Origin: Sporolactobacillus kofuensis
GTDB taxonomy: Bacteria; Bacillota; Bacilli; Bacillales; Sporolactobacillaceae
Reading direction: 5' to 3'
DNA length: 64,000 nucleotides
NCBI RefSeq assembly: GCF_024125425.1
Contig: NZ_JAMXWN010000011.1
Location: 1 to 64,000 of the forward strand
A program made the translations under genes and the position numbers. The number at the start of each line of letters is the position of its first letter. Position 1 is the first letter of the stretch. The notes below the pieces were generated by a model that searched no databases, was not told where the DNA came from, and saw only the letters and a program-made list of their open reading frames with translations. This document shows, piece by piece, positions 1 through 64,000 of this stretch.

Positions 1-33
1 GAGAGTACAAGTAAAGTGAAGATGTTCCATGAA

Positions 34-72
34 ACAAAACCCTTTCGATACGATCAATCGAAAGGGTTTTGT
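34..72 (-). terminator. Intrinsic terminator after rsgA
   Basis: A perfect 16-bp stem (34-49 with 57-72) with a 7-base loop lies 22 bases beyond the rsgA stop. The stem ends in T-rich arms on both strands, so it may work in both directions. Confidence 0.8.
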
Positions 73-94
73 TATGTTCACGTTAAAAAAGTAT

Positions 95-1150
95 TCAGTG
101 CTTGCGTCGCATTGCCGTATGGATTTTTTTCCAGCGTGCTTTTTCTTTGAGCCGTTCTTGGACATCTGTTTTTCGCCTAATGAACGCGAGCTCACGTTGC
201 AGTTTGAGATAACTGTTATAGCGCTCCTGTGTCAAATGGCCATCAGTCAAGGCATGCTGTACAGCGCAACCCGGTTCATTTTGATGAGTGCAATCATGAA
301 ATCGACAGTGTGCTGCCAATTGCTCAATATCGGAAAAACTGTGGTCAAGCGACTGATCTGAAGCGGTCCAAAGTTGCAATTCCCTCATGCCAGGAGTGTC
401 GATAATTACACCACCGTCAGGAACGACAATCAACTCGCGATTGGTGGTTGTGTGTCGGCCACGATCATCATCTTCACGAACTGTATTCACTTTTTGGACA
501 ACTTTGTCGCAAAGCCAGTTGGTTAATGTCGATTTTCCGGCACCTGAAGACCCGAGGAAGACAGCCGTTTGGCCGGTACCTAAATAAGTCTTTAGTTGCT
601 CTTTTCCGAAATCTTTGACTGCGCTAACCGGAAGAATTGGGACGCCAAAAGCAACGTCCTCAACTTCAGCCATTTTCACGTGAAGATCAGAGCATAGATC
701 AGCTTTGCTAAGTACGATGACTGGATTTGCACCACTTTCCCATGCCATCGTTAAATAGCGTTCCAGTCTGCGACTATTAAAATCATGGTTGAGTGCCATA
801 ACGAGAAATACGGTATCCATGTTGGCGGCAACGATTTGCTCAACGGTTGTTACGCCTGCTGATTTTCTTGAAAATTTGCTGAACCGAGGGAGGATGCGGT
901 GGATCGTCGCTCGGTTCTCATCGGGACGCGCACTGATGACAACCCAGTCACCAACCGCAGGAAAATCCTGGCGATCGATTGCTTGATGACGCATCTTCCC
1001 CGATATTTCAGCTAAGTATTGATCATGATCAGTAACCAGTTTGTACTGCCCTTTGTATTCTGAGCTGATCCGACCAACGGTTTGGTTCGGATCGAGATGA
1101 AGCGGTTCATTTTCTTGATGCTGATTCCAGCCATATTTTGTTAAGTTCAA
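95..1150 (-). CDS. rsgA: Ribosome small-subunit-dependent GTPase A (RsgA/YjeQ family)
   Basis: Cytoplasmic GTPase that acts in late maturation of the 30S ribosomal subunit. The family's circularly permuted GTPase order is visible: an NKxD-equivalent SKAD near residue 150, the P-loop GSSGAGKST near 200, DTPGMREL near 250, then a zinc-binding C/H cluster (CRFHDCTHQNEPGC) near 285 and a basic C-terminal helix. An N-terminal OB-fold precedes the GTPase. I place the start at a TTG codon (residue 31 of the longest open frame) because GGAGGA lies seven bases upstream and the upstream residues look non-coding. This gives 351 residues, longer than the roughly 300 of the canonical copy, which in Bacillus sits beside prkC. 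With no prkC or rpe here, it may be a second RsgA paralogue. It stands alone and ends at a 16-bp hairpin. Confidence 0.9.
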   Translation of the reverse strand: MNLTKYGWNQHQENEPLHLDPNQTVGRISSEYKGQYKLVTDHDQYLAEISGKMRHQAIDRQDFPAVGDWVVISARPDENRATIHRILPRFSKFSRKSAGVTTVEQIVAANMDTVFLVMALNHDFNSRRLERYLTMAWESGANPVIVLSKADLCSDLHVKMAEVEDVAFGVPILPVSAVKDFGKEQLKTYLGTGQTAVFLGSSGAGKSTLTNWLCDKVVQKVNTVREDDDRGRHTTTNRELIVVPDGGVIIDTPGMRELQLWTASDQSLDHSFSDIEQLAAHCRFHDCTHQNEPGCAVQHALTDGHLTQERYNSYLKLQRELAFIRRKTDVQERLKEKARWKKIHTAMRRKH

Positions 1151-1196
1151 ATGGTCTTCCTCCAAATGTAATGAGATTGAGAATAAAAAGGTCTGT

Positions 1197-1377
1197 CTCA
1201 AAAGGGTGTCGAACTTAACCCTTGCTCGGGTTGCTCGCATCAGCTAGGACAGCCGCGGGCGATCCGGGAGCCCTTCTCGTAGAACTTTTAAAGACAGCGG
1301 GGGTCTCCTCTGGCTCTTTCTCCCGCAGGAGTCTCGCACCAGCGCACTTAATTCTCCATAGTCAACAGACTTTTGAG
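1197..1377 (-). repeat. Interspersed GC-rich repeat, copy A1
   Basis: On the minus strand this carries the shared blocks of the family: gagactcctgcggga, then a ccccgc block, then ggatcgcccgcggctgtcc. The element is flanked by inverted 8-mers ctcaaaag (1197-1204) and cttttgag (1370-1377). It begins directly after the minus-strand terminator at 1386-1412. Other copies are near 5580, 16741, 30841, 54341 and 58513, with a fragment near 11701. Confidence 0.75.
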
Positions 1378-1385
1378 CCACAAAA

Positions 1386-1412
1386 AAAGACCATGCACAC
1401 GGCATGGTCTTT
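1386..1412 (-). terminator. Intrinsic terminator of the small minus-strand unit
   Basis: An 11-bp perfect stem (1386-1396 with 1402-1412) is followed on the minus strand by a run of T (complement of 1382-1388). It ends the transcript that starts near 1589. Confidence 0.85.
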
Positions 1413-1448
1413 CGATCACGAGATGAAAAGACGCCTTGTGTCAGGCCT

Positions 1449-1504
1449 CCGGTCCCTTATCTTCATTTCATTGGATTCAGATGCTTCGATGAAGAGGGGA
1501 CCGG
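1449..1504 (-). ncRNA. Long hairpin within the small minus-strand transcript
   Basis: Arms 1449-1456 and 1497-1504 form eight perfect base pairs (ccggtccc/gggaccgg). A second helix, cttcat 1461-1466 with atgaag 1489-1494, sits inside. It lies between the small open frame and the terminator of the same transcript, so it is likely the structural core of a leader or small RNA. Confidence 0.5.
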
Positions 1505-1554
1505 TGGCAATAAGCAATGAGATTGGTTAAATCGTTCTGCATGTGATTAGCCAT
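1477..1554 (-). CDS. Possible 25-residue leader peptide or small protein
   Basis: An ATG-initiated frame of 25 codons begins eight bases after a purine-rich ribosome site (aggaagggga). It encodes a short hydrophilic peptide starting MANHMQNDLT and ending RSPLHRSI. It resembles no family I recognise. It sits inside a compact unit: a consensus promoter upstream, a long hairpin overlapping its 3' half (1449-1504), and a terminator at 1386-1412. The sequence gtcccct inside the frame (1495-1501) can pair either with the aggggac of its own ribosome site (1562-1568) or with the ggga of the downstream hairpin arm, which is the layout of a translation-sensing leader. It could equally be a non-coding RNA in which the frame is chance. 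Confidence 0.4.
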   Translation of the reverse strand: MANHMQNDLTNLIAYCHRSPLHRSI

Positions 1555-1595
1555 AATACAAGTCCCCTTCCTCTAAAAATCATATTTACGCATTC

Positions 1596-1624
1596 ATTAT
1601 ATACGGTCGTCAGTGCATTGTAAA
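1596..1624 (-). promoter_or_regulatory. Sigma-A promoter of the small minus-strand unit
   Basis: On the minus strand TTTACA (1624-1619) and TATAAT (1601-1596) are separated by exactly 17 bases. This is among the best sigma-A matches in the window, and it supports a real transcript of about 200 nt ending at the terminator near 1386. Confidence 0.7.
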
Positions 1625-1730
1625 GCATACACAAGTCATGGGGGGGACGGGCTTCGCATAGAATAATTTAGAATAACCAAATGATCATCATGCCTACGTA
1701 AAGGTGACTGTTGAGGAAGGATCGATCCCG

Positions 1731-2762
1731 ATGAGAAAAAAACTGATTGGTATCTTACAAGTAGCAGCAACATTTATTGGAACGGTCATCGGTGCCGGTT
1801 TCGCTTCAGGACGGGAAATCCTTCAGTTTTTTACACAATATCAAGCATTCGGTACCATTGGTTCACTGCTAAGCGGTGCGCTTATCGCTTGGATCGGTAC
1901 CAAAATGATGCTCTATGCAAGGCGGATCGATGCTTATTCGTTTAATGACTTAACATCAGCATTATTTGGTGATCGGATTGGCGCTTTGATCCAGTCCTTA
2001 CTGTTTTTTATTATATTTGGAATTACAGGTGTTATGCTTGCCGGAAGCGGTGCTGTCTTTCAAGAACAATTGGGTTGGGAGCGCCAGATCGGTATCCTCG
2101 TGGCTGTTTTGATTAGCTTTATGTTTTTACTAAAAGGCGTCCGTGGCCTATTGTTTGTTAATTCTCTTGTTGTCCCACTGATGATCGGCTTCGTGCTGAT
2201 GACCTTCTGGGCAAATCGAGCAGGAGTACCCTATTTTACAAAAAGTGGGCCGGTTAGTTGGTTTATTCCTGCCATAAATTATGCTGCGTTTAATCTGTCA
2301 ACCGCGCTCGTTGTGCTTGTTCCATTGGCTAAGGAATTCAAGGACGAACAAGTGCTGAAATATGGTGGCTGGCTCGGCGGCGCAGGTTTGGGGCTGCTCT
2401 TGTTCCTTTCACATCTTATGATGGTGGGCAAGTCGGATCTCTTTTTCTATGAATTACCAATGGCGGAATTGGTACGTCCGCTTGGTGAAACGATGCGTCT
2501 TGCTTTTATCGCAGTCATATTTGGGGAAATTCTTACCACCTTTGTCGGCAATATCTTCGGTCTGTCCAGACAACTGCACAGTGTTGTTCCAAAGATACTT
2601 ACCGTTCGCAAGTCTATGATTCTGTTAACCATCGGTGCGTTCATGATCGCCCAAATTGGCTATGGTGCTTTAGTTGCCACGCTTTACCCACTCTATGGCG
2701 CACTTTGTGCATTTATTTTTATCTATATGTGCTGGGTGCGTCTACCTCAAAAAAACGCATAG
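1731..2762 (+). CDS. YkvI-type integral membrane transporter-like protein
   Basis: A 343-residue protein with about ten hydrophobic segments, consistent with the YkvI family of polytopic membrane proteins distantly related to amino-acid/sodium symporters. The N-terminal half holds the family-typical GTVIGAGFASGREI stretch, a broken first helix like that of the LeuT-fold transporters. Its substrate is unknown. The start at 1731 is chosen because GAGGAAGG precedes it by nine bases; an upstream GTG at 1704 in the same frame has no such site. The gene stands alone, so the context gives no hint of function. Confidence 0.75.
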   Translation: MRKKLIGILQVAATFIGTVIGAGFASGREILQFFTQYQAFGTIGSLLSGALIAWIGTKMMLYARRIDAYSFNDLTSALFGDRIGALIQSLLFFIIFGITGVMLAGSGAVFQEQLGWERQIGILVAVLISFMFLLKGVRGLLFVNSLVVPLMIGFVLMTFWANRAGVPYFTKSGPVSWFIPAINYAAFNLSTALVVLVPLAKEFKDEQVLKYGGWLGGAGLGLLLFLSHLMMVGKSDLFFYELPMAELVRPLGETMRLAFIAVIFGEILTTFVGNIFGLSRQLHSVVPKILTVRKSMILLTIGAFMIAQIGYGALVATLYPLYGALCAFIFIYMCWVRLPQKNA

Positions 2763-2884
2763 AGATTCAAGATTTTTTCCTCCTTTATTCATTATTCATG
2801 AAATAAATGTCGAATCTGAAACGGATAGAAAGAAAAAACAGTTGCATTCTAATAGAGATTATCGTAGGTTTATGTTAGGTATCG

Positions 2885-2904
2885 ATGTTTCACTAAAGAA
2901 ACAT
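2885..2904 (+). promoter_or_regulatory. Inverted repeat upstream of mntH (possible operator)
   Basis: ATGTTTC and GAAACAT are perfect 7-base arms around six bases, 30 bases before the mntH start. It could be a metalloregulator site or a short RNA hairpin. It does not clearly match the known MntR consensus, so the regulator is not assigned. Confidence 0.3.
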
Positions 2905-2934
2905 ATATTCGTTGAGTGAAAAAGGAGGAGAGAC

Positions 2935-4269
2935 ATGTCCGATCTAGATCCGCAGGCGACCGGACTGAATCTATCAGAGGAAAAGATGATGAATAAAAGC
3001 ACATCTTCAGTACGGAATGGTTCTGAACCGCAAACTAAGTCTTTTGATGAGGCAATTGGACAAAAAAAAGGATGGCGTCAGATGTTGCCATTCATCGGAC
3101 CAGCGTTTATCGCAGCAGTTGCCTATATTGATCCCGGAAATTACGCGACAAATATACAGGCAGGCTCTCAATATGGCTATTTGCTTCTATGGGTAGTAGT
3201 GATCTCTAACTTAATGGCAATAGTGATCCAAACGTTATCTGCGAAAATCGGTATTGCGACGGAGCATAATTTGCCGGAAATCATACGGAATCAGTGGCCA
3301 AAAGGTGTATCTGTTTTTTATTGGATTCAAGGCGAAATCATGATTATGGCAACTGATCTTGCTGAATTTATTGGTGCAGCCCTCGGATTTCATCTTGTCT
3401 TTGGCATGCCAATGATTCCGGCAGCCATTTTGACAGCAATTTGTGCGCTGCTGATTCTTACTTTTCAGGTGCGTGGTTATCGATCACTGGAAATGGTGAT
3501 TGCGATGATGGTATTTATCGTTGTTCTTGCGTTCAGCTTTGAAATTTTCTTCTCTTTACCACAATTTAAACCATTCGTTCATGGATTTGTCCCGCAATTT
3601 CAAGGTACGGAGAGTGTGCTGCTTGCAGCAGGAATTCTTGGCGCAACTGTGATGCCTCATGCCATCTATATGCATTCAGGTCTCACTTGCCGCAGGGTGA
3701 TCGGAAGGAATGCAAGCGAAAAAAAGAAAATTTTTCGCTTTGAGTTGGTTGATATCTTGATCGCAATGATCATCGCCGGTGTGATTAATGCTATTATGCT
3801 TGCCGTAGCTGGTTCCACTTTCTTTGGAAAAGAAGTCATCGATGATCTATCCGTAGCATTTCACGGGTTCAGTACCTATCTTGCCCCTGCCGCCGGCATT
3901 CTGTTCGGCATTGGTCTACTTTCTGCCGGCCTGTCTAGTTCTTCAGTGGGTACATTGGCAGGAGACATCATGATGCAAGGCTTTATTCATAAACGGATTC
4001 CGGTCTTTATTCGCCGAATCTGCTCCATGCTCCCACCGCTTATTTTGATCATTTCAGGGGCAAATGCAACAAAAGCATTGGTCATGAGTCAAGTTGTACT
4101 GTCATTCGGGATTGCATTAGCAATCATTCCGCTGATCATCTTTACAAGCAAAAAAACGATTATGGGCCCACTTGTCAATCGCAAAGGGACAACTTTAACC
4201 GCATGGGGCATCGCAATGATTGTTATCTGCTTGAATGTCTTCCTTCTTTATCAAACATTTTTTGTTTAA
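2935..4269 (+). CDS. mntH: NRAMP-family divalent metal (Mn2+/Fe2+) transporter
   Basis: Proton-coupled importer of manganese and related metals in the cytoplasmic membrane. The 444-residue sequence has eleven or so membrane segments and both metal-binding signatures: DPGNYATN in the first helix (near residue 66) and the MPHAIYMHS motif of the sixth helix (near residue 240). The first 45 residues are hydrophilic and longer than in many homologues. The ATG at 2935 follows a strong aaaggaggag site. No metal-regulated partner is adjacent, and an inverted repeat sits just upstream. Confidence 0.92.
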   Translation: MSDLDPQATGLNLSEEKMMNKSTSSVRNGSEPQTKSFDEAIGQKKGWRQMLPFIGPAFIAAVAYIDPGNYATNIQAGSQYGYLLLWVVVISNLMAIVIQTLSAKIGIATEHNLPEIIRNQWPKGVSVFYWIQGEIMIMATDLAEFIGAALGFHLVFGMPMIPAAILTAICALLILTFQVRGYRSLEMVIAMMVFIVVLAFSFEIFFSLPQFKPFVHGFVPQFQGTESVLLAAGILGATVMPHAIYMHSGLTCRRVIGRNASEKKKIFRFELVDILIAMIIAGVINAIMLAVAGSTFFGKEVIDDLSVAFHGFSTYLAPAAGILFGIGLLSAGLSSSSVGTLAGDIMMQGFIHKRIPVFIRRICSMLPPLILIISGANATKALVMSQVVLSFGIALAIIPLIIFTSKKTIMGPLVNRKGTTLTAWGIAMIVICLNVFLLYQTFFV

Positions 4270-4336
4270 TTTAATGTTCGACTGAAAATATGGGCACAAT
4301 CAAAATATTGTTCACAGGATTATTGAATTTGTGAAA

Positions 4337-4366
4337 TTGACTTTATGGCAGAAAATGACGTAAAAT
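4337..4366 (+). promoter_or_regulatory. Sigma-A promoter of lacD
   Basis: TTGACT at 4337-4342 and TAAAAT at 4361-4366 are spaced by 18 bases, leaving a leader of about 105 nt. Within the leader, ggaca/tgtcc at 4441-4455 forms a small inverted repeat just before the ribosome site. Confidence 0.6.
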
Positions 4367-4479
4367 GAAGCTTGTGAGATAAAAACGATTGTCCGCTTAA
4401 TTGATAGCGTGACGGGTATTTTTCGTTTACTTATAGTAAGGGACATTAATTGTCCAATAATATCCTGGAGGTATAGATA

Positions 4480-5487
4480 ATGGTTAAAATGTCTAAAGGC
4501 AAGTTCGAATTTCTTGAACAACTGTCTGACAAGAATGGTGTTATCGCTGCATTGGCAATCGACCAACGTGGTTCTTTGAAGAGAATGATCGGTGCTGCTA
4601 AGGGCTCTGACGCATCTATTCAAGAACTTTCAGATTTCAAAACGCTCGTATCAAGAGAACTGACTCCATACGCAAGCGCCATTCTGCTTGACCCTGAATA
4701 TGGTATTCCTGCCGGCAAAGCACGCGCAGCATCTTGCGGTTTGCTGACTTCTTATGAAAAAACAGGTTATGATGCTACAGAACCTGGCCGTATTCCTGAC
4801 CTTCTTCCAAACTGGTCAGTAAAACGCATTAAAGAAAACGGCGGTACTGCTGTTAAACTGCTCGTTTACTTTGATCCGGATGAACCAGATGAAATCAATG
4901 ATGTGAAGAAAGCATTCGTAGAACGTATCGGTTCTGAATGTAAAGCAGAAGATATTCCGCTGTTCTTCGAAATCGTTACTTACGATGAAAAAATTACGGA
5001 CAAAGAAGAATATGCTAAAGTTAAACCTCAAAAGGTTCTTGATTCTATCAAGATCTTCACACAGGAACGCTATGGCATTGACGTCCTCAAACTTGAAGTT
5101 CCAGTTGACATGAGCCGTGTAGAAGGCGTTGGCGAAAACGCTCCTGTTTACACAGCTGAAGAAGCTAAGAACTACTTCCTCGAAGTTGACAAACTGACAA
5201 CAATTCCTTACATCTGGCTGAGTGCAGGTGTTTCCACTGAATTGTTCCAGAAGACACTTGTGTTTGCACATGATGCAGGCGCTAAATATAATGGCGTTCT
5301 TTGTGGCCGTGCAACATGGCGTGACGGCGTTGAAGCTTACGGCAAGGGCGGAGAAAAAGGCGCTGTTGAATGGCTTCAATCACAAGGTAGAAAGAACGTT
5401 GAAGAACTTAACGCAATTCTTGCTGAAAATGCAACTCCTTGGTATGAAAAATTCGGCGGCAAAGATAAGATCGAAGTCGTTGACTAA
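4480..5487 (+). CDS. lacD: Tagatose 1,6-diphosphate aldolase
   Basis: Class I aldolase that splits tagatose 1,6-bisphosphate into dihydroxyacetone phosphate and glyceraldehyde 3-phosphate in the galactose/lactose tagatose pathway; members of the family also accept fructose bisphosphate. The 335-residue length fits LacD (about 326). The N-terminal KNGVIAALAIDQRGSLKRM and the central KLEVPVDMSRVEG stretches are typical, the latter carrying the Schiff-base lysine region. Codon choice is markedly biased towards common codons, implying high expression. The gene is monocistronic, with a strong promoter, a ctggaggt ribosome site and a strong terminator. The other lac genes (lacA, lacB, lacC) are absent from the window. 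A lacX-like epimerase lies far away at 32.9 kb. Confidence 0.9.
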   Translation: MVKMSKGKFEFLEQLSDKNGVIAALAIDQRGSLKRMIGAAKGSDASIQELSDFKTLVSRELTPYASAILLDPEYGIPAGKARAASCGLLTSYEKTGYDATEPGRIPDLLPNWSVKRIKENGGTAVKLLVYFDPDEPDEINDVKKAFVERIGSECKAEDIPLFFEIVTYDEKITDKEEYAKVKPQKVLDSIKIFTQERYGIDVLKLEVPVDMSRVEGVGENAPVYTAEEAKNYFLEVDKLTTIPYIWLSAGVSTELFQKTLVFAHDAGAKYNGVLCGRATWRDGVEAYGKGGEKGAVEWLQSQGRKNVEELNAILAENATPWYEKFGGKDKIEVVD

Positions 5488-5514
5488 TTTGCTAAGAGCA
5501 AATGAACAAATGGA

Positions 5515-5547
5515 AGGCGCAACAGATTTATTCTGTTGCGCCTTTTT
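5515..5547 (+). terminator. Intrinsic terminator after lacD
   Basis: A 12-bp perfect stem (5515-5526 with 5532-5543) with a 5-base loop is followed by five T. Confidence 0.92.
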
Positions 5548-5579
5548 CATTTTGAGAAAAGAACGTATAAGTCTATGCT

Positions 5580-5790
5580 TTTAAAGCAAGAGGTTATGAA
5601 CAAGATGCGTAGGTGCGATATTCCTGCGGGACCGTTGACGAGAGCCAAGTGAAACCCCACAGATTACTGGTTGTTAGAGGAGGGTTACGGATCACCCTCG
5701 GCTGTCCTAGTTGATACGAGCAAGCGGAGCGTCAACAAAATTGGGCATTGCATAAGGACCAAGCATACCCGGTTTTCTTAGAACCTTTGA
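5580..5790 (+). repeat. Interspersed GC-rich repeat, copy A2
   Basis: Contains the blocks ggtgcgatattcctgcggg, aaccccacagatt, gaggagggttacggatcacc and ctcggctgtcctagttgat. The last matches copy A1 closely. It starts about 35 bases after the lacD terminator and reads in the same direction as lacD. The left flank aaagcaagaggtt recurs in copy A5. Confidence 0.75.
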
Positions 5791-5859
5791 AATTATTTTT
5801 AGACGAACCCCTTATATATGATTAATGAAGCGAAAATTATTTTTCAGAAGTTGACTAGT

Positions 5860-5909
5860 GTTTCCATTAATTGGAAACTATTCACAACTTATGATGGACA
5901 TGATATGAT
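5860..5909 (+). promoter_or_regulatory. Promoter and upstream palindrome of the first LCP gene
   Basis: TTCACA at 5881-5886 and TATGAT at 5904-5909 are 17 bases apart, with a TG extension of the -10 box. Immediately upstream lies a perfect inverted repeat GTTTCCA (5860-5866) / TGGAAAC (5872-5878), which could be an operator. Confidence 0.5.
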
Positions 5910-5964
5910 CTCTTAAGTAATGTCCATAAATTAATGATGACTATATAGGAAAAGGGAAGAGACT

Positions 5965-6876
5965 ATGAAAAAAAAGATTTTACTGACGATCGGAAGCATC
6001 ATTGTCGTCCTTGTTGCGGCAGGTACTGGCTACTTTTGGTGGATGTACCATTCGGTCGCTTCAACTGCTGGTAATATGTACGAGACTTCCGGTGGCAAAG
6101 GAAACCACGATGCCGTTTCTCAGAAGAAGCCAATCAGTTTGCTGTTACTTGGTGTGGATGAAAGAAAAGGAGATCGCGGACGTTCGGATACCATCATCGC
6201 GACGACTTTGAACCCGAAGACGAAAACGATGCAAATGATTTCGATTCCTCGTGATACACGAACAGAGATTATCGGTCATGGAACCGTCGACAAAATCAAT
6301 GCAGCCTATGCGTTTGGCGGTACTCAGATGGCAGAAAATACCGTGAAAAATTTTGTTGGTGACATTCCATTTGATTTTTACGTTAAAATCAACATGGAAG
6401 GCATGCGTGATCTTGTTGACGCAGTCGGCGGTGTAACTGTAAATAATAAACTCGACTGGTATGATGAAGGCTATTATAAGAAGGGCTATCACTATGCACG
6501 CGGAGAGATCAATTTGGATACCGGTGCAAAAGCAATGGGCTATGTACGGATGCGCCACTTGGATCCGCAAGGAGATTTTGGACGTAACCAAAGACAACGT
6601 GACGTCATTATGGCAATCATCAATAAAATGGCGAACATATCCTCAGTTTCCCGCTACACACAAATTCTTAATGCGCTCGGGAGCAATGTGAAGACGAACC
6701 TGACCTTTGATGATATGAAAAATTTGGCATTTAATTATCGAGATGCTCGCAAACACACGATCAACTATGAAGTTAAGGGACAAGGCCAGAATATCAATGG
6801 CCTGTACTATCTTGTGGTCGGTGCTGCTGAGAAGCAAAGAGTGCATGACATGATCGAGCAACAATTAAACAATTAA
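5965..6876 (+). CDS. LytR-CpsA-Psr (LCP) family cell-wall glycopolymer transferase
   Basis: Membrane-anchored enzyme of the TagT/U/V family, which moves teichoic acid or other lipid-linked polymers to peptidoglycan outside the cell. Residues 5-28 form one transmembrane anchor with a short cytoplasmic N-terminus. The LCP domain follows, with LLLLGVDERKGDRGRSDTII near 60 and ISIPRDTRTEI near 93, the arginines and aspartates that bind the polyprenyl diphosphate head. The MRHLDPQGDFGRNQRQRDV stretch near 195 is the third conserved block. At 303 residues it is of normal size. It is transcribed alone from its own promoter. A second family member is at 17.2 kb, near tagO and tagA. Confidence 0.9.
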   Translation: MKKKILLTIGSIIVVLVAAGTGYFWWMYHSVASTAGNMYETSGGKGNHDAVSQKKPISLLLLGVDERKGDRGRSDTIIATTLNPKTKTMQMISIPRDTRTEIIGHGTVDKINAAYAFGGTQMAENTVKNFVGDIPFDFYVKINMEGMRDLVDAVGGVTVNNKLDWYDEGYYKKGYHYARGEINLDTGAKAMGYVRMRHLDPQGDFGRNQRQRDVIMAIINKMANISSVSRYTQILNALGSNVKTNLTFDDMKNLAFNYRDARKHTINYEVKGQGQNINGLYYLVVGAAEKQRVHDMIEQQLNN

Positions 6877-6899
6877 GTATAATATAAGTGGATCAATTA

Positions 6900-6933
6900 A
6901 AACGGGCACCTGATGGCAATCAGGTGCCCGTTT
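6900..6933 (+). terminator. Intrinsic terminator between convergent LCP and HD-GYP genes
   Basis: A 15-bp perfect stem (6900-6914 with 6919-6933) with a 4-base loop lies between convergent genes and likely serves the plus-strand LCP gene, possibly both. Confidence 0.85.
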
Positions 6934-7005
6934 GTTACAATAATCAAATGTATGACTTGTAAAAACTAAAGAAATCTTTATCTGATTCTTTTAAATAGAA
7001 TCGAA

Positions 7006-8739
7006 TTATACACGTACTTCGCCGGCAAAGAACTGTTTCATATTTTTAATCAATTCACTTAGATTTGTGCTGACAAATAACTTTTTTATCACTGATTTCT
7101 TCACAAGATCGGCTTGACATCCGTGAACAAAAACAGTCAAATTAGGAAAATCGCGGGCTAAATTTGTCAGTAAGTTGGAAACTGCGGAAGCAGATGTACG
7201 TTTTGAAAATGAAACGGCTAAGTAATTGGCTTTTTTCCGCAATAGAAGTTCTCGAACGACACTCAGCTCACCGGTTTCAGCCAAGAAGTTGGTTTTCCAC
7301 CCACTAATGGTGAATAAGTCGTCTACCAACTTTGTTCGTGTCAAACCGTTGAAAGAATCAAGATTGGCGATGACAACTTCACCAAGATCAAAATGAGAAA
7401 GCTGGTGGGATAGGCTTAACATCTTCCAACTCAAGAGTCTTAAAATGGTCATTGTCGCAATCAGGTAATCGGCAGTGATGAAGCGTTCCATCGTCAGACC
7501 TTCTTGAATCTCATCCAATGAGCGTTCAAATAATTTGATAAAGACATCTTCGATACGCATGCCGTCTGAGAGTGCATCAAGACAATCAACAGCCTTTACA
7601 CTATTTCCGTCAATTAGATAATTGATGTAGTCTGTCCAGGTTTGCCTTGCTTGCTTCACCATATCGCTGCTGTCCCAGCTCGTAATCGTCTCTACGGTCA
7701 GTGAAAGGTCACTAGGTAGTTGAATGACGTTGCTATTTGTTAATTTTACTCGAGGCAGAATGTCAGATCCTGCAGGATTGGTAAGAATAACCCCTTCTTC
7801 TCCTGTCGTTAATCGCACATGCGTAGCTGGCGGAAAGATATGAATAAAGTTAATGAATGAATAGCAAGTTTGTAAATCAAACAAATAATTGCGAACGCTG
7901 TCATTTAGAATAATTTGCATCGCTTTAGTCGCATACATTGGTTTCCGATAAGAACGATTTAAAGTCAGTGCAGAGTAGACATCGACAATCATCATGAGTT
8001 TAAGATGTTGATCATCCTTTTCTACATAGAGATGATCAGGATAACCACTACCATTCATCCGTTCATGATGTGCACGAACCACTCTACATGTTTCATTTGG
8101 AAAATGCATGTTTTTGAGAAGTTGGTATCCGTCCACAGTATGACGTGTGATCTTGCAGTATTCCCGCTGGCTGAGTTTTCCTTTTTTTAATAAGATATCC
8201 GTTGGTGTGTATAACTTGCCAATATCATGAAGCAAACAGCCAAGTATAAAATCATCATTTGTTTTCCAGTGGTTATGCCGAAAAAATAGGCTAGTCAATA
8301 CAAATACATCAAGTGAATGAATATAGCAGACTGGATCCCATTGCTTTAGACTATCAAGAAGCAAGCGAACGGTTGCGTTCGAATAATAACGGAGATAGAG
8401 CGATTGCAGCCATTTATAGGAAGATTCTGAGTGAAGAATGCGCCCATAACGAAGTTCATTGGCGATTTGTGCCATTTCAGTCTGGAATCGGGAGGTTAAT
8501 TCTTTTCGCTCGTGGGCAGTCATTCGCGAAACAGGCGTATATGTATTTTGAAAAGGGGCGACCGGTGCATCATAAATGGTAACAGAAGTAACCCCTATGT
8601 TTTTCAATGTTGTGACTAATTCAGCTGTGATCAGCATGCCGGATCGATAGAGCACAGAAGAATTAATATAGATGTCTTTTGCAAGAATGGTTCCGTCCTT
8701 CAAGTTTTCAACTGTTATAACTTTTGGCATTAGAGCCAT
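7006..8739 (-). CDS. HD-GYP domain protein with a degenerate B12-binding-like C-terminal module
   Basis: Predicted cytoplasmic cyclic-di-GMP phosphodiesterase. The N-terminal 60 residues resemble the short domain that often precedes HD-GYP (PKVITVENLKDGTILAKDIY). The HD-GYP domain spans roughly 130-300, with HDIGK at 171 and HHERMNGSGYP at 224. From about 368 to 448 there is an all-helical segment resembling the cap bundle of cobalamin-binding regulators. From 452 to the end (577) comes a Rossmann-like segment with SGWKTNFLAETG and YLAVSF strands. The cobalamin-ligating histidine of the DxHxxG motif is not there (DSFNGL instead), so B12 binding is doubtful. It is divergent from motAB, which fits a role in motility control. 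The start at 8739 has a gggag site only a few bases away; an ATG nine bases further in is the alternative. Confidence 0.8.
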   Translation of the reverse strand: MALMPKVITVENLKDGTILAKDIYINSSVLYRSGMLITAELVTTLKNIGVTSVTIYDAPVAPFQNTYTPVSRMTAHERKELTSRFQTEMAQIANELRYGRILHSESSYKWLQSLYLRYYSNATVRLLLDSLKQWDPVCYIHSLDVFVLTSLFFRHNHWKTNDDFILGCLLHDIGKLYTPTDILLKKGKLSQREYCKITRHTVDGYQLLKNMHFPNETCRVVRAHHERMNGSGYPDHLYVEKDDQHLKLMMIVDVYSALTLNRSYRKPMYATKAMQIILNDSVRNYLFDLQTCYSFINFIHIFPPATHVRLTTGEEGVILTNPAGSDILPRVKLTNSNVIQLPSDLSLTVETITSWDSSDMVKQARQTWTDYINYLIDGNSVKAVDCLDALSDGMRIEDVFIKLFERSLDEIQEGLTMERFITADYLIATMTILRLLSWKMLSLSHQLSHFDLGEVVIANLDSFNGLTRTKLVDDLFTISGWKTNFLAETGELSVVRELLLRKKANYLAVSFSKRTSASAVSNLLTNLARDFPNLTVFVHGCQADLVKKSVIKKLFVSTNLSELIKNMKQFFAGEVRV

Positions 8740-9127
8740 TCACTCCCGTTCGATAGTTTCCAAGTAGAAATGGAAAGCATTCGTGCTCAGCATTTAATAA
8801 CAAGATGGGATACGAAATCCCAAAACAAATAGGAATAAATGATCAACAGTACGTACAATAATCTGACATATTATTACAAGTTTCATTGTATCAAGTGTTT
8901 TCCAAAAACAAAAGTGAAATTTATCATTTAAATGATAGATTTTCTAACATTAACATTAAGTTAATGAAACATTTTCGAGAATTAAGAAATTGTAAATAGG
9001 AGAATAGACCTTACTTTATGAGGCGAATTGTGGGACAATTGATGGATTCTCGATATTCGCTTTATTTTTTCGTAAAAAAGCCGATAAAAAGAATAGAAAA
9101 GTACTAGAGCTGAAAGGGTTGACGTAC
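8740..9127. other. Divergent intergenic region between the HD-GYP gene and motA
   Basis: AT-rich 390-base region without a gene. It contains a perfect 16-base palindrome, tatcatttaaatgata, at 8922-8937. At 9080-9087 GCCGATAA matches a sigma-D -10 box, although the 15-base-spaced upstream tetramer is TTTA (9061-9064) rather than TAAA. The palindrome sits between the two divergent genes and could be a shared operator. Confidence 0.45.
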
Positions 9128-9964
9128 ATGGATGTTGCAACAGTCATCGGCTTGTTAGTCGGATTACTTTCCTTAGTGGTCGGATTCTTGTTGGAAGGCG
9201 GCGAACTTGTCGCTCTATTAAAGATTACTGCTTTTTTAATTGTGTTCGGGGGAACAATTGGCGCTGTTATTGTCAGTTTTCCGGGAAAGACATTGGCAAA
9301 GATTCCTTTTATTTTAAAATATGCCTTTGTTAAGCCAAAAGAACGTCCGATCGATACGATTGTCCACCTAATCGATCTCGCCAATATTTCACGACGAGAA
9401 GGGCTGCTTGCTTTGGAAGGTGAGCAGCAGAATTTTAAAGAGGATTCATTTATGTCCAATGGAATTCAAATGATTGTCGACGGCGTCGATTCGGATGTTA
9501 TTGATGATATATTGAATCGTGATATCGAACTCTATGAGCAGAAAATTCTTTCGATTGGCCGGATTTTTGAATCTGCCGGTGGCTATGCTCCGACGATGGG
9601 CATCATCGGGACTGTCATGGGGCTGGTTCACGTTCTTGGTAGCTTGGAGAATACCGCGGCTCTTGGTCCGGCAATTGCCGTTGCCTTTATCGCTACTTTA
9701 TATGGTGTCGGAAGTGCCAACGTCATCTATCTGCCCATCTATACAAAGATACGGAATAATCTTGCTAGCGATGTAATGATTCGTCAGTTGAAAACCGAAG
9801 GCATTTTGTCGATTCAATACGGTGAAAGCACGATGATTCTAAAGAAGAAGCTCTATGCTTTTTTAACGAATGAAGAATCGCAAAGAGTAGAGGAACGGCT
9901 TGCGAATAATCACGGCGGTGAAACAAACGCTGGTAATGTATACCAAGAAGTTGGCCAATCATGA
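9128..9964 (+). CDS. motA: Flagellar stator protein MotA
   Basis: Inner-membrane half of the ion-driven stator that turns the flagellar rotor. The 278-residue sequence has the four expected membrane segments: two near the N-terminus (VIGLLVGLLSLVVGF and ITAFLIVFGGTIGAVI) and two after residue 150 (GYAPTMGIIGTVMGLVHVL and AIAVAFIATLYGVGSANVIY). The cytoplasmic loop between them holds the charged rotor-contact region. I chose the ATG at 9128 because gaaaggg lies nine bases upstream; the frame also opens at a TTG at 9119. Its stop overlaps the motB start by four bases (ATGA), so the two are translationally coupled. The sequence alone does not separate a proton-driven MotA from a sodium-driven MotP. 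Confidence 0.93.
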   Translation: MDVATVIGLLVGLLSLVVGFLLEGGELVALLKITAFLIVFGGTIGAVIVSFPGKTLAKIPFILKYAFVKPKERPIDTIVHLIDLANISRREGLLALEGEQQNFKEDSFMSNGIQMIVDGVDSDVIDDILNRDIELYEQKILSIGRIFESAGGYAPTMGIIGTVMGLVHVLGSLENTAALGPAIAVAFIATLYGVGSANVIYLPIYTKIRNNLASDVMIRQLKTEGILSIQYGESTMILKKKLYAFLTNEESQRVEERLANNHGGETNAGNVYQEVGQS

Positions 9965-10746
9965 GTAGACCACGTAAGAAACGCTATTCAAGACCGGAGG
10001 AATCAAGTCATAATTCTGAGAGATGGCTTGTTACATATTCCGACTTAATCACGCTTTTACTTGTTTTTTTTATCGTCATGTATTCGATGAGTTCAATTGA
10101 AAATCAGAAATTTAATGCCTTAGTGTCTTCGTTAAAATCCTCGTTTCAAGGGGATTCGATCCTTCAGGGGATGGGGTATCCAAGTACCGATAAAGGACAG
10201 ACAAAACCGACAATACCTGTTGTGAAAAAATCAGATCCGGTAAGTAATCAAGAAAAAAAGAAAGATGCCAAGAAATTGGATGCATTGTATGTCCAGTTGG
10301 ATAAATACATAAAAGAAAACCATCTTAACCCGGACGTTTCGCTTGTTGAAACAACAAGAGGGGTTCAGTTGACCTTTCGTGAAAAAATCCTTTTTGACAT
10401 CGGTAAAGCAAACCTAAAAGGGAATGCAAAATCTATTCTTGGAAGAATCGGAACTATTTTGAACAGCGTTCCAAATGATGTAAGCGTTGAGGGACATACA
10501 GATAACACTCCATATCTTGACAAACATTCAAAAATTCATTCGAACTGGGAACTGTCGGGACTCAGAGCACAGAATGTCATGGATTACTTGATAAAAAAAG
10601 ATGGTCTGTCACCAAAGCGCATGCACTTTGTTGGTTATGGCGAGTATCATCCGATTGTTAAGAATGATTCACCTGAAAATAAGGCGAAGAACCGGCGCGT
10701 GAATATTGTTGTATTGAGAGAGAACAAAACAGCCGATTCTAATTGA
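9961..10746 (+). CDS. motB: Flagellar stator protein MotB
   Basis: Partner of MotA that anchors the stator to peptidoglycan and carries the ion-binding aspartate. A basic N-terminus is followed by the single membrane helix starting WLVTYSDLITLLLVFFIVMYS, in which the aspartate is the conserved ion site. A linker of about 90 residues leads to a C-terminal OmpA-like domain (about 130-255) with VEGHTDNTPY, the LSGLRAQNVMDYL helix and NRRVNIVV, which bind diaminopimelate-type peptidoglycan. The length of 261 is normal. It overlaps motA by four bases. Confidence 0.93.
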   Translation: MSRPRKKRYSRPEESSHNSERWLVTYSDLITLLLVFFIVMYSMSSIENQKFNALVSSLKSSFQGDSILQGMGYPSTDKGQTKPTIPVVKKSDPVSNQEKKKDAKKLDALYVQLDKYIKENHLNPDVSLVETTRGVQLTFREKILFDIGKANLKGNAKSILGRIGTILNSVPNDVSVEGHTDNTPYLDKHSKIHSNWELSGLRAQNVMDYLIKKDGLSPKRMHFVGYGEYHPIVKNDSPENKAKNRRVNIVVLRENKTADSN

Positions 10747-10783
10747 ATTGTGGTTGAATGAGTAGATTCTGCATTGACGATGA

Positions 10784-10812
10784 TTGCATCAGGTTCCTCA
10801 AACAGATATATT
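10784..10812 (+). promoter_or_regulatory. Promoter of the SGNH-like gene
   Basis: TTGCAT (10784-10789) and TATATT (10807-10812) are 17 bases apart. Their position inside the longest open frame argues that translation of that frame starts downstream, at 10868. Confidence 0.5.
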
Positions 10813-10867
10813 AAGTGAAAGAGAAAGAAAAATATTTCATGATGATATAAAGTTAAGGGTGAGCGGA

Positions 10868-11650
10868 GTGAAAAAATTCTGGCTGATTATGGTCATACTG
10901 CTTTGTCTGTTGAGTGTGATCGGAGGTAAACTGTACTGGAATCACCGGTTGAATCAGGTGAGAGCATCTTCAGCAATTCAATCGCAAGATGAACTGTCCG
11001 GCTTGAACGCCGAAAGCAGTGATTCTTCCGATTCTTTGGTGATGAAGAAGATAAAGAAGCTGCCTAGCGGTTTGCAGAAAGCTGCGATCAATGCCTATAA
11101 GAAAAACGGACAGGTCCAAATTAGCTTAATTGGTAGTGAGAATACTCAAGGACTGGCAATGCTATTGCAGCAGCAATTTGATAAAGTTTATGGGGCATCC
11201 TTCTTTAAAGTAACGGTTCAGGATTTATCGAAGAGTAATTCTTTAGCATTGAATCAAGCAAAAATACAGGATTTGATGAAGAACGTCAATGGACAGCCGG
11301 ACGCCATCATCTTTACACCACTACTTTATAACGATGACCGTAATGTAAGCACCGAGGATACCGAAACCGTCACCTCACTACTCGAGGAGAAGGCCAAGAT
11401 TAAATATCCGAAAGCTGCATTCTTTGTATCGTTACCAAATTATTCGTCGAACCAATCGTATATGAATCGTCGCATTGATCAATTGAAAACCTACATACAA
11501 AAGCAAAAGATTGATGAAATCAATTATCTATCGAAATGGCCGAAAGGTGCCAAACGCGTAGATGTGGTTGGTTCGGATGGACATACGATGAACAAATCCG
11601 GCCAAAAAATTTGGATTGACTATGTCAGCGACAAATGGGGTCTCAAATAA
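10868..11650 (+). CDS. Membrane-anchored SGNH/GDSL-hydrolase-like protein
   Basis: A 260-residue protein starting with a single hydrophobic segment (KKFWLIMVILLCLLSVIGG), hence a signal anchor or signal peptide, with the rest outside the membrane. The body resembles SGNH-fold hydrolases: an opening strand VQISLIGSENTQ, where the usual GDS serine motif is replaced by GSE, a central DAIIFTPLLYND block, and GSDGHTMNKSGQKIWIDYV near the C-terminus, which occupies the place of the catalytic Asp-x-x-His. With the serine block altered, activity is uncertain. The GTG start is picked because aagggtga precedes it and the anchor follows at once; the frame itself opens at 10784. It lies 121 bases downstream of motB with its own promoter and terminator. 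Confidence 0.6.
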   Translation: MKKFWLIMVILLCLLSVIGGKLYWNHRLNQVRASSAIQSQDELSGLNAESSDSSDSLVMKKIKKLPSGLQKAAINAYKKNGQVQISLIGSENTQGLAMLLQQQFDKVYGASFFKVTVQDLSKSNSLALNQAKIQDLMKNVNGQPDAIIFTPLLYNDDRNVSTEDTETVTSLLEEKAKIKYPKAAFFVSLPNYSSNQSYMNRRIDQLKTYIQKQKIDEINYLSKWPKGAKRVDVVGSDGHTMNKSGQKIWIDYVSDKWGLK

Positions 11651-11667
11651 TTCATTAGCACAATAAG

Positions 11668-11701
11668 AAACCGGCTAGCGAGAAGCTAGCCGGTTTTTTA
11701 A
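11668..11701 (+). terminator. Intrinsic terminator after the SGNH-like gene
   Basis: A 12-bp stem (11668-11679 with 11685-11696), rich in G and C, is followed by six T. Confidence 0.92.
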
Positions 11702-11745
11702 AGGATCGCCCGCGGAAAGGGAGCAACTTCACTGAAGCACATGTT
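11701..11745 (+). repeat. Fragment of the interspersed repeat, copy A7
   Basis: The sequence ggatcgcccgcggaaaggga matches the right-hand block of the family (compare ggatcgcccgcggctgtcc of copy A1), but the left part is missing. It again begins right after a terminator and keeps the orientation of the upstream gene. Confidence 0.5.
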
Positions 11746-11819
11746 TGGTTAGTAAAGTCGCAAAAGAGTGACAGCCAAGAACCGTGCTTAGCCTCGTTTT
11801 TTAACATGGGCTGAACCAT

Positions 11820-12971
11820 TTACTTTTGATGCATGCCTAGATTCCACACACGCGCAATATTGGCTGCCGTTCTTACGATGTTCGGTTTAGCATCTTTCAA
11901 AGCATCTTCGAGAGAAACAGCACCGGGTACAACTGAAAAAAGTGCATCAATGCCATGGGACAACACGGCGTTACACCCCTCAGAGAGCGATCCGGCAAGA
12001 GCAATAACAGGAATGCCTTGTTGCTTCGCACAACTCGCGACGCCAATCGGTGTCTTTCCATAGATTGTTTGACCATCAATTTTTCCTTCTCCGGTAATCA
12101 CCAGTGAAGCGCCAATGACTTTTTGTGCGAGTTTTGATTCTTTAATGACTAAATCAATGCCAGGGCTGAGTTTGCCCTGTAGAAAGAAGAGGGTTCCCGC
12201 ACCCAAACCACCTGCAGCACCTGCTCCTGGAATTTGTTCAATATTCACACCAAATTGATCATGAACAACAGTCGCAAAGTTGTGCAGTGCATGATCCAAT
12301 TGGCTGACTTCTTCTTCCGAAGCACCTTTTTGTGGCCCGTAGATAGCGGATGCTCCTTTTTGCCCGGTGAGTGGATTGGTTACATCGGTAGCCGCTTCAA
12401 CATGTAATTCATGAAGGCGCGGATCGATTGCAGACAGATCAATGGAGTCAAGTTGAGCAAGCGCTGCGCCTCCAAAAGGTAATTCTTGCCCTTGTTTGTT
12501 CAGCAAACGTGCACCCAGTGCTTGGGCCATACCACAACCGCCATCATTTGTGGCACTGCCGCCGAGTCCAAGAATGAGGTGTCTCGCCCCATGATCCATT
12601 GCAGAACGAATTAATTCGCCGACACCATAAGTGGTTGTAATTAAGGGATTCCGTTCTGTCGGAGTGAGATGTTCTATTCCGGATGCGGCTGCCATTTCAA
12701 TGACTGCGGTTGAACCGTTGTTGATCAGCCCGAAGAAAGCAGAGATGGGTTTGCCGAGCGGACCGGTAACTTTTTGAGTAATTAGTTCACCTTCTCCGGC
12801 ATCAACAAGCGAACGAACAGTGCCTTCACCGCCGTCTGCCATCGGTACAAGTACATAGTCAGCATCTGGCCAAACGTGCTGCATGCCTTCCTTTATGGCT
12901 TGGGCAGCTTCAAGAGCAGTCAGACATTCTTTAAAAGAATCAGGTGCAATAACAATTTTAAACGTATTCAT
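11820..12971 (-). CDS. glxK: Glycerate kinase (GlxK/GarK family)
   Basis: Phosphorylates D-glycerate, feeding it into glycolysis as 2- or 3-phosphoglycerate. Family blocks are clear: KIVIAPDSFKECLTALEAA at the start, PMADGGEGTVRSLV near 45, GLGGSATNDGGCGMAQALG near 137, GAGAAGGLGAGTLFFL near 240 and TGEGKIDGQTIYGKTP near 285. The start at 12971 is preceded by aaaggatg at the right distance; an in-frame ATG twelve bases upstream overlaps that site. The 383 residues match the family. It is a single gene between unrelated units. Confidence 0.92.
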   Translation of the reverse strand: MNTFKIVIAPDSFKECLTALEAAQAIKEGMQHVWPDADYVLVPMADGGEGTVRSLVDAGEGELITQKVTGPLGKPISAFFGLINNGSTAVIEMAAASGIEHLTPTERNPLITTTYGVGELIRSAMDHGARHLILGLGGSATNDGGCGMAQALGARLLNKQGQELPFGGAALAQLDSIDLSAIDPRLHELHVEAATDVTNPLTGQKGASAIYGPQKGASEEEVSQLDHALHNFATVVHDQFGVNIEQIPGAGAAGGLGAGTLFFLQGKLSPGIDLVIKESKLAQKVIGASLVITGEGKIDGQTIYGKTPIGVASCAKQQGIPVIALAGSLSEGCNAVLSHGIDALFSVVPGAVSLEDALKDAKPNIVRTAANIARVWNLGMHQK

Positions 12972-13116
12972 GAATGAACTCATCCTTTGAATGACATTCT
13001 TGTTCTTATTTTAACAGAATTCAGTGTCACATTAAGTCATGTCGTGCTATTTCCCAGGAAATGATTCATGAAGACACAGATCGAAAGTCAAAATTGATAA
13101 TTTTTCCTTCTATAAT

Positions 13117-13149
13117 AAAAGGATCCTGTATCATTGTCAGGATCCTTTT
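13117..13149 (-). terminator. Intrinsic terminator after the M24 peptidase gene
   Basis: A 12-bp perfect stem (13117-13128 with 13138-13149) lies 13 bases past the stop at 13162, with A/T-rich flanks on both sides. Confidence 0.8.
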
Positions 13150-13161
13150 AAGGGGACAAAT

Positions 13162-14424
13162 TTATTTTAGATTGCTGTTGTTTTCTGCCATGTAGCTTTC
13201 AATTTCATCTGTCGTACGTGGCAAGCCGGTTGTGAGTACTTCAGCACCGGTTTCAGTTACGAGAAGATCATCCTCAATACGGATGCCAATACTTTCTTCA
13301 GGAATATAGAGGCCGGGTTCATTGGTAATCACTTCACCCGGGACAAGTTCCATTTCACGATAGGGACCAACATCATGTGTATCAAGGCCGAGCGAATGAC
13401 TGACCCCATGAAAATAATAGTTTGTTAATTCTTCTGGGCGTTTAATCAAGCCAATGTTCATTAATTCTTCGGTATAGAAGTCAATAGTGAATTTATTGAG
13501 ATCCTTGAATGCGATGCCTGGCTTGGTCATCTTGGTTACGGCTTGGTTGCAACGCAAGACTAAATCGTAAATTGTTTTTTGCCTAGACGTGAATGTGCCG
13601 TTAACTGGGAAGGTATAACTAATGTCGCCATTGTAGAGTTTGTGTTGTGCACCAAGATCGAGAAGAACAAGATCTCCATTTTCAGCAGTTCCCATGTTGG
13701 CGGAGTAATGGAGCACAGTTCCGTTAAATCCACTGGCAAGAATGGTTGGAAATGCGAATTCAGTACATCCTCGACTTTTCAATGTAAAATTAAAGTAGGC
13801 CTCTAATTCATATTCTTTCATGCCCGGCTTTGCATTTGCCAGCACATGCTTAATGCCATCCGCAGTAATTTTTCCCGCTTCGCGAATTAAGTCAATTTCT
13901 TCAGCTGATTTAACAACACGGAATTTGCAAATGACAGGATACACATTGTGTATAGTAAGATACGGATAAGTGACGGCTGCTTCTGCAGCAAATTTATTTG
14001 ATGGCTTTGCAGAGAATTCCCATGATTTCGCCTCAAGATCAGCATATAAGTGTTTGTAGACGCGATTATCCAACTGAGAGTGAATGTAACTGTCAAATTT
14101 ATCGATCAACTCGATATTCTGAACCCCGGAGGCATCCTGTGCTTCGTTCGGGGTAATCGTTTCCCCAACCCATCGTGCCATCCAAGGATCGGCGCGTTGA
14201 ATGAATAACGTTTCCTCAACCTGTCCACCAAATTTGGCGGCAACAAAGATAACTTTTGCCTCCGTAATTCCGGTCATATAATAAAAGTTGCGGTTCGGGT
14301 AGAACGGATAGCTCTCATCTGCTGATTGATGCGCAGCTTCGCCGGCAAATAGGACTGTCAGCGATTGGTCTTCTAATGTCTCATAGAGTTTCTTACGGTT
14401 CCGAATAAAAAAAGTCTTGTCCAT
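13162..14424 (-). CDS. pepP: Aminopeptidase P family (M24B) metallopeptidase
   Basis: Cytoplasmic dinuclear-metal peptidase that removes N-terminal residues preceding proline. An N-terminal creatinase-like domain (about 1-170, FYPNRNFYYMTGITEA) precedes the pita-bread catalytic domain. Expected metal ligands are in order: aspartates in LLDLGAQ and NGDISYTFP, the histidine in HGVSHSLGLDTHD, then glutamates in NEPGLYI and GIRIEDDLLV. I chose the ATG at 14424 because agaagga sits five bases before it; the open frame extends 19 codons upstream without a good site. The product of 420 residues is normal. It stands alone, with its own terminator. Confidence 0.9.
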   Translation of the reverse strand: MDKTFFIRNRKKLYETLEDQSLTVLFAGEAAHQSADESYPFYPNRNFYYMTGITEAKVIFVAAKFGGQVEETLFIQRADPWMARWVGETITPNEAQDASGVQNIELIDKFDSYIHSQLDNRVYKHLYADLEAKSWEFSAKPSNKFAAEAAVTYPYLTIHNVYPVICKFRVVKSAEEIDLIREAGKITADGIKHVLANAKPGMKEYELEAYFNFTLKSRGCTEFAFPTILASGFNGTVLHYSANMGTAENGDLVLLDLGAQHKLYNGDISYTFPVNGTFTSRQKTIYDLVLRCNQAVTKMTKPGIAFKDLNKFTIDFYTEELMNIGLIKRPEELTNYYFHGVSHSLGLDTHDVGPYREMELVPGEVITNEPGLYIPEESIGIRIEDDLLVTETGAEVLTTGLPRTTDEIESYMAENNSNLK

Positions 14425-14544
14425 GCAAATCCTTCTTTCTGCTATAGATTCTTCCACTTTCATTCTATCACGGTCCTGCAATTCATTCGCATGATAAAAC
14501 GAAACCCTTTTGCAGATGCGAGAAGGCTTTCGTGATCCGCTGCA

Positions 14545-15291
14545 TCATTGTTTTCTAGAGACTTTTCTTTTTAACCAGATGATCTTTGTGAAAAACTGTG
14601 CGTGACCAACGACATTGCGCTTCCACATTCTGCGCGGTTCGAGTGCCATACGGAACAACCACTCGAGATTTAATAGTCGCATCAATTTCGGCGCACGTGG
14701 TTTCGTGCCCGAGGCAAAATCTATAAATCCGCCAACGGCTACGCGTGCCATGGGTTCCAATACGCTAGAATTTCGATCAATAAACTTTTCTTGAAGTGGC
14801 ATACCCATCCCAACGAGTAAAACATCGGCATTGGAATAATTAATGGTTTCCACAACTTCCTGATCAGAAGTAAAATATCCGTTATGAGCACCGACGACTT
14901 TCAGATTAGGAAATTGGGTTTGAAGGTTACGTGCAGCAGTTTGAACAATTGTGTCTGATGAGCCGAGCAAATATACGGACCATTGATGTTCCACACATTT
15001 ATGTAAAAGTAGAGGGATTAGATCCGTACCGTTTAAATTTTCGTCGAGTGTCACACCCCAAATTTTTGCCCCTAATTTAATCCCAATCCCATCATTGAGC
15101 AGGTAGTCGGCACGATTAAGAACAGCGTTGTAGTCAGGATCTTTTTGTGCAATGTTGTACCCATGATCATTCAGAAAATAGAGGTTCATGGTTTGATGCG
15201 ACATCAGCTTGTTGGTAAACAGATCAACGAATGACTGCTTCGTGCGAAAATCGTTCATATATAAAGTGCCCACTTGTTTCTTTTCAACCAT
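14545..15291 (-). CDS. tagA: TagA/WecG-type N-acetylmannosaminyltransferase (GT26)
   Basis: Adds N-acetylmannosamine to undecaprenyl-diphospho-GlcNAc, the second step of the wall teichoic acid linkage unit, at the cytoplasmic membrane face. Family features: NLYFLNDHGYNIA near the start, the ADYLLNDGIGI block with the catalytic aspartate near 66, LLGSSDTIVQ near 105, LLVGMGMPLQEKFI near 160, and the C-terminal basic membrane-binding part (RAPKLMRLLNLEWLFRM, EPRRMWKR). It is 248 residues. It faces away from tagO across a 300-base gap, so the first two linkage-unit enzymes are neighbours. No tagB, tagD or tagF operon is in the window. Confidence 0.9.
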   Translation of the reverse strand: MVEKKQVGTLYMNDFRTKQSFVDLFTNKLMSHQTMNLYFLNDHGYNIAQKDPDYNAVLNRADYLLNDGIGIKLGAKIWGVTLDENLNGTDLIPLLLHKCVEHQWSVYLLGSSDTIVQTAARNLQTQFPNLKVVGAHNGYFTSDQEVVETINYSNADVLLVGMGMPLQEKFIDRNSSVLEPMARVAVGGFIDFASGTKPRAPKLMRLLNLEWLFRMALEPRRMWKRNVVGHAQFFTKIIWLKRKVSRKQ

Positions 15292-15594
15292 TCATGATCC
15301 CGTCCTTATGTTATGAATATACTCTCATCAGCATCTCTAAATTAAGGCCATTTTATCCGTTTATCATTGGTAATGATTGCTTGCAATCATCAAAAAAATA
15401 CCGCATTTTAGTGCCCAAGACTCTTAATATTGTAAACTAATTTTAACGGATTGTGGATATCATTGAGAGATTGTAAAGAAAGCAGTGGCATTGTATTTAC
15501 AATGTGTTATAATTCCGTATATGAGAAGTTTTCGAGAATGTTAACGTGAAAATGACTTCAATCCGAATTTATTGATAAGGGCGGGACTGACACG
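15292..15594. other. Divergent promoter region of tagA and tagO
   Basis: The region contains an extended -10 box (TGTTATAAT, 15506-15513) reading towards tagO. Overlapping its upstream side is the perfect inverted repeat CATTGT-N4-ACAATG (15489-15504), a possible operator or just symmetrical promoter DNA. No gene is seen. Confidence 0.45.
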
Positions 15595-16650
15595 ATGGTC
15601 TATGTGACGTTCATTATTTGTTTTCTTGCTGCGGTAGCTCTAACACCACTAGTCAGGAAATTGGCGATTCGCATCGGCGCGACTGATCTTCCAAACGCCC
15701 GCAAAGTGCACAAGACAATTATGCCGCGAATGGGCGGATTAGCGATTTATCTAGCATTTATCATTGGGATGCTGATTATGTGGCCGGACAGCAGTTTCAC
15801 GTTGCCACTGATTATTGGAAGTTTCATTATTATTCTCACGGGTGTTCTCGATGATCTGTATTCATTGTCACCGAGAGTGAAAATTATTGCACACTTCTTT
15901 GCAGCGCTTGTTATTGTTCAGAGCGGAATCAGTGTTTCATTTATTAATTTACCTTTTAATGGCGTACTCCATCTGTACTGGCTGAGTATTCCTTTAACCT
16001 TGCTCTGGATCATGGGAATAACCAATGCAATTAATTTGATTGACGGACTGGACGGACTAGCTGTCGGTGTATCGAGTATTGTGTTACTGACGATAGCTGG
16101 TCTTTCCTTGACCGAAGGTAACTGGTTTGTATTCACTGTAAGTACATTGTTACTCGGAAGTACACTAGGATTCTTGCCTTATAACTTTCATCCGGCAAAG
16201 ATCTTCATGGGGGATACAGGAAGCTATTTTCTTGGCTATATCATTTCCGTGCTTGCTTTGCTCGGATTCAAGAATGTGACGTTGTTCTCACTGGTTGTGC
16301 CGATCATCATATTGGCTGTGCCGATTTCCGACACATTGTTTGCGATCATTCGTCGATTCGTAAATCACAAACCACTAACAGCACCTGATAAATCGCACTT
16401 GCATCACTGTTTGCTGCGTTTCGGATTCACGCAAAGCCAGACTGTAGTGCTAATCTATGGTATGAGCGCGCTATTCGCATTGGCTGCGATCCTGTTCTCA
16501 ACATCAACATTGCTCGGTTCAATGATTATTATCATCGGGGTTATGTTGATCATTGAGCTTGTGGTCGAAGGTGTGGGATTGATCAGCACCAACTATAAGC
16601 CACTCCTGAATACGTACAAACGATTGCTTCATTTAGCAAAGGTAAAATAA
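15595..16650 (+). CDS. tagO: Undecaprenyl-phosphate N-acetylglucosaminyl-1-phosphate transferase
   Basis: Polytopic enzyme starting wall teichoic acid synthesis by moving GlcNAc-1-phosphate from UDP-GlcNAc to undecaprenyl phosphate. The 351-residue sequence has about ten or eleven membrane helices. It carries the MraY/WecA signatures: VHKTIMPRMGGLAIY near 40, an aspartate pair in LDDLYSL near 86, NAINLIDGLDGLAVG near 143, FMGDTGSYFLGY near 203, and the cytoplasmic histidine block near 260 (PDKSHLHHCLLRFG). The ATG follows agggcggga. It pairs functionally with tagA, and with the LCP proteins that attach the finished polymer. Confidence 0.93.
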   Translation: MVYVTFIICFLAAVALTPLVRKLAIRIGATDLPNARKVHKTIMPRMGGLAIYLAFIIGMLIMWPDSSFTLPLIIGSFIIILTGVLDDLYSLSPRVKIIAHFFAALVIVQSGISVSFINLPFNGVLHLYWLSIPLTLLWIMGITNAINLIDGLDGLAVGVSSIVLLTIAGLSLTEGNWFVFTVSTLLLGSTLGFLPYNFHPAKIFMGDTGSYFLGYIISVLALLGFKNVTLFSLVVPIIILAVPISDTLFAIIRRFVNHKPLTAPDKSHLHHCLLRFGFTQSQTVVLIYGMSALFALAAILFSTSTLLGSMIIIIGVMLIIELVVEGVGLISTNYKPLLNTYKRLLHLAKVK

Positions 16651-16674
16651 GAGCTATTTAGATAGACTATATAG

Positions 16675-16720
16675 AAAGAGCATTGAGTGGTCTCATGGCC
16701 GTCCAATGCTCTTTTTTTTA
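16675..16720 (+). terminator. Intrinsic terminator after tagO
   Basis: An 11-bp perfect stem (16675-16685 with 16704-16714) with an 18-base loop is followed by eight T. Confidence 0.85.
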
Positions 16721-16740
16721 AGATATAAATTGAAAAGTAT

Positions 16741-16905
16741 AAAGTTTTTAAACCAGCGAAGAGCGGGAAGCCTGTGGGGTCGTTCTTGTTGGTCTAAGCC
16801 AGGGGCGAACTTGCAGATTTTTGATTTATTCGAGGAGGCTTACGGATTATACGTAGTCATTCTAGCTGATGCCAGCAATCGACGCACATTTAAAGCAAGA
16901 TAAAT
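16741..16905 (+). repeat. Interspersed GC-rich repeat, copy A6
   Basis: A diverged copy: cgaagagcgggaagcctgt, cttgcagatttttgattta, tcgaggaggcttacggat, tagctgatgccagcaatcg. The cagatttttgatt block is shared with copy A3. It starts about 20 bases after the tagO terminator on the same strand. Confidence 0.6.
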
Positions 16906-17175
16906 TCTAAACGGTTTTTGCTCATCTTTTTTTTGGAGGATATTCCAATGATTGATGTACGAGAAAAGCGGAGAGTGCAAAATGTTGGCGAGCGCGAGAG
17001 AACAGATTAAACGAGCAAAAGTCCGAACGATCGATGCATAAGAATCGATCATTCAATGCATGGTGCTTGAACCTGCTGGCTAATAGAATAACTTCAAGGA
17101 AATCATTTAAAGGAAATCATTTATATGAACAGGTACGCACACCAATTGTGATTCATCAATTCGAGTGCGAAAAGA
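16906..17175. other. Gene-poor stretch between tagO and the second LCP gene
   Basis: A ttggagga site precedes a 20-codon frame at 16949, and several short frames overlap, but none looks like a protein. Nothing else is recognised here. Confidence 0.3.
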
Positions 17176-17216
17176 AATAAGCCTATGCGTATGAACAATC
17201 TACGCACAGGCTTATT
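17176..17216 (-). terminator. Intrinsic terminator after the second LCP gene
   Basis: A 16-bp stem (17176-17191 with 17201-17216) with one G-U pair on the minus strand and a 9-base loop lies 15 bases after the stop at 17231. Confidence 0.8.
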
Positions 17217-17230
17217 ATATAGCGCAAGTA

Positions 17231-18364
17231 TTATTGATTGCTGGCTGAACCGGATGAATCAGTAGCAAGTCCTGAATCGCTTGTGGTGCTCGAGGAAGAT
17301 GATGATGTTCCGTTCATACTGCTGTTCTCCTGTGAACTGTCGCTCCCTGCGACCGTTTGATAATTGAGCTGCTCTCTAAGTTGGGTACGGACTTTATTGA
17401 GATAATTATCATCTAAGGCATAGTAGTAAATACCCGTGCTCATGTCGTCTGTACCTTTCAACTGTAAGGTTTTTATTCCTGATAGTGAGCCTGCGTATTG
17501 GCGCAGACTAAGCAGTTGTCCAAATGTTAGGTTTGTCTCGAAGTTCTGATCGAGAGAATCGATTACTTTACTGTATTTGGTCACAGAAGACAGCTTAGAA
17601 CTTTTCTTCACAATTGCTTCAATCATTGCCATCTGTCTTCTGCCACGTCCAAAGTCGCCGCCTGCACCTGGGGATTTACGATTACGTACCAATGCAAGTG
17701 CCTGCTCACCGTTGAGTAGTTGCTTACCTGGTTTAAGAACGATGGCATTTTTGCCCTTCTTGTCCTTACTATTTTGAGTAACCAGTTTGACGGGCACATC
17801 CATCTCCACGCCACCAAGCGCATTGATAATCTTCATGAATGCATCAAAGTCTACTTGAACATAATAATCAACAGGAACCTTAAACAAATTCTCAACGGTT
17901 GCAATGGTATAGTCAGCACCCTGTCCATTATTGGCATCACCATAGGCATGGGCATGGGTAATTTTAGATATGCCATAATCACGCGTGTGGGTCGGATCAA
18001 TAATTTGAACTTTTGAATCACGAGGAATGCTGACCATGTGTACTTTGTTTGTTGCGTGATTGAATGTTGCAAGAATCAGTGCATCCGAACGACTCGGTTC
18101 ATTCTTGCGCTTGTCGATACCGATGAACAAAATGGAGAAGTCGTCCTTAACCGGATCAACTTTTTCAGCACGCAAATCTGATTTGTTTCCGCGGGCTAGT
18201 TTTTTTTGTGCATTTCCTGTTACGGTTTCGAGTTTCTTCGTTAAATAATAGCCGTAACTCACGCCGCTCCCTGCCAGAACAAGAAGTACAGCCAATACGA
18301 TGATTAAAATTTTCTTACGCTTACCATGCTTTTTCTTTTGGTTTTCTATTCTGCTTAATGTCAT
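17231..18364 (-). CDS. LytR-CpsA-Psr (LCP) family transferase with a serine-rich tail
   Basis: Second LCP enzyme, anchored in the membrane with an extracellular catalytic domain that ligates wall polymers to peptidoglycan. A basic cytoplasmic stretch (NQKKKHGKRKK) precedes one membrane helix (about 17-40). The LCP domain follows, with ILFIGIDKRKNEPSRSDALI near 90, VSIPRDSKVQI near 120 and RNRKSPGAGGDFGRGRRQ near 225. Residues after about 345 form a low-complexity Ser/Thr/Gly/Asp tail that probably lies in the wall. The start at 18364 follows aaggag at a rather long 12-base distance; an ATG 33 bases upstream has no site. In B. subtilis the corresponding gene (lytR) is also near tagO and degSU. 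Confidence 0.88.
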   Translation of the reverse strand: MTLSRIENQKKKHGKRKKILIIVLAVLLVLAGSGVSYGYYLTKKLETVTGNAQKKLARGNKSDLRAEKVDPVKDDFSILFIGIDKRKNEPSRSDALILATFNHATNKVHMVSIPRDSKVQIIDPTHTRDYGISKITHAHAYGDANNGQGADYTIATVENLFKVPVDYYVQVDFDAFMKIINALGGVEMDVPVKLVTQNSKDKKGKNAIVLKPGKQLLNGEQALALVRNRKSPGAGGDFGRGRRQMAMIEAIVKKSSKLSSVTKYSKVIDSLDQNFETNLTFGQLLSLRQYAGSLSGIKTLQLKGTDDMSTGIYYYALDDNYLNKVRTQLREQLNYQTVAGSDSSQENSSMNGTSSSSSSTTSDSGLATDSSGSASNQ

Positions 18365-18617
18365 TATCGACGGATTCTCCTTCAAGTTCTGATTCATTCA
18401 CAGATCAGCGTAGGTCAATAAAAAAATTAAATACTCAATAGTTCATTAGTCACAGCTTATTAACAATAGCTTTATTTTACCTAAGTCGATCATTTCCATC
18501 AATGTAAAATTAGTGCTTTTTCAGCAAAATTCGTAAAATGAAAAAATAATGTCGATTAAGGAGTAGGCAGCTTCATTATCGAGACGGTCCATCTGCCCGC
18601 CACTAGACGCGGGGAAA

Positions 18618-19274
18618 TTATTTAATTTCGCCAGGATTCGGCACTTTTTTCTGTAAATAGAGTTCGCATCGTTTTTCAATTTGTGCCTGACCGTTTGTCA
18701 AATCGGTGATCCAGTCAATAAATAGGTGTTCTTCCTCCTGGTCGGTATAGAGATCAAAAGTGACTTTGTCTAGATAACGGATTTCTTTTACCGCATAATG
18801 AGATTCACGGAGTTTGTTATCTAAAGTTCCGCTCAAATGATAGTCAACGGTCACAGCCCACTGGAAAGAAGGAATCTGTTCGATAACATCTGCTTCATTC
18901 AATCCGCTACTCGTTGAATGTGCATAAGCGCGAATTAAGCCACCTGCGCCGAGTTTGATCCCTCCGAAATATCGGGTAACAATTACCAGAGCATTACATA
19001 CATGGCGACGTTTCAGGACATCGAGAATCGGGACTCCAGCGGTGCCACTTGGTTCACCATCGTCGCTTGCCTTTTGGATTTCTTGTTTCTTTCCTATGAT
19101 ATAGGCAAAACAATTATGATTTGCCTTCCAATGTTCCTTACGAACAGTCTGAATCAGTTGCTCAGCCTCGTTTTCAGTCTCTACCGGATAGACGGATGCG
19201 ATAAAGCGTGAACGCTTAATTTCCGTTTCAACACTGCTCGACGATTGAATGGTTCTATACTTTTCTAAAGACAT
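18618..19274 (-). CDS. yvyE: YvyE/YigZ family protein (IMPACT domain)
   Basis: UPF0029/IMPACT-type protein of 218 residues. The N-terminal IMPACT domain has the family's signature KRSRFIA...NHNCFAYI and SDDGEPSGTAGVPIL, then VTRYFGGIKLGAGGLIRAYAH near 105. A smaller C-terminal ferredoxin-like domain begins about residue 140. The molecular role is not settled; relatives in eukaryotes affect translation control and the bacterial ones are linked to stalled translation. It is divergent from degS, exactly as in B. subtilis, which supports orthology. Confidence 0.9.
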   Translation of the reverse strand: MSLEKYRTIQSSSSVETEIKRSRFIASVYPVETENEAEQLIQTVRKEHWKANHNCFAYIIGKKQEIQKASDDGEPSGTAGVPILDVLKRRHVCNALVIVTRYFGGIKLGAGGLIRAYAHSTSSGLNEADVIEQIPSFQWAVTVDYHLSGTLDNKLRESHYAVKEIRYLDKVTFDLYTDQEEEHLFIDWITDLTNGQAQIEKRCELYLQKKVPNPGEIK

Positions 19275-19805
19275 GAATAGCTCCTTTCATTAATCTCTAA
19301 AGTTAAAATTTTTTCTTGAATTTATTAAAGCACTATGTGCGTGTGAGCCGTAGATGAATTCTGAATGAATGTTTACAAAAATGAATTTCATCGATACGAT
19401 AAAAAGAACAATAGTTCGTCGAACAAATAAGTATGGCATTCAAACTTATAATAAAATAGTTTTATTCATATTATCTTCGACGACAATCGATAATGTTTCG
19501 ACCGTTGAAGGAAAAATAGTTTTAAAAAGTGATATGATGAATATAAATCATTTCATTGCTTGGTAGAATTTACCCTTGTCAATTGTTTATCTCTAAGAAA
19601 CAATGGGTATAGACAGAGTTATGACAAATTTTTATTAAGAAAATTGTTTGTCTCAGAATACAAAAATAACGATACACGAACAAAGTGCCGAAGAACAGAG
19701 CAGTTGATCCGGCAATCAAATAGTTCTTAATACCTATACATAGATAGGCATAATGTGGCTAGCATGCATGCATGTGTTTCGCTACATTTGTTATGGAGGG
19801 AAATT
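19275..19805. other. Divergent region between yvyE and degS
   Basis: About 530 AT-rich bases. GAAC-AATA-GTTC at 19406-19417 is a perfect match to the core of the Gram-positive LexA (DinR) box, and a second GAAC half follows at 19421. A weak promoter candidate for degS is TTGATC-N18-TAATAC around 19709-19738. A 65-codon open frame at 19369-19566 lacks a ribosome site and is not called. Confidence 0.35.
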
Positions 19806-20981
19806 ATGTCAACCAGCAAACCAATAAATGCGGCACAAGATGTCAAGCATCTTGACAAAATTATCAACAATATGATTGATAATGTGAGCGACAGCAAGTC
19901 TCAGATCTTTGAGATTGGTGAACAATCACGTAAAGAGCATGACGCGCTGGTAAAAGAACTTCAACTTGTTCGACAAGAACTGGAAGGAATCATCGAACGA
20001 AGTGACACGCTCGAATTAGCAGCAAGACGGTCGAGAGGACGCTTGGCGGAGATCAGCAGAGCTTTTAATCAATACGGAGAAGCTGATGTACGTCATGCCT
20101 ATGAAACCGCAAATACTATTCAGAACGATTTGTCGATTGTGCGCGAAATGGAAAGGCAGATGAAGAGACGCCGGAATGAATTGGAACGCCGACTTGTTCA
20201 GCTGCAAACGACCATTCAAAAAGCAGAGAATCTGATCGGACAAGTCACAGTCGTTCTGAATTACCTGACCGGTGATCTGAAACAGGTTGGCGAGGTCATT
20301 GCAAGCGCCAGGGAGCAGCGTGCGTTTGGCCTGAAAATTATTGAATCACTTGAGGAAGAGAGAAAGAGACTTTCGCGAGAGATCCATGATGGACCTGCAC
20401 AGACATTGGCACAGGTATTACTCGGCCTTGACGTGGTTGAGCGTGTCGGGCAGAAAGAAGGAATGGAAGCGTCGCATAAAGAATTACAAAAATACAGGGT
20501 GATGGTACAGGGTGCACTTGGTGAAGTCAGGCGAATCATCTATGATCTCAGACCAATGAGCCTTGATGATTTAGGGTTAGTACCCACATTGAAGAAGTAT
20601 TTTCACCGTGTGAACAGCGACTTTCCCTCCATTCGAATGAACTTTGAAAGTACTGGGCGTGAAAAACGGCTGCAATCGCGAATTGAGGCAGCGTTATTTC
20701 GACTAATTCAAGAGGCGATGCAAAACGCCTGCATTCATGCCAATCCAACGCAAATTAATGTTCGATTGGAATACAGAGAGGATAAAGTCCTAATACTAGT
20801 GATCGATGATGGAAAGGGATTCGACCAATCGGTAACAAAGGAAGGGAGTTACGGATTGATCGGTATGAAAGAACGAGCTGAACTCTTGGAAGGCGAATTG
20901 ATCATTCGTTCAGAAGTAAATTCCGGAACGAAAATATTAATTAATATACCGATCCATCAGGAAGATGTACTTGAACAATAA
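19806..20981 (+). CDS. degS: Sensor histidine kinase DegS
   Basis: Soluble two-component kinase (no membrane segment) that phosphorylates DegU and so sets competence, exoenzyme, motility and biofilm programmes. The N-terminal 190 residues form the DegS-type sensor domain with long heptad-rich coiled coils. The HisKA_3 phosphoacceptor block is SREIHDGPAQTLAQ near 195, and the ATPase domain (about 295-385) shows EAMQNACIHA, VIDDGKGFD and GLIGMKERAELLEG. The ATG at 19806 has tggaggga upstream; the frame opens 17 codons earlier without a site. The 391 residues compare with 385 in B. subtilis. degU follows after 156 bases. Confidence 0.95.
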   Translation: MSTSKPINAAQDVKHLDKIINNMIDNVSDSKSQIFEIGEQSRKEHDALVKELQLVRQELEGIIERSDTLELAARRSRGRLAEISRAFNQYGEADVRHAYETANTIQNDLSIVREMERQMKRRRNELERRLVQLQTTIQKAENLIGQVTVVLNYLTGDLKQVGEVIASAREQRAFGLKIIESLEEERKRLSREIHDGPAQTLAQVLLGLDVVERVGQKEGMEASHKELQKYRVMVQGALGEVRRIIYDLRPMSLDDLGLVPTLKKYFHRVNSDFPSIRMNFESTGREKRLQSRIEAALFRLIQEAMQNACIHANPTQINVRLEYREDKVLILVIDDGKGFDQSVTKEGSYGLIGMKERAELLEGELIIRSEVNSGTKILINIPIHQEDVLEQ

Positions 20982-21137
20982 CTACATATCGAATGAGCGC
21001 CATCCCAAGCCTCATTGGTAATTTGATAGAATAAAAGCGAGGTGGATATCTGCTGCAATAGGGGAAGTATGTACGATCAATTTCACTGGAAAAAAGACAG
21101 TTCAAGGTGTTGAACCGGTGGTTGATGGTTTGAACAA

Positions 21138-21860
21138 TTGACAGCAGAGATATTTGTGACAAATGTGCGACCAAAAGTGACAACGATTGCATTAATTGAT
21201 GACCATCGTCTTTTTCGTGAAGGCGTTAAGAGAATATTAGATATGGAAAGTGATTTTGAAGTCGTGGCTGAAGGTGATGACGGCAGCACGGCTGAACAAC
21301 TGATCGAAGACGCAGATCCGGATGTAGTGTTGATGGACATCAACATGCCGAAATTGAACGGGGTTGAGGCAACAAGACAGCTGATTAAAAATCACCCGGG
21401 TTTGAAAGTAATCATTCTATCGATTCATGATGATGAAAGCTATGTCACACATGTGCTGAAGTCCGGTGCACTTGGCTACTTGCTGAAAGAAATGGATGCG
21501 GATTCCATGATTCAAGCTGTGCGGATCGTCGCTCAAGGTGGTGCCTACATCCATCCGAAAGTGACCCACAATCTTGTGAATGAGTTTCGCCGTCTGGCCA
21601 CACAGGGCTATTCAACTGAACTTTCCGGTTTCCGTGATCAAGAGTACCGCCCACCGCTTCATATTCTTACACATCGAGAATGCGAAGTTCTGCAGCTTAT
21701 GGCAGATGGTAAGAGCAACCGGGCCATTGGGGAACATCTGTACATTAGTGAGAAAACCGTCAAAAACCACGTCAGCAACATCTTGCAGAAAATGAACGTA
21801 GAAGACCGTACACAAGCTGTTGTTGAAGCGATCAAAAACGGTTGGGTAAAAATTAATTAA
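21138..21860 (+). CDS. degU: Response regulator DegU
   Basis: NarL/FixJ-type DNA-binding response regulator, cognate to DegS. The receiver domain has the acidic pair in [18 protein letters not shown], the phosphoacceptor aspartate in [20 protein letters not shown] and the switch lysine in [11 protein letters not shown]. The C-terminal helix-turn-helix is [22 protein letters not shown] to [14 protein letters not shown]. From IALIDDH onward it aligns with B. subtilis DegU without gaps except in the linker. The exact start is unclear: the frame opens at TTG 21138, a GTG at 21156 is equally plausible, and neither has a convincing ribosome site. A transcript from degS, or a separate promoter in the 156-base gap, could drive it. 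Confidence 0.93.
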
Positions 21861-21901
21861 ATTCCTATAAAAGATAGCTTTAAAAAGCTTGATGTAGTTA
21901 G

Positions 21902-21946
21902 AGAGACCCTCTCATCGTCTAATCGACTGATGAGAGGTCTCTTTTT
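21902..21946 (+). terminator. Intrinsic terminator after degU
   Basis: A 14-bp stem with one bulged C (21902-21916 with 21929-21942) is followed by TTTTT. Confidence 0.85.
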
Positions 21947-22020
21947 GATTTTCTTATGCTCGGCTGATTTGGGCATTGAGCTACTGATGGGGTGGACTCG
22001 GATAATTTTTAATAGGGATG

Positions 22021-22095
22021 GACAAAAACTGATCCAAACGTGACAATTCGCTACTAGAATGGGACAAACTGACTCATTTGTATTGGACAAACACC
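22021..22095 (+). repeat. Tract with 21-bp period (gacaaa core)
   Basis: The core gaca begins at 22021, 22042 and 22063 (exact 21-bp steps) and again at 22086 after a 2-base slip. The tract lies between the degU terminator and comFA. It is the weakest of four such tracts, and its plus-strand reading is interrupted by a stop. Confidence 0.4.
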
Positions 22096-22301
22096 GTATA
22101 GAGACGGAAGACGATTTATGTAACGGCTCTTTTTAATAATTTGCGAAATAATTGAAGGAATAACGCGAATGGCGTCGAATACTTTTATTAACAGATTCTC
22201 TCCTCTATGAAATGGTCCACTTATTCTTCCTCATAATTCAGATGATCGACAACCCTCATTTTTACACCTCATTTTCTCCTCGAAAGAAGGTTCGTTTACC
22301 T

Positions 22302-23741
22302 ATGATGTTACTTACACGAAAGAGCGACTTATCTCCCAATTTCAGTTCGGATGTTCAGCGTTTCTTGTATGGTAAAGAGTATCGCGCGGAGGAGCTTCCT
22401 TTTTCAGATCAAGTGATCAAAGAGCATCTGAACAAAGGTTATGTCACCATGCGCCCGGCAATAACTGCTTACAATGCGCATTTTTTGGATTTATTTAGTT
22501 ATCGAAAAAAATGGCAGTGCAATCGATGTGGAAATCGTGATCAAGAATCATTTGCGAGCTGTTCATGCGCGCGATGCCGGAAGGAGTGTGTATATTGTCG
22601 TCATTGCCTCACTATGGGCATTGTGCGCGCATGCAGTCGTTTGGTCAGATGGGTTGGACCGGCGCCTGCAGCATCGGCACCGAAAAGTGATGGCTCAGAG
22701 CTCTGTACGTGGACAGGCACCTTGTCTGAAGAACAAAATGCGGCGGCATTTGCTCTGGATCACGCGCTTGCTCATGGGGATTCATTCCTCGTCTGGGCAG
22801 TTACCGGCTCCGGAAAGACGGAGATAATTTACAAAGCGATCGATCGAGCGTTAAGAGAAGGCCATCATGTGGCGTTGGCGACGCCGCGTACGGATGTGGT
22901 ACGTGAATTACTCCCAAGATTGCGCTCGGTATTCCCAACAGTGTCGATCAGCGGCCTCTATGCCGGAAGTGAGGAAGCGTATCCGGAAGCGCAACTTGTG
23001 ATCTCAACGGCACATCAACTCATTCATTATGCCAATTGTTTTGATTGTATCTTTATCGATGAAGTGGATGCGTTTCCGTTTCATTATGATCCAATGCTCG
23101 CTTTTGCCGTTCAGAAGGCAGCGAAACCAGGTGCACCGATTGGCTATCTGACGGCTACACCGCCAGAAGCGCTGAAGAGTGCTTATTTGAAGGGAAAATT
23201 AAAGGGAGTAAAAATTACGAGACGCTATCACGGACACCCGCTTCCGGTACCGAGGTTTCATTGGGTTGGTAATTGGACTCGCTCCATCCAAAAAGGACAG
23301 CTGCCCAAGCCGCTCCTTGATTGGTTACTCACGAAGAAACAGCAGGCACGCCAATTGTTTCTGTTTGTGCCGACTGTGACGATGGTCCGTGAACTGACCG
23401 AAACCATCCAAAAAGAAGGGTTCGTTCGAACAGCTGGGGTACATGCAGAAGATCCAGATCGTCATACTAAGGTGAACGACTTTCGCAACGGAAAAATAAG
23501 AATTTTGGTGACAACCACCATACTTGAACGGGGGGTCACTGTTCCTGGAGTAGAGGTTGCGGTACTCGGCGCGGATGATCGGGTATTTGATACTTGTGCG
23601 CTTGTTCAGATTTCCGGCCGTGTTGGACGCTCATCTGCATCTCCTTCCGGTGATATTCTCTTTTTTCATAATGGAAAGACATTAGCGATGGTACGCGCAC
23701 GTCGGCAGATTGAACAAATGAATAAGGAGGGTGGGTTTTGA
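22302..23741 (+). CDS. comFA: ComFA, ATP-dependent DNA-uptake helicase-like protein
   Basis: Membrane-associated DEAD-like ATPase that pulls single-stranded transforming DNA through the ComEC channel. A four-cysteine zinc module occupies about residues 70-105 (WQCNRCGNRD through CSCARCRKECVYCRHC). Walker A is AVTGSGKTEI near 168, the Walker B/DEAD equivalent is IDEVDAFPF near 252, and motif VI is QISGRVGRS near 447. The ATG at 22302 is chosen for an aagaagg site 11 bases upstream, giving 479 residues (463 in B. subtilis); a second ATG is three bases on. Its stop overlaps the comFC start by four bases. comFB, present between the two in B. subtilis, is absent here. Confidence 0.92.
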   Translation: MMLLTRKSDLSPNFSSDVQRFLYGKEYRAEELPFSDQVIKEHLNKGYVTMRPAITAYNAHFLDLFSYRKKWQCNRCGNRDQESFASCSCARCRKECVYCRHCLTMGIVRACSRLVRWVGPAPAASAPKSDGSELCTWTGTLSEEQNAAAFALDHALAHGDSFLVWAVTGSGKTEIIYKAIDRALREGHHVALATPRTDVVRELLPRLRSVFPTVSISGLYAGSEEAYPEAQLVISTAHQLIHYANCFDCIFIDEVDAFPFHYDPMLAFAVQKAAKPGAPIGYLTATPPEALKSAYLKGKLKGVKITRRYHGHPLPVPRFHWVGNWTRSIQKGQLPKPLLDWLLTKKQQARQLFLFVPTVTMVRELTETIQKEGFVRTAGVHAEDPDRHTKVNDFRNGKIRILVTTTILERGVTVPGVEVAVLGADDRVFDTCALVQISGRVGRSSASPSGDILFFHNGKTLAMVRARRQIEQMNKEGGF

Positions 23742-24508
23742 ATCATGATCGTTGTCTCATTTGTCGCGTAGAAAGACAAGAACCACTCACCTTTCGCACG
23801 TTCCTCTCTTCAGAACATCAACTTGGATTTTGCGCGTCATGCAGAGAGAAATTAGAGCGCATTGATTGGCGGCACAGTTGTCGACAATGCGGACGGGATT
23901 TACAAGATTTGGCACCGGTGTTTGTGCACGATCATCGTTGCCACGACTGTCTGCAATGGGCGAACAGCGAGAGAAATGGTTTGTATGGACGAAACTATGC
24001 AGTCTATAACTATAACCCCTTCATGAAAGAAGTCATGACTGCGTTCAAATTCCGTGGGGATGCAGTGATTGCGTCAGGATTTGAAAAGGAAGTGAAGCAG
24101 GTGATGAAATGGATTAACAGGCCCAATTTACATCCAAGATTTTGGAAAAAGAGTCCTACCTGCACTTATGATTTTCTTGTACCCGTTCCGCTTAGTGTCG
24201 AGCGGTTGAATGAGCGTGGATTTAATCAAGCGGAAGTGCTTGCCGAGCAATTAGGACAGCCAATTGTGTCTGCACTCGTGCGGAAGAAAAATGAGCAAAA
24301 GCAAAGTAAGAAAGATCGGAATGAGCGGATACGCTCCCGAAACACTCCTTTTTCCATCAAGAATGACATGCTTCATCAGATAAGCGGAAAAAAGATCCTT
24401 CTCGTTGATGATATCTATACGACCGGAGCAACGATCCGCTTAGCTGCAGAGGCACTAAGTCCGGCACATCCGGCACGTATTGACTCATTCACACTCATCC
24501 ATGGATAA
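23738..24508 (+). CDS. comFC: ComFC, phosphoribosyltransferase-like competence protein
   Basis: Late competence protein with an N-terminal zinc-ribbon (CLICRVE, CRQCGRDL, CHDC within the first 75 residues) and a C-terminal type I phosphoribosyltransferase fold with the PRPP loop ILLVDDIYTTGATI near 225. It is needed for DNA uptake or post-uptake handling with ComFA; its enzyme reaction is not established. It starts at TTG 23738, supported by aaggagg seven bases upstream. At 256 residues it is slightly longer than usual. It is coupled to comFA by a four-base overlap. Confidence 0.92.
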   Translation: MNHDRCLICRVERQEPLTFRTFLSSEHQLGFCASCREKLERIDWRHSCRQCGRDLQDLAPVFVHDHRCHDCLQWANSERNGLYGRNYAVYNYNPFMKEVMTAFKFRGDAVIASGFEKEVKQVMKWINRPNLHPRFWKKSPTCTYDFLVPVPLSVERLNERGFNQAEVLAEQLGQPIVSALVRKKNEQKQSKKDRNERIRSRNTPFSIKNDMLHQISGKKILLVDDIYTTGATIRLAAEALSPAHPARIDSFTLIHG

Positions 24509-24586
24509 CCAAGATGAACACTTGTTTTAAAAATAGTAAACGAAAAAAAGATTGAGAGTGAGCAATGCTCCGTCGAAGGAAGCCTC

Positions 24587-25372
24587 TTATTCGAAAAAGG
24601 AATGGCGATAGCTAATCGCCTGACTGCCCATTTGCTGCCATGCTTTAATGAATGCGGTTCTATCAACCACTGTGTTCTTTTTTCCAAGTGGATCGTTAAA
24701 TACAATATGATCTTTGTCATATCCGGTCACCAATACGGAATGTTCCTGATTGGTGACTTTCACTTTGCCTTCTTTTGTCTGCCAGACTTGAAAAGCATTC
24801 TGTGGCAGCGGCTCAAATGTGGCATTGGTGATGACGACAACCGGAATGCCGTTCTGGAGCTGCCTCAAGACAGCATCAAAAGATTTGCCGCTGAGATCGA
24901 TAATTTTTCCAGGTAGAAAATCCTGGCCAAGATTTGCCAAAGGTTTGTGATACACACCATACCCTTGCTCGCTGAACGAATACATAGTGCCGACAAACCC
25001 AACATTTGGATCGCCGTAATAGCCATTTTGATAATAGGGGACCTTGTGAATTTTACTCGCTAATTCCATTTTGCTGACCTGGACGCCGGCGTTCTGAAGC
25101 AACATTGCAAGAGCAGTCACTTCGCAGCCTCGAGGTAACTCGGGTTTCTGAAGAATCTGGGGTGCATCAATCTGTACGGAACTTTTCTCCGCCGTATCTC
25201 CTGTTATCTGCAGGGCGTCATTCTTTACTTTTTCAGCATCATTGATGATCTTGGTCACAAAATTATTCTTTAAAAGATGCTGCCCTGCAGGATAGAGATT
25301 AAAAAGGAATAGGGCAAGTACTATATCGAAGGCAAGGAACCAACCAAGCCAATGTTTTCTAAAAAGGTGCAT
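24587..25372 (-). CDS. Secreted or membrane-anchored C39-like cysteine peptidase (YvpB type)
   Basis: The 261-residue protein opens with a basic start and a membrane segment (GWFLAFDIVLALFLFNLY), followed by an extracellular papain-like fold of the Peptidase_C39_2 family. The predicted catalytic cysteine is in LPRGCEVTALAMLL near 83, the histidine in EHSVLVTGYD near 212, and the aspartate/asparagine in FNDPLG near 225. There is no ABC transporter fusion, so this is not a bacteriocin exporter. Its substrate is unknown. It converges on comFC with no clear terminator between. Confidence 0.78.
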   Translation of the reverse strand: MHLFRKHWLGWFLAFDIVLALFLFNLYPAGQHLLKNNFVTKIINDAEKVKNDALQITGDTAEKSSVQIDAPQILQKPELPRGCEVTALAMLLQNAGVQVSKMELASKIHKVPYYQNGYYGDPNVGFVGTMYSFSEQGYGVYHKPLANLGQDFLPGKIIDLSGKSFDAVLRQLQNGIPVVVITNATFEPLPQNAFQVWQTKEGKVKVTNQEHSVLVTGYDKDHIVFNDPLGKKNTVVDRTAFIKAWQQMGSQAISYRHSFFE

Positions 25373-25720
25373 GAAGTTATTTCCCTTCGCTCGGTGTTAT
25401 CATTTCTTGTTGTATCATTTAATAAGTCGACATGACTATTCATAGGCTTTGACTTAATTCTAGCCATCTCAGTGAAGCTTAGTATTTTTGCCGAATAACT
25501 GCTCTGTACGCATTTAAAAAATAAGTAAAAGCAAGTTACACGTGTTGCTATTTTACCATGGGCGCCAGCAGTGAAGGGGCGTAGATGTGACAAATCACTA
25601 AATTTTAACACATCTAGTCCGATAATTAATGAGAAAAGCGAAATCTGTGAGTGCTAACATGCGGGCGATCAATTGATCCTACCCTCCAGTATTTGGCTTT
25701 TGATTAAGGGAGGAATTTCA
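25373..25720. other. Region upstream of the flagellar operon
   Basis: About 350 bases without a gene, holding the sigma-D promoter described at 25599-25625. It separates the minus-strand peptidase gene from yvyF. Confidence 0.5.
25599..25625 (+). promoter_or_regulatory. Sigma-D promoter upstream of yvyF
   Basis: TAAA at 25599-25602, exactly 15 bases, then TCCGATAA at 25618-25625: one mismatch to the sigma-D consensus TAAA-N15-GCCGATAA. It would drive the late flagellar operon from yvyF onward. Confidence 0.65.
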
Positions 25721-26113
25721 TTGGCAGATCTCGAAAACTGTAAGGGCTGCGGAAGACTCTTTGTCAGAGTGTCTTCTCCATACTGCCCCGACTGTCTAAA
25801 AAAACAAGATCAAATGTATGAGACCGTCTATCGTTTTATTCGTAAACAGGAAAACAGGAGATCAACGGTTACTGAGGTTCATGAAGCAACCGGTGTCGAT
25901 GTTAACTGGATTTACCAGTGGATTCGAGAAGGAAAAATTCAGACCTCTGTATTCCCTAACCTTGGCTACCCGTGCAAGTCTTGTGGAACGTTGATCCAAA
26001 CCGGGGCGCTCTGTGATAACTGCCGGCATCGACTGGAGCATGACATTGATCAGCAGCAAAAAAGAGATGAAGCGGCAAGCCGTTCACAACGGGGAAAGAC
26101 GTATCATACCTAA
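25721..26113 (+). CDS. yvyF: YvyF, flagellar-operon zinc-ribbon protein
   Basis: Small protein (130 residues; 139 in B. subtilis) conserved at the head of this operon. Two zinc-ribbon-like cysteine sets flank the protein: CKGCG with CPDC in the first 30 residues, and CKSCG with CDNC near 88-108. Between them is a MerR-like helix-turn-helix (TEVHEATGVDVNWIYQWIREGKI). It is proposed to regulate flagellar genes; its exact role is not proven. The TTG at 25721 is chosen because aagggagga lies just upstream. Confidence 0.87.
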   Translation: MADLENCKGCGRLFVRVSSPYCPDCLKKQDQMYETVYRFIRKQENRRSTVTEVHEATGVDVNWIYQWIREGKIQTSVFPNLGYPCKSCGTLIQTGALCDNCRHRLEHDIDQQQKRDEAASRSQRGKTYHT

Positions 26114-26130
26114 GGATCACCCAAGAGAAC

Positions 26131-26157
26131 TAAAGAAATAAGCTACAATGCCGATAT
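26131..26157 (+). promoter_or_regulatory. Sigma-D promoter of flgM
   Basis: TAAA (26131-26134), exactly 15 bases, GCCGATAT (26150-26157): a perfect sigma-D consensus 72 bases before flgM. This places the anti-sigma factor under the sigma factor it inhibits, as in B. subtilis. Confidence 0.9.
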
Positions 26158-26228
26158 AATATAGGGAAAGCAAAATAAAGTTCGAGATTATAACCAGTAT
26201 TAAATTCCTCTGAGATGAGGTGAATTCA

Positions 26229-26495
26229 TTGAAAATTAACGGATACCAGCCTGTTCAGTCGTATTCAACGAACTATCAGGCAGCAAAACTTGGTGAACAA
26301 TCAATAGCACCAGCTAAGACAAATGATAAGGTTGAAATTTCTAACGCGGCAAAACGCATGCAAGGCGCGAAGAAACTTGAAGAAGCCAGACAGCAAAAAA
26401 TTGATCAGATCAAAACGCAGATTGATGCTGGCACGTATTATGTTTCCTCGAAAACTATTGCAGAGAAAATGTATAACTTCTGGAACAATCGATAA
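26229..26495 (+). CDS. flgM: FlgM, anti-sigma-D factor
   Basis: Binds sigma-D (SigD/FliA class) until the hook is complete, then is removed, releasing late flagellar transcription. The 88-residue protein has the typical FlgM arrangement: a disordered, Ser/Gln-rich N-terminal half, and helices with VEISNAAKRMQ and RQQKIDQIKTQIDAGTYYVSSKTIAEKM. The TTG at 26229 follows gaggtga; an earlier in-frame opening at 26220 overlaps that site. Confidence 0.92.
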   Translation: MKINGYQPVQSYSTNYQAAKLGEQSIAPAKTNDKVEISNAAKRMQGAKKLEEARQQKIDQIKTQIDAGTYYVSSKTIAEKMYNFWNNR

Positions 26496-26523
26496 AGGTT
26501 CAGCATTAAGGGAGTGAACAACT

Positions 26524-27018
26524 ATGTCTCTAAAGCAAATGAAGCAAACGATGACCGCGATGATTGACTGTCATGACGCTCTGTACACCCTAGCCATTGA
26601 AAAAAGAGATGCGGTCAAAGTGGGAGATGCTCAAACGGTCGGTGAGATCAGTTCGAAAGAAACACCGCTGGTTGAACGTTTGCAGAAATTGGAGACAGCG
26701 CGGACATCGATCATTCAGATCGATCTTGGTACAGATGCTGGTGAATCGATCACTTTTTCAGATTGGGAAAAAGTGATGGTGCCAGAGCAAGAGCGTGAAG
26801 CATGGCAAAAGATTTATCTTGAACTCGCGAACAGTGTGTATCGATTGAAACAGGCGAATAAGCTGAATCAAGAACTTCTTCGCGATTCATTACTTTGGGT
26901 CAAGCTGAACATGAATCTCTTGAAACCACAGAATCAGAATTTGCATAATTACCGAAACCCAAGAGACGGACAGGCACCGTCATCCGTTTACAGCGGACGT
27001 ATAGATTCTCGGACTTAA
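26524..27018 (+). CDS. flgN: FlgN, chaperone for hook-associated proteins
   Basis: Cytoplasmic chaperone (YvyG) of FlgK and FlgL. The 164-residue, largely helical sequence has the conserved start SLKQMKQTMTAMIDCHDALYTLA and SSKETPLVERLQKLE, with a helical C-terminal LNQELLRDSLLWVKLNMNLL that contacts its clients. It sits 28 bases after flgM and 20 bases before flgK, matching the operon order of B. subtilis. Confidence 0.9.
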   Translation: MSLKQMKQTMTAMIDCHDALYTLAIEKRDAVKVGDAQTVGEISSKETPLVERLQKLETARTSIIQIDLGTDAGESITFSDWEKVMVPEQEREAWQKIYLELANSVYRLKQANKLNQELLRDSLLWVKLNMNLLKPQNQNLHNYRNPRDGQAPSSVYSGRIDSRT

Positions 27019-27038
27019 TATAGACGGAGGTGCAACCA

Positions 27039-28559
27039 GTGATTCCGATTTTTTCTAGTTTAGATATGATGCAGCGGGCACTGCAAGTCACGCAGACAGC
27101 GATTCAGACGACCGGACATAATATTTCAAATGCCAATACAGACGGCTACTCTCGTCAACGTGTCAATTTGACTACATGGACCCCTTATCCGGGCATTGGC
27201 ATCAACGCTGCACGCGGTGCCGGTCAGATTGGTACAGGTGTGAACGATGATGCAATTGTCCGAATCCGCGACCAATTTGTTGATCAACAAGTTCGTGACA
27301 ATTCAAACGAGAATGGCTATTGGAGTGCATTAAGTGATGCCTACGGCCAAATGGAAGATATTATTAATGAACCGACGGATACCGGAATCTCATCTGAACT
27401 GGATGGTTTCTGGCAATCGCTTCAGGATCTTGCGGGCAATGCGGGAACCAGCGGAACAGGTACGGTTGTGCTACAAAATGGAGCGGCGGTCGCCGATACG
27501 TTTAATTACATTGGCACGTCTTTAGGAAAAGTTCAAGATAATCTCAACCAGCAAATTACGGAAAATACGAAGCTGATCAATAATTACGCAGATCAAATCA
27601 ACGCACTTAATTCACAAATCAACAAGCAAGAAGCGAACGGGTTACTCGCCAATGATCTCTACGACCAACGCGATGCGCTCACGGAAAAATTGGCGCAGCT
27701 TGTCAACATCAAAGTGACGAAAGTGCCAAGCGGCGGCAACCCATCACCACTTGCAGAAGGAAAATATACCATTGAGATGGTTGATGGAACCGGTGCGTCT
27801 TATAGCCCAGCAGCAACTCTGGTCGATGGTGCCGCTTTAACAAATAATCATTTGAAGGCAACAATCGACACGACCAACAGTTCAGCGCCAACGGTTACGA
27901 TGGCGATGGTTCAATCCGATGACACAACGGCTGTTTCAACGGGATTGGGCAAAGATTTTTCAGGGAAACTTCAAGGACTCATTGATGCCTATACAAACGA
28001 TTATCCAAGTGTCTTAAAGAGCTTGGATAATATGGCAAGCACATTAGCAACGGAAATGAATACTGCTTATCAGAAGACGGCGGGCTATGATAGCACAAAA
28101 GGTGACTTCTTCCTCGGAGATAGTTCAGGAATCGTAACTGCGCTCACTATTCATGTGAACAGCAATCTAACAGGTAGCGATGTGAAGGCAAACGGGCTGA
28201 ATGCAGATGGCACCGCGAAACCGAGCGGCGACAACAGCGGGGCGACGGCAATGGCCAACGTGATCGCAACGAATGCTTATGCTATTGATGGCACAGGCAG
28301 CGATACGATGACCTTGAAGAGTTATTTGCAGAGCCTGATTGGACAGATCGGTGTTAATTCACAGTCTGCACAACAATTTACAAGCAACTCAGCAACGACA
28401 TTGGCAGCGGCGCAAAACCGGCGTTCCTCAATCAGCGGGGTATCCCTTGACGAAGAATTAACAAATTTGATCCAGTTCCAACACTCTTACGGTGCGGCGG
28501 CTAAAGTTGTTACAACACTTGATACTTTGTTGGATACTTTAATTAATAAGATGGGGTGA
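27039..28559 (+). CDS. flgK: Flagellar hook-associated protein 1
   Basis: First hook-filament junction protein, exported by the flagellar type III system. It has the Flg_bb_rod N-terminal block (TGHNISNANTDGYSRQRVNL) and the C-terminal D0 helix (SGVSLDEELTNLIQFQHSYGAAAKVVTTLDTLLDTL) that pack in the tube. The GTG at 27039 is chosen since cggaggtg lies just upstream; the frame itself opens nine bases earlier. The 506 residues are normal. It is six bases ahead of flgL. Confidence 0.95.
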   Translation: MIPIFSSLDMMQRALQVTQTAIQTTGHNISNANTDGYSRQRVNLTTWTPYPGIGINAARGAGQIGTGVNDDAIVRIRDQFVDQQVRDNSNENGYWSALSDAYGQMEDIINEPTDTGISSELDGFWQSLQDLAGNAGTSGTGTVVLQNGAAVADTFNYIGTSLGKVQDNLNQQITENTKLINNYADQINALNSQINKQEANGLLANDLYDQRDALTEKLAQLVNIKVTKVPSGGNPSPLAEGKYTIEMVDGTGASYSPAATLVDGAALTNNHLKATIDTTNSSAPTVTMAMVQSDDTTAVSTGLGKDFSGKLQGLIDAYTNDYPSVLKSLDNMASTLATEMNTAYQKTAGYDSTKGDFFLGDSSGIVTALTIHVNSNLTGSDVKANGLNADGTAKPSGDNSGATAMANVIATNAYAIDGTGSDTMTLKSYLQSLIGQIGVNSQSAQQFTSNSATTLAAAQNRRSSISGVSLDEELTNLIQFQHSYGAAAKVVTTLDTLLDTLINKMG

Positions 28560-28565
28560 TAAATA

Positions 28566-29462
28566 ATGCGGATTACACAAGGCATGATGACCAATAATGT
28601 TCTGCAGAATATTTCCGGTGGCTATAGCAAAATAGCGGATTATCAGGATCAATTGGCATCAGGAAAGAAAATCACCCGTCCTTCCCAGGATCCGGTTGTC
28701 GCAACAATGGGAATTGCTTACCGTACGGATGTTAGTCATGTTGAGCAATATCAAAAGAACGTGACCAACGCTTATAAATGGCTTGATAGCTCAGATGATT
28801 CACTCTCGCAAGTGGATGATGTACTTCAACGTATCCGTGAGCTGACAACAGAAGGAAGCACAGATACATACACAGCCGATCAGCGAAAAGCTATAGGTGT
28901 AGAAGTGGATCAATTGACGCAGCAACTGGTCACATTAGGGAACACGCAAGTGGGCGGACAGTATATTTTTAGCGGCAGTGATTCCGCAAACCCGCTTCTG
29001 ACTCAAGCTTCAGATGGAACAGTGACCATTAATCAAACCGCGCTTGATAATCCAAACTTTTCCGTTGCGGTTAATGATGGCATCTCAATGGCAATTAATG
29101 TGAATCCGAATCAAGTGTTCACGTCCTCACTGTTCAGTGATTTAAATGATTTGAAGAATGCTTTGAATGGCGGTACGGCAACAGGACAAGACATCAGTGA
29201 CTACCTTGGAAAACTTGATACCCATTTAGATGAAGTAAGCAGTGCTCAAGCTGATCTTGGTGCAAAGACCAATCGTATTGATATGGTCAAGAACCGGTTG
29301 GATGAGCAAAAGACAGTGGCTACACAAGTCATGTCCAGCAATGAAGACGCTGACTACGCGGAAACAATCGTAAAATTGAATGAGCAGCAGAATGTCTATA
29401 ATGCCTCACTCTCGGTCGGAGCGAAAATCATTCAGACTTCTCTTGTTGACTTTTTGAAATAA
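28566..29462 (+). CDS. flgL: Flagellar hook-associated protein 3
   Basis: Second junction protein between FlgK and filament. The 298-residue flagellin-like sequence starts MRITQGMMTNNVLQNISGGY and shows ASGKKITRPSQDPVVA. The C-terminal helix ends ETIVKLNEQQNVYNASLSVGAKIIQ. It is co-transcribed with flgK. Confidence 0.95.
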   Translation: MRITQGMMTNNVLQNISGGYSKIADYQDQLASGKKITRPSQDPVVATMGIAYRTDVSHVEQYQKNVTNAYKWLDSSDDSLSQVDDVLQRIRELTTEGSTDTYTADQRKAIGVEVDQLTQQLVTLGNTQVGGQYIFSGSDSANPLLTQASDGTVTINQTALDNPNFSVAVNDGISMAINVNPNQVFTSSLFSDLNDLKNALNGGTATGQDISDYLGKLDTHLDEVSSAQADLGAKTNRIDMVKNRLDEQKTVATQVMSSNEDADYAETIVKLNEQQNVYNASLSVGAKIIQTSLVDFLK

Positions 29463-29514
29463 TCCTCATGAACTTTAGTATTATGGCATTTTTTAGAAAT
29501 ATGTGGTGATGATC

Positions 29515-30108
29515 ATGGCGAGTACAATCCCTCATCTTGAGATGCATCAAACATTTGGCAAAATTGCGATCAGTACACAAAATGCTGTCCAAACCATAAG
29601 CCAACCGAAAGCGGATCAATCGATTGAGCAGCCAAAAGCAACAATGTCGATTGAACGCACACCTGCTCAAGTGAAGATCGATCAATCGGCAGGTTGGCAT
29701 AACATGGATTTGAAATCGGTATTTGTTCGTATTCGCGACGCAGCACAAGCGGGAAAGCAAGCAGTTTTGGATGGCATTGTTCGTCATGCCCAAGAAGGGG
29801 ACGAACTTTTACATATTGAGAAGAATAAGGGGCGAAATCTCTTCGCGAAACAAGCTGCGGAGAGCGTTGAAAGAGCGGTAATCGGTACACATTATGATAC
29901 CGGCAGTACGCCCGCATCTCAAGCGGTGAGTTACGACGTGACGCCAGCACAATTGCAGGTCGACTGGCAAACGCATGCACCGGTGATCCAAGCAAAAGTG
30001 AATGCACCCCAATTGACGTATCAACCGGGGCAAGTCACAATATCTATGCAGCAATACCCTTCTTTGGCTATTCAAGCTGTCGGCATGTTTGTTGATGAGA
30101 AAGGATAA
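29515..30108 (+). CDS. yviE: YviE, conserved flagellar-operon protein (DUF6470 type)
   Basis: A 197-residue protein of unknown function in its usual place between flgL and fliW. It begins with repeats of the pattern xQPKAxxSIExxPA, giving an extended, low-hydrophobicity N-terminus. The middle is helical (RIRDAAQAGKQAVLDGIVRHAQEGDELLHI), and the C-terminal half repeats short strand-like motifs (PAQLQVDWQ, APQLTYQPGQVTIS). There is no signal peptide or membrane segment. The ATG at 29515 has gtggtgat upstream. Confidence 0.82.
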   Translation: MASTIPHLEMHQTFGKIAISTQNAVQTISQPKADQSIEQPKATMSIERTPAQVKIDQSAGWHNMDLKSVFVRIRDAAQAGKQAVLDGIVRHAQEGDELLHIEKNKGRNLFAKQAAESVERAVIGTHYDTGSTPASQAVSYDVTPAQLQVDWQTHAPVIQAKVNAPQLTYQPGQVTISMQQYPSLAIQAVGMFVDEKG

Positions 30109-30115
30109 GAGAATC

Positions 30116-30553
30116 ATGAAGATAAAAACAAAGTATTACGGCGAACAAGAGATCAATGAAAATGAAATTATTTCTTTTTCATCCGGAATTCCCGGTTTTG
30201 CTCATGACAAGCGCTTTATCCTCCAACCTTTTGGCGAAGCTTTCTCGATCCTGCAATCTCTTGATGATGCGGATGTTGCTTTTATCGTGACTTCTCCTTT
30301 TCTCTATTTCGAAGAGTACAGCATCGATCTTCCTGACCATTTGGTTCAACAATTGGCGATTCAATCTGAGCAGGACGTTGCTATTTGGGTTATTGTCAGC
30401 GTGCGAAAGCCATTTTCCCAATCGACAGCAAATCTCAAGGCGCCGATTATCATCAATGGGCGTGAGCAACTCGGTAAGCAATATATTCCGGATCATTCCC
30501 GATACTCGCTTCGAGAGCGCCTAGTTGCGACCTCGTCAGAAGAGAGGGCGTGA
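30116..30553 (+). CDS. fliW: FliW, flagellar assembly factor and CsrA antagonist
   Basis: Binds flagellin or CsrA; when flagellin is secreted, freed FliW sequesters CsrA and lifts translational repression of hag. The 145-residue sequence has the signature [16 protein letters not shown] near the start and [19 protein letters not shown] near the C-terminus. The start at 30116 follows aaaggataa. It is just ahead of csrA (four bases from stop to start), the arrangement of the B. subtilis partner-switch module. Confidence 0.95.
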
Positions 30554-30557
30554 CCAG

Positions 30558-30797
30558 ATGCTGATCTTGACACGAAAACTTGGTGAAGCGATTCGCATCG
30601 GCGATGATATTGAAGTGAAAATTGTTGGCATTGCCGGTGATCAGATTAAATTGGGTATTTCGGCACCACGTGACATTGACGTGAACCGAGCGGAAATCTA
30701 TGAGGCCATTCAGAAGGAAAATAGTCAGGCAACGCAAGCCGATCTCTCAGAAGAGTTAATTTCAGAACTGAAAGCCATGAAAAGGGAAAAGAAATGA
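30558..30797 (+). CDS. csrA: CsrA, RNA-binding translational regulator
   Basis: Homodimeric RNA-binding protein that blocks translation of hag. The core [22 protein letters not shown] and [23 protein letters not shown] regions form the beta-strands and helix of CsrA, including the arginine that contacts the GGA motif. The 79-residue length with a charged tail is typical of Bacillales. A matching CsrA site is seen in the hag leader at 37313-37328. It is the last gene of the operon and is followed by a terminator. Confidence 0.95.
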
Positions 30798-30802
30798 TAG
30801 CG

Positions 30803-30825
30803 ACACGGGAAACCGTGTTTTTTTT
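30803..30825 (+). terminator. Intrinsic terminator after csrA
   Basis: A 6-bp stem (30803-30808 with 30813-30818), closed by a GAAA tetraloop, is followed by eight T. Confidence 0.85.
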
Positions 30826-30840
30826 GATGACATAAATTCT

Positions 30841-31003
30841 TTGCTTAAGAATGTAGCGAAGACGCGAGACGCCTGCGGGATCAGGTGCTGGCGAGACCCC
30901 GCAGATTTTTGATTGTTTGAGGAGGCTCGCAGTGCGCCTGCGGCAAGCGAGCGATCGAAGCAGAATTGATGTAAAAATAAGGACTGAGTGTTTTTTGCCC
31001 AGT
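30841..31003 (+). repeat. Interspersed GC-rich repeat, copy A3
   Basis: One of the best-preserved copies: gcgagacgcctgcgggat, gagaccccgcagattttt, tgaggaggctcgcag, gcctgcggcaagcgagcgat, then cgaagcagaattgatgtaaa. The last block is shared almost exactly with copy A4. The inner ctgcggg/cccgcag arms can pair. It begins about 15 bases after the csrA terminator. Confidence 0.8.
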
Positions 31004-31175
31004 ATTTTTGATTTCCCTTCATCATAGCGCTAAAAGGGGATATTCAATGAAAGATGTAAGTTTTACCACTGGAATGTCAACTTTTGATTGAATAATGTTA
31101 TCAACTGGTAAAAATAGGTCAAATGGCATTGATTAATTGTATGAGTTGTGACAAAATAACCAATACAAAACCAAT

Positions 31176-31256
31176 CGAAATGGCACACCTATTGAAAAAT
31201 AGGGCCGCAAAACTACGGGCCTAAGGCAAATGCTATGGCCGCCGAGTTGCCGAAAT
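31176..31256 (+). promoter_or_regulatory. Cyclic-di-GMP-I (GEMM) riboswitch
   Basis: The core matches class I c-di-GMP aptamers. P1 pairs ggca (31182-31185) with tgcc (31248-31251). Helix P2 is cctatt-GAAA-aatagg (31188-31203) with its GAAA tetraloop. The invariant CGCAAA follows at 31206. Helix P3 carries the GGCCTAAGG receptor block (31218-31226) and an ATGG-CCGCCGAG segment before the closing TTGCC. The aptamer lies about 210 bases before a PilZ-domain gene. A weak AT-rich hairpin followed by seven T (31334-31363) between them could be the expression platform. Confidence 0.85.
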
Positions 31257-31333
31257 GGATGAAGCAACTTGAAATCTTCCATGTTTTTGGTGCGCCGTTT
31301 TGATCAAATAAAGAGGCGAAAAAAATGTGGTTA

Positions 31334-31363
31334 TTTCATTTTCTTAGAAATGAAAATTTTTTT
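31334..31363 (+). terminator. Possible riboswitch expression platform (weak terminator)
   Basis: The 8-bp arms tttcattt (31334-31341) and aaatgaaa (31348-31355), with a 6-base loop, are followed by a run of seven T. The stem is A/T only, so its termination strength is doubtful. It is placed between aptamer and gene as a control element would be. Confidence 0.4.
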
Positions 31364-31464
31364 CATCATTTTCAACCGATCATAAATGTAGAGACACAGA
31401 TGTTCGAAGGTTATGAGGCACTCTTTCGTACAACGTCATTTTACAATCTGTGAGGTGATCACTA

Positions 31465-31929
31465 ATGTCTCGTTATACAATCTTAGCTCTTGGTGCAGGT
31501 ATTGAAATGTTGTTTGTGCTGATTGTGCTTTCCTTATTCATTCTTCATTATCGGAGGATCATGTATAAAGACCGCATAACCATCATGAGGCTCAAGAAAA
31601 AGCTATCGAGCAATCAAAAATTAATTGCCGATAAAGAACCGATAGAAAGGCGTAAACATCATCGGATTAAGCTATCCGGTGAAAAGTGTACGATTCGTGT
31701 GATTGACTTTGGCGAGCATACGTTACAAAAATTGAATAATAAGTCGTTTGATGTGGAAATGCTCGATCTCAGTGTTGGCGGCATGAAAATTAAATGCACG
31801 ATCGACTTTCCGGTGAAGAAAGAAGTTTATTTTGCGCTTTCTTTTGCCAAAGAAGATGGCACGATGATCCATGTTAAGGGTATGGTCACTCGTAAAGAAG
31901 TGAAGCACGGGAGACGTACAATTAATTAA
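31465..31929 (+). CDS. Membrane-anchored PilZ-domain c-di-GMP effector, 3' end frameshifted
   Basis: A single membrane helix (about 5-30) is followed by a short basic linker and a PilZ domain. The c-di-GMP contacts are present: RxxxR as RKHHR near 56-60 and DxSxxG as DLSVGG near 95. The frame stops at 31929 after VTRKEVKHGRRTIN. Directly afterwards, in another frame, the sequence continues as IQFVQLTAKDETEIQSYM and runs to a stop at 32036, which is the expected last strand and helix of a PilZ domain. One missing base around 31925-31935 would rejoin the two into a protein of about 190 residues. It may therefore be a recent pseudogene, a phase-variable gene or a sequencing error. The ATG follows gaggtgat. 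Confidence 0.75.
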   Translation: MSRYTILALGAGIEMLFVLIVLSLFILHYRRIMYKDRITIMRLKKKLSSNQKLIADKEPIERRKHHRIKLSGEKCTIRVIDFGEHTLQKLNNKSFDVEMLDLSVGGMKIKCTIDFPVKKEVYFALSFAKEDGTMIHVKGMVTRKEVKHGRRTIN

Positions 31930-32071
31930 TCCAATTTGTTCAACTGACTGCGAAAGATGAAACAGAAATCCAGTCCTATATGAATCAGAAAGAGTTATCA
32001 AGAAAAGCAATCTCATCAAAAACCGCGATAAAGTGAAGTTTTCCGGATGTAAGTGAATAGATAAAGGGTTG

Positions 32072-32109
32072 ACACGTATTCGAAAGTCTCGTCGATACGT
32101 GTTTTCTTT
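32072..32109 (+). terminator. Intrinsic terminator after the PilZ gene
   Basis: An 8-bp stem (32072-32079 with 32095-32102) with a 15-base loop is followed by a T-rich run. It lies after the stop of the shifted frame (32036), consistent with the longer PilZ product being the ancestral one. Confidence 0.7.
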
Positions 32110-32211
32110 TTTACCGGCACCATTAAAACGATTTTGTAACTAGGAAAGGAATAAATAAGGGAGAAACAACGCTTCGATGCTCGGTGACGCATCCAGCTTG
32201 AGGGGAAGAGC

Positions 32212-32367
32212 ATGATCAGGAAATTCAGAGATTTCCAGATAAATATTTTGACAGATCATAAGCTTCAAGATAAAATAAGAAAAATTAGCAAGCAGGCAAT
32301 TGGTCAGGTGGATGAGGCAATGCGCATCGATGCTTATGTAGAAGTGCTTGGCAGAACTTTCTTTTGA
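32212..32367 (+). CDS. Small protein of 51 residues, unknown
   Basis: An ATG frame with gaggggaaga eight bases upstream encodes 51 residues starting MIRKFRDFQINILTD and ending YVEVLGRTFF. It has no membrane segment or cysteine; the middle is amphipathic helix-like with many Lys/Arg/Asp. I recognise no family. It sits between the PilZ gene and a coiled-coil small gene on the same strand. The codon pattern and ribosome site argue for a real gene. Confidence 0.55.
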   Translation: MIRKFRDFQINILTDHKLQDKIRKISKQAIGQVDEAMRIDAYVEVLGRTFF

Positions 32368-32489
32368 ATGATAAGAAAGTGTAACAATTTTTTCATTTTT
32401 TAATAAAATGGACAAAACACATTTTTAAGTGAGCTGAGTAAACCTGTAGTTTGGACAGTGAGTATTGATAGATAAAGGGAGGGCTACAC

Positions 32490-32828
32490 ATGATGAATCA
32501 TCCAAAAGAAGCAAAAATCGATGACTATCTGGACCTGTACCTCTTCGCTGAGAAATTGCAAGATGACGAATGGCAAAATGAAATCAAAAACAATTTGGCG
32601 GCTTTTCTCAAGGAGTCGGCGGAACGCGACCGACAAAGAGAAAGTGATCTCCGTATACAGATGTCGTACGTTAATCGACGAATCTTAGACTTGTACAAAC
32701 AACTGCGCCAGCGCAATGTTCAACTGACAGAATCGATTACGAATGAACTCTATGCGTTAAAGCAACGGAGACTGGAACTCGAAGCAGAGCTCGGTAAACT
32801 TCGTGAGCAAAATCGCCGCATCAGCTAA
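32490..32828 (+). CDS. Small coiled-coil protein, unknown
   Basis: A 112-residue, highly charged, helical protein without membrane segments or cysteines. The C-terminal two thirds show heptad-like spacing (YVNRRILDLYKQLRQRN, ELYALKQRRLELEAELGKL), so a dimeric coiled coil is likely. The family was not recognised. The ATG at 32490 (or the next codon) follows ggagggc, and the gene ends at a terminator. It lies in the accessory island between csrA and hag, next to the 51-residue gene, and could be a motility-linked accessory, but this is only position-based. Confidence 0.6.
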   Translation: MMNHPKEAKIDDYLDLYLFAEKLQDDEWQNEIKNNLAAFLKESAERDRQRESDLRIQMSYVNRRILDLYKQLRQRNVQLTESITNELYALKQRRLELEAELGKLREQNRRIS

Positions 32829-32840
32829 ATTTTAGAGAAG

Positions 32841-32878
32841 AAGGGGAGTCCTCGAAATCGTGAGGGCACCCCTTTTTG
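32841..32878 (+). terminator. Intrinsic terminator between convergent genes at 32.8 kb
   Basis: aagggg (32841-32846) pairs with cccctt (32869-32874), and an inner cctc/gagg helix extends it. Five T follow. Confidence 0.75.
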
Positions 32879-32886
32879 AGTGGTGA

Positions 32887-33753
32887 TTAACGCTTTTCTA
32901 ACTGAATGGACATCTTCAAATTCAAAGGCTCGCCAGGTTTAACAAGCAGCAACTGCTCCTTATTTTCATTCAAAGCATTCGTCATTGCTGTCCAAGGCTC
33001 CACGCAGACAAACGGCTGATCGCCTTCAACCCAGAGCACCGTGTAGCGAAAAAGCGGATCTTGATTGATCACTACTTTTTTATCTTCATTAAAATCAAAT
33101 GCCAATTGTGTTTCTTCAGCATCGAAGAGCACAACCGATTCTTTCAGTCCGGTCATGTCAATGGATCCGGTAAACGGCTTGATTTTCTGATCATTGTAAT
33201 CCAAGTATTGGGTTGCCTTACTTGTCAGATGAAGCGTCTTTTCTTTCTTATTAAAATAGGGATGGTAGCCTGGATCGACCGGCATGGACTGATCGGATCG
33301 ATTATTGACAACCTGGTCAATGCTCAGGATGCCTTCATGAAGGGTATATGTGAGTTCAACTTCAAAAGTAAATGGGTAGGATGCTCGAGTTACTTCCGAA
33401 CTATGGAAAGCAATTTTCAACGATGCATGTACGGAGTCATGCACATTACTGATTACGCGCCATGGGCGGGTCCGGACGAGTCCATGATTGGCCATCGGGT
33501 AAGTGATGCCATTCCACGAATAAGATTTGTCCGTCAGTTGACCCGCAATCGGAAACAGTACAGGAATTCCGCCGCGCACATTTTTATTGGTGTCAAAAAG
33601 TGTTTCTTCATTCATAAAAAGAACGTCTTCGCCCTCAACATGAAAAGCAGTGACCATTCCACCACGCGTCGGACAGACGTCCACAAATGAAGTTTCATCC
33701 ATTAAACGATAAAAGTGCAATCCTTGCTGATCAAATTCTTTCACTTGATACAT
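32887..33753 (-). CDS. Aldose 1-epimerase family protein (LacX-like)
   Basis: Galactose-mutarotase-fold enzyme of 288 residues that interconverts alpha and beta anomers of aldoses or sugar phosphates. Typical features: PTRGGMVTAF near 22, GIPVLFPIAGQL near 60, the first active-site histidine in ANHGLVRTRPW near 88, the second in DPGYHPYF near 165, and a catalytic glutamate in CVEPWTAMTNA near 255. The start at 33753 has gcgagggga upstream; the open frame extends 29 codons further with no site. LacX is a partner of lac operons, and lacD is present far upstream at 4.5 kb, but they are not adjacent. Confidence 0.85.
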   Translation of the reverse strand: MYQVKEFDQQGLHFYRLMDETSFVDVCPTRGGMVTAFHVEGEDVLFMNEETLFDTNKNVRGGIPVLFPIAGQLTDKSYSWNGITYPMANHGLVRTRPWRVISNVHDSVHASLKIAFHSSEVTRASYPFTFEVELTYTLHEGILSIDQVVNNRSDQSMPVDPGYHPYFNKKEKTLHLTSKATQYLDYNDQKIKPFTGSIDMTGLKESVVLFDAEETQLAFDFNEDKKVVINQDPLFRYTVLWVEGDQPFVCVEPWTAMTNALNENKEQLLLVKPGEPLNLKMSIQLEKR

Positions 33754-33929
33754 TGCGATCCCCTCGCGATCATAGTCTCTAGTCACCCTAACAGTATAAC
33801 GTAGTGATGAACACAAATCATGAACTTTTACGATGAACAAATTTAAAACGAAAAAATGAGGAGAGATGGCTGATCCTGAATGACTTGGGCAGAATTAAGA
33901 TATGACATGTAGTGAGGAGCACTGCCCGC

Positions 33930-35519
33930 ATGAACCGTTATACAAAGTACAACCCATACTGGCCGGAAACAGTCATATTCTGGGGCGCAGGGGCAACAAA
34001 ACCTCTGAACATGAAAACGACGAAAGAATTGGGACAACTGTTTCAGACACTGGCCGCAGTAGTGGATTCTGATGTGCACAGTTTAATGAGTGCCGTCGAG
34101 CAGGCATTTCCAGATGCCAAGGAACAGGTGCGAACTGAGTTGGGGGCACTGCTCAAGCTGATTGATACAACGTTTTTCGATCAGGAAGAAGAAGCAATGA
34201 ACGTCCTCAAAATTCCGAAAACGCGTGCACAACACTTGCAAATGCTCTATGATTGGCAAGCTGTGAAATTGGTGATCAAGCGTTGTCCGCGACACCCATT
34301 CAGTCTTGAGGATTTGTATAATTTACTTGATCTGCATATTCAAGTACAGAAAGGGATTGATGTAGAAGGTCAGTTCATCACGCTTGATCGATTGATTGCG
34401 GCACGACGCACGTTGGATATGCTGACGCAATTAATACACGCGATCGGCTATGCACAACTTCTGCAAGATCCGAAAACAAAATCGTTGTACCAGCACTATC
34501 ATCAATTTGCCATGACTCTTGCACGTCGGATGATGGAAGAAGGCGTGCAAAGAGCAGATCGAACGGTTCCCTTTGATGATCGCCGTTTTTATCTGTTCAG
34601 TTATGCGGTGATTTCGATGAACTGGGATCCGATCTTTCTATGGCTCATCTTCAATGCCCACAATGTAGTGAATCACAGATCTCCGAATATCGGGTCGCCG
34701 TCACAACCCATGAAACTGTTCAATGATCTTGCCCATTTTATCGCGGTACGAAAAGTCGAGGATCAGACACCATCTGCGTGGTTTCCGATGAATGAAACGG
34801 CGGTTCAACAGCTGAATGATGATACATATATGTCCGGAAGACGGGTCAGAATTGGAAAATTCTATTTTCCCCATGGCTGTCATGGGTTCAGGCAATGCCC
34901 GAAATGTGGAAAACTCACGTTCTATTTAGGAAATGAATGGCGGATTGATTCATCCAGTCTGTTTCCACCACAGATCCTACCATCGCTGTCACCAAAAATA
35001 CCGCGTTCATGCGAAGAAAAAGTGGCAATGGAATCAGGCATTTACGACGCTGTTCAATGCACGCATTGCGGAACGATTACGGAAAGTCATCACACCGCAT
35101 TCACGACACAAACCAATTTCAAGCTCATTCAGCCTTCATTTATTCAAGAAATTCAAAACGACATGAAAGTGGCGCTCGAGAACGCCAAACATCTAATCTT
35201 TGCCGGCTATTCCCTGCCTAATGATGATTTTATTGACCGAATCATGCTCTCCGCGCGTCGGAAAATGGATGGGGATAAAGTCAGATGCTCCATAATTGGT
35301 TTTAACAAAGAGGCGGAAGACCAATGGATGTATGGGGAAGATTTGAAAAAATTTTGCAGGATCCATAACCACTCCGGACTCGCTGCCACACGCGATCGTG
35401 TCGCAGGTATTTTTGGTGAGGAAAATGTAAGAGGCTACGCAGCAGGATTTCCGCATGTTTTTATGGAAAACGGGCGTGTGAGTGAGGGTAAGGTAGAAGA
35501 AATGATGCGGGTGTGGTGA
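33930..35519 (+). CDS. SIR2-like domain protein, probable NAD-processing defence-type effector
   Basis: A 529-residue protein with the marks of SIR2-like enzymes rather than housekeeping sirtuins. The NAD-binding glycine motif is WGAGATKPLNMKT at about 18-30. A catalytic-type asparagine is in SMNWDP near 231. A histidine block is in YFPHGCHGF near 313-318. Two cysteine pairs (CPKCG near 323, CTHCG near 377) form a zinc ribbon, and AGYSLPNDDFIDR near 425 is the SIR2-like C-terminal block. Residues 35-220 are helical and of unknown role. The ATG at 33930 is preceded by gaggag. Many SIR2-like proteins deplete NAD during phage infection, which is a family-based inference here. No partner gene (HerA, TIR, Argonaute) is adjacent. 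It is divergent from the epimerase gene. Confidence 0.72.
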   Translation: MNRYTKYNPYWPETVIFWGAGATKPLNMKTTKELGQLFQTLAAVVDSDVHSLMSAVEQAFPDAKEQVRTELGALLKLIDTTFFDQEEEAMNVLKIPKTRAQHLQMLYDWQAVKLVIKRCPRHPFSLEDLYNLLDLHIQVQKGIDVEGQFITLDRLIAARRTLDMLTQLIHAIGYAQLLQDPKTKSLYQHYHQFAMTLARRMMEEGVQRADRTVPFDDRRFYLFSYAVISMNWDPIFLWLIFNAHNVVNHRSPNIGSPSQPMKLFNDLAHFIAVRKVEDQTPSAWFPMNETAVQQLNDDTYMSGRRVRIGKFYFPHGCHGFRQCPKCGKLTFYLGNEWRIDSSSLFPPQILPSLSPKIPRSCEEKVAMESGIYDAVQCTHCGTITESHHTAFTTQTNFKLIQPSFIQEIQNDMKVALENAKHLIFAGYSLPNDDFIDRIMLSARRKMDGDKVRCSIIGFNKEAEDQWMYGEDLKKFCRIHNHSGLAATRDRVAGIFGEENVRGYAAGFPHVFMENGRVSEGKVEEMMRVW

Positions 35520-35667
35520 AACTTGTGGATGGTGGTTGGACTGCTCATGCTGGTTGTTTGGCGACATGAGAAACCGCTTTCTGCGCCGAGCATCACATGT
35601 GTTGTTCATTTTTGTAAAAAGGAGAATATACGTTCTGATATTCTGCTGAATTATCCAGATTTCATGG

Positions 35668-35673
35668 TAAAAT
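35668..35673 (+). promoter_or_regulatory. Extended -10 promoter of the small toxin gene
   Basis: TGGTAAAAT ends at 35673, 63 bases before the toxin ATG. There is no good -35 box; the TG extension may compensate. Confidence 0.4.
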
Positions 35674-35735
35674 AAATAGGACAACAAAAGCTCATGGGTG
35701 GCGCCGCATCTCCCTTTCTGAAGGGGGCGAGGCAA

Positions 35736-35819
35736 ATGACGACATACGAGGCATGTTCACTAATGATCCAATTTGCAGTGCTTGTGCTAATTATCGTGTC
35801 GTCAAAAGACAAAAAATAA
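35736..35819 (+). CDS. Holin-like type I toxin peptide (Hol_Tox family)
   Basis: A 27-residue peptide starting MTTYEACSLMIQF, with one hydrophobic helix (VLVLIIV) and ending SSKDKK. This is the recognisable plan of the putative holin-like toxin family, M-[ST]-x-[YF]-E-A-L-x-L-M followed by a membrane helix and a K-D-K-K tail. Such peptides insert into the membrane and are kept silent by an antisense RNA. A strong gaaggggg site lies upstream. The matching antisense unit is visible on the other strand (35815-35973). Confidence 0.8.
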   Translation: MTTYEACSLMIQFAVLVLIIVSSKDKK

Positions 35820-35973
35820 TCCGCCCATGACTTTACCCGAGCCAAGCGGATTATTTCGTGTACTTCAATAATGGTGCGGTAGCTGCCTTTGAAGCAGTTT
35901 GTTGTTACCTTACCGTCGATGTGCAACCATCGGCGGTTTTATTATGTGCACCTTTTATTCTAATTATATTATA
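35815..35973 (-). ncRNA. Predicted antisense RNA antitoxin of the holin-like toxin
   Basis: On the minus strand a TATAATATAAT -10 region (35973-35963), with TTGAAT upstream but poorly spaced (14 or 19 bases), could start a transcript of about 145 nt. It would end at a strong terminator: a 10-bp stem (35855-35846 with 35824-35815), then six T, right at the toxin stop codon. It would overlap the 3' untranslated part of the toxin mRNA, the RatA/SR4-type layout. The antisense is deduced from structure only. Confidence 0.6.
35912..35942 (+). terminator. Terminator of the toxin mRNA
   Basis: A 10-bp stem with one G-U pair (35912-35921 with 35928-35937) is followed by TTTATT on the plus strand. It ends a toxin mRNA of about 260 nt that overlaps the antisense RNA. 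Confidence 0.65.
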
Positions 35974-35989
35974 AACGATTTGGAATAAT

Positions 35990-36973
35990 TCAACCATAGA
36001 ATGTGTTACCAAGAAAACTTCGAACGATCCGGACAATCGCACGCATGTCTACCTCATTGTAGCGCTGATCAATCGGCAGTGGGATCAAATGTTTAGCAAG
36101 ACGATATTCGAAACTTGACTCGGAAACACGCGATGTCACTTCTTCCCAAAAGTCATCAGTATAGATGCGGTGCTTCAGTAAAAGATCTTTTAATTGTTCA
36201 CCGCGGTCGATGAGGAATGGATAGCACATCGGACCGTTTACATTGCTGAAGTCCGCGATCAGTTGATTGTACTGCCCAATTTGTCTATGAAGATAAAGGA
36301 AATTCTCATTTCGGATCGCGCGCACATGCTCATAATCAATGCTCATTAGCAACCGTTGAGTTGTACGAGACATCGCATGCATTCCGCATGTGTCGAGATA
36401 TGCTTCATTCTGTTCGAATAGTGGCTCTGCCGGTACACTACCAAGATCAATCTGCTTCAACAGCGCATCGAATCGATAATAGGATGGATCTCGCTCCAAA
36501 CCAATTCGATCCTCAGCATCGGTATACAAATAACCCCCGTCCGGCACACCGAAAAATTTGCGCGCCGAATACAAAGTATCCACATGCGCCAGTGGCCGAG
36601 CAAAAAACGCCTGCGTATTGTCAACAATAACATGCTTCATTTTTTGGCAAAATTCACGGATATTGCTTGAGTTCAATCCGAAGTAGTTTACATAATAGAA
36701 GCATGCATCGTTTTCAAGAGTTTGATCCAAAACAGGCGCAAAATGATCATTTATAGAATAAAACTCATAATCAATGTTGAGCCGCTTGATCGGCTGAAGT
36801 ACGCTGTCACAAATATAGGTAGGTAAATATATTTTTTTATAGTTTCGCGCACGAAGTACATACTCGAGACAATAACGCGCACTGTTCAGGCGCAGCGCTT
36901 GTTCGTGGTATTCGGTGTGCTTTGGTAGCTCAAGTGAAAAAAAGCCACCGATGATTTTTTGCTTTTCGGTCAT
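35990..36973 (-). CDS. DegT/DnrJ/EryC1/StrS-like aminotransferase, short form
   Basis: A PLP-dependent fold-type I protein resembling sugar aminotransferases. The predicted PLP lysine is in LYSARKFFGVPDGGYLY near residue 138, preceded by the aspartate of VIVDNTQAFF near 117 that contacts the cofactor. The N-terminal ARYCLEYVLRARNYKKIYLPTYICDS block is also typical. At 327 residues it is shorter than the usual 360-400. The sugar substrate is unknown; no neighbouring dehydratase or nucleotidyltransferase completes a pathway here. It lies upstream of flagellin, which suggests, but does not show, a role in making a flagellar glycan. Confidence 0.68.
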   Translation of the reverse strand: MTEKQKIIGGFFSLELPKHTEYHEQALRLNSARYCLEYVLRARNYKKIYLPTYICDSVLQPIKRLNIDYEFYSINDHFAPVLDQTLENDACFYYVNYFGLNSSNIREFCQKMKHVIVDNTQAFFARPLAHVDTLYSARKFFGVPDGGYLYTDAEDRIGLERDPSYYRFDALLKQIDLGSVPAEPLFEQNEAYLDTCGMHAMSRTTQRLLMSIDYEHVRAIRNENFLYLHRQIGQYNQLIADFSNVNGPMCYPFLIDRGEQLKDLLLKHRIYTDDFWEEVTSRVSESSFEYRLAKHLIPLPIDQRYNEVDMRAIVRIVRSFLGNTFYG

Positions 36974-37234
36974 GTGATCACCCTGTTACAAAAGATACTA
37001 ACGTTATGGTGAGGGATTTTAGCAGAAGCGTCAAGCGAGGAAGATGGATAAAATAAAAAAACAGAGGTTCTCCGGATTTTCAACAGTTTGTAAATGATTC
37101 CCTTCTACCTTGCTGTCAAAACTTTAAATGGTTGTGTTTAGTAGAAAATAAAGATCGATTTGCTGATGCTAGAAAAGTAAAAAGAGGTGCTTCGAACTTT
37201 TAAATAAAAGATAAAAGAAAAAGTCTTAATCTAC
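36974..37234. other. Intergenic region upstream of the hag promoter
   Basis: About 260 AT-rich bases between the minus-strand aminotransferase gene and the sigma-D promoter of hag. No gene, terminator or repeat was recognised. Confidence 0.4.
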
Positions 37235-37261
37235 TAAACATCCTCTTTCTTCTGTCGATAA
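37235..37261 (+). promoter_or_regulatory. Sigma-D promoter of flagellin
   Basis: TAAA (37235-37238), exactly 15 bases, GTCGATAA (37254-37261): one mismatch to the sigma-D consensus. It leaves a leader of about 90 nt carrying two hairpins. Confidence 0.8.
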
Positions 37262-37272
37262 ATAAAATGTAA

Positions 37273-37346
37273 GGCAATTAGGAAGGCGCCTTCTTAATTG
37301 CCGAAATACAATTCCACATGGACGTGGATTTCATAATTCAAGGAGG
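37273..37346 (+). promoter_or_regulatory. Structured hag leader with CsrA-binding hairpin
   Basis: First hairpin: 37273-37302, an almost perfect self-complementary stem (ggcaatta with taattgcc, plus an inner gaagg/ccttc). Second: tccac (37313-37317) pairs with gtgga (37324-37328), leaving the loop ATGGAC, so that acATGGACgt presents GGA in a loop, matching the CsrA consensus ACARGGAUGU. The Shine-Dalgarno aaggagg (37340-37346) is the natural second CsrA site 20 bases away. This is the two-site arrangement known from B. subtilis hag. Confidence 0.85.
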
Positions 37347-37355
37347 AAATTAGTT

Positions 37356-38183
37356 ATGATTATCAACCACAACATTGCTGCACTGAATACATTAAATCAG
37401 TTAAGCAAAAACGAATCTGCAACACAAAAATCTCTGGCTAAACTCTCTTCAGGTCTGCGTATTAATACTGCTGCTGATGATGCTGCAGGACTTGCAATTT
37501 CTGAAAAAATGAAAGCTCAAATTAATGGTCTTGATCAAGCAAAACGTAATGCTCAAGACGGTACTTCATTGATTCAAACTGCTGAAGGTGCCTTAAGTGA
37601 AACAACTTCTATCTTGCAACGTATGCGTGAACTTGCTGTTCAAGCTGGTAACACGACGAATACTGCGGATGATATAAGCCAAATTAATACAGAATTAAGT
37701 AATCTTTACAGCGAAGTGGATCGAATCAGTAAGGTAACGGCATTCAACACACAGAACCTTTTAGGTGGTTCTTTTACCGGTACTCTCCAAATTGGTGCCA
37801 ACAGCGGTGAAATTTTAAGCTTTGGTATTAGTAATATGAGTGCGGGTTCTCTCTTCTCAGGCTTTACATCTGGACAGATTGTATCGCTGACAGCAGACAA
37901 CACAAGTGCAAGTGTTGCAATCAGCGCTATTGATGTTGCAATCAAAACGGTTTCAAAGCAACGTGATAATTTGGGTGGCTTGCAGAACCGTCTTGAACAC
38001 ACAATCAATAACTTGAGTACATCCTCTCAGAACCTTACAGATGCTGAATCACGTATTACTGATGTGGATATGGCTTCTGAAATGGCTAACTTTACGAAGA
38101 ATAATATTCTGAACCAAGCAGCTCAGGCTATGCTTGCTCAGGCAAATCAGCTTCCTCAGGGTGTTCTTCAACTTCTTAGATAA
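37356..38183 (+). CDS. hag: Flagellin
   Basis: Filament subunit, 275 residues, exported through the flagellar type III system. The conserved N-terminal D0/D1 part (MIINHNIAALNTLNQLSKN, SSGLRINTAADDAAGLAISEKM) and the C-terminal part (TDAESRITDVDMASEMANFTK to PQGVLQLLR) are intact. The variable centre is only about 60 residues, rich in Ser, Thr and Asn, giving many possible O-glycosylation sites. Expression is controlled by sigma-D and probably by CsrA. The glycosyltransferase genes begin 97 bases after its stop, beyond a strong terminator. Confidence 0.97.
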   Translation: MIINHNIAALNTLNQLSKNESATQKSLAKLSSGLRINTAADDAAGLAISEKMKAQINGLDQAKRNAQDGTSLIQTAEGALSETTSILQRMRELAVQAGNTTNTADDISQINTELSNLYSEVDRISKVTAFNTQNLLGGSFTGTLQIGANSGEILSFGISNMSAGSLFSGFTSGQIVSLTADNTSASVAISAIDVAIKTVSKQRDNLGGLQNRLEHTINNLSTSSQNLTDAESRITDVDMASEMANFTKNNILNQAAQAMLAQANQLPQGVLQLLR

Positions 38184-38209
38184 ATTGTTTGAAATAAAGT
38201 TGATTTTTC

Positions 38210-38251
38210 GGGGGGTGGGGTTCTATTATAGTAGAATCCCATCCCCCTTTT
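38210..38251 (+). terminator. Strong terminator after hag
   Basis: A 16-bp stem (38210-38225 with 38232-38247) with two G-U pairs is followed by TTTT. It insulates the highly expressed flagellin gene from the glycosyltransferase genes. Confidence 0.88.
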
Positions 38252-38279
38252 CATTTAAACTTTTTTGGAGGTATATATA

Positions 38280-41200
38280 ATGTCAGGGCTTATATCCCTA
38301 TGCATGATTGTAAAAAACGAAGAGAATGTGCTGCAACGTTGCCTTGAGTCAGTCAAAGATGGTGTTGACGAAATAGTCATTATTGACTCAGGTTCAACAG
38401 ATCGTACAAAAGAAATTGCTCACAGATACACTGATAAAGTCTTTGACTACAAATGGAATAATAGTTTCTCAGAGGCACGGAATTATGCGCAATCTAAAGC
38501 AACGAGTGAATGGATATTGGCACTAGATGCTGATGAATTTGTCGATTATCAGAATTTGTTGGAACTTCGCAATGAGCTAACAGAAAATCAGGATCATTTT
38601 AATATGTGTGTAGTCAAAATCTATAATTTTGCTGGTAAGGATGCCCAAGCTATTTTTAATAATTATCATGTAAGAATTTACAAAAATGATCCGGCAATCA
38701 AATATTATCGGACGATACATGAACAACTGAAGAGAACAGATGGCGAGGAGCTTCGCTCACATGTTTCAAAACTTGTCGTCTATCATTCAGGGTATCTTTC
38801 CAATACAGTCACAGTCAAAAATAAAGGTTCAAGAAATCGAGCATTAATTAATAAAGAGATAAATGCCGAGGGACAAACTGGATTTGATTATTTTAATCTT
38901 GGAAATGAGCTCGTATCTCAAGGGAAAACAGAAAAAGCTCTCGACTGTTATGTGAAAGCCTATCAGAAAGCACCGGATATTAAATATTCTTGGGTTGGCA
39001 CCTGTCTCATACAAATGTGTCAATGTCTTGTAACTTTGAAGCGTTATAATGATGCATTAAACGTGATACGGGATAGTGAATCAATCTTTGATTCTTATGC
39101 TGACTTCAAAGCAATAAAAGGTAAGATTTATTTGCTTCAAGGGAGGGTGGATGATGCACTATATGAATTAAATGATATTGTTAATGATCAGGATAAATAT
39201 CAGGAAGCTTTGCTTAGTACAGATAGCATTTCATATCTTCCAAACAAATGGATGGGGCAGATTTATGAAGAAAAAAATGATCTGAAGAAAGCAGTACTGT
39301 ATTATACCAGAGCATTTCAGGAAAATAGGAATGACGAGGAACTATTAAATAGATATTTTGGTTTATTATTTAAAAACAGTCCATACGAAGAAATTAATCA
39401 CTTTTTCAAAGATGAAAAATTACTAACAGGAAATGAAGTTAGTGCATTATTTCTATTAAAAGTTATTTTTAATTTCCCTGAGTCTAGCAAATATACTGAG
39501 AAATTGATCGCTCAGACGAGGTATATTAATAACGTCGATGTTAAAGCCAAGTGCTTGTTAATTAGTAATAAATCTTCTGAAGCTCTTGAATTAATTAATC
39601 AGCTCCCGATGAAACAAAGGACAATAATCTTTAACACAGGGGTTTTCGATTTTTCGGATTACATAATTTCTAGTCTATTGTCAAAGCGTCAGGATGAACT
39701 TATTTCTTATGGGAAAAAATATAAGAATGCCGAAAGCATTATTAATCTAATTACCGGAAATGGGAAAGGCGATCAAGATTTACCTCTTTACTTATCTATT
39801 TTAAACCGTACTATTTGCTTACAGCAGTTCGGATTATTTGAAGAACTTCTGAATTTCAGAAATGCCTTTGATAAATCTGTCAATATTCAAATCGGACATA
39901 TGCTGTATCACTACCATTTTAATGATCTGGCGGTCCAATTTTACCAAGAATCAGGTAATGCGTTATTCGATGAACAAACATACCTTAATTTGATTAATGA
40001 GAGTAAGAAAAATAATTTATTAGAGGCGGCTTATAATTTTTCTAATCAAGCGATACAAAAGGGTTTTTATAATTTTAAAATATTGGAGGATTTGGCAAAA
40101 CTTGTACATCGGATGAACGCAGAAAAATTAGAATTATCCATTCAACAATTAGCTTTAGAATGTTATCCGGATAGTCGCTATCTTTCTAATCAAACAACTT
40201 GGGGAGAAACGCGAAAAAAAGTAGCCCTTATTTACACACCACTGTCTGGATCTAATGTAACTGCTTTGATGAGACACATTCCTGATGATATAAGATTAAA
40301 GTATAAAGTCAATCTTATAGAACAAAAAAATGACCTTCAGTATTTTAATCAATTACTTGAAAATGACGTGGTTGTTACAACTGAGGGAAACTATCCTTTT
40401 GAAAAAAGAAACATCACGAAAAAGCAAAAAATAATTGAATTATGGCATGGTTTTCCTTTAAAATCTATGGGCTTAATGGATGAAAGCGAAGTTGGTAAGG
40501 AAAAAATTAAAGACCAATGGAAGAACGTAGATGCTGTAGTTTCCTATTCAAATTTGTATAATCAATCAATGAAAAAATGTTTCGGTATAGATGAGGAAAA
40601 ATTCAAAATTCTAGGAGTACCGAGAAATGATTTACTATTACAATCAGAAGGTAGGAAAAATATAAAAAAATTATTTAATGTTTGTAATGAAAACGATCAA
40701 TATATTTTTTATATGCCAACATGGCGACATACTTCACGCCTGAATAGGAATGATGGTAGTAGAAGTTGGGAAAATTTGTTTGATATGTCTGATTTTAAAT
40801 TAAATCAGTTTGAAGCATATCTGAAAGATCATCATTTCAAGCTGATTGTAAAGCTGCATCCAGCTGATGAAAGAATGTTCATTAGTCATATAAAACAAAG
40901 CGAAAATATACTTGCTTTAACATCTGACCTGCTAACCAAATATCAACTGGACGTTTATGAATTATTAAGTGGTGCAGATTTGTTAATCACCGATTATTCT
41001 TCAACATACTTTGATTTCTTATTATTAAATCGACCTATTATTTTTACACCTGTCGATCTTGAATCTTACCGAAAATCTAGGGGATTCATTTTAAATCCAT
41101 ATGAACAATGGACGCCAGGACCAAAAGTTACATCACAAACTGAACTAGAAAATCAGATAGTTAAATCTTTGACAGACATAAATTACTTCAGCAAAGAAAG

Positions 41201-41294
41201 AGACAGATTAAAGCATATTGTTCATCAATATCAAGATGATCATTCAACAGAAAGAGTATGGAATTTTATTAGAACCTCACTAGAAGAAAAGTAA
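38280..41294 (+). CDS. Fusion of GT2 glycosyltransferase, TPR region and CDP-glycerol glycerophosphotransferase
   Basis: A 1004-residue multidomain protein. Residues 1 to about 190: GT2 fold like SunS-type enzymes (SLCMIVKNEENVLQRCLESV, IDSGSTDRT, ALDADEF as DXD). From about 195 to 350: TPR-like helical repeats (YFNLGNELVSQGKTEKALDCY, WMGQIYEEKNDLKKAVLYYT). From about 650: a TagB/TagF-type domain with ELWHGFPLKSMG, YMPTWRHTSR, VKLHPADERMF and DLLITDYSSTYFDFLLLNRP, including the two catalytic-type histidines. No membrane segment is seen. This combination would transfer a sugar and then a polyol-phosphate group. The position after hag implies flagellin as acceptor, which is an inference. The region is clearly more AT-rich than the flgK-csrA part. 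The ATG at 38280 follows ggaggt. Confidence 0.8.
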   Translation: MSGLISLCMIVKNEENVLQRCLESVKDGVDEIVIIDSGSTDRTKEIAHRYTDKVFDYKWNNSFSEARNYAQSKATSEWILALDADEFVDYQNLLELRNELTENQDHFNMCVVKIYNFAGKDAQAIFNNYHVRIYKNDPAIKYYRTIHEQLKRTDGEELRSHVSKLVVYHSGYLSNTVTVKNKGSRNRALINKEINAEGQTGFDYFNLGNELVSQGKTEKALDCYVKAYQKAPDIKYSWVGTCLIQMCQCLVTLKRYNDALNVIRDSESIFDSYADFKAIKGKIYLLQGRVDDALYELNDIVNDQDKYQEALLSTDSISYLPNKWMGQIYEEKNDLKKAVLYYTRAFQENRNDEELLNRYFGLLFKNSPYEEINHFFKDEKLLTGNEVSALFLLKVIFNFPESSKYTEKLIAQTRYINNVDVKAKCLLISNKSSEALELINQLPMKQRTIIFNTGVFDFSDYIISSLLSKRQDELISYGKKYKNAESIINLITGNGKGDQDLPLYLSILNRTICLQQFGLFEELLNFRNAFDKSVNIQIGHMLYHYHFNDLAVQFYQESGNALFDEQTYLNLINESKKNNLLEAAYNFSNQAIQKGFYNFKILEDLAKLVHRMNAEKLELSIQQLALECYPDSRYLSNQTTWGETRKKVALIYTPLSGSNVTALMRHIPDDIRLKYKVNLIEQKNDLQYFNQLLENDVVVTTEGNYPFEKRNITKKQKIIELWHGFPLKSMGLMDESEVGKEKIKDQWKNVDAVVSYSNLYNQSMKKCFGIDEEKFKILGVPRNDLLLQSEGRKNIKKLFNVCNENDQYIFYMPTWRHTSRLNRNDGSRSWENLFDMSDFKLNQFEAYLKDHHFKLIVKLHPADERMFISHIKQSENILALTSDLLTKYQLDVYELLSGADLLITDYSSTYFDFLLLNRPIIFTPVDLESYRKSRGFILNPYEQWTPGPKVTSQTELENQIVKSLTDINYFSKERDRLKHIVHQYQDDHSTERVWNFIRTSLEEK

Positions 41295-41337
41295 TTATGA
41301 TTTTTCATTTTAATCCCAGTTTGAGGAGAGAACATAT

Positions 41338-42411
41338 ATGATTATTGATATTGTACTGGGTTATGCAGTCGGTAAAGGAGGCTTGGAAAACGTTATTAAA
41401 CTGGTTACCAATGAGTTAGAGAAAAGAGGTCATTTAGTACGAGTTTTCCAAATCGCTCCTCCTAAATATTTTGATTGGGCTGAACAATTTTCAAACATAT
41501 ATTATTTCGGCGATGAGGCAGGTGTTTACTCACCACTTGATCAAAGCACAGGAGATCTCTTTTCATCAAATTATGAAAGACTCACTCAAATGTTTGGACG
41601 GCCCGATGTCATTCTGGCAACGCATACGCCTGTAATAAGCTGGCTTTGCAGAATGGCTGTTAATAAAATGAATCCTGTGAAAAAACCAACTATTCTTTCT
41701 TGGTTGCACGGACCACCTAATGTATTTGGTGGAGAAAGTTATTTGAACCTTTGTGATGGACATCTAGCTATATCAAAAAGTATTGCACAGCAGATTGGGA
41801 AACATGTTGACTCGAAACACGTCTACTATATTGGAAATACAATTGATTTTGAAAAAAGTTATCTAGTTAATAGACCATCTGAAAAGCTAAAAATGATATA
41901 CGTTGGTCGAATTGCCAACAATCAAAAGAGAGTAGATGTTTTATTAAAAGCGTTAGAACATCTTAATGGAGATTGGAGGCTCGATATTATTGGGGATGGA
42001 CCTGATCAGTCTAAATTGCAAGACTTATCTAAATCATTAAACCTGAATTCAAATGTTGAATGGCATGGGTGGAAAAGTGAACCGTGGGAAACAGTGTCGG
42101 ATGCTTCGGTATTAATACTTTCTTCTGATTTTGAAGGCTTTGCTTTGATTTTAATTGAGGCATTAGCTAGAGGCATTCCGGTAATCTCCAGCCTTTGGGA
42201 TGGAGCAGATGAAATTGTAAACGATGATGTAAACGGATGGTTGTTTCCCTGTGGTGATGATAAAAAGTTACATGACATTATTCAAAATATTCTAGATGAA
42301 GAGAAAATTTTACCAGAACCAGAACTGTGTCAAAAATCAGTTAGTGATTATAAAACGGATAAAATAGTTGATCGAATGGAAAATGCAATAAACAAAGTTA
42401 TGAATGGATAA
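41338..42411 (+). CDS. GT4-family glycosyltransferase
   Basis: Retaining glycosyltransferase with the GT-B fold, 357 residues. The donor-binding C-terminal half shows IYVGRIANNQKRVDVLLKAL near 185, IIGDGPDQSKL near 220, and the ExxxxxxxE-type block SSDFEGFALILIEALARGIPVI near 262. The N-terminal GYAVGKGGLENVIKLVTNEL is the acceptor-side glycine loop. It is 43 bases after the GT2-TPR fusion, with a ttgaggaga site, so the two are co-transcribed. It probably builds the same glycan. Confidence 0.87.
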   Translation: MIIDIVLGYAVGKGGLENVIKLVTNELEKRGHLVRVFQIAPPKYFDWAEQFSNIYYFGDEAGVYSPLDQSTGDLFSSNYERLTQMFGRPDVILATHTPVISWLCRMAVNKMNPVKKPTILSWLHGPPNVFGGESYLNLCDGHLAISKSIAQQIGKHVDSKHVYYIGNTIDFEKSYLVNRPSEKLKMIYVGRIANNQKRVDVLLKALEHLNGDWRLDIIGDGPDQSKLQDLSKSLNLNSNVEWHGWKSEPWETVSDASVLILSSDFEGFALILIEALARGIPVISSLWDGADEIVNDDVNGWLFPCGDDKKLHDIIQNILDEEKILPEPELCQKSVSDYKTDKIVDRMENAINKVMNG

Positions 42412-42447
42412 ACATGTACTAATATATTCAAAAGTAAAGTGTTGAAT

Positions 42448-42474
42448 TAAATTTTTCCTTATCTCAACCGATAG
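42448..42474 (+). promoter_or_regulatory. Sigma-D promoter of flaG-fliDST
   Basis: TAAA (42448-42451), 15 bases, ACCGATAG (42467-42474): two mismatches to the -10 consensus. It lies 43 bases before flaG. Confidence 0.6.
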
Positions 42475-42516
42475 AATAAATAGATATATCTATTTGATGG
42501 CTGTGGAGGGGAGCAA

Positions 42517-42870
42517 ATGAATGAAAGTATTAGCTCGATAAATATTGATCCGTCCATTCAAAATGATTACTCAACTGAACAGATTACGGAGCGATCCAAA
42601 GAGATAAATAAGGTACAAGCAAATCAAAGTCAGGAACAGGACTTAACTAAAAATCAAGCAAAGAAACTGGTAGATGAAGCAAATAAACTCCTTCAGCCAG
42701 AAGTTACTGAATTAAAATATGTTTATTTTGATAAACTCCAAACTTATTATGTTCAACTTCAAGATGTAAATACTCATCAAGTGATTCGCGAAATTCCTCC
42801 AAAGAAGTTTTTAGAGATGTACGCGTCAATTGCAGAAAAGCTTGGCTTAATTATAAACGATAGAGCTTAA
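42517..42870 (+). CDS. flaG: FlaG family flagellar protein
   Basis: A 117-residue protein (YvyC) thought to affect filament length. The hydrophilic N-terminal 55 residues are poorly conserved. The FlaG core follows from about 60: LKYVYFDKLQTYYVQLQDVNTHQVIREIPPKK as alternating strands, then the helix FLEMYASIAEKLGL. It sits directly before fliD, 15 bases apart. Confidence 0.92.
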   Translation: MNESISSINIDPSIQNDYSTEQITERSKEINKVQANQSQEQDLTKNQAKKLVDEANKLLQPEVTELKYVYFDKLQTYYVQLQDVNTHQVIREIPPKKFLEMYASIAEKLGLIINDRA

Positions 42871-42885
42871 AAGGAGGCGTTAAGT

Positions 42886-44748
42886 TTGGCTACGATTAGT
42901 AGTACTTCTTCGTCAGCGTCATCAAATTATTATCTATTGAATACGGGCAGCAATAGTGCCTTGCAAGTATCAGGACTTGCAAGCGGAATTGATGTTGATA
43001 GTATTGTCAATAAACTTATGGCAGCTGAATCAGTTCCTCTTGATACGATGAATCAAAAGCTGCAGCTGCTTGAGTGGAAACGCGATGATTATCGTACAAT
43101 GAGCACTCAACTCTCCACATTGCTGGATTCAGTGAATACTATGACCTTGCAATCAAGTTATACAAAAGCGGCTACTGTTAGTGATTCGACTAAGGTTACA
43201 GTTACACCTGCATCAGGGGCAAACAATGCCAACTATACGATTACTAATGCAACATTAGCGACTGTTGCAACGAATTATAGTCAAGCGTCTAATGGCATTG
43301 CTACGAGTATTGCTACTTCATCCTTTGACTCGAGTAAAGCATTAATCGATCAAGCTGCTTATCTAACTAATGGTAGTAGTATCTCTTGGGATAGTCATAC
43401 TATTACAGATGAGACACACTCAGTAATTGCTGATGGAACAGCCTTTAATTTGAATAATGGTGCGGCTACAGCAAGTTCTATCACTGTTGATGATGGCACG
43501 GCGACAACGAATTACTCAATTTTCACATCACAAGTGGATTATAATAACTCGTCGGATCCAAATAAAGTTCTTGTTGATACAAGCGGTAAATTGAGCTTTA
43601 ACAATAAGATTGTAAAGGGCTCGACAATTACTGCCTCGTATGACTATAAAACTGTTAATGTTGATTTAACCACTTATAATTCAAGTGGTCAGGCGGTACC
43701 CATTCAATTTGATGCTAATGGAAGCATGTCACTTGATAGCATTCTCCAAAAAATAAATTCATACGGAACAGTTAATAGTTTTTATGATTCGGCCTCTCAA
43801 CAAGTTGCTATTTCGACAACAAATACTGGAAACAATAATTCAAGTGGTCAGGAAATGCAGTTCAATAGTTCATTTTTTACTAACACATTGAAATTAAATA
43901 GTGCATATGAACAAGGTGGAAATGATGCGACATTTACACTCAATGGAATGAGTACGACGCGTCATTCCAATACATTTACGATTAATAACACAACCTTTAC
44001 ACTAAATGGTGCCATTCCTTCATCACAAACAGTGACTGTCGGTATAGCCACCGATACAGATGGTATGTACGATAAAATCAAAAGTTTCGTTGATACGTAT
44101 AATGACACGATTTCTAAAATTAACGATATGATTAGTACACCATCTGACCGCGACTATCAGCCACTCACTTCAGCACAGAAAGCACAAATGTCTGATACAG
44201 ATATAACAAACTGGAATGAGAAAGCACGTCAAGGAACACTTTATAATGATAATATTTTGACGGACGCTTTGAGTACAATGAGACAAAATATTTATAATGT
44301 TGTTAGCGGTATTACCGGTGGAAGCTATAGTCAATTAGCTCAAATAGGGATCACGACAAGCAGTGATTATACGGAACATGGCAAACTAGAAATTGATGAA
44401 AGTAAATTAAGAGCTGCAATTTCTGCTGATCCAAATGGAGTAATGAAACTATTTACGAGTGGTAGTACCTCTGATTCAAGTACGTCGACACAAGGCATTG
44501 CTAAGAGAATGTATACAACCATTAATAATACAATCTCTCAGATAAAGACACAGGCAGGAACAGTGTCACTTGCAAACAATCAATTTTTCATTGGACAAAG
44601 TATAAATGAACTTAGTGATCAAATAAGCACTTTTCAAGATCATTTAAAAACAATTCAAACACGATATTACAGTCAATTTACAGCGATGGAAGAAGCCATT
44701 CAACAAGCGAACTCGCAGGCTAGCTATCTTCAAAGTACGTTTAGTTAA
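42886..44748 (+). CDS. fliD: FliD, flagellar filament cap protein
   Basis: Hook-associated protein 2, the cap that folds flagellin monomers into the growing filament. The 620 residues include the FliD_N block (QVSGLASGIDVDSIVNKLMAAESVPLDTMNQKLQ) and the FliD_C region with an FVDTYNDTISKINDMI helix, ending in the coiled coil ELSDQISTFQDHLKTIQTRYYSQF. The length exceeds the 498 of B. subtilis because of an enlarged Ser/Thr/Asn-rich middle. It starts at TTG 42886, after aaaggaggcg. Confidence 0.95.
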   Translation: MATISSTSSSASSNYYLLNTGSNSALQVSGLASGIDVDSIVNKLMAAESVPLDTMNQKLQLLEWKRDDYRTMSTQLSTLLDSVNTMTLQSSYTKAATVSDSTKVTVTPASGANNANYTITNATLATVATNYSQASNGIATSIATSSFDSSKALIDQAAYLTNGSSISWDSHTITDETHSVIADGTAFNLNNGAATASSITVDDGTATTNYSIFTSQVDYNNSSDPNKVLVDTSGKLSFNNKIVKGSTITASYDYKTVNVDLTTYNSSGQAVPIQFDANGSMSLDSILQKINSYGTVNSFYDSASQQVAISTTNTGNNNSSGQEMQFNSSFFTNTLKLNSAYEQGGNDATFTLNGMSTTRHSNTFTINNTTFTLNGAIPSSQTVTVGIATDTDGMYDKIKSFVDTYNDTISKINDMISTPSDRDYQPLTSAQKAQMSDTDITNWNEKARQGTLYNDNILTDALSTMRQNIYNVVSGITGGSYSQLAQIGITTSSDYTEHGKLEIDESKLRAAISADPNGVMKLFTSGSTSDSSTSTQGIAKRMYTTINNTISQIKTQAGTVSLANNQFFIGQSINELSDQISTFQDHLKTIQTRYYSQFTAMEEAIQQANSQASYLQSTFS

Positions 44749-44771
44749 TTTTAAAAACAGGAGGAAGAGGT

Positions 44772-45179
44772 ATGCCAAATAATCCATATCAGACTTACAA
44801 AAGAAATTCCGTATTTACGGCATCTCCTGGTGAATTAACACTAATGCTTTATGAGGGGTGTGTAAAGTTTATTAGACAGGCTCGGCTTGCGTGTGAGAAC
44901 GGGGATTATGCAGAAAAGAATAAAAAATTACAACGAGCACAGGCAATTATCACTGAATTAATGGTTACTTTAGATGAAAAGCAATCTATTTCAAGAGATA
45001 TGATGCGCATGTATGACTACATTCATCGGCGCATGATTACTGCGAATATAAAAAATGATCTTCAAATACTTGATGAAATTGAACGTCTTGTCATTGATTT
45101 TCGCGATACATGGAAAGAAGTTTTGGAGATTAATCGAAAGAGTCAAAATACGAGTGGTAATGTAAGGACACATGTCTGA
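44772..45179 (+). CDS. fliS: FliS, flagellin export chaperone
   Basis: Binds the C-terminal helix of flagellin and prevents early assembly; it also binds FliW in Bacillus. The 135-residue helical bundle begins NPYQTYKRNSVFTASPGELTLMLYEG, a strong family signature, and ends with VIDFRDTWKEVL. Its stop overlaps the fliT start by one base. Confidence 0.95.
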   Translation: MPNNPYQTYKRNSVFTASPGELTLMLYEGCVKFIRQARLACENGDYAEKNKKLQRAQAIITELMVTLDEKQSISRDMMRMYDYIHRRMITANIKNDLQILDEIERLVIDFRDTWKEVLEINRKSQNTSGNVRTHV

Positions 45180-45526
45180 TGAGTGTCCAACAAATTTATG
45201 AAGTGACCTTAAAGCTTAAACAGTGTGCTGAACAACAACTGTCCAATCCTTCAATTGAGATAGTTAAAAATTTAAAAACGCAACTAGATTTACGTCAGCG
45301 ATTAATTGAAGGACTGACTGATAATTACTCTCCTGAAGAAAAAGTGCTTGGAAAGAAAATTGTTGAACTAAACAAGGAAATTAATGAGATAATGACAAGA
45401 GGAAAGCAAAATCTCATTGAAGAAATGAACAATTTTCGGCACCAAAAGAAATCACTGACTCAATATCGAGGTTATAATAACGCATTATTAAATCAATCAG
45501 GTTCGTTCTTTGATCGCCATGAATAA
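45179..45526 (+). CDS. fliT: FliT-like flagellar chaperone
   Basis: A 115-residue helical protein in the fliT position, likely a chaperone for FliD. It is rich in charged residues and short hydrophobic heptads (LKQCAEQQL, LDLRQRLIEGL, KKIVELNKEINEIM). Sequence conservation in this family is low, so position after fliS and size carry the call. The ATG overlaps the fliS stop. Confidence 0.8.
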   Translation: MSVQQIYEVTLKLKQCAEQQLSNPSIEIVKNLKTQLDLRQRLIEGLTDNYSPEEKVLGKKIVELNKEINEIMTRGKQNLIEEMNNFRHQKKSLTQYRGYNNALLNQSGSFFDRHE

Positions 45527-45557
45527 TTGTCACCAATTATATAGCTACACATACACT

Positions 45558-45597
45558 AAGACCATTGATAGGCTTTCGCCTAAGGTCTTTATTTTTT
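45558..45597 (+). terminator. Terminator after fliT
   Basis: aagacc (45558-45563) with ggtctt (45584-45589) and an inner aggc/gcct helix are followed by a T-rich run. Confidence 0.8.
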
Positions 45598-45630
45598 AGC
45601 TTTGTTCAATCAATTTTACGTTAAATAAAT

Positions 45631-45661
45631 CGCCCACCCGCTAAGCGTTAACGGATGGGCG
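45631..45661 (-). terminator. Terminator of the small acidic protein gene
   Basis: A 10-bp stem with one mismatch (45631-45640 with 45652-45661) lies beyond the stop at 45681. T-rich sequence follows on the minus strand. Confidence 0.55.
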
Positions 45662-45680
45662 TTCGATAGGTCTATTCAGG

Positions 45681-45818
45681 TTATTCAGCTGCGAGTGCTT
45701 CGTCTTCGTTATGTGTATTCAGACTTGCGAGGAATTGCAAGTAATTGTAAGTGGATTCTTTCTCGTCTTCATTGAGCCGTTCGAACAATTCAATGATTTC
45801 TTCCTTCTTGACTGACAT
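45681..45818 (-). CDS. Small acidic protein of 45 residues, unknown
   Basis: An ATG frame with aaaggag ten bases upstream encodes 45 residues, starting MSVKKEEIIELFERLNEDEK and ending EDEALAAE. It is strongly acidic, with a predicted amphipathic helix (IIELFERLNEDEKESTYNYLQFLA) resembling short oligomerisation helices in regulators. No known family was recognised. It is a separate transcription unit with its own terminator, opposite in direction to fliT and hpf. A perfect 12-base palindrome (tgaatatattca, 45875-45886) lies upstream and could be its control site. Confidence 0.55.
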   Translation of the reverse strand: MSVKKEEIIELFERLNEDEKESTYNYLQFLASLNTHNEDEALAAE

Positions 45819-46226
45819 GGTCAAAACTCCTTTTAAGAGATATGGTCACCGTCTCGCTTATTACCTTTGTGTTATGAATATATTCAAAAGACTGTGTTAG
45901 ATATGCTTACACTAAAGTCATGAATGTATTTAGGAAAATATTGGACAAGATCGGGATTTTTGTGGCGATCTTTCCTGTTTGCGTAATTATTATATGTGCT
46001 ATTCCAAGCAGGGTCAATACAATTTCACCCTTTAATCGGCTATGCTTTGATTGGAATATTGCATGCGAATCATACCTATTTTGCATGAATGGAAAAATTG
46101 GTTGAGATATGCACTTTTTGTCGAAAATAGAAAAAAGAAAGCGTTTGTTGTAAAAATATTTTGATGTTTGAGAAGGAATTCGGACGGGAATGGCGAATGT
46201 ATATAGTATTGAAGGGAGGCTTTCTC
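45819..46226. other. Region upstream of hpf
   Basis: About 400 bases without a convincing gene. It contains the palindrome tgaatatattca (45875-45886), and a 61-codon frame (45920-46105) without a ribosome site that is not called. No clear sigma-B or sigma-H promoter for hpf was found by eye. Confidence 0.35.
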
Positions 46227-46769
46227 ATGGATATTATTATTCGCGGGGAAAATATCACAGTGACACCATCTTTGCAGGATTATGCAGAGAAGAGAATCAG
46301 CAAATTGGAAAAGTACTTCAACGAACCGATTGATACGAGTGCACGGGTGAACTTGCGTGTGCATAATACGGAACAGGTGGTCGAAGTTACGATTCCACTT
46401 CAAGGCCTTCTCCTGAGAGCTGAAGTTGGCGAGGAAGATCTCTATACAGCCATTGACTTGGCGGTTTCCAAGCTTGAACGTCAGGTAAAGAAATACAAGA
46501 CAAAACTTAATCGAAAGAGTCGCCAGGGGGCAAAGCAAGCCCTACAGAATACCGGAAATACAGCGACGAAAACTGTTGAGGAAGAGGAAGCGCTTGACGT
46601 TGTCCGGACAAAGCACTTTGTGTTTAAGCCGATGACTGTGGATGAAGCCATTCTTCAAATGGATATGCTTGGCCACTCCTTTTTCGTCTTCAATAACGCA
46701 GAAGACAATTCAACGGCGGTCGTTTATCGTCGTAAAGACGGACGGTTTGGCTTGATTGACCAGGAATAA
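46227..46769 (+). CDS. hpf: Ribosome hibernation promoting factor, long form
   Basis: Long-form HPF (YvyD) that dimerises 70S ribosomes into inactive 100S particles in stationary phase. The N-terminal ribosome-binding domain (1-100) opens MDIIIRGENITVTPSLQDYAE. A charged linker leads to the C-terminal dimerisation domain (about 125-180) with VVRTKHFVFKPMTVDEAILQM and SFFVFNNAEDNSTAVVYRR. The 180 residues are normal (189 in B. subtilis). The start at 46227 follows gaagggaggc. The location upstream of secA is conserved. Confidence 0.95.
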   Translation: MDIIIRGENITVTPSLQDYAEKRISKLEKYFNEPIDTSARVNLRVHNTEQVVEVTIPLQGLLLRAEVGEEDLYTAIDLAVSKLERQVKKYKTKLNRKSRQGAKQALQNTGNTATKTVEEEEALDVVRTKHFVFKPMTVDEAILQMDMLGHSFFVFNNAEDNSTAVVYRRKDGRFGLIDQE

Positions 46770-46795
46770 CATTAAATCATTATCAATATACAGCT

Positions 46796-46830
46796 GAGGG
46801 GAGGTTCGCAGATGCGAATCTCCTCTTTTA
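46796..46830 (+). terminator. Terminator after hpf
   Basis: A 14-bp stem with G-U pairs (46796-46809 with 46814-46827) is followed by a short T run. Confidence 0.8.
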
Positions 46831-46852
46831 AGTGATGAACACTCGGATCATA

Positions 46853-46915
46853 AAACAGACCGATAAAACTGCTGAAACGATCGATAAAATTACCAAACAG
46901 ACCGATAAGCTACCC
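46853..46915 (+). repeat. Tract with 21-bp period (cgataa core)
   Basis: CGAT recurs at 46861, 46882 and 46903, exactly 21 bases apart, in repeats resembling aaacagaccgataaaa. In one frame it reads as seven-residue repeats (KQTDKTA, ETIDKIT, KQTDKLP) ended by a stop, preceded by an ATG at 46835 but with no ribosome site. It lies right after the hpf terminator. The region from here to secA (to 47282) has no other gene. Confidence 0.5.
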
Positions 46916-47127
46916 TAGCACTAGGGGAATAGGAAAAATCAAATTCAGATCCCTTATTAGGGTTTTGTCCACGGAGCTGTCTATTTCCAACTTCTATATT
47001 TTACCTTATAATGTAAATTGTTCGACTTATTCACATTTCGCTAACCCGTAAAAGGTCAACTGATTGCGAACGTATTGTGAGTGATTGATTGTTATTGCGT
47101 CAATATCATGAACGAATCGCGCTGCAA

Positions 47128-47156
47128 TTGTCACAGTCGGCGAATATTGATAAAAT
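47128..47156 (+). promoter_or_regulatory. Sigma-A promoter of secA
   Basis: TTGTCA (47128-47133), 17 bases, TAAAAT (47151-47156), 127 bases before the secA start. Confidence 0.6.
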
Positions 47157-47282
47157 AGAGAACATATTGATGAAGAACTTTTTTCGGACAGGTTTATACG
47201 TGAAAGCAAGATAGAGTGATTGACTGTGAAGGTGCGGGCAAATGGCACCAAATCAGAAATCTTAAATGAGGTGTATGCAGGC

Positions 47283-49802
47283 ATGATAGGAATGCTCAAA
47301 AGGGTTTTAGGGGATACAAGCCTCCGCAAGCTCAGCAAGATGGAAAAAGTCGCGCATGAGATTGAGAAATTAGCCGATGAAATGAAGGCGCTGAGCGATG
47401 ACGATCTTCAAGCAAAGACGCCGGAGTTCAGGCAGCGTTTGGAAAATGGTGAAACGCTGGATGATTTGCTGCCGGAAGCATTTGCGGTTGTACGTGAAGC
47501 ATCGACACGTATTTTGGGCATGACCCCTTACTATGTTCAGTTAATCGGTGCGATTGCACTGCATCAAGGAAACATCGCTGAAATGAAAACCGGTGAAGGT
47601 AAAACGCTGGTCGCAACCATGCCGCTTTATTTGAACGCATTGGCAGGCAAGGGTGCTCACTTGGTTACGGTCAATGATTATCTAGCCTCCCGTGATGCTG
47701 AGCAAATGGGACTGCTCTACAATTTCCTCGGGTTGTCCGTTGGTTTGAACACGAACGGGTTATCTCCTGAGGAAAAGAAAGAAGCCTATGGTGCCGACAT
47801 AACATACGGTACGAACAGTGAATTTGGCTTCGATTACTTGCGTGACAACATGGTGCTGTATAAGGAAGAAATGGTACAGCGTCCATTAAACTTTGCGATT
47901 GTCGATGAAGTGGACTCCATTCTCATTGACGAAGCGCGTACGCCATTGATCATTTCCGGTAATGCCGAGAAGTCGACCGACCTTTACGTACGTGCGAACC
48001 AATTCGCCCGCCTTCTGACTGAAAAACAGGATTACACCGTTGACCTGAAGACAAAATCGGTACAGTTGACTGAAGAAGGGATGACCAAGGCAGAAAACTT
48101 CTTCGGCATTAAGAACTTGTATGACTATTCCAATGTAACGATTAATCACCATGTGAGCGAAGCATTGAAGGCACATGCGATCATGCATCGTGATACAGAT
48201 TATGTTGTGCAGGATGGTCAGATCATCATTGTCGATCCGTTTACCGGCCGTTTGATGCAAGGTCGTCGCTACAGCGAAGGGCTTCACCAAGCAATTGAAG
48301 CTAAGGAAGGGCTTGAGGTTCAGAGCGAAAGCAAGACCTTAGCAACAATTACTTTGCAGAACTTCTTCCGTATGTATAAAAAGCTCTCCGGTATGACTGG
48401 TACGGCGAAGACCGAAGAAGAAGAATTCCAAAGTATCTACAATATGGATGTTATTGAAATCCCAACGAATAAACCAATGATCCGTGTTGATAATCCGGAT
48501 TTAATTTATAAAACACAAAAAGGTAAGTTCAATGCAGTTGTCGATGAAATCGCAACACTTTATCATCGCGGTCAACCGGTATTGGTGGGTACTGTAGCTG
48601 TTGAAACTTCTGAATTGATTTCGAAACTACTTAAAAGGCGCGGTATACCGCACAACGTATTGAACGCGAAGAACCATGCGCGCGAAGCAGAAATCATTGA
48701 AAACGCCGGTCAAGCAGGGTCGGTAACAATCGCCACGAACATGGCTGGTCGTGGTACCGATATTAAACTTGGTGAAGGTGTCGCTGACCTTGGTGGGCTA
48801 TTCATTCTCGGTACGGAGCGTCATGAGTCTCGCCGTATTGATAACCAGTTGCGTGGACGTTCTGGACGTCAAGGCGATCCTGGTGAATCCCGTTTCTATT
48901 TGTCGCTTGAAGATGACTTGATGAAACGGTTCGGTTCCGATAAAATGAAGAGCTGGATGGAACGCATCGGTATGGATGATTCGTCACCGATTGAAAGCAA
49001 GCTCGTCAGCAAATCAGTGGAAGCTGCACAGAAGCGTGTTGAAGGAAATAACTTTGATGCCCGTAAGCAATTGCTTAAGTTTGACGACGTTATGCGCCAA
49101 CAACGTGAAATCATCTATAAACAGCGTATGGAAGTACTCGAATCGAAGAATCTCCGTCCTGATATTGAAGGCATGATCAAGCTTGTTATTGAGAGCCAAG
49201 TTCAGGCACACACACCGGAACGCGAAGTGCCGGAAGAATGGGATCTTCAAGGTGTTATTGACTACTTGAATGCTAAAGTGTTCGATGAAGGCAGCCTATC
49301 GCTCAAGGATTTGGATGGTAAAGATCCTGAAGAGATGATCGATGAACTTTATGCAAAAGCGATCGATCGCTACGATGAAAAAGAAGAACTCTTCACTACG
49401 GAACGGATGCGCGAATTTGAGCGTGTGATTACTCTGCGTACGGTTGATACAAAGTGGATGGATCACATCGATGCGATGGAACAGCTCCGTGAAGGTATTT
49501 ACCTGCGTGCTTACGGTCAAGTAGATCCATACCGTGAATACAATATTGAAGGCTTCAAGATGTTTGAAGAAATGGTTGCCAGCATTGACGAAGAAATCGT
49601 AAACTTCCTCATGAAAGCAGAAATTCGTGAAGAGGAGCCGATTCAACGTGAACGTGTGACTCATGGTCTGCGCGTTATCTCTGGTGGTCAGGACGACGAA
49701 CCGGCAAAGAAGCAACCAGTGAAGCGCAAAGTACATGTTGGCCGTAATGATCCGTGCCCATGCGGCAGCGGTAAAAAATATAAAAACTGCCACGGAAAAT
49801 AA
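47283..49802 (+). CDS. secA: SecA, preprotein translocase ATPase
   Basis: Motor that pushes unfolded secretory proteins through SecYEG. The 839-residue sequence has the DEAD motor with [20 protein letters not shown] near 100 and [16 protein letters not shown] near 207, then the preprotein cross-linking domain. It continues with [13 protein letters not shown] and [11 protein letters not shown] in the second nucleotide-binding fold, the [20 protein letters not shown] helical scaffold, and the C-terminal zinc site [13 protein letters not shown]. The start at 47283 ([12 protein letters not shown]) aligns with the B. subtilis N-terminus (841 residues) and follows gaggtg; the frame opens 21 codons earlier. 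Confidence 0.97.
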
Positions 49803-49831
49803 TTCTGTGCGAAATGGAAAGTAGGATGAAC

Positions 49832-50930
49832 ATGGATTTACCTGAAATGAAACACGAAATTGATGAGATGGAAACTCGTCTCAAAGAGTTTAGGGGGTCT
49901 CTTTGACTTAGATAACAAGAAGGCAAAGATCGCTGAATTGGATGAAAAAATGTCAATGCCAGGCTTCTGGGATAATAATGAAAAAGCTCAGAAGGTCATT
50001 GATGAATCCAATGAGTTAAAGGGGAAGGTTGATAGTCTCACCGACCTGGAAACCAAATTCGAAGATCTTCAAGTTGCCTATGAATTGGTCAAAGAAGAGG
50101 AAGACGAAGACCTCAAAGCGGAGCTGGAAGAATCACTTGGGGAAGCGCGTGAGGCATTTAATCATTACGAAACACGCTTACTACTGAGTGGACCGCATGA
50201 CCGCAATAATGCAATTCTTGAATTGCACCCGGGTGCCGGTGGTACTGAAGCTCAGGACTGGGCATCGATGCTGCTGCGTATGTACACACGCTGGGCGGAA
50301 AATAAAGGATTTGCTGTAGAAACATTGGACTATCTGCCGGGTGATGAAGCCGGTGTGAAAAGTGTGACCCTGCTGATCAAAGGGCCGGATGCATTTGGTT
50401 ACCTGAAGGCAGAAAAAGGCATTCATCGACTGGTACGTATTTCGCCATTTGATGCTGCCGGACGGAGACACACCTCTTTCGTTTCATGTGAAGTTGTTCC
50501 GGAACTTGATGATGATATTGAGATCGAAGTGCGTCCGGAAGACTTGCGTGTCGATGTGTTTCGCTCGAGTGGTGCCGGTGGTCAGCACATCAATAAGACC
50601 TCTTCCGCTGTGCGCATGACGCACCTCCCGACCGGTATTGTTGTGAGTTGCCAGTCGGAACGGTCGCAATTTCAGAACCGTGATCAGGCAATGAAGATGT
50701 TGAAATCACGCTTATACCAATTGGAAGAAGAGAAAAAGGAAGCAGAAATGGCTGCACTCCACGGCGAGCAGAAAGAAATCGGCTGGGGAAGCCAGATTCG
50801 TTCCTATGTCTTCCACCCCTATTCCATGGTGAAGGATCATCGCACCAATGTTGAAATTGGTGACGTGAACCGCGTCATGGACGGAGATATTGATCCGTTT
50901 ATTGATGCATACCTGCGCCTACATCTGTGA
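49832..50930 (+). CDS. prfB: Peptide chain release factor 2, with programmed +1 frameshift
   Basis: Recognises UGA and UAA stops and triggers peptide release. The reading frame from ATG 49832 reaches an in-frame TGA at 49904-49906, after 24 codons. The bases before it, an internal Shine-Dalgarno-like agggggt followed by CTT-TGA-C, are the classical RF2 frameshift site. After slipping one base at CTT (49901-49903), translation resumes at 49905 and runs to 50930, giving 365 residues. The GGQ motif is in [15 protein letters not shown] near 250, and the RF2-type [13 protein letters not shown] is near 204. This is autoregulation by RF2 level. Annotating only the downstream frame (from 49860) would lose the true N-terminus. 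Confidence 0.95.
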
Positions 50931-50947
50931 AACGCAAGGTTAGAGAG

Positions 50948-50986
50948 GGTGTCTCAAAAGTCTAATGACTGTGAGACACCTTTTTT
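50948..50986 (+). terminator. Terminator after prfB
   Basis: A 9-bp stem (50948-50956 with 50972-50980) is followed by six T. Confidence 0.85.
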
Positions 50987-51277
50987 GCGCGTATTTTAAT
51001 GAGATACGCGCATCACCATCGATTTTTCGTGCGGCTTCGAAGCAGACTCGCGCGCAATACAGGTTTTTGGCACGCGTACGGATCCGGATCCGTTTGGCGC
51101 GACTTACTTTTTTCTCAGGATTTATTTTATTGATGAGCGATTTAACGTCAATCATGTAGAAGTCGATTGACCATTATGAAACGCATGCATTAAAATAAGA
51201 GCATTCTTCTATTTTTTTGGATTTTGGAGAACAGTATTTAGTGAAACCGACTGTTCTTCCGGTAAAGGAGCATTTTT
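50987..51277. other. Intergenic region between prfB and the YitT-type gene
   Basis: Around 290 bases. Two short overlapping open frames on opposite strands (50940-51155 minus, 50965-51159 plus) lack ribosome sites, and both run through the prfB terminator. No gene is called. Confidence 0.4.
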
Positions 51278-52174
51278 ATGTATTTCTTCAAGAAAAGGGA
51301 CAAGCATACGGTTGTTCCGCGTGGAAAATTTGCCATTTTAATGGACTATATTCTCGTCATTATCGGTTCGTTTATCGTCGGAATTACGTTTAACACCTTT
51401 ATGCTTCCGACCCATATTGCCTCCGGCGGCGTGGCTGGGATCAGTATTGTGTTGCACTGGACGCTCGGCTGGGCACCTTCTTACACCCAGTGGGGATTGA
51501 ATCTACCGATTTTCATTTTAGGTTTAGTAATTCTTGGCAAAGAATTTGGTTATTTAGATTACATGATGAAGATCTTGCTTGGCACGGTGACGTTGCCGTT
51601 CTTCGTTTTCTTGACAGCCGAGGTCCCTGCTGCAACGCAGAGCCCATTACTTGGTGCTTTGTTTGGCGGCGTCGGTACCGGGGTTGGTTTAGGACTTGTT
51701 TTTCGTGGGCGCGGCTCTACTGGAGGCACAGCACTCGCCGGACAAATTGTACATAAGTATACCGGCATTTCCTTAGGGGTTTGTGTCTCACTTTTTGACG
51801 GGGTGATTGTACTCACTTCAGCTTTCTTCATGTCGCTTGGGGCGGCACTCTACGCATTAATCAGTATTTATGTAACGGCTAAAATGATTGATGTTGTGCA
51901 GCTCGGCTTTAATACAGAAAAGATGGCACTGATCATTTCTGAAAGAGAAGATGAAATGCGTCAAGCAATCCTGGATGAAATTGATCGTGGTGTGACGCGA
52001 ATTACGAGCCAAGGGGGTTATACCGGCGATAATCGGCCGATGCTGATGACTGTCGTTTCACAGGGTGAATTGACACACCTAAAGCAGTTAGTTCGCTCGA
52101 TTGATCCGGATTCCTTTTTCATTTTGACCAATGCAACTGAGGTATTTGGTAAAGGTTTCTATAAACGCAGTTAA
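51278..52174 (+). CDS. YitT/YvjA family membrane protein with DUF2179 domain
   Basis: Integral membrane protein of unknown transport role. The N-terminal part has six hydrophobic segments, beginning DYILVIIGSFIVGITFNTFMLPTHIASGGVAGISIV, with GTGVGLGLVFRGRGSTGG as the conserved glycine stretch. The last 75 residues are a soluble DUF2179 domain (ITSQGGYTGDNRPMLMTVV) that may sense a ligand. The 298 residues fit B. subtilis YvjA, which also lies near prfB and ftsE. The ATG follows aaaggag. It has its own terminator. Confidence 0.88.
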   Translation: MYFFKKRDKHTVVPRGKFAILMDYILVIIGSFIVGITFNTFMLPTHIASGGVAGISIVLHWTLGWAPSYTQWGLNLPIFILGLVILGKEFGYLDYMMKILLGTVTLPFFVFLTAEVPAATQSPLLGALFGGVGTGVGLGLVFRGRGSTGGTALAGQIVHKYTGISLGVCVSLFDGVIVLTSAFFMSLGAALYALISIYVTAKMIDVVQLGFNTEKMALIISEREDEMRQAILDEIDRGVTRITSQGGYTGDNRPMLMTVVSQGELTHLKQLVRSIDPDSFFILTNATEVFGKGFYKRS

Positions 52175-52196
52175 GGGACTTGCTTTAAGACTTAAG

Positions 52197-52222
52197 CGGA
52201 GGGAATTTCACCTCCGTTTTTT
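52197..52222 (+). terminator. Terminator after the YitT-type gene
   Basis: A 6-bp stem cggagg/cctccg (52197-52202 with 52211-52216) is followed by seven T. Confidence 0.8.
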
Positions 52223-52264
52223 TGTTGCCTAGAAAATAATCGACTTCTGATTAATGTTTAGCCA

Positions 52265-52348
52265 ATGCATAAAAATAGGGAATCAATGCGCGAAAAGCGG
52301 AAGCCCACGCGCGAAAACCACAATCGGACAATTACATCAAGAAAAAGG
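52265..52348 (+). repeat. Tract with 21-bp period (atgcgcgaaaa core)
   Basis: Similar units begin at 52265 (atgcataaaaa), 52286 (atgcgcgaaaa) and 52307 (acgcgcgaaaa), exactly 21 bases apart, with a diverged fourth at 52328. In one frame they read as seven-residue repeats MHKNRES, MREKRKP, TRENHNR, but no ribosome site precedes them. The tract follows the YitT-type gene terminator. Confidence 0.5.
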
Positions 52349-52690
52349 GGACTCATATTAGTTCCGGGTAGAGAAGAATCTAACCGTTTCACCGGCGTTA
52401 TTCGCCATTTTTCATCAAAAAATTTCATTACAATACTTCATTTGAAATTGAAATGTAATAATTTTCGTAGGGATTATGTCGGATTCTGATGGTATAATTA
52501 CTATTGATTAGTGGAGTGTTTTGTTTTTCTACATAGTTTGTGCGCAAAAATGGTGTCCTTGCTTAACTTCATGGCAACCCACCCATTTTAATGATTCGTG
52601 CGAATGGTTTTACATAGAAATGAGTGAATCAGACAGATTTCTAGAAATAAAGACAAAATGTGCAAAAAAGATTTTGGGGGAAGGAACTTT
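52349..52690. other. Region upstream of ftsE
   Basis: No gene is recognised. An extended -10 promoter, TGGTATAAT, lies at 52490-52498 without a good -35 box and could serve ftsEX, leaving a leader of about 185 nt. A cytochrome c gene found at this place in B. subtilis is missing. Confidence 0.4.
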
Positions 52691-53386
52691 ATGGAAGACG
52701 TAATTTTGATGCAAAATGTCTGGAAAGCCTACCCAAATGGGGTCATGGCATTGAACGGCATTGATCTGTCTGTCAAACAAGGCGAATTTGTCTATATTGT
52801 TGGCCCAAGTGGGGCAGGTAAATCAACGTTTATTAAAATGATTTTTAGAGAATTGAAGCCTACAAGAGGCAAGATATTCATTAATAATAAAAATATCGCG
52901 AATTTGCGTGAGCGTCAGGTCCCATATTTTCGACGTAAAATTGGTGTTGTCTTTCAGGACTTCCGATTATTGCCGAAACTGACGGTCTATGAAAATGTGG
53001 CGTTCGCACTTGAAGTTATTGAAGAACATCCGCGGACGATCAAGAAGCGTGTCATGGAAGTACTTGATCTGGTCGGCTTGAAACATAAAATGCGCTCATT
53101 TCCGGATCAACTTTCCGGTGGCGAGCAGCAGCGGGTATCCATTGCGCGCTCAATATGCAACCGTCCTCCTGTATTGATTGCCGACGAACCTACAGGTAAC
53201 CTTGACCCGGAAACTTCATGGCAGATTATGGACGTGTTCAAAAGGATCAATGAACAGGGAACAACAATTGTCATGGCAACCCACAACCGAGATATTGTTA
53301 ATAAGATCAGGCACAGAGTTATTGCTCTTGAAGGCGGTATGATAGTGCGTGACCAGCAGGAAGGGGACTATGGCTATGAAGATTAG
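52691..53386 (+). CDS. ftsE: FtsE, cell-division ABC transporter ATPase
   Basis: ATPase half of FtsEX, which in Bacillus activates the CwlO-type endopeptidase rather than transporting a solute. Motifs: Walker [10 protein letters not shown] near 36, Q-loop FQDFRLLP near 88, signature [14 protein letters not shown] near 140, Walker [13 protein letters not shown] near 162, and the H-loop MATH near 195. The 231-residue size is normal. The ATG follows gggggaagg, and the 3' end overlaps ftsX by 11 bases. Confidence 0.95.
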
Positions 53387-54269
53387 AACTCTGAGAAGAC
53401 ATGTCAATGAAAGCTTTAAGAGCCTCGGACGGAACGGTTGGATGACGTTCGCTTCAGTGAGTGCTGTAACCGTGTCACTCGTTCTGGTTGGTCTGTTCCT
53501 GATGGTAATGTTTAACCTAAACAAGATCGCCGGCGATATTGAAAGTGATGTTGAGGTTCGTGTCTATTTGGATCAATCCATCACACAAGCACAGCAGGAT
53601 GCGCTTGAACAAGACCTCAAGGAAGTTAAAAATGTGCAGTCTGTACAGTTCCAGTCTAAGAAACAAGGCTTGAACAGCCTGATGAAGAGTCTTGGCAATG
53701 ATAAGAAGAGCTTTGCTGATCTTCAGAAGGAAAATCCGCTGCCCAACGCATTTATTCTAAAAACGAAGAAACCGGAACAAACGATTCATGTCGCTAACCA
53801 GGTGAGAGATTTACCGAATGTCACCGATGTGCGTTATGGAAAAGGTACGGTTGAAAAGTTGTTCCATTTCATAAGAATTGCTCGAAATGTCGGCATCGTA
53901 TTGATTATCGGTTTGCTGTTTACCTCGGTATTCTTGATTGCGAATACCATTAAGCTAACGATTGTTGCGCGTCGCCGAGAAATTGAAATCATGAAACTGG
54001 TTGGTGCGACGAATGCCTTTGTCCGGTGGCCATATTTCATTGAAGGTTTGGTCATGGGAATTCTTGGATCGGTGATTCCGGTCGTATTGGTCATGGTTGT
54101 GTACCGATTCGCCTATTACGGCCTTGGAGGCAATCTGCAGCAGATGTTCATCCGGTTGATCCCTTATCACACCATGACGACGAATTTGAGCCTGTTGCTG
54201 GTCGGTATCGGTGCAATAATCGGCGTCTGGGGCAGCATGAGTTCTGTACGTAAGTTCTTGAAAGTTTGA
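53376..54269 (+). CDS. ftsX: FtsX, cell-division ABC transporter permease
   Basis: Membrane partner of FtsE. Four membrane segments are seen: one near residue 25-45 (TFASVSAVTVSLVLVGLFLMVMF) and three in the C-terminal third (IVLIIGLLFTSVFLIANTI; GLVMGILGSVIPVVLVMVVY; LSLLLVGIGAIIGVWGS). Between the first and second lies an extracellular domain of about 110 residues that contacts the hydrolase. The MIKLVGAT-like block EIMKLVGATNAFVRWPYFIEG is characteristic. The start was chosen at 53376 for best spacing from aaggggac; an ATG six bases upstream is possible. Confidence 0.94.
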   Translation: MKIRTLRRHVNESFKSLGRNGWMTFASVSAVTVSLVLVGLFLMVMFNLNKIAGDIESDVEVRVYLDQSITQAQQDALEQDLKEVKNVQSVQFQSKKQGLNSLMKSLGNDKKSFADLQKENPLPNAFILKTKKPEQTIHVANQVRDLPNVTDVRYGKGTVEKLFHFIRIARNVGIVLIIGLLFTSVFLIANTIKLTIVARRREIEIMKLVGATNAFVRWPYFIEGLVMGILGSVIPVVLVMVVYRFAYYGLGGNLQQMFIRLIPYHTMTTNLSLLLVGIGAIIGVWGSMSSVRKFLKV

Positions 54270-54277
54270 ATTTCGAA

Positions 54278-54309
54278 GCCACCCGTATTCTTCAGGTGGT
54301 TTTTTTTAA
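54278..54309 (+). terminator. Terminator after ftsX
   Basis: A ccacc (54279-54283) / ggtgg (54295-54299) stem, with an A/T-rich loop, is followed by eight T. Confidence 0.75.
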
Positions 54310-54340
54310 AATAAGAGAGTAACAATTTTAACTTAAAAAT

Positions 54341-54492
54341 TCGGCGAAGATGCGAGACGCCTGCAGGAAAGTGAGCTCGGGTGACTCGGCAGATTTATGA
54401 ATGGCCGAGGAGGCTCCTGGATCACCCGTGGCAAGCGAGAAAACGAAGCAGAATTGATGTAAAGAAAGGACTGGACGGTTTTTGTCCAGTTC
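54341..54492 (+). repeat. Interspersed GC-rich repeat, copy A4
   Basis: Blocks: gcgaagatgcgagacgcctg, tcggcagatttatgaa, cgaggaggctcctggatcac, ccgtggcaagcgag, cgaagcagaattgatgtaaa. A terminal hairpin (actggac/gtccagt, about 54472-54490) closes it. It starts about 30 bases after the ftsX terminator, same strand. Confidence 0.8.
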
Positions 54493-54779
54493 TTCTAACA
54501 CCTATCAACGGAATAGCTTTCATGGTTCAAAATGATGTTTTCGAGACAGGACTGTTCAATTGCTGTAAGATAAGGATTATATTCTTCGGAAAAAATGAAT
54601 AAAAGAGTACAAATAAGCGAAAAAGATGATATGTGGTCGGAGAACGGGACAGCTCTTTCGGAACATTGGAGATTAACCGCCGAGTCATTAGAATCTCTAC
54701 GCTTACTGGATCAAGTCTATTAATTTTTTGGATGCCGGCATTTTTCGATGAGCACCGGCGTATTTTGAGGAGGCAATAC

Positions 54780-56240
54780 ATGATGAAGAAGTTCAGTGGC
54801 AAAGTGGTCGCTTTGCTTATGGCGATCGCACTGGTCGTTGGCGCAGGTGGCTCCTACGCAGTGTTCGGCGTTGTTCAGAGTCGCCAGGCACCTGTTGCAA
54901 CAGCGACAGCCGGTTCGACTATATCAGATAAGGATACAGCAAAAATTAAGGCAATACATGATTTAATTGAAAAGGAATATTTTCAAAAAGTCAGCGGATC
55001 GAAACTGTATGATGGTGCCATTAAGGGCATGATTGAAGCGTTGAATGATCCTTTTTCGAGCTACATGAATGCGAAGACAGCATCTGATTTTACACAATCG
55101 TTATCCTCATCCTTCCAAGGGATTGGTGCGGAGGTCCAAATGGTTGGCAAACAAGTCACCATTATTTCACCAATTAAAGGATCACCGGCAGAAAAAGCGG
55201 GATTAAAGCCAAAAGATGCGATTGTTACGATTAATGGAAAATCAACGGATGGCCTTGATATTAATGAAGCGGTGAATAAGATCCGCGGCAAGAAGGGAAC
55301 AGTCGTCCGAATCGGGATTAAACGGCCTGGAGTTGCCAATGCGCTAACCTTTGCGATTAAGCGTGATGATATTCCAATTCGGACTGTTGATAGTAAGATG
55401 ATCAAGCGAGACGGTCAACCGATCGGTTATATCGCCATCACACAATTCAACGAGAATACGGATAAAGAATTTTCCACTGCACTCAGCAAACTTGAAGGAA
55501 ACGGTATGAAAGGTTTGATTATTGATGTGCGTGGCAATCCGGGTGGTTATCTCCAAGCTGTTGAGAAAATAGGTAACTTGCTTGTACCAGACAACAAACC
55601 GATTGTTCAAATTGAAGATCGCGCCGGTAAAAAGCAGCCGTTCTATTCAACGTTGAAAAAGAAAAAGAACTATCCAATTACCGCATTGATTGACGGCGGA
55701 AGTGCCTCTGCATCGGAGATTCTCGCCGGTGCGCTTCATCAAGCAGGTGGCTATCCATTGGTCGGTGTGAAGTCCTTCGGTAAAGGGACTGTTCAGCAAG
55801 GTATTGAACTCTCCGATAAGAGTGAGCTAAAATTAACAACCGACAAATGGCTGACGCCGAACGGTGACTGGATTCACAAGAAAGGCATAAAACCAACCAT
55901 TAATGTGAAGCAGCCGGATTACTACTATGTTGCGCCGATCATCTTGAAAAAGGGTAAGACGCTTAAGGCGGATCAGAATAACGACACGATCGCTGATGCA
56001 CAGAAAATGTTGAAAGCAGCAGGTCAGAATCCTGGACGCACCGATGGTTATTTCAGTGCACAGACCGTTCAGGCTGTAAAAGCATTCCAGAAAGCAAAGA
56101 AACTTCCTGCTTCAGGTATCATTAATCAGAAAACTGCTGATGCATTGCAGCAGGCAACGCTATCGGCAATCAGCAATCAGAAAAATGATCGTCAGCTGAA
56201 TGCCGCGGTTAATGAGATTGTGAACGCCATTCAAAAATGA
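54780..56240 (+). CDS. ctpB: Carboxy-terminal processing protease (S41, CtpB-like)
   Basis: PDZ-serine protease; in B. subtilis CtpB cleaves SpoIVFA and so triggers sigma-K activation during sporulation. A signal peptide or anchor occupies residues 1-30. A PDZ domain covers about 100-180 (GIGAEVQMVGKQVTIISPIKGSPAEKAGLKPKD). The S41 catalytic domain has FIDVRGNPGGYLQAV-like NPGG near 256, the serine in GGSASASEILAGALHQ near 312 and the lysine in SFGKGTVQQG near 338. A C-terminal peptidoglycan-binding domain runs about 410-470. The 486 residues match the family (480). The ATG follows gaggaggc; a second ATG is adjacent. Confidence 0.93.
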   Translation: MMKKFSGKVVALLMAIALVVGAGGSYAVFGVVQSRQAPVATATAGSTISDKDTAKIKAIHDLIEKEYFQKVSGSKLYDGAIKGMIEALNDPFSSYMNAKTASDFTQSLSSSFQGIGAEVQMVGKQVTIISPIKGSPAEKAGLKPKDAIVTINGKSTDGLDINEAVNKIRGKKGTVVRIGIKRPGVANALTFAIKRDDIPIRTVDSKMIKRDGQPIGYIAITQFNENTDKEFSTALSKLEGNGMKGLIIDVRGNPGGYLQAVEKIGNLLVPDNKPIVQIEDRAGKKQPFYSTLKKKKNYPITALIDGGSASASEILAGALHQAGGYPLVGVKSFGKGTVQQGIELSDKSELKLTTDKWLTPNGDWIHKKGIKPTINVKQPDYYYVAPIILKKGKTLKADQNNDTIADAQKMLKAAGQNPGRTDGYFSAQTVQAVKAFQKAKKLPASGIINQKTADALQQATLSAISNQKNDRQLNAAVNEIVNAIQK

Positions 56241-56293
56241 GAGAATTAGGGGCTGAAATCAAAAGTTCCTCATGAAATTGAATAGAGTAACGG

Positions 56294-56330
56294 AGATGAC
56301 TCAAGAGTTTAATTTGAGTCATCTTTTTTC
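56294..56330 (+). terminator. Terminator after ctpB
   Basis: An 11-bp perfect stem (56294-56304 with 56314-56324) with a 9-base loop is followed by TTTTT. Confidence 0.88.
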
Positions 56331-56576
56331 TATAGAAAACTGATTCAGATTGACCCTGGTGGAATTGAAATGGAAATCTCCAGGACACAATCACCAATTT
56401 TTATGTAACTAAATTCACAAAATTTAGCTTGAAGGTTGTCACGTCATGTATAATTATAGAGAGTTACTATTTATGCAGGAAAACATGAATAATTTGGCGA
56501 AAAATCAAGTTGTTATAGATAAAATGAACAAATAAATGCATGAGTGAATGACTGATTGATCCTGGGGGAATGACCG

Positions 56577-57776
56577 ATGGTTGACAGCTTAAAAGTGATA
56601 CTTTATGGTATAGCTTCATTTTTCTTAAATCCAATATTATATCTGTTATTCATCGCGTTGTTCGTGTATAGTGCACAGCGCGTGAGACGTGAACGGCGCT
56701 CGTTTCGAGTCAAGGCTTATGGAATGTTCAACTCTATTTTTGCAAGTATTGGACCAAGCCTTTTGATTGGGATGATGGTTTCCGTTGTTCTCGTTCTTGC
56801 AGGTGTGAGTCTCAAACCGGGTGTTCTCGTGCTCTTTTCGGCTGGATACTTGGTGACCTTACTCATCTGTCAGCAGCGTTTTCTATCGCCGGCTCTCGCA
56901 AGTGGCATCACCCTTGCTGCTGCTTATTTCATGCCCGTCATACATACGGACTATCCGCTTGTGAACAGCTGGATCATCGACATCCATAGGATGGATTATC
57001 TGTCGTTCGGCATTTTTATGACGATCTGTCTACTGGCTGAGACAGCGCTCGTTTTCTTCTGGGGTGCTTCTCAGACTTCGCCACGATTAATAAGCAGTCA
57101 TCGAGGGGGACTAGTTGGTGCCCATGAAGCCTGTCAGTTATGGATTGCCCCTATTCTCTTTCTTGTTCCGATGCCGGATGCTGTTGGAGCAATCGGGCAT
57201 TGGCCGTTTGTATCAAGTGGGGCTTCATTCGGATTCGCCTTATTTCCACTCGGTATAGGCTTTGCACAGTTGATTACGCACGAACTGCCTGCATTTGCTA
57301 CGCGTCAGACATCACGTTGGATGCTGCTTACTGCGTGTGCGACAGCTATTTTTTCTGGTGTGTTTTATTTCATCCATTTACCTCTATTGATTGTGATCGG
57401 TGGTCTTATTGCACTTGTCAGCCGTTTGACATTAGTTTGGTACCATCATCATTTGCGTGAGACACGTCCATTTTGTTTCTTAATGCCCAATAATGGCCTA
57501 CGCGTCATCGGAACCATTCCTCACTCGCTAGGCGCACGAATGGGTATCGAACCGGGTGAAGAAATTTGCCGCGTCAATGATCAGGAGATCAGTAGTGTCT
57601 ATGAATTTTATGAAGCATTGCAGAAACACGCCGCGTATTGCAAGCTTGAGGTGATTGACCGATTTGGTCAACAACGGTTTGCAAAAGGTCCGATTCACGA
57701 AGATGATGATCATAAAATTGGACTACTTTTTCTTGAAAGTGACCATTGGAAGTTCAACCAAAAGACAAATTTGTAA
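56577..57776 (+). CDS. minJ: MinJ-like cell-division topological protein with PDZ domain
   Basis: Integral membrane protein bridging DivIVA and MinD, restricting Z-ring assembly to mid-cell in Bacillus; needed for swarming as well. About eight hydrophobic segments fill residues 10-300. The last 90 residues form a PDZ-like domain (GLRVIGTIPHSLGARMGIEPGEEICRVNDQEISSVYEFYEAL). The sequence itself is not highly conserved, so the position after ctpB (as in B. subtilis, where it is yvjD) and the membrane-plus-PDZ design carry the assignment. The ATG follows gggggaatg. No swrA follows. Confidence 0.82.
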   Translation: MVDSLKVILYGIASFFLNPILYLLFIALFVYSAQRVRRERRSFRVKAYGMFNSIFASIGPSLLIGMMVSVVLVLAGVSLKPGVLVLFSAGYLVTLLICQQRFLSPALASGITLAAAYFMPVIHTDYPLVNSWIIDIHRMDYLSFGIFMTICLLAETALVFFWGASQTSPRLISSHRGGLVGAHEACQLWIAPILFLVPMPDAVGAIGHWPFVSSGASFGFALFPLGIGFAQLITHELPAFATRQTSRWMLLTACATAIFSGVFYFIHLPLLIVIGGLIALVSRLTLVWYHHHLRETRPFCFLMPNNGLRVIGTIPHSLGARMGIEPGEEICRVNDQEISSVYEFYEALQKHAAYCKLEVIDRFGQQRFAKGPIHEDDDHKIGLLFLESDHWKFNQKTNL

Positions 57777-58141
57777 GTAAACCTGCGAATACTTTGACTG
57801 GAACAAAAATCCGGAAATGGAAACAGCAGTGACGCACATTCCAGGTTTCTCTGAAAATGAGATGGAAGTCTAGCTTTGCGTGACGCGCTGCCCGCAGAAC
57901 AAAGAGCGAGCGTCAGATGCTGCAAATACCGGTCTGTTGTTCCAATCACTTTTCGAATGAACGAAGTGAACGTAAGCCTAGTGGATGCCGACAGCGCAAT
58001 GTCAAAAGAAAAAAGTGCAAAAAATGTCGCGTTCAGTAGATAATTCGAACATTGTTTCACTTCTAGGTGCTATAATTTATGTAATTTAGAGCGAAGAGCA
58101 AGTTGGTGAGCGTAGATAAGTTGGAGAGGAGGAGTACACTC
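57777..58141. other. Region between minJ and abrB
   Basis: About 365 bases without a gene. The part at about 57868-57915 (gcccgcagaac...gcgagcgtcagatgctgcaa) resembles the right end of the interspersed repeat family but lacks a terminator before it, so it is only a possible eroded copy. An A/T-rich promoter-like segment precedes abrB. Confidence 0.3.
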
Positions 58142-58432
58142 ATGAAATCGACAGGTATTGTACGTAAAGTTGATGAGCTTGGACGTGTCGTCATTCCTAT
58201 TGAATTACGACGAACGATGAACATTAAAGAAGGCGATCCACTCGAAATCTTCACAGAAGATGATCATATTATTTTTAAAAAATATGTACCGAGTATGGCT
58301 TGTCAAATTACTAATGAAGTTTCCCCGGATAATCTTGTTTTGGCGAATGGCAAACTGATTCTGAGTCGCAAAGCAGCAAAGGGTATCGTTGAAGAAATTG
58401 AAAAATACATGGGTGAAGATACTCATTCATAA
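58142..58432 (+). CDS. abrB: AbrB-family transition-state regulator
   Basis: DNA-binding repressor of post-exponential genes. The 96-residue protein has the AbrB swapped-hairpin domain at residues 1-50 (MKSTGIVRKVDELGRVVIPI and ELRRTMNIKEGDPLEIF). A C-terminal oligomerisation domain includes SMACQITNEVSPDNLVLANGKLILSRKAAKGIVEEI. It is close to both AbrB and its paralogue Abh of B. subtilis; the sequence does not settle which. Its place before uvrB is not the B. subtilis location of abrB. The ATG follows gaggaggag. Confidence 0.9.
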   Translation: MKSTGIVRKVDELGRVVIPIELRRTMNIKEGDPLEIFTEDDHIIFKKYVPSMACQITNEVSPDNLVLANGKLILSRKAAKGIVEEIEKYMGEDTHS

Positions 58433-58449
58433 ATAAATATGAATGGAAA

Positions 58450-58485
58450 AAAACTTCTGTGGCATCATGCCATGGAAGTTTTTTA
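58450..58485 (+). terminator. Terminator after abrB
   Basis: An 8-bp outer stem aaaacttc/gaagtttt (58450-58457 with 58475-58482), with further inner pairing, is followed by T. Confidence 0.75.
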
Positions 58486-58512
58486 GTTCAAGTAAAGAAA
58501 GTAATATGCTCA

Positions 58513-58682
58513 TAAAGCAAGAGGTTGTGAACGAATGATGCAGATACGAGACTCTTGCGAGACAGGTATCAGCGCGAATCCGCAGACTTTTGTCTGTTCG
58601 AGGAGGGTCACGGTGTGCCTGTGTAAGCGAGCAATCAAATCGTAATTGATTTAAGATCTAGGACAGGCGGTTTTTCTTAACC
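58513..58682 (+). repeat. Interspersed GC-rich repeat, copy A5
   Basis: Blocks: aaagcaagaggttgtgaac (shared with copy A2), atacgagactcttgcgaga, atccgcagacttttgtc, tcgaggagggtcacggtg, gtaagcgagcaatcaaatcg, aattgatttaa, and a closing aggacaggcggtttttctta. It starts about 30 bases after the abrB terminator. Confidence 0.75.
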
Positions 58683-58701
58683 TACATAGGTAATTCCTGA
58701 T

Positions 58702-58764
58702 TTGCGCATTGGATCAATTAAGTCGCGCATGGATCTCGAATTTTTGCGCATTGGATCCACATAA
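58702..58764 (+). repeat. Tract with 21-bp period (gcgcattggatc core)
   Basis: ttgcgcattggatc at 58702, tcgcgcatggatc at 58723 and ttgcgcattggatc at 58744 are exactly 21 bases apart. In one frame they read as seven-residue repeats (LRIGSIK, SRMDLEF, LRIGST) ended by a stop, with no ribosome site. It follows repeat copy A5. Confidence 0.55.
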
Positions 58765-58931
58765 ATAATTAAATGGGAGACGGATCAGTACAACTTACGC
58801 TTTGCTTATTCTCTATCCTGACCAAAGCACGTTTTCTCGTTTTTATAGGGCGCGCATTGCTTGGGTATCCTGTTGACTAAATTAGAAGATTCTATGTGGC
58901 TCATCTTTATTTGCATGGATAACAAAATTGG

Positions 58932-58977
58932 GAATATCCGTTCGCATTTTGCTGTTATTTTACAGTCAAGGTATGCT
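58932..58977 (+). promoter_or_regulatory. uvrBA promoter with candidate LexA box
   Basis: GAAT-ATCC-GTTC (58932-58943) matches the Gram-positive LexA (DinR) core GAAC-N4-GTTC with one mismatch. It lies directly before a TTGCTG (58949-58954) / TATGCT (58972-58977) promoter with a 17-base spacer. SOS control of uvrBA is established in B. subtilis and expected here. Confidence 0.55.
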
Positions 58978-59068
58978 ATACTTTAATAAAGATTTTTATA
59001 CTTTTTGGACAAATAATGCGTAAAACAAATACATTTCTGTACAAAATCAAGGATTGGAGGACGGCACG

Positions 59069-61036
59069 ATGGATTTCCAGCTTGCGTCCCATTTTAAACC
59101 GCAAGGCGACCAACCGGAAGCAATTCGGGAACTGGTTCATGGTATTGAAAACGGAGCGAAACATCAGACGTTGCTCGGCGCAACCGGTACCGGCAAAACC
59201 TTTACGATGTCGAATGTAATCGCTCAAGTGAAGAAGCCAACATTAGTTATTGCCCACAATAAAACGTTGGCGGGACAATTGTACAATGAGTTTAAGGAAT
59301 TTTTTCCAAATAATGCAGTTGAGTATTTTGTTAGCTATTACGATTATTATCAACCGGAAGCGTATATTCCGCAGACGGATACCTATATTGAGAAGGATTC
59401 AAGTATCAATGATGAAATTGATAAGCTTCGTCACTCAGCGACGAGTTCGCTTTTTGAACGTCGTGATGTGATCATCGTTGCCAGTGTCTCCTGTATTTAT
59501 GGTTTGGGTTCACCGGAAGAATACAAGTCTCTCGTTCTTTCGCTCCGTCCAGGAATGGAGAAAGATCGAGACGCAATGCTGCGTCAGCTTGTCGACATTC
59601 AGTATTCACGAAATGATATTAACTTTACCCGCGGCACATTCCGTGTACGCGGTGATGTGGTTGAAATTTTCCCCGCCTCTCGCGACGATCACTGTATTCG
59701 AGTGGAATTCTTCGGTGATGAAATTGAACGGCTGACAGAAATGGATCCGATGACCGGTGAGATTGTCGGAGAGCGGGATCATGTCGCGATCTACCCGGCA
59801 TCGCACTTCGTCACCGGGCAAGAGAAAATGAAACGAGCGATTGTGAACATCCAGAAAGAGTTAGAGGAGCGTTTGAAGGTCCTTAATGATAATGGAAAAT
59901 TACTAGAAGCACAAAGACTGGAACAACGGACGCGCTATGATTTGGAAATGATGGAGGAAGTCGGCTTCTGCTCAGGAATCGAGAACTATTCTCGGCACTT
60001 GACCTTCCGTCAACCGGGTGAATCTCCTTATACTCTGATGGATTATTTTCCGAAGGATTTTCTGATCATGGTCGATGAGTCACATGCTACACTTCCGCAG
60101 ATTCGAGCAATGTATAATGGTGACCAGGCGCGTAAGAATGTGCTTGTTGATCATGGGTTCCGCTTGCCATCGGCCAAAGATAACCGGCCATTGAAGTTTG
60201 AAGAATTCGAAGAACGAATCAATCAGATTGTCTATGTTTCTGCGACACCTGCGGATTATGAACTTGAGCATTCTGGAAAGCCTGTGGAACAGATTATTCG
60301 TCCGACGGGATTGCTTGATCCTCAAATAGAAGTTCGGCCAATTAAAGGTCAGATTGATGATCTCTATGATGAGATTAACATCCGTATTAAGAAGCATGAA
60401 CGCGTGCTCGTGACCACACTGACGAAAAAGATGGCGGAAAATCTCACCGACTATTTGAAAGGTATGGGAATTAAGGTCAACTACCTACATTCGGAAGTCA
60501 AAACGCTAGATCGGATTGAAATCATTCGTGATCTAAGGCGTGGTGAATTTGACGTCCTTGTCGGGATTAACTTGCTTCGTGAAGGTCTTGATATTCCGGA
60601 AGTTTCACTGGTTGCAATCTTAGATGCTGATAAGGAAGGATTTCTTCGTTCCGAACGTTCGCTGATTCAGACGATTGGGCGTGCAGCAAGAAATGCTGAA
60701 GGACGTGTGATTCTTTATGCCGATCGCGTTACCGATTCGATGCGTCTTGCGATGGATGAAACGGCACGTCGCCGTAAAATCCAAACCGCATTTAATGAAG
60801 AACATCACATAACACCACAGACGATAAAGAAAGCGATCCCGGAATTAATCAAAGCGACGTATGAAGTGGAGAAACAGAGTAGTTCGGGTAAGAAGAAGCA
60901 AAAATTGACAAAGAGCCAACGGAATAAAGCAATCCTCAGTATTGAAAAAGAAATGAAGCAGGCCGCTAAATCGCTAGACTTTGAGCGCGCAGCAGAGTTG
61001 AGGGATGCACTCTTTGAATTGAAGGCGGAGGGGTAA
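59069..61036 (+). CDS. uvrB: UvrABC excinuclease subunit B
   Basis: Damage-verifying helicase-like subunit of nucleotide excision repair. The 655-residue sequence includes Walker [18 protein letters not shown] near 40, the beta-hairpin [21 protein letters not shown] near 95, [14 protein letters not shown] (Walker B region) near 338, and motif [17 protein letters not shown] near 540. A C-terminal UVR domain ([19 protein letters not shown]) binds UvrC and UvrA. The ATG at 59069 follows ggagg by eight bases; the frame opens five codons earlier. uvrA follows within seven bases. Confidence 0.97.
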
Positions 61037-61042
61037 GCATAG

Positions 61043-63922
61043 ATGGTACTAGAAAATATTGTGGTTAAAGGCGCGCGTGAACATAACTTGAAGAACGTCA
61101 ATGTAACAATTCCCAGAGATAAAATGGTTGTTGTGACCGGTTTGTCCGGATCCGGGAAATCATCGCTGGCATTCGATACGATTTATGCTGAAGGGCAACG
61201 CCGCTATGTTGAATCCCTGTCCGCTTATGCCCGCCAATTTCTCGGTCAAACCAACAAGCCTGATGTTGATGCGATTGAGGGACTATCACCAGCCATATCT
61301 ATTGATCAAAAGACGACGAGCCATAACCCGCGCTCAACCGTAGGGACAGTTACTGAGATTTATGATTATATGCGTCTGCTTTTTGCACGCATCGGTCATC
61401 CTTATTGCCCAACGCACGGGATTGAAATTACATCCCAAACGATTGAACAAATGGTCGACCGAATTATGGTTTTTCCAGAACGCACGAAGTTACAGATTCT
61501 TGCCCCAATCATCACCGGAAGAAAGGGCACACATGCAAAAGTGCTCGAGGAGATGAAGAAAAAAGGCTATGTTCGTGTACGCGTGGATGGTGAAATGCAT
61601 GAGGTTGCCGAAGAGATAAAACTCGAAAAAAATAAAAAGCATACTATTGATGTGGTCATCGACCGTATTATCGTGAAACAGGGGATTGAAGGCAGGTTAG
61701 CCGATTCTCTTGAGGCGGCGACCAAATTAACCGATGGACGCGTCGTTGTCGACGTGATTGATGGGGAGGAGCTTCTCTTTTCGGAACAACATTCTTGTCC
61801 CTATTGTGGATTCTCTATTGGCGAATTAGAACCTCGACTCTTCTCGTTCAATAGTCCGTTTGGTGCTTGTCCGGATTGCGACGGGTTAGGATCCCGTATG
61901 GAGGTAGATCCTGACCTGGTTATTCCTGATCAATCCAAGTCTTTGGAAGAAGGGGCGATTATCGCTTGGGAACCGACTAGTTCCCAATATTATCCCCAGT
62001 TATTGAAGGCAGCATGTGCACACTTTGGTGTTGATATGAACGTGCCGGTTTCCAAATTACCTAAGGACCAATTGAACCTTATACTCTACGGTTCGGGTAC
62101 GGAGCGTGTTCATTTTCACTATGAAAATGAGTTTGGTGATGTCCGTGATAAGGATATGTATTATGAAGGGGTTATCCCGAATATTGGCCGCAGATATCGT
62201 GAGACTAGTTCGGACTATATTCGGGAACAGATGTCGGAATACATGATGCAGAAGCCATGCCCAACATGCCATGGACATCGTTTGCGTCCAGAGGCATTGG
62301 CGGTGAAAATCGGCGGCAAACAAATTAGTGAAGTGACAGAGTTGCCGATCCGGGAAATGCTTCACTATTTTAATGATCTGGACCTCAGTGAGAAAGAGCA
62401 GACCATTGCCCGATTGATTTTACGTGAGATTCGGCAACGGACTCAGTTCTTAATTGATGTGGGCCTGGATTACTTAACGCTCGGTCGTGCAGCTGGAACA
62501 CTCTCAGGCGGTGAGGCGCAGCGTATTCGGTTGGCAACGCAAATCGGTTCACAATTAATGGGTGTGCTTTACATATTGGACGAGCCGTCAATCGGTCTAC
62601 ACCAACGAGATAACGATCGCCTGATTCATTCTTTGCTCGGCATGAGGGATCTGGGAAACACGTTGATTGTCGTCGAACATGATGAAGATACGATGCTCGC
62701 GTCGGATTACATCATTGATGTTGGTCCGGGTGCCGGTGAACATGGTGGCCAAATAACGGCACAAGGTACCCCTGAAGAAATTATGCACGATGAGCAGTCA
62801 TTAACTGGCCAGTATTTGTCGGGTCGCAAGTTTATCCCTGTTCCATCCAAACGTAGAAAGGTAACGAAACGAGAGATTAAAATTGTCGGTGCAAAGGAAA
62901 ATAACTTAAAAAATGTAACAGTCGGCTTCCCACTCGGCGTTATGACGGTGGTCACCGGCGTATCAGGTTCCGGGAAAAGTACACTCGTGAATGAAGTGCT
63001 TTTCAAAGCACTCGCCCAGAAAATGCATGGGCGTCGCGATATTCCTGGTCAATACAAGCAAATTAAAGGCATTAAAGAATTGGATCGTGTCATTCAAATT
63101 GATCAAGCACCGATTGGCCGTACACCGCGTTCCAACCCGGCCACCTACACAGGTGTCTTTGACATGATTCGTGAAGTGTTTGCTGAGACGAATGAAGCGA
63201 AAGTGCGGGGGTATAAAAAGGGCCGTTTTAGCTTTAACGTCAAAGGCGGTCGCTGTGAAGCCTGCAGCGGTGACGGTATCATCAAAATTGAAATGCATTT
63301 TCTTCCTGATGTTTACGTGCCGTGTGAAGTCTGCCATGGCAAACGCTATAATCGTGAGACACTAGATGTTACGTATAAGGGCAAGACGATTGCCGATGTT
63401 CTGGATATGACGGTGGAAGAAGGTCTGGAATTCTTCAAAAATGTACCGCGCATCAAGCGCAGATTGGAACCTTTGTTTGATGTTGGTCTTGGCTATATCC
63501 GTCTTGGTCAGCCAGCGACCACGCTTTCTGGTGGTGAAGCACAGCGAGTTAAATTGGCATCACAACTCTATCGGAGAACAAAAGGTCGTGCGCTTTATAT
63601 TCTCGATGAACCGACAACAGGATTGCATATGGATGATATTTCACGACTTCTCGTTGTCCTGCAAGCGCTCGTTGACAGTGGTGACAGTGTGCTCATTATT
63701 GAGCATAATCTGGATGTCATTAAATGTGCCGATTACTTGATTGATCTTGGTCCGGAAGGCGGAAATGGTGGAGGGACAATTGTCGTCACCGGTACACCGG
63801 AAAAAGTTGCGGAAACGAAAGGATCTTACACAGGCAAGTATCTCAAACCGGTTCTGGAGAGGGACCGTGAGCGGATGATCAAGCACCTTCAAGAACAGCA
63901 GCAAGTTGCGGAAAAGGCTTAA
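61043..63922 (+). CDS. uvrA: UvrABC excinuclease subunit A
   Basis: Damage-recognition ATPase of nucleotide excision repair, 959 residues, two ABC modules. First Walker [21 protein letters not shown] near 33. Zinc modules: CPYCGFSIG...CPDCDGLG near 250, and [27 protein letters not shown] near 740. ABC signatures: [12 protein letters not shown] near 490 and [12 protein letters not shown] near 832. Second Walker [17 protein letters not shown] near 640. It is complete within the window and ends 78 bases before its right edge. ggagggg upstream and the tight spacing show co-transcription with uvrB. Confidence 0.97.
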
Positions 63923-64000
63923 TAATGATGTTTTATTCAGCATCTGGATCTCCGTGAAATCGAAAATATGCTTGTGAATAGGCATGATGAAAAGGTATAG

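Follow-up and report, generated by a model that had tools for sequence, protein, structure and literature searches.

A GmaR-like glycosyltransferase fused to a glycerophosphotransferase domain beside the flagellin gene of Sporolactobacillus kofuensis: a predicted two-headed flagellin modifier

The PF04464 family is known mainly for its wall and capsule enzymes, and its members TagB, TagF, and TarL work on membrane-bound wall precursors with CDP-glycerol or CDP-ribitol as the donor. In Pseudomonas aeruginosa, FgtA (PA1091) is described as acting on b-type flagellin, whose sugar and phosphodiester were studied by mass spectrometry in mutants (PMC11833859, PMC10714395). The Type A system of C. 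difficile is reported to place GlcNAc on flagellin, followed by a phosphodiester that requires the TagF-like CD0244 (PMC10714395, PMC4441256). The flag-2 VR1 loci of Enterobacterales are described as carrying TagB and TagD in flagellin glycosylation regions, and teichoic-type flagellin glycopolymers were proposed for them in 2020 (PMC6993521). In Geobacillus thermoglucosidans DSM 2542, tagD and pgs were reported in a flagellin glycosylation island, for which the authors favour a phospholipid-type modification (PMC5109656), and GmaR of Listeria monocytogenes is described as a flagellin GlcNAc transferase with TPRs (PMC9638930).

The window analyzed here is a 64,000-nt stretch of the S. kofuensis genome (NZ_JAMXWN010000011.1, positions 1 to 64,000, forward strand), in which a gene for a fusion protein and a GT4 gene sit between hag and flaG-fliD-fliS-fliT (Table 1). 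The reading frame of the fusion can begin at TTG 38265 or ATG 38280 and ends at 41294; because GGAGG precedes the ATG, the latter was taken as the start. An earlier sequence-only reading had seen one 1004-residue protein with GT2, TPR-like, and TagB/TagF-type domains, and the reading frame and Pfam matches bear this out: Glycos_transf_2 (residues 6-120, E 3.4e-23), TPR_2 (E 4.6e-12), and Glyphos_transf (PF04464; residues 681-997, E 5.7e-62, 210 bits against a cut-off of 22.1), the last being the glycerophosphotransferase (GPT) domain.

Table 1. Features of the hag-fliT region, with positions numbered within the window.
Feature	Position	Strand	Basis
SigD-type promoter-like site TAAA-N15-GTCGATAA, upstream of hag	37235..37261	+	motif search
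hag, flagellin of 275 aa, solely Flagellin_N and Flagellin_C domains	37356..38183	+	Pfam
Terminator-like hairpin, hag/fusion gap	38210..38247	+	17-pair stem, 9 G-C pairs, then TTTTCATTTA
GT2-TPR-GPT fusion protein, 1004 aa	38280..41294	+	ORF, Pfam, phmmer
GT2 domain, residues 1-200	38280..38879	+	PF00535 at 6-120; phmmer to GmaR 22ao
TPR and GmaR-core region, residues 201-637	38880..40190	+	TPR families; GmaR 7x9r
GPT domain, residues 645-1004	40212..41291	+	PF04464; TagF 3l7i alignment
GT4 glycosyltransferase, 357 aa	41338..42411	+	PF00534
flaG	42517..42870	+	PF03646
fliD, filament cap	42886..44748	+	PF07195 and PF02465
fliS, flagellin chaperone	44772..45179	+	PF02561
fliT-like	45179..45526	+	PF05400, E 0.00069, under cut-off

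The GPT domain had been called complete, which holds in part: its match covers profile positions 65-365 of 367 and leaves the first 64 Pfam positions unmatched, though the N-terminal stretch with the SGSN motif, common to the relatives, is present. The motifs of the fusion are DADEF at 83, SGSN at 656, WHGFPLK at 722, KLHPAD at 858, and DYSS at 905. As the earlier reading had it, WHGFPLK and KLHPAD are the two histidine motifs; their histidines align with the two histidines of TagF 3l7i, and for each of the latter there is a TagF entry with a substitution (WNG in 3l7j and RMA in 3l7m). Both the family score and the two catalytic histidines place the fusion in PF04464. Against the copy in genome G008, dN/dS was 0.07 for GT2, 0.09 for the TPR core, and 0.10 for GPT; the GPT domain thus appears to be under purifying selection like the remaining domains. 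AlphaFold2 run on the isolated GPT domain gave a mean pLDDT of 38.

The N-terminal part had been likened to SunS, but GmaR proved the better fit. Residues 3-197 matched GmaR in PDB 22ao with E 1.6e-57 and residues 145-636 matched GmaR in 7x9r with E 4e-36 (phmmer), whereas the best SunS entry gave E 5.8e-22 and the SunS family TIGR04195 scored 81 bits, its cut-off being 350. Two L. monocytogenes records matched residues 1-636 with approximately 28% identity (tblastn). The fusion has what marks a GmaR-type protein, namely, a GT2 domain with DxD (in DADEF), TPRs, and the GmaR core, matched over the full length of GmaR. A profile search of the S. kofuensis genome for MogR (PF12181) returned nothing at E 1; a MogR-GmaR switch was therefore dropped, and the fusion would be a relative of the transferase.

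The SigD-type site matched once in the 64 kb against 0.16 expected, and at least one match occurred in 15 of 100 shuffles. Hag scored 333 bits against NF009446 (flagellin Hag), below the cut-off of 352. The fusion gene is directly behind hag in position, as had been stated, but a strong terminator-like hairpin lies in between, and thus the fusion gene probably receives read-through or weak transcription only. The GT4 gene (best NCBIfam match NF007396, 204 bits, under the cut-off of 385) begins 43 nt past the fusion stop, and no terminator-like site was found on the + strand across 38247-45569. The co-transcription of the two genes proposed earlier agrees with this arrangement, which is consistent with a single transcription unit from the fusion gene through fliT.

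Low GC spans the whole hag-fliT block, with hag, flaG, fliD, fliS, and fliT all AT-rich and the minimum (0.31) in the GPT part; as the locus without a GPT head in the close species G011 is also AT-rich, composition lends little if any support to the acquisition of this gene that it had been taken to suggest. The gene at 35990-36973, upstream of hag, was present in 13 of 15 genus genomes (10 of these without the fusion) and in 0 of 15 other genomes queried; with this distribution of a genus core gene, a link to the fusion was dropped. A role in anti-phage defence was also rejected, as PADLOC gave no match for the fusion and four neighbouring proteins.

The same architecture was found beside flagellin genes elsewhere, as full-length fusions at the hag-flaG slot in G008 (79%) and G005 (55%), and the fusion is present in pieces at this slot in G018. 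GT4 relatives occupy the equivalent position in G008, G005, G018, and G011, and uneven identities across the slot show shuffling there. In G403 and G244, GPT is joined to a GT4-like part, and thus a sugar added later may be the acceptor. A scan of named genome contigs for relatives of the fusion gave one weak Bacteroidales locus. Of 33 plasmid records that matched, the best 25 included GmaR-like, other GT2, or separate GPT genes, and none of these 25 listed matches covered 80% of the query.

In a 37-row GPT tree, the fusion GPT fell within a 16-row group (support 93/94, the first value being slightly below the tree tool's mark of 95, and the root being midpoint only). Homologues confined to wall polymer clusters had been named as evidence against a flagellar role; instead, 11 of these 16 nearest rows lie in flagellin loci (four with TagD), three are on edge or short contigs, and two are unlinked in the stretch examined. 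All six rows of the inner group containing the S. kofuensis fusion (98/94) are flagellin-linked. None of the 21 outside rows was seen to be flagellin-linked: 14 come from loci that show no flagellar marker, four are paralogues in the same loci, and three are S. kofuensis genes likewise without one. Linkage was scored within approximately 9-20 kb per locus, with longer stretches for G287, G355, and G511, using window proteins as markers, and "unlinked" means that no linkage was visible in that stretch. The linkage label required two changes on the tree against a shuffled mean of 9.5, with 0 of 500 shuffles equally low, a count that near-copies favour. An earlier tree, which excludes the rows w_L047b and wG000_C23a, gave a 13-row group (96/96); the 37-row tree additionally excludes three long-branch rows (w_L081b, w_L082b, and w_L048b). 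The broken G018 copy is in neither tree, and G501 is unplaced. Both GPT histidines are retained in all 10 flagellin-linked rows aligned (G1130 being outside the alignment).

The S. kofuensis genome has four further PF04464 matches, spread over three genes at two sites elsewhere, and neither its TagF-like nor its TagB-like rows group with the fusion GPT. The fusion GPT scored far under the cut-off of every curated Tar equivalog in NCBIfam (TarF, 91 of 550 bits; TarL, 71 of 1000; TarB, 65 of 500). Because its nearest relatives are mostly in flagellin loci, the GPT domain does not appear to be a stray wall enzyme.

TagD (glycerol-3-phosphate cytidylyltransferase), defined as a TIGR01518 match above the 165.4-bit cut-off, was found in four flagellin islands, adjoining GPT or one gene off (G569, 212.8 bits; G355, 198.1; G287, 183.5; G511, 181.5); in G511, the match starts 5 nt past the GPT stop. 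The island TagD is the sole genome match at E 1e-20 in G569, G511, and G287, and G355 has a second one elsewhere. TagD lies elsewhere in the genome in G008, G005, G244, and G403, and that of S. kofuensis (209 bits, G000:C1:70987) is immediately before two GPT genes, providing the CDP-glycerol synthesis gene that a CDP-glycerol-using GPT requires. No TagD was found genome-wide at E 1e-20 in the flagellin-linked G1130 or in G776, and thus a different donor may serve some members. In G463, an oxidoreductase is fused to a TagD-like domain that scores under the cut-off, which suggests another CDP-polyol. Since GPT genes that fall outside the flagellin group also have TagD nearby (G027, G341, and G379), TagD argues for the donor and not for a flagellar acceptor. 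Its presence in GPT flagellin islands makes CDP-glycerol the likely donor and glycerol-phosphate on the flagellin glycan the likely product.

Judging from sequence, we consider it probable that the fusion is a two-headed flagellin modifier adding a sugar and then glycerol-phosphate, in support of the earlier proposal that fusing a polyol-phosphate transferase to a flagellin GT2-TPR protein would leave a glycan-glycerol-phosphate phosphodiester on the filament. The protein is probably soluble. By homology to GmaR, its TPR/GmaR core would hold cytosolic flagellin and its GT2 head would modify serine or threonine with a first sugar, probably GlcNAc; the adjacent GT4 may attach a second one. From gene neighbourhoods, the TagF-like C-terminal head would move glycerol-3-phosphate from CDP-glycerol, which the TagD encoded beside the two other GPT genes could supply, to the sugar, and the charged phosphodiester would be formed ahead of flagellin export. 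The product is most likely a single glycerol-phosphate cap. A wider proposal, which we hold to be evenly balanced, is that a flagellin-locus family builds teichoic-acid-type filaments: a dedicated GPT group, supplied in some genomes by the sole TagD found, would add glycerol-phosphate (one or a short chain) to flagellin glycans, and its head would be an exchangeable capping module, having been joined at least two times to different glycosyltransferases (GT2-TPR here and GT4-like in G244/G403).

Following Type A/b-type chemistry, the GPT head might instead decorate the sugar with an amino-acid phosphate, e.g., N-methylated threonine-phosphate taken from CDP-threonine. Like these systems, the fusion combines GT2 with a TagF-like phosphotransferase and lies in a flagellin locus, and FgtA is described with the same two-headed layout (PMC11833859, PMC10714395); as the similar heads of FgtA and CD0244 are thought to move threonine-phosphate, the family name does not settle the donor. 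However, the known clusters hold three more genes (phosphatase-like, cytidylyltransferase, and methyltransferase), which ORF and Pfam searches showed to be absent from the hag-fliT interval, and the recurring neighbour in relatives is TagD, making this chemistry unlikely here. We consider it quite unlikely that the head is a polymerase and that the filament bears several consecutive glycerol-phosphates. Long chains must traverse the flagellar export channel, whose narrowness is an obstacle, and the fusion GPT stands apart from the TagF-like and TagB-like rows of its own genome, although PF04464 relatives include the polymerases TagF and TarL. Such glycopolymers were also proposed for flag-2 flagellin in the published account (PMC6993521).

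The GmaR-like N-terminal 636 residues, the other PF04464 genes at two other places in the genome, and the mostly flagellin-linked closest relatives all speak against an enzyme of capsule or wall teichoic acid synthesis that just happens to sit in a flagellar locus, which is very improbable even for a family chiefly known from wall and capsule. A similarly slight chance is given to an inactive or regulatory head, with solely the GmaR-type sugar transfer counting; the close species G011 manages without the head, but the conserved histidines and the GPT dN/dS of 0.10 count against this.

If the glycerol-phosphate reading is right, wall-teichoic chemistry was transferred to a protein filament, and flagella gain a charged phosphodiester coat that may alter filament bundling, phage adsorption, and immune recognition. 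The scattered reports (flag-2 TagB/TagD and the Geobacillus island tagD) would become one family that has an enzyme to recognise it by and can be tested simply by mass spectrometry, and the close species G005 (with the GPT head) and G011 (without it) are a natural pair. The analysis also suggests that some PF04464 genes nameable as wall enzymes are flagellar. Among the papers listed in the literature searches, glycerol-phosphate was not found as a demonstrated flagellin modification.

The teichoic-like decoration proposed from the sequence keeps the support of the locus and TagD, but the idea has precedent in the published descriptions of FgtA, CD0244, and flag-2 TagB/TagD (PMC11833859, PMC10714395, PMC6993521); the machine type itself is already known, and new here are the fusion of GPT to a GmaR-like protein and the linkage of GPT to TagD. 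With wall TagB/TagF/TarL, the fusion shares the catalytic PF04464 domain, whereas its GPT lies outside the group of the other S. kofuensis GPT genes and well under the NCBIfam cut-offs. Full-length Listeria GmaR is matched end to end by fusion residues 1-636; it has 637 residues and no GPT domain, unlike the fusion, and doubles as an antirepressor of MogR, which was not found in the S. kofuensis genome. The G. thermoglucosidans island similarly has tagD within a flagellin locus, but the available text of its report does not mention a GPT (PMC5109656). The flag-2 loci, likened here by their published description, belong to other bacteria, and a GT2-TPR fusion is unmentioned in the available text (PMC6993521). 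In C. difficile Type A, the functions are described as split into CD0240 (GT) and CD0244, with CDP-threonine or its N-methyl form as the proposed donor. The closest in layout by published description is FgtA, a single GT2 and phosphotransferase protein in a flagellin modification cluster; it is reported to add N,N-dimethylthreonine-phosphate and to require PA1088-PA1090, whereas CDP-glycerol is the likely donor for the fusion.

The protein encoded by the fusion gene behind hag matched Pfam models for GT2 (residues 6-120), for TPRs, and, with 210 bits, for the PF04464 glycerophosphotransferase (GPT) domain (residues 681-997), bearing out the three-part, 1004-residue protein of the sequence-only reading. 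Both GPT histidine motifs claimed there were confirmed by alignment to TagF 3l7i, whose two motif histidines are each substituted in another TagF entry (3l7j, 3l7m). The GT2 part had been called SunS-like; SunS was among the structural matches, but the closest solved structures by sequence were those of GmaR, the Listeria flagellin GlcNAc transferase (22ao, residues 3-197; 7x9r, residues 145-636), with SunS, TagF, and others ranking after it. As the GmaR matches span residues 3-636, residues 1-636 correspond by sequence to a complete GmaR-type protein, to which the GPT domain is appended at the C-terminal end. In the sequence comparison, the proteins of the window and two related genomes (G008 and G005) continued into GPT, while the GmaR-like proteins of G011, G029, G039, and G244 stopped or diverged there.

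The gene order was hag, hairpin, fusion, GT4, flaG, fliD, fliS, and fliT. A SigD-type site was found upstream of hag, although 15 of 100 shuffled versions of the 64-kb sequence contained at least one such site. Because of the hairpin, the fusion is probably transcribed less than hag. The best nearby promoter-like match for the fusion overlapped its start codon, and no plus-strand terminator-like site was found between 38247 and 45569.

Coordinates of features in the window and in loci from other genomes (L-numbers)
Feature	Coordinates	Remarks
535-aa protein	window 33912-35519	No Pfam match above cut-off (weak SIR2_2 and zinc-ribbon hints); no NCBIfam/PADLOC match
327-aa protein	window 35990-36973 (-)	No family match above cut-off; in 13/15 genus genomes and 0/15 others queried; by eye presumably like a PLP aminotransferase
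hag	window 37356-38183 (+)	Flagellin gene
Hairpin	window 38210-38247	Between hag and fusion
Fusion	window 38280-41294 (+)	ATG 38280 with GGAGG upstream; stop 41294
GT4-like + flagellin-type GPT fusions	L046:7740-10286; L045:8074-10578	In the hag-flaG slot, ahead of a STAS-domain gene
Maf-like gene (49 bits)	L105:7595-9448	G013; between hag and flaG
TagD-like domain at start of 448-453-aa proteins	L078:2167-3516; L100:2479-3825; L101:3365-4726	Near GPT genes; L078 partner domain GFO/IDH/MocA oxidoreductase
Fe-ADH_2-type dehydrogenase	L048:7905-9670; L079:10894-12658; L080:7177-8214	Near GPT genes outside flagellin group; NTP-transferase gene alongside in L048 and L079

GPT matches were obtained in 12 of 397 genomes of the order sample and 12 of 398 of the phylum sample (both E 1e-31), and in 10 of 398 of the class sample (E 1e-45), the own genome being included each time and some genomes being common to several samples. 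Neighbourhoods were retrieved for every order and class match and, among the 11 other phylum genomes, for all except G501 (10 genomes). In a midpoint-rooted tree of 37 GPT rows, which did not include FgtA or CD0244, the window fell in a 16-row group with support of 93/94, just below the tool's mark of 95/80; in an earlier tree of 34 rows, the group comprised 13 rows (96/96). A flagellar marker was seen in the fetched locus for 11 of the 16 rows (the window, G008, G005, G403, G244, G569, G511, G463, G355, G287, and G1130), including all six of an inner group containing the window (98/94). Three rows lay on a contig end or short contig (G722 and two of G776), and two were unlinked within the stretch seen (G972 and G1043). 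Homologues are thus not confined to wall polymer clusters. No flagellar markers were seen in 14 loci with GPT outside the group or in the two stretches holding the other GPT genes of the own genome.

The window, G008, and G005 shared the architecture in which GPT is joined to GT2-TPR. In G244 and G403, GPT was fused to a GT4-like part, and in G569 to a different long N-terminal part downstream of a separate GT2-TPR; in G511, it was followed by ~140 residues, TPR-like by eye. In G355, G287, G463, and G1130, it lay within islands with Maf-like, PseB-like, and CMP-transferase genes, and NeuB-like in three of the four (marker genes were drawn from two of these loci).

Within the family, a flagellin match was found in all 26 genomes and a fusion-type GPT domain in four (E 1e-31): the own genome, G008, G005, and a broken G018. 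The full fusion occupied the same locus position in G008 and G005. At this locus, G011 carries two GT4 genes and encodes a 647-residue GmaR-like protein that lacks the GPT domain. SecA identity is highest between G005 and G011 (97.6%), so the GPT head is present in one and absent from the other of two close species. Identity between the window and G005 was 48% for the GT2-TPR part and 67% for GPT versus 94% for SecA, and the hag-flaG slot therefore looks like a site of exchange. G013 has a Maf-like gene there in place of the GmaR-type gene, and a NeuB-like gene on the far side of hag. In G018 (L022), hag, the fusion, fliD, and flgK are each split into several frames; with the assembly listed at 75% completeness and 10% contamination, this seems more likely to reflect assembly errors than decay. 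Flagellin is short (open frame of 303-324 aa) in the genomes whose GmaR-like protein is close to the one in the window (own, G008, G005, and G011), compared with 387-563 aa in 19 other family genomes, the exceptions being G013 (303), G021 (329), and the broken G018.

AT-richness had been taken as a sign of acquisition. The fusion is AT-rich, and its GPT part has the lowest overall GC of the block (0.31, versus 0.33-0.40 for other parts); however, third-position GC was 0.23-0.29 throughout hag-fliT versus 0.47 for secA, and in G011 it was 0.24-0.29 from hag to fliD versus 0.53 for secA, and thus the composition marks mostly the block, not the fusion gene. In the comparison with G008, GT2, the TPR core, and GPT had dN/dS values of 0.07, 0.09, and 0.10, respectively (dS 1.1-1.4); with G005, dS had reached saturation, and the comparison gave no ratio.

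Use of CDP-glycerol by the GPT head would predict an adjoining gene for TagD, which makes this donor, particularly where it is not provided through wall teichoic acid. TagD (TIGR01518) exceeded the cut-off in the flagellin islands of G569, G355, G287, and G511; it adjoined GPT except in G355, where a single gene separated the two. G569, G511, and G287 had no TagD besides the island copy at E 1e-20, and G355 had a second elsewhere. In G463, a TagD-like domain, under the cut-off, was fused to a GFO/IDH/MocA oxidoreductase; proteins that begin with a TagD-like domain (L078, L100, and L101) are perhaps single-protein makers of an unusual CDP-polyol. No TagD was found in G1130 or G776 at E 1e-20. 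TagD lay elsewhere in the genome in the own genome (followed by two GPT genes), G008, G005, G011, G244, and G403. In G027, G341, and G379, it was also seen close to GPT genes that do not belong to the flagellin group, which fits a CDP-glycerol donor across the wider family. This evidence is association, not proof. The loci with an Fe-ADH_2-type dehydrogenase perhaps represent another CDP-polyol route.

From the observed anatomy of the fusion and its associations, we infer substrates, a step order, and a single glycerol-phosphate cap. The TPR core would hold flagellin, as suggested for GmaR in the sections consulted of PMC9638930; GT2 would add a sugar, GT4 would perhaps extend it, and GPT would cap the glycan with glycerol-phosphate, all before flagellin export.

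In the portions of the literature searched, we did not see the GmaR-GPT fusion, the flagellin-linked GPT group, or islands holding the only TagD found in a genome. The principle is not new, and a teichoic version has already been proposed in print, as shown by the following precedents in the parts consulted. The authors describing enterobacterial flag-2 loci with TagB and TagD propose teichoic-type glycopolymers on flagellin (PMC6993521), and tagD is recorded in one Geobacillus island (PMC5109656). Formation of the complete Type A phosphodiester in C. difficile requires the TagF-like CD0244, and FgtA of P. aeruginosa contains glycosyltransferase and phosphotransferase parts; both systems differ from the cap proposed here in adding a threonine-derived phosphate (PMC10714395, PMC11833859).
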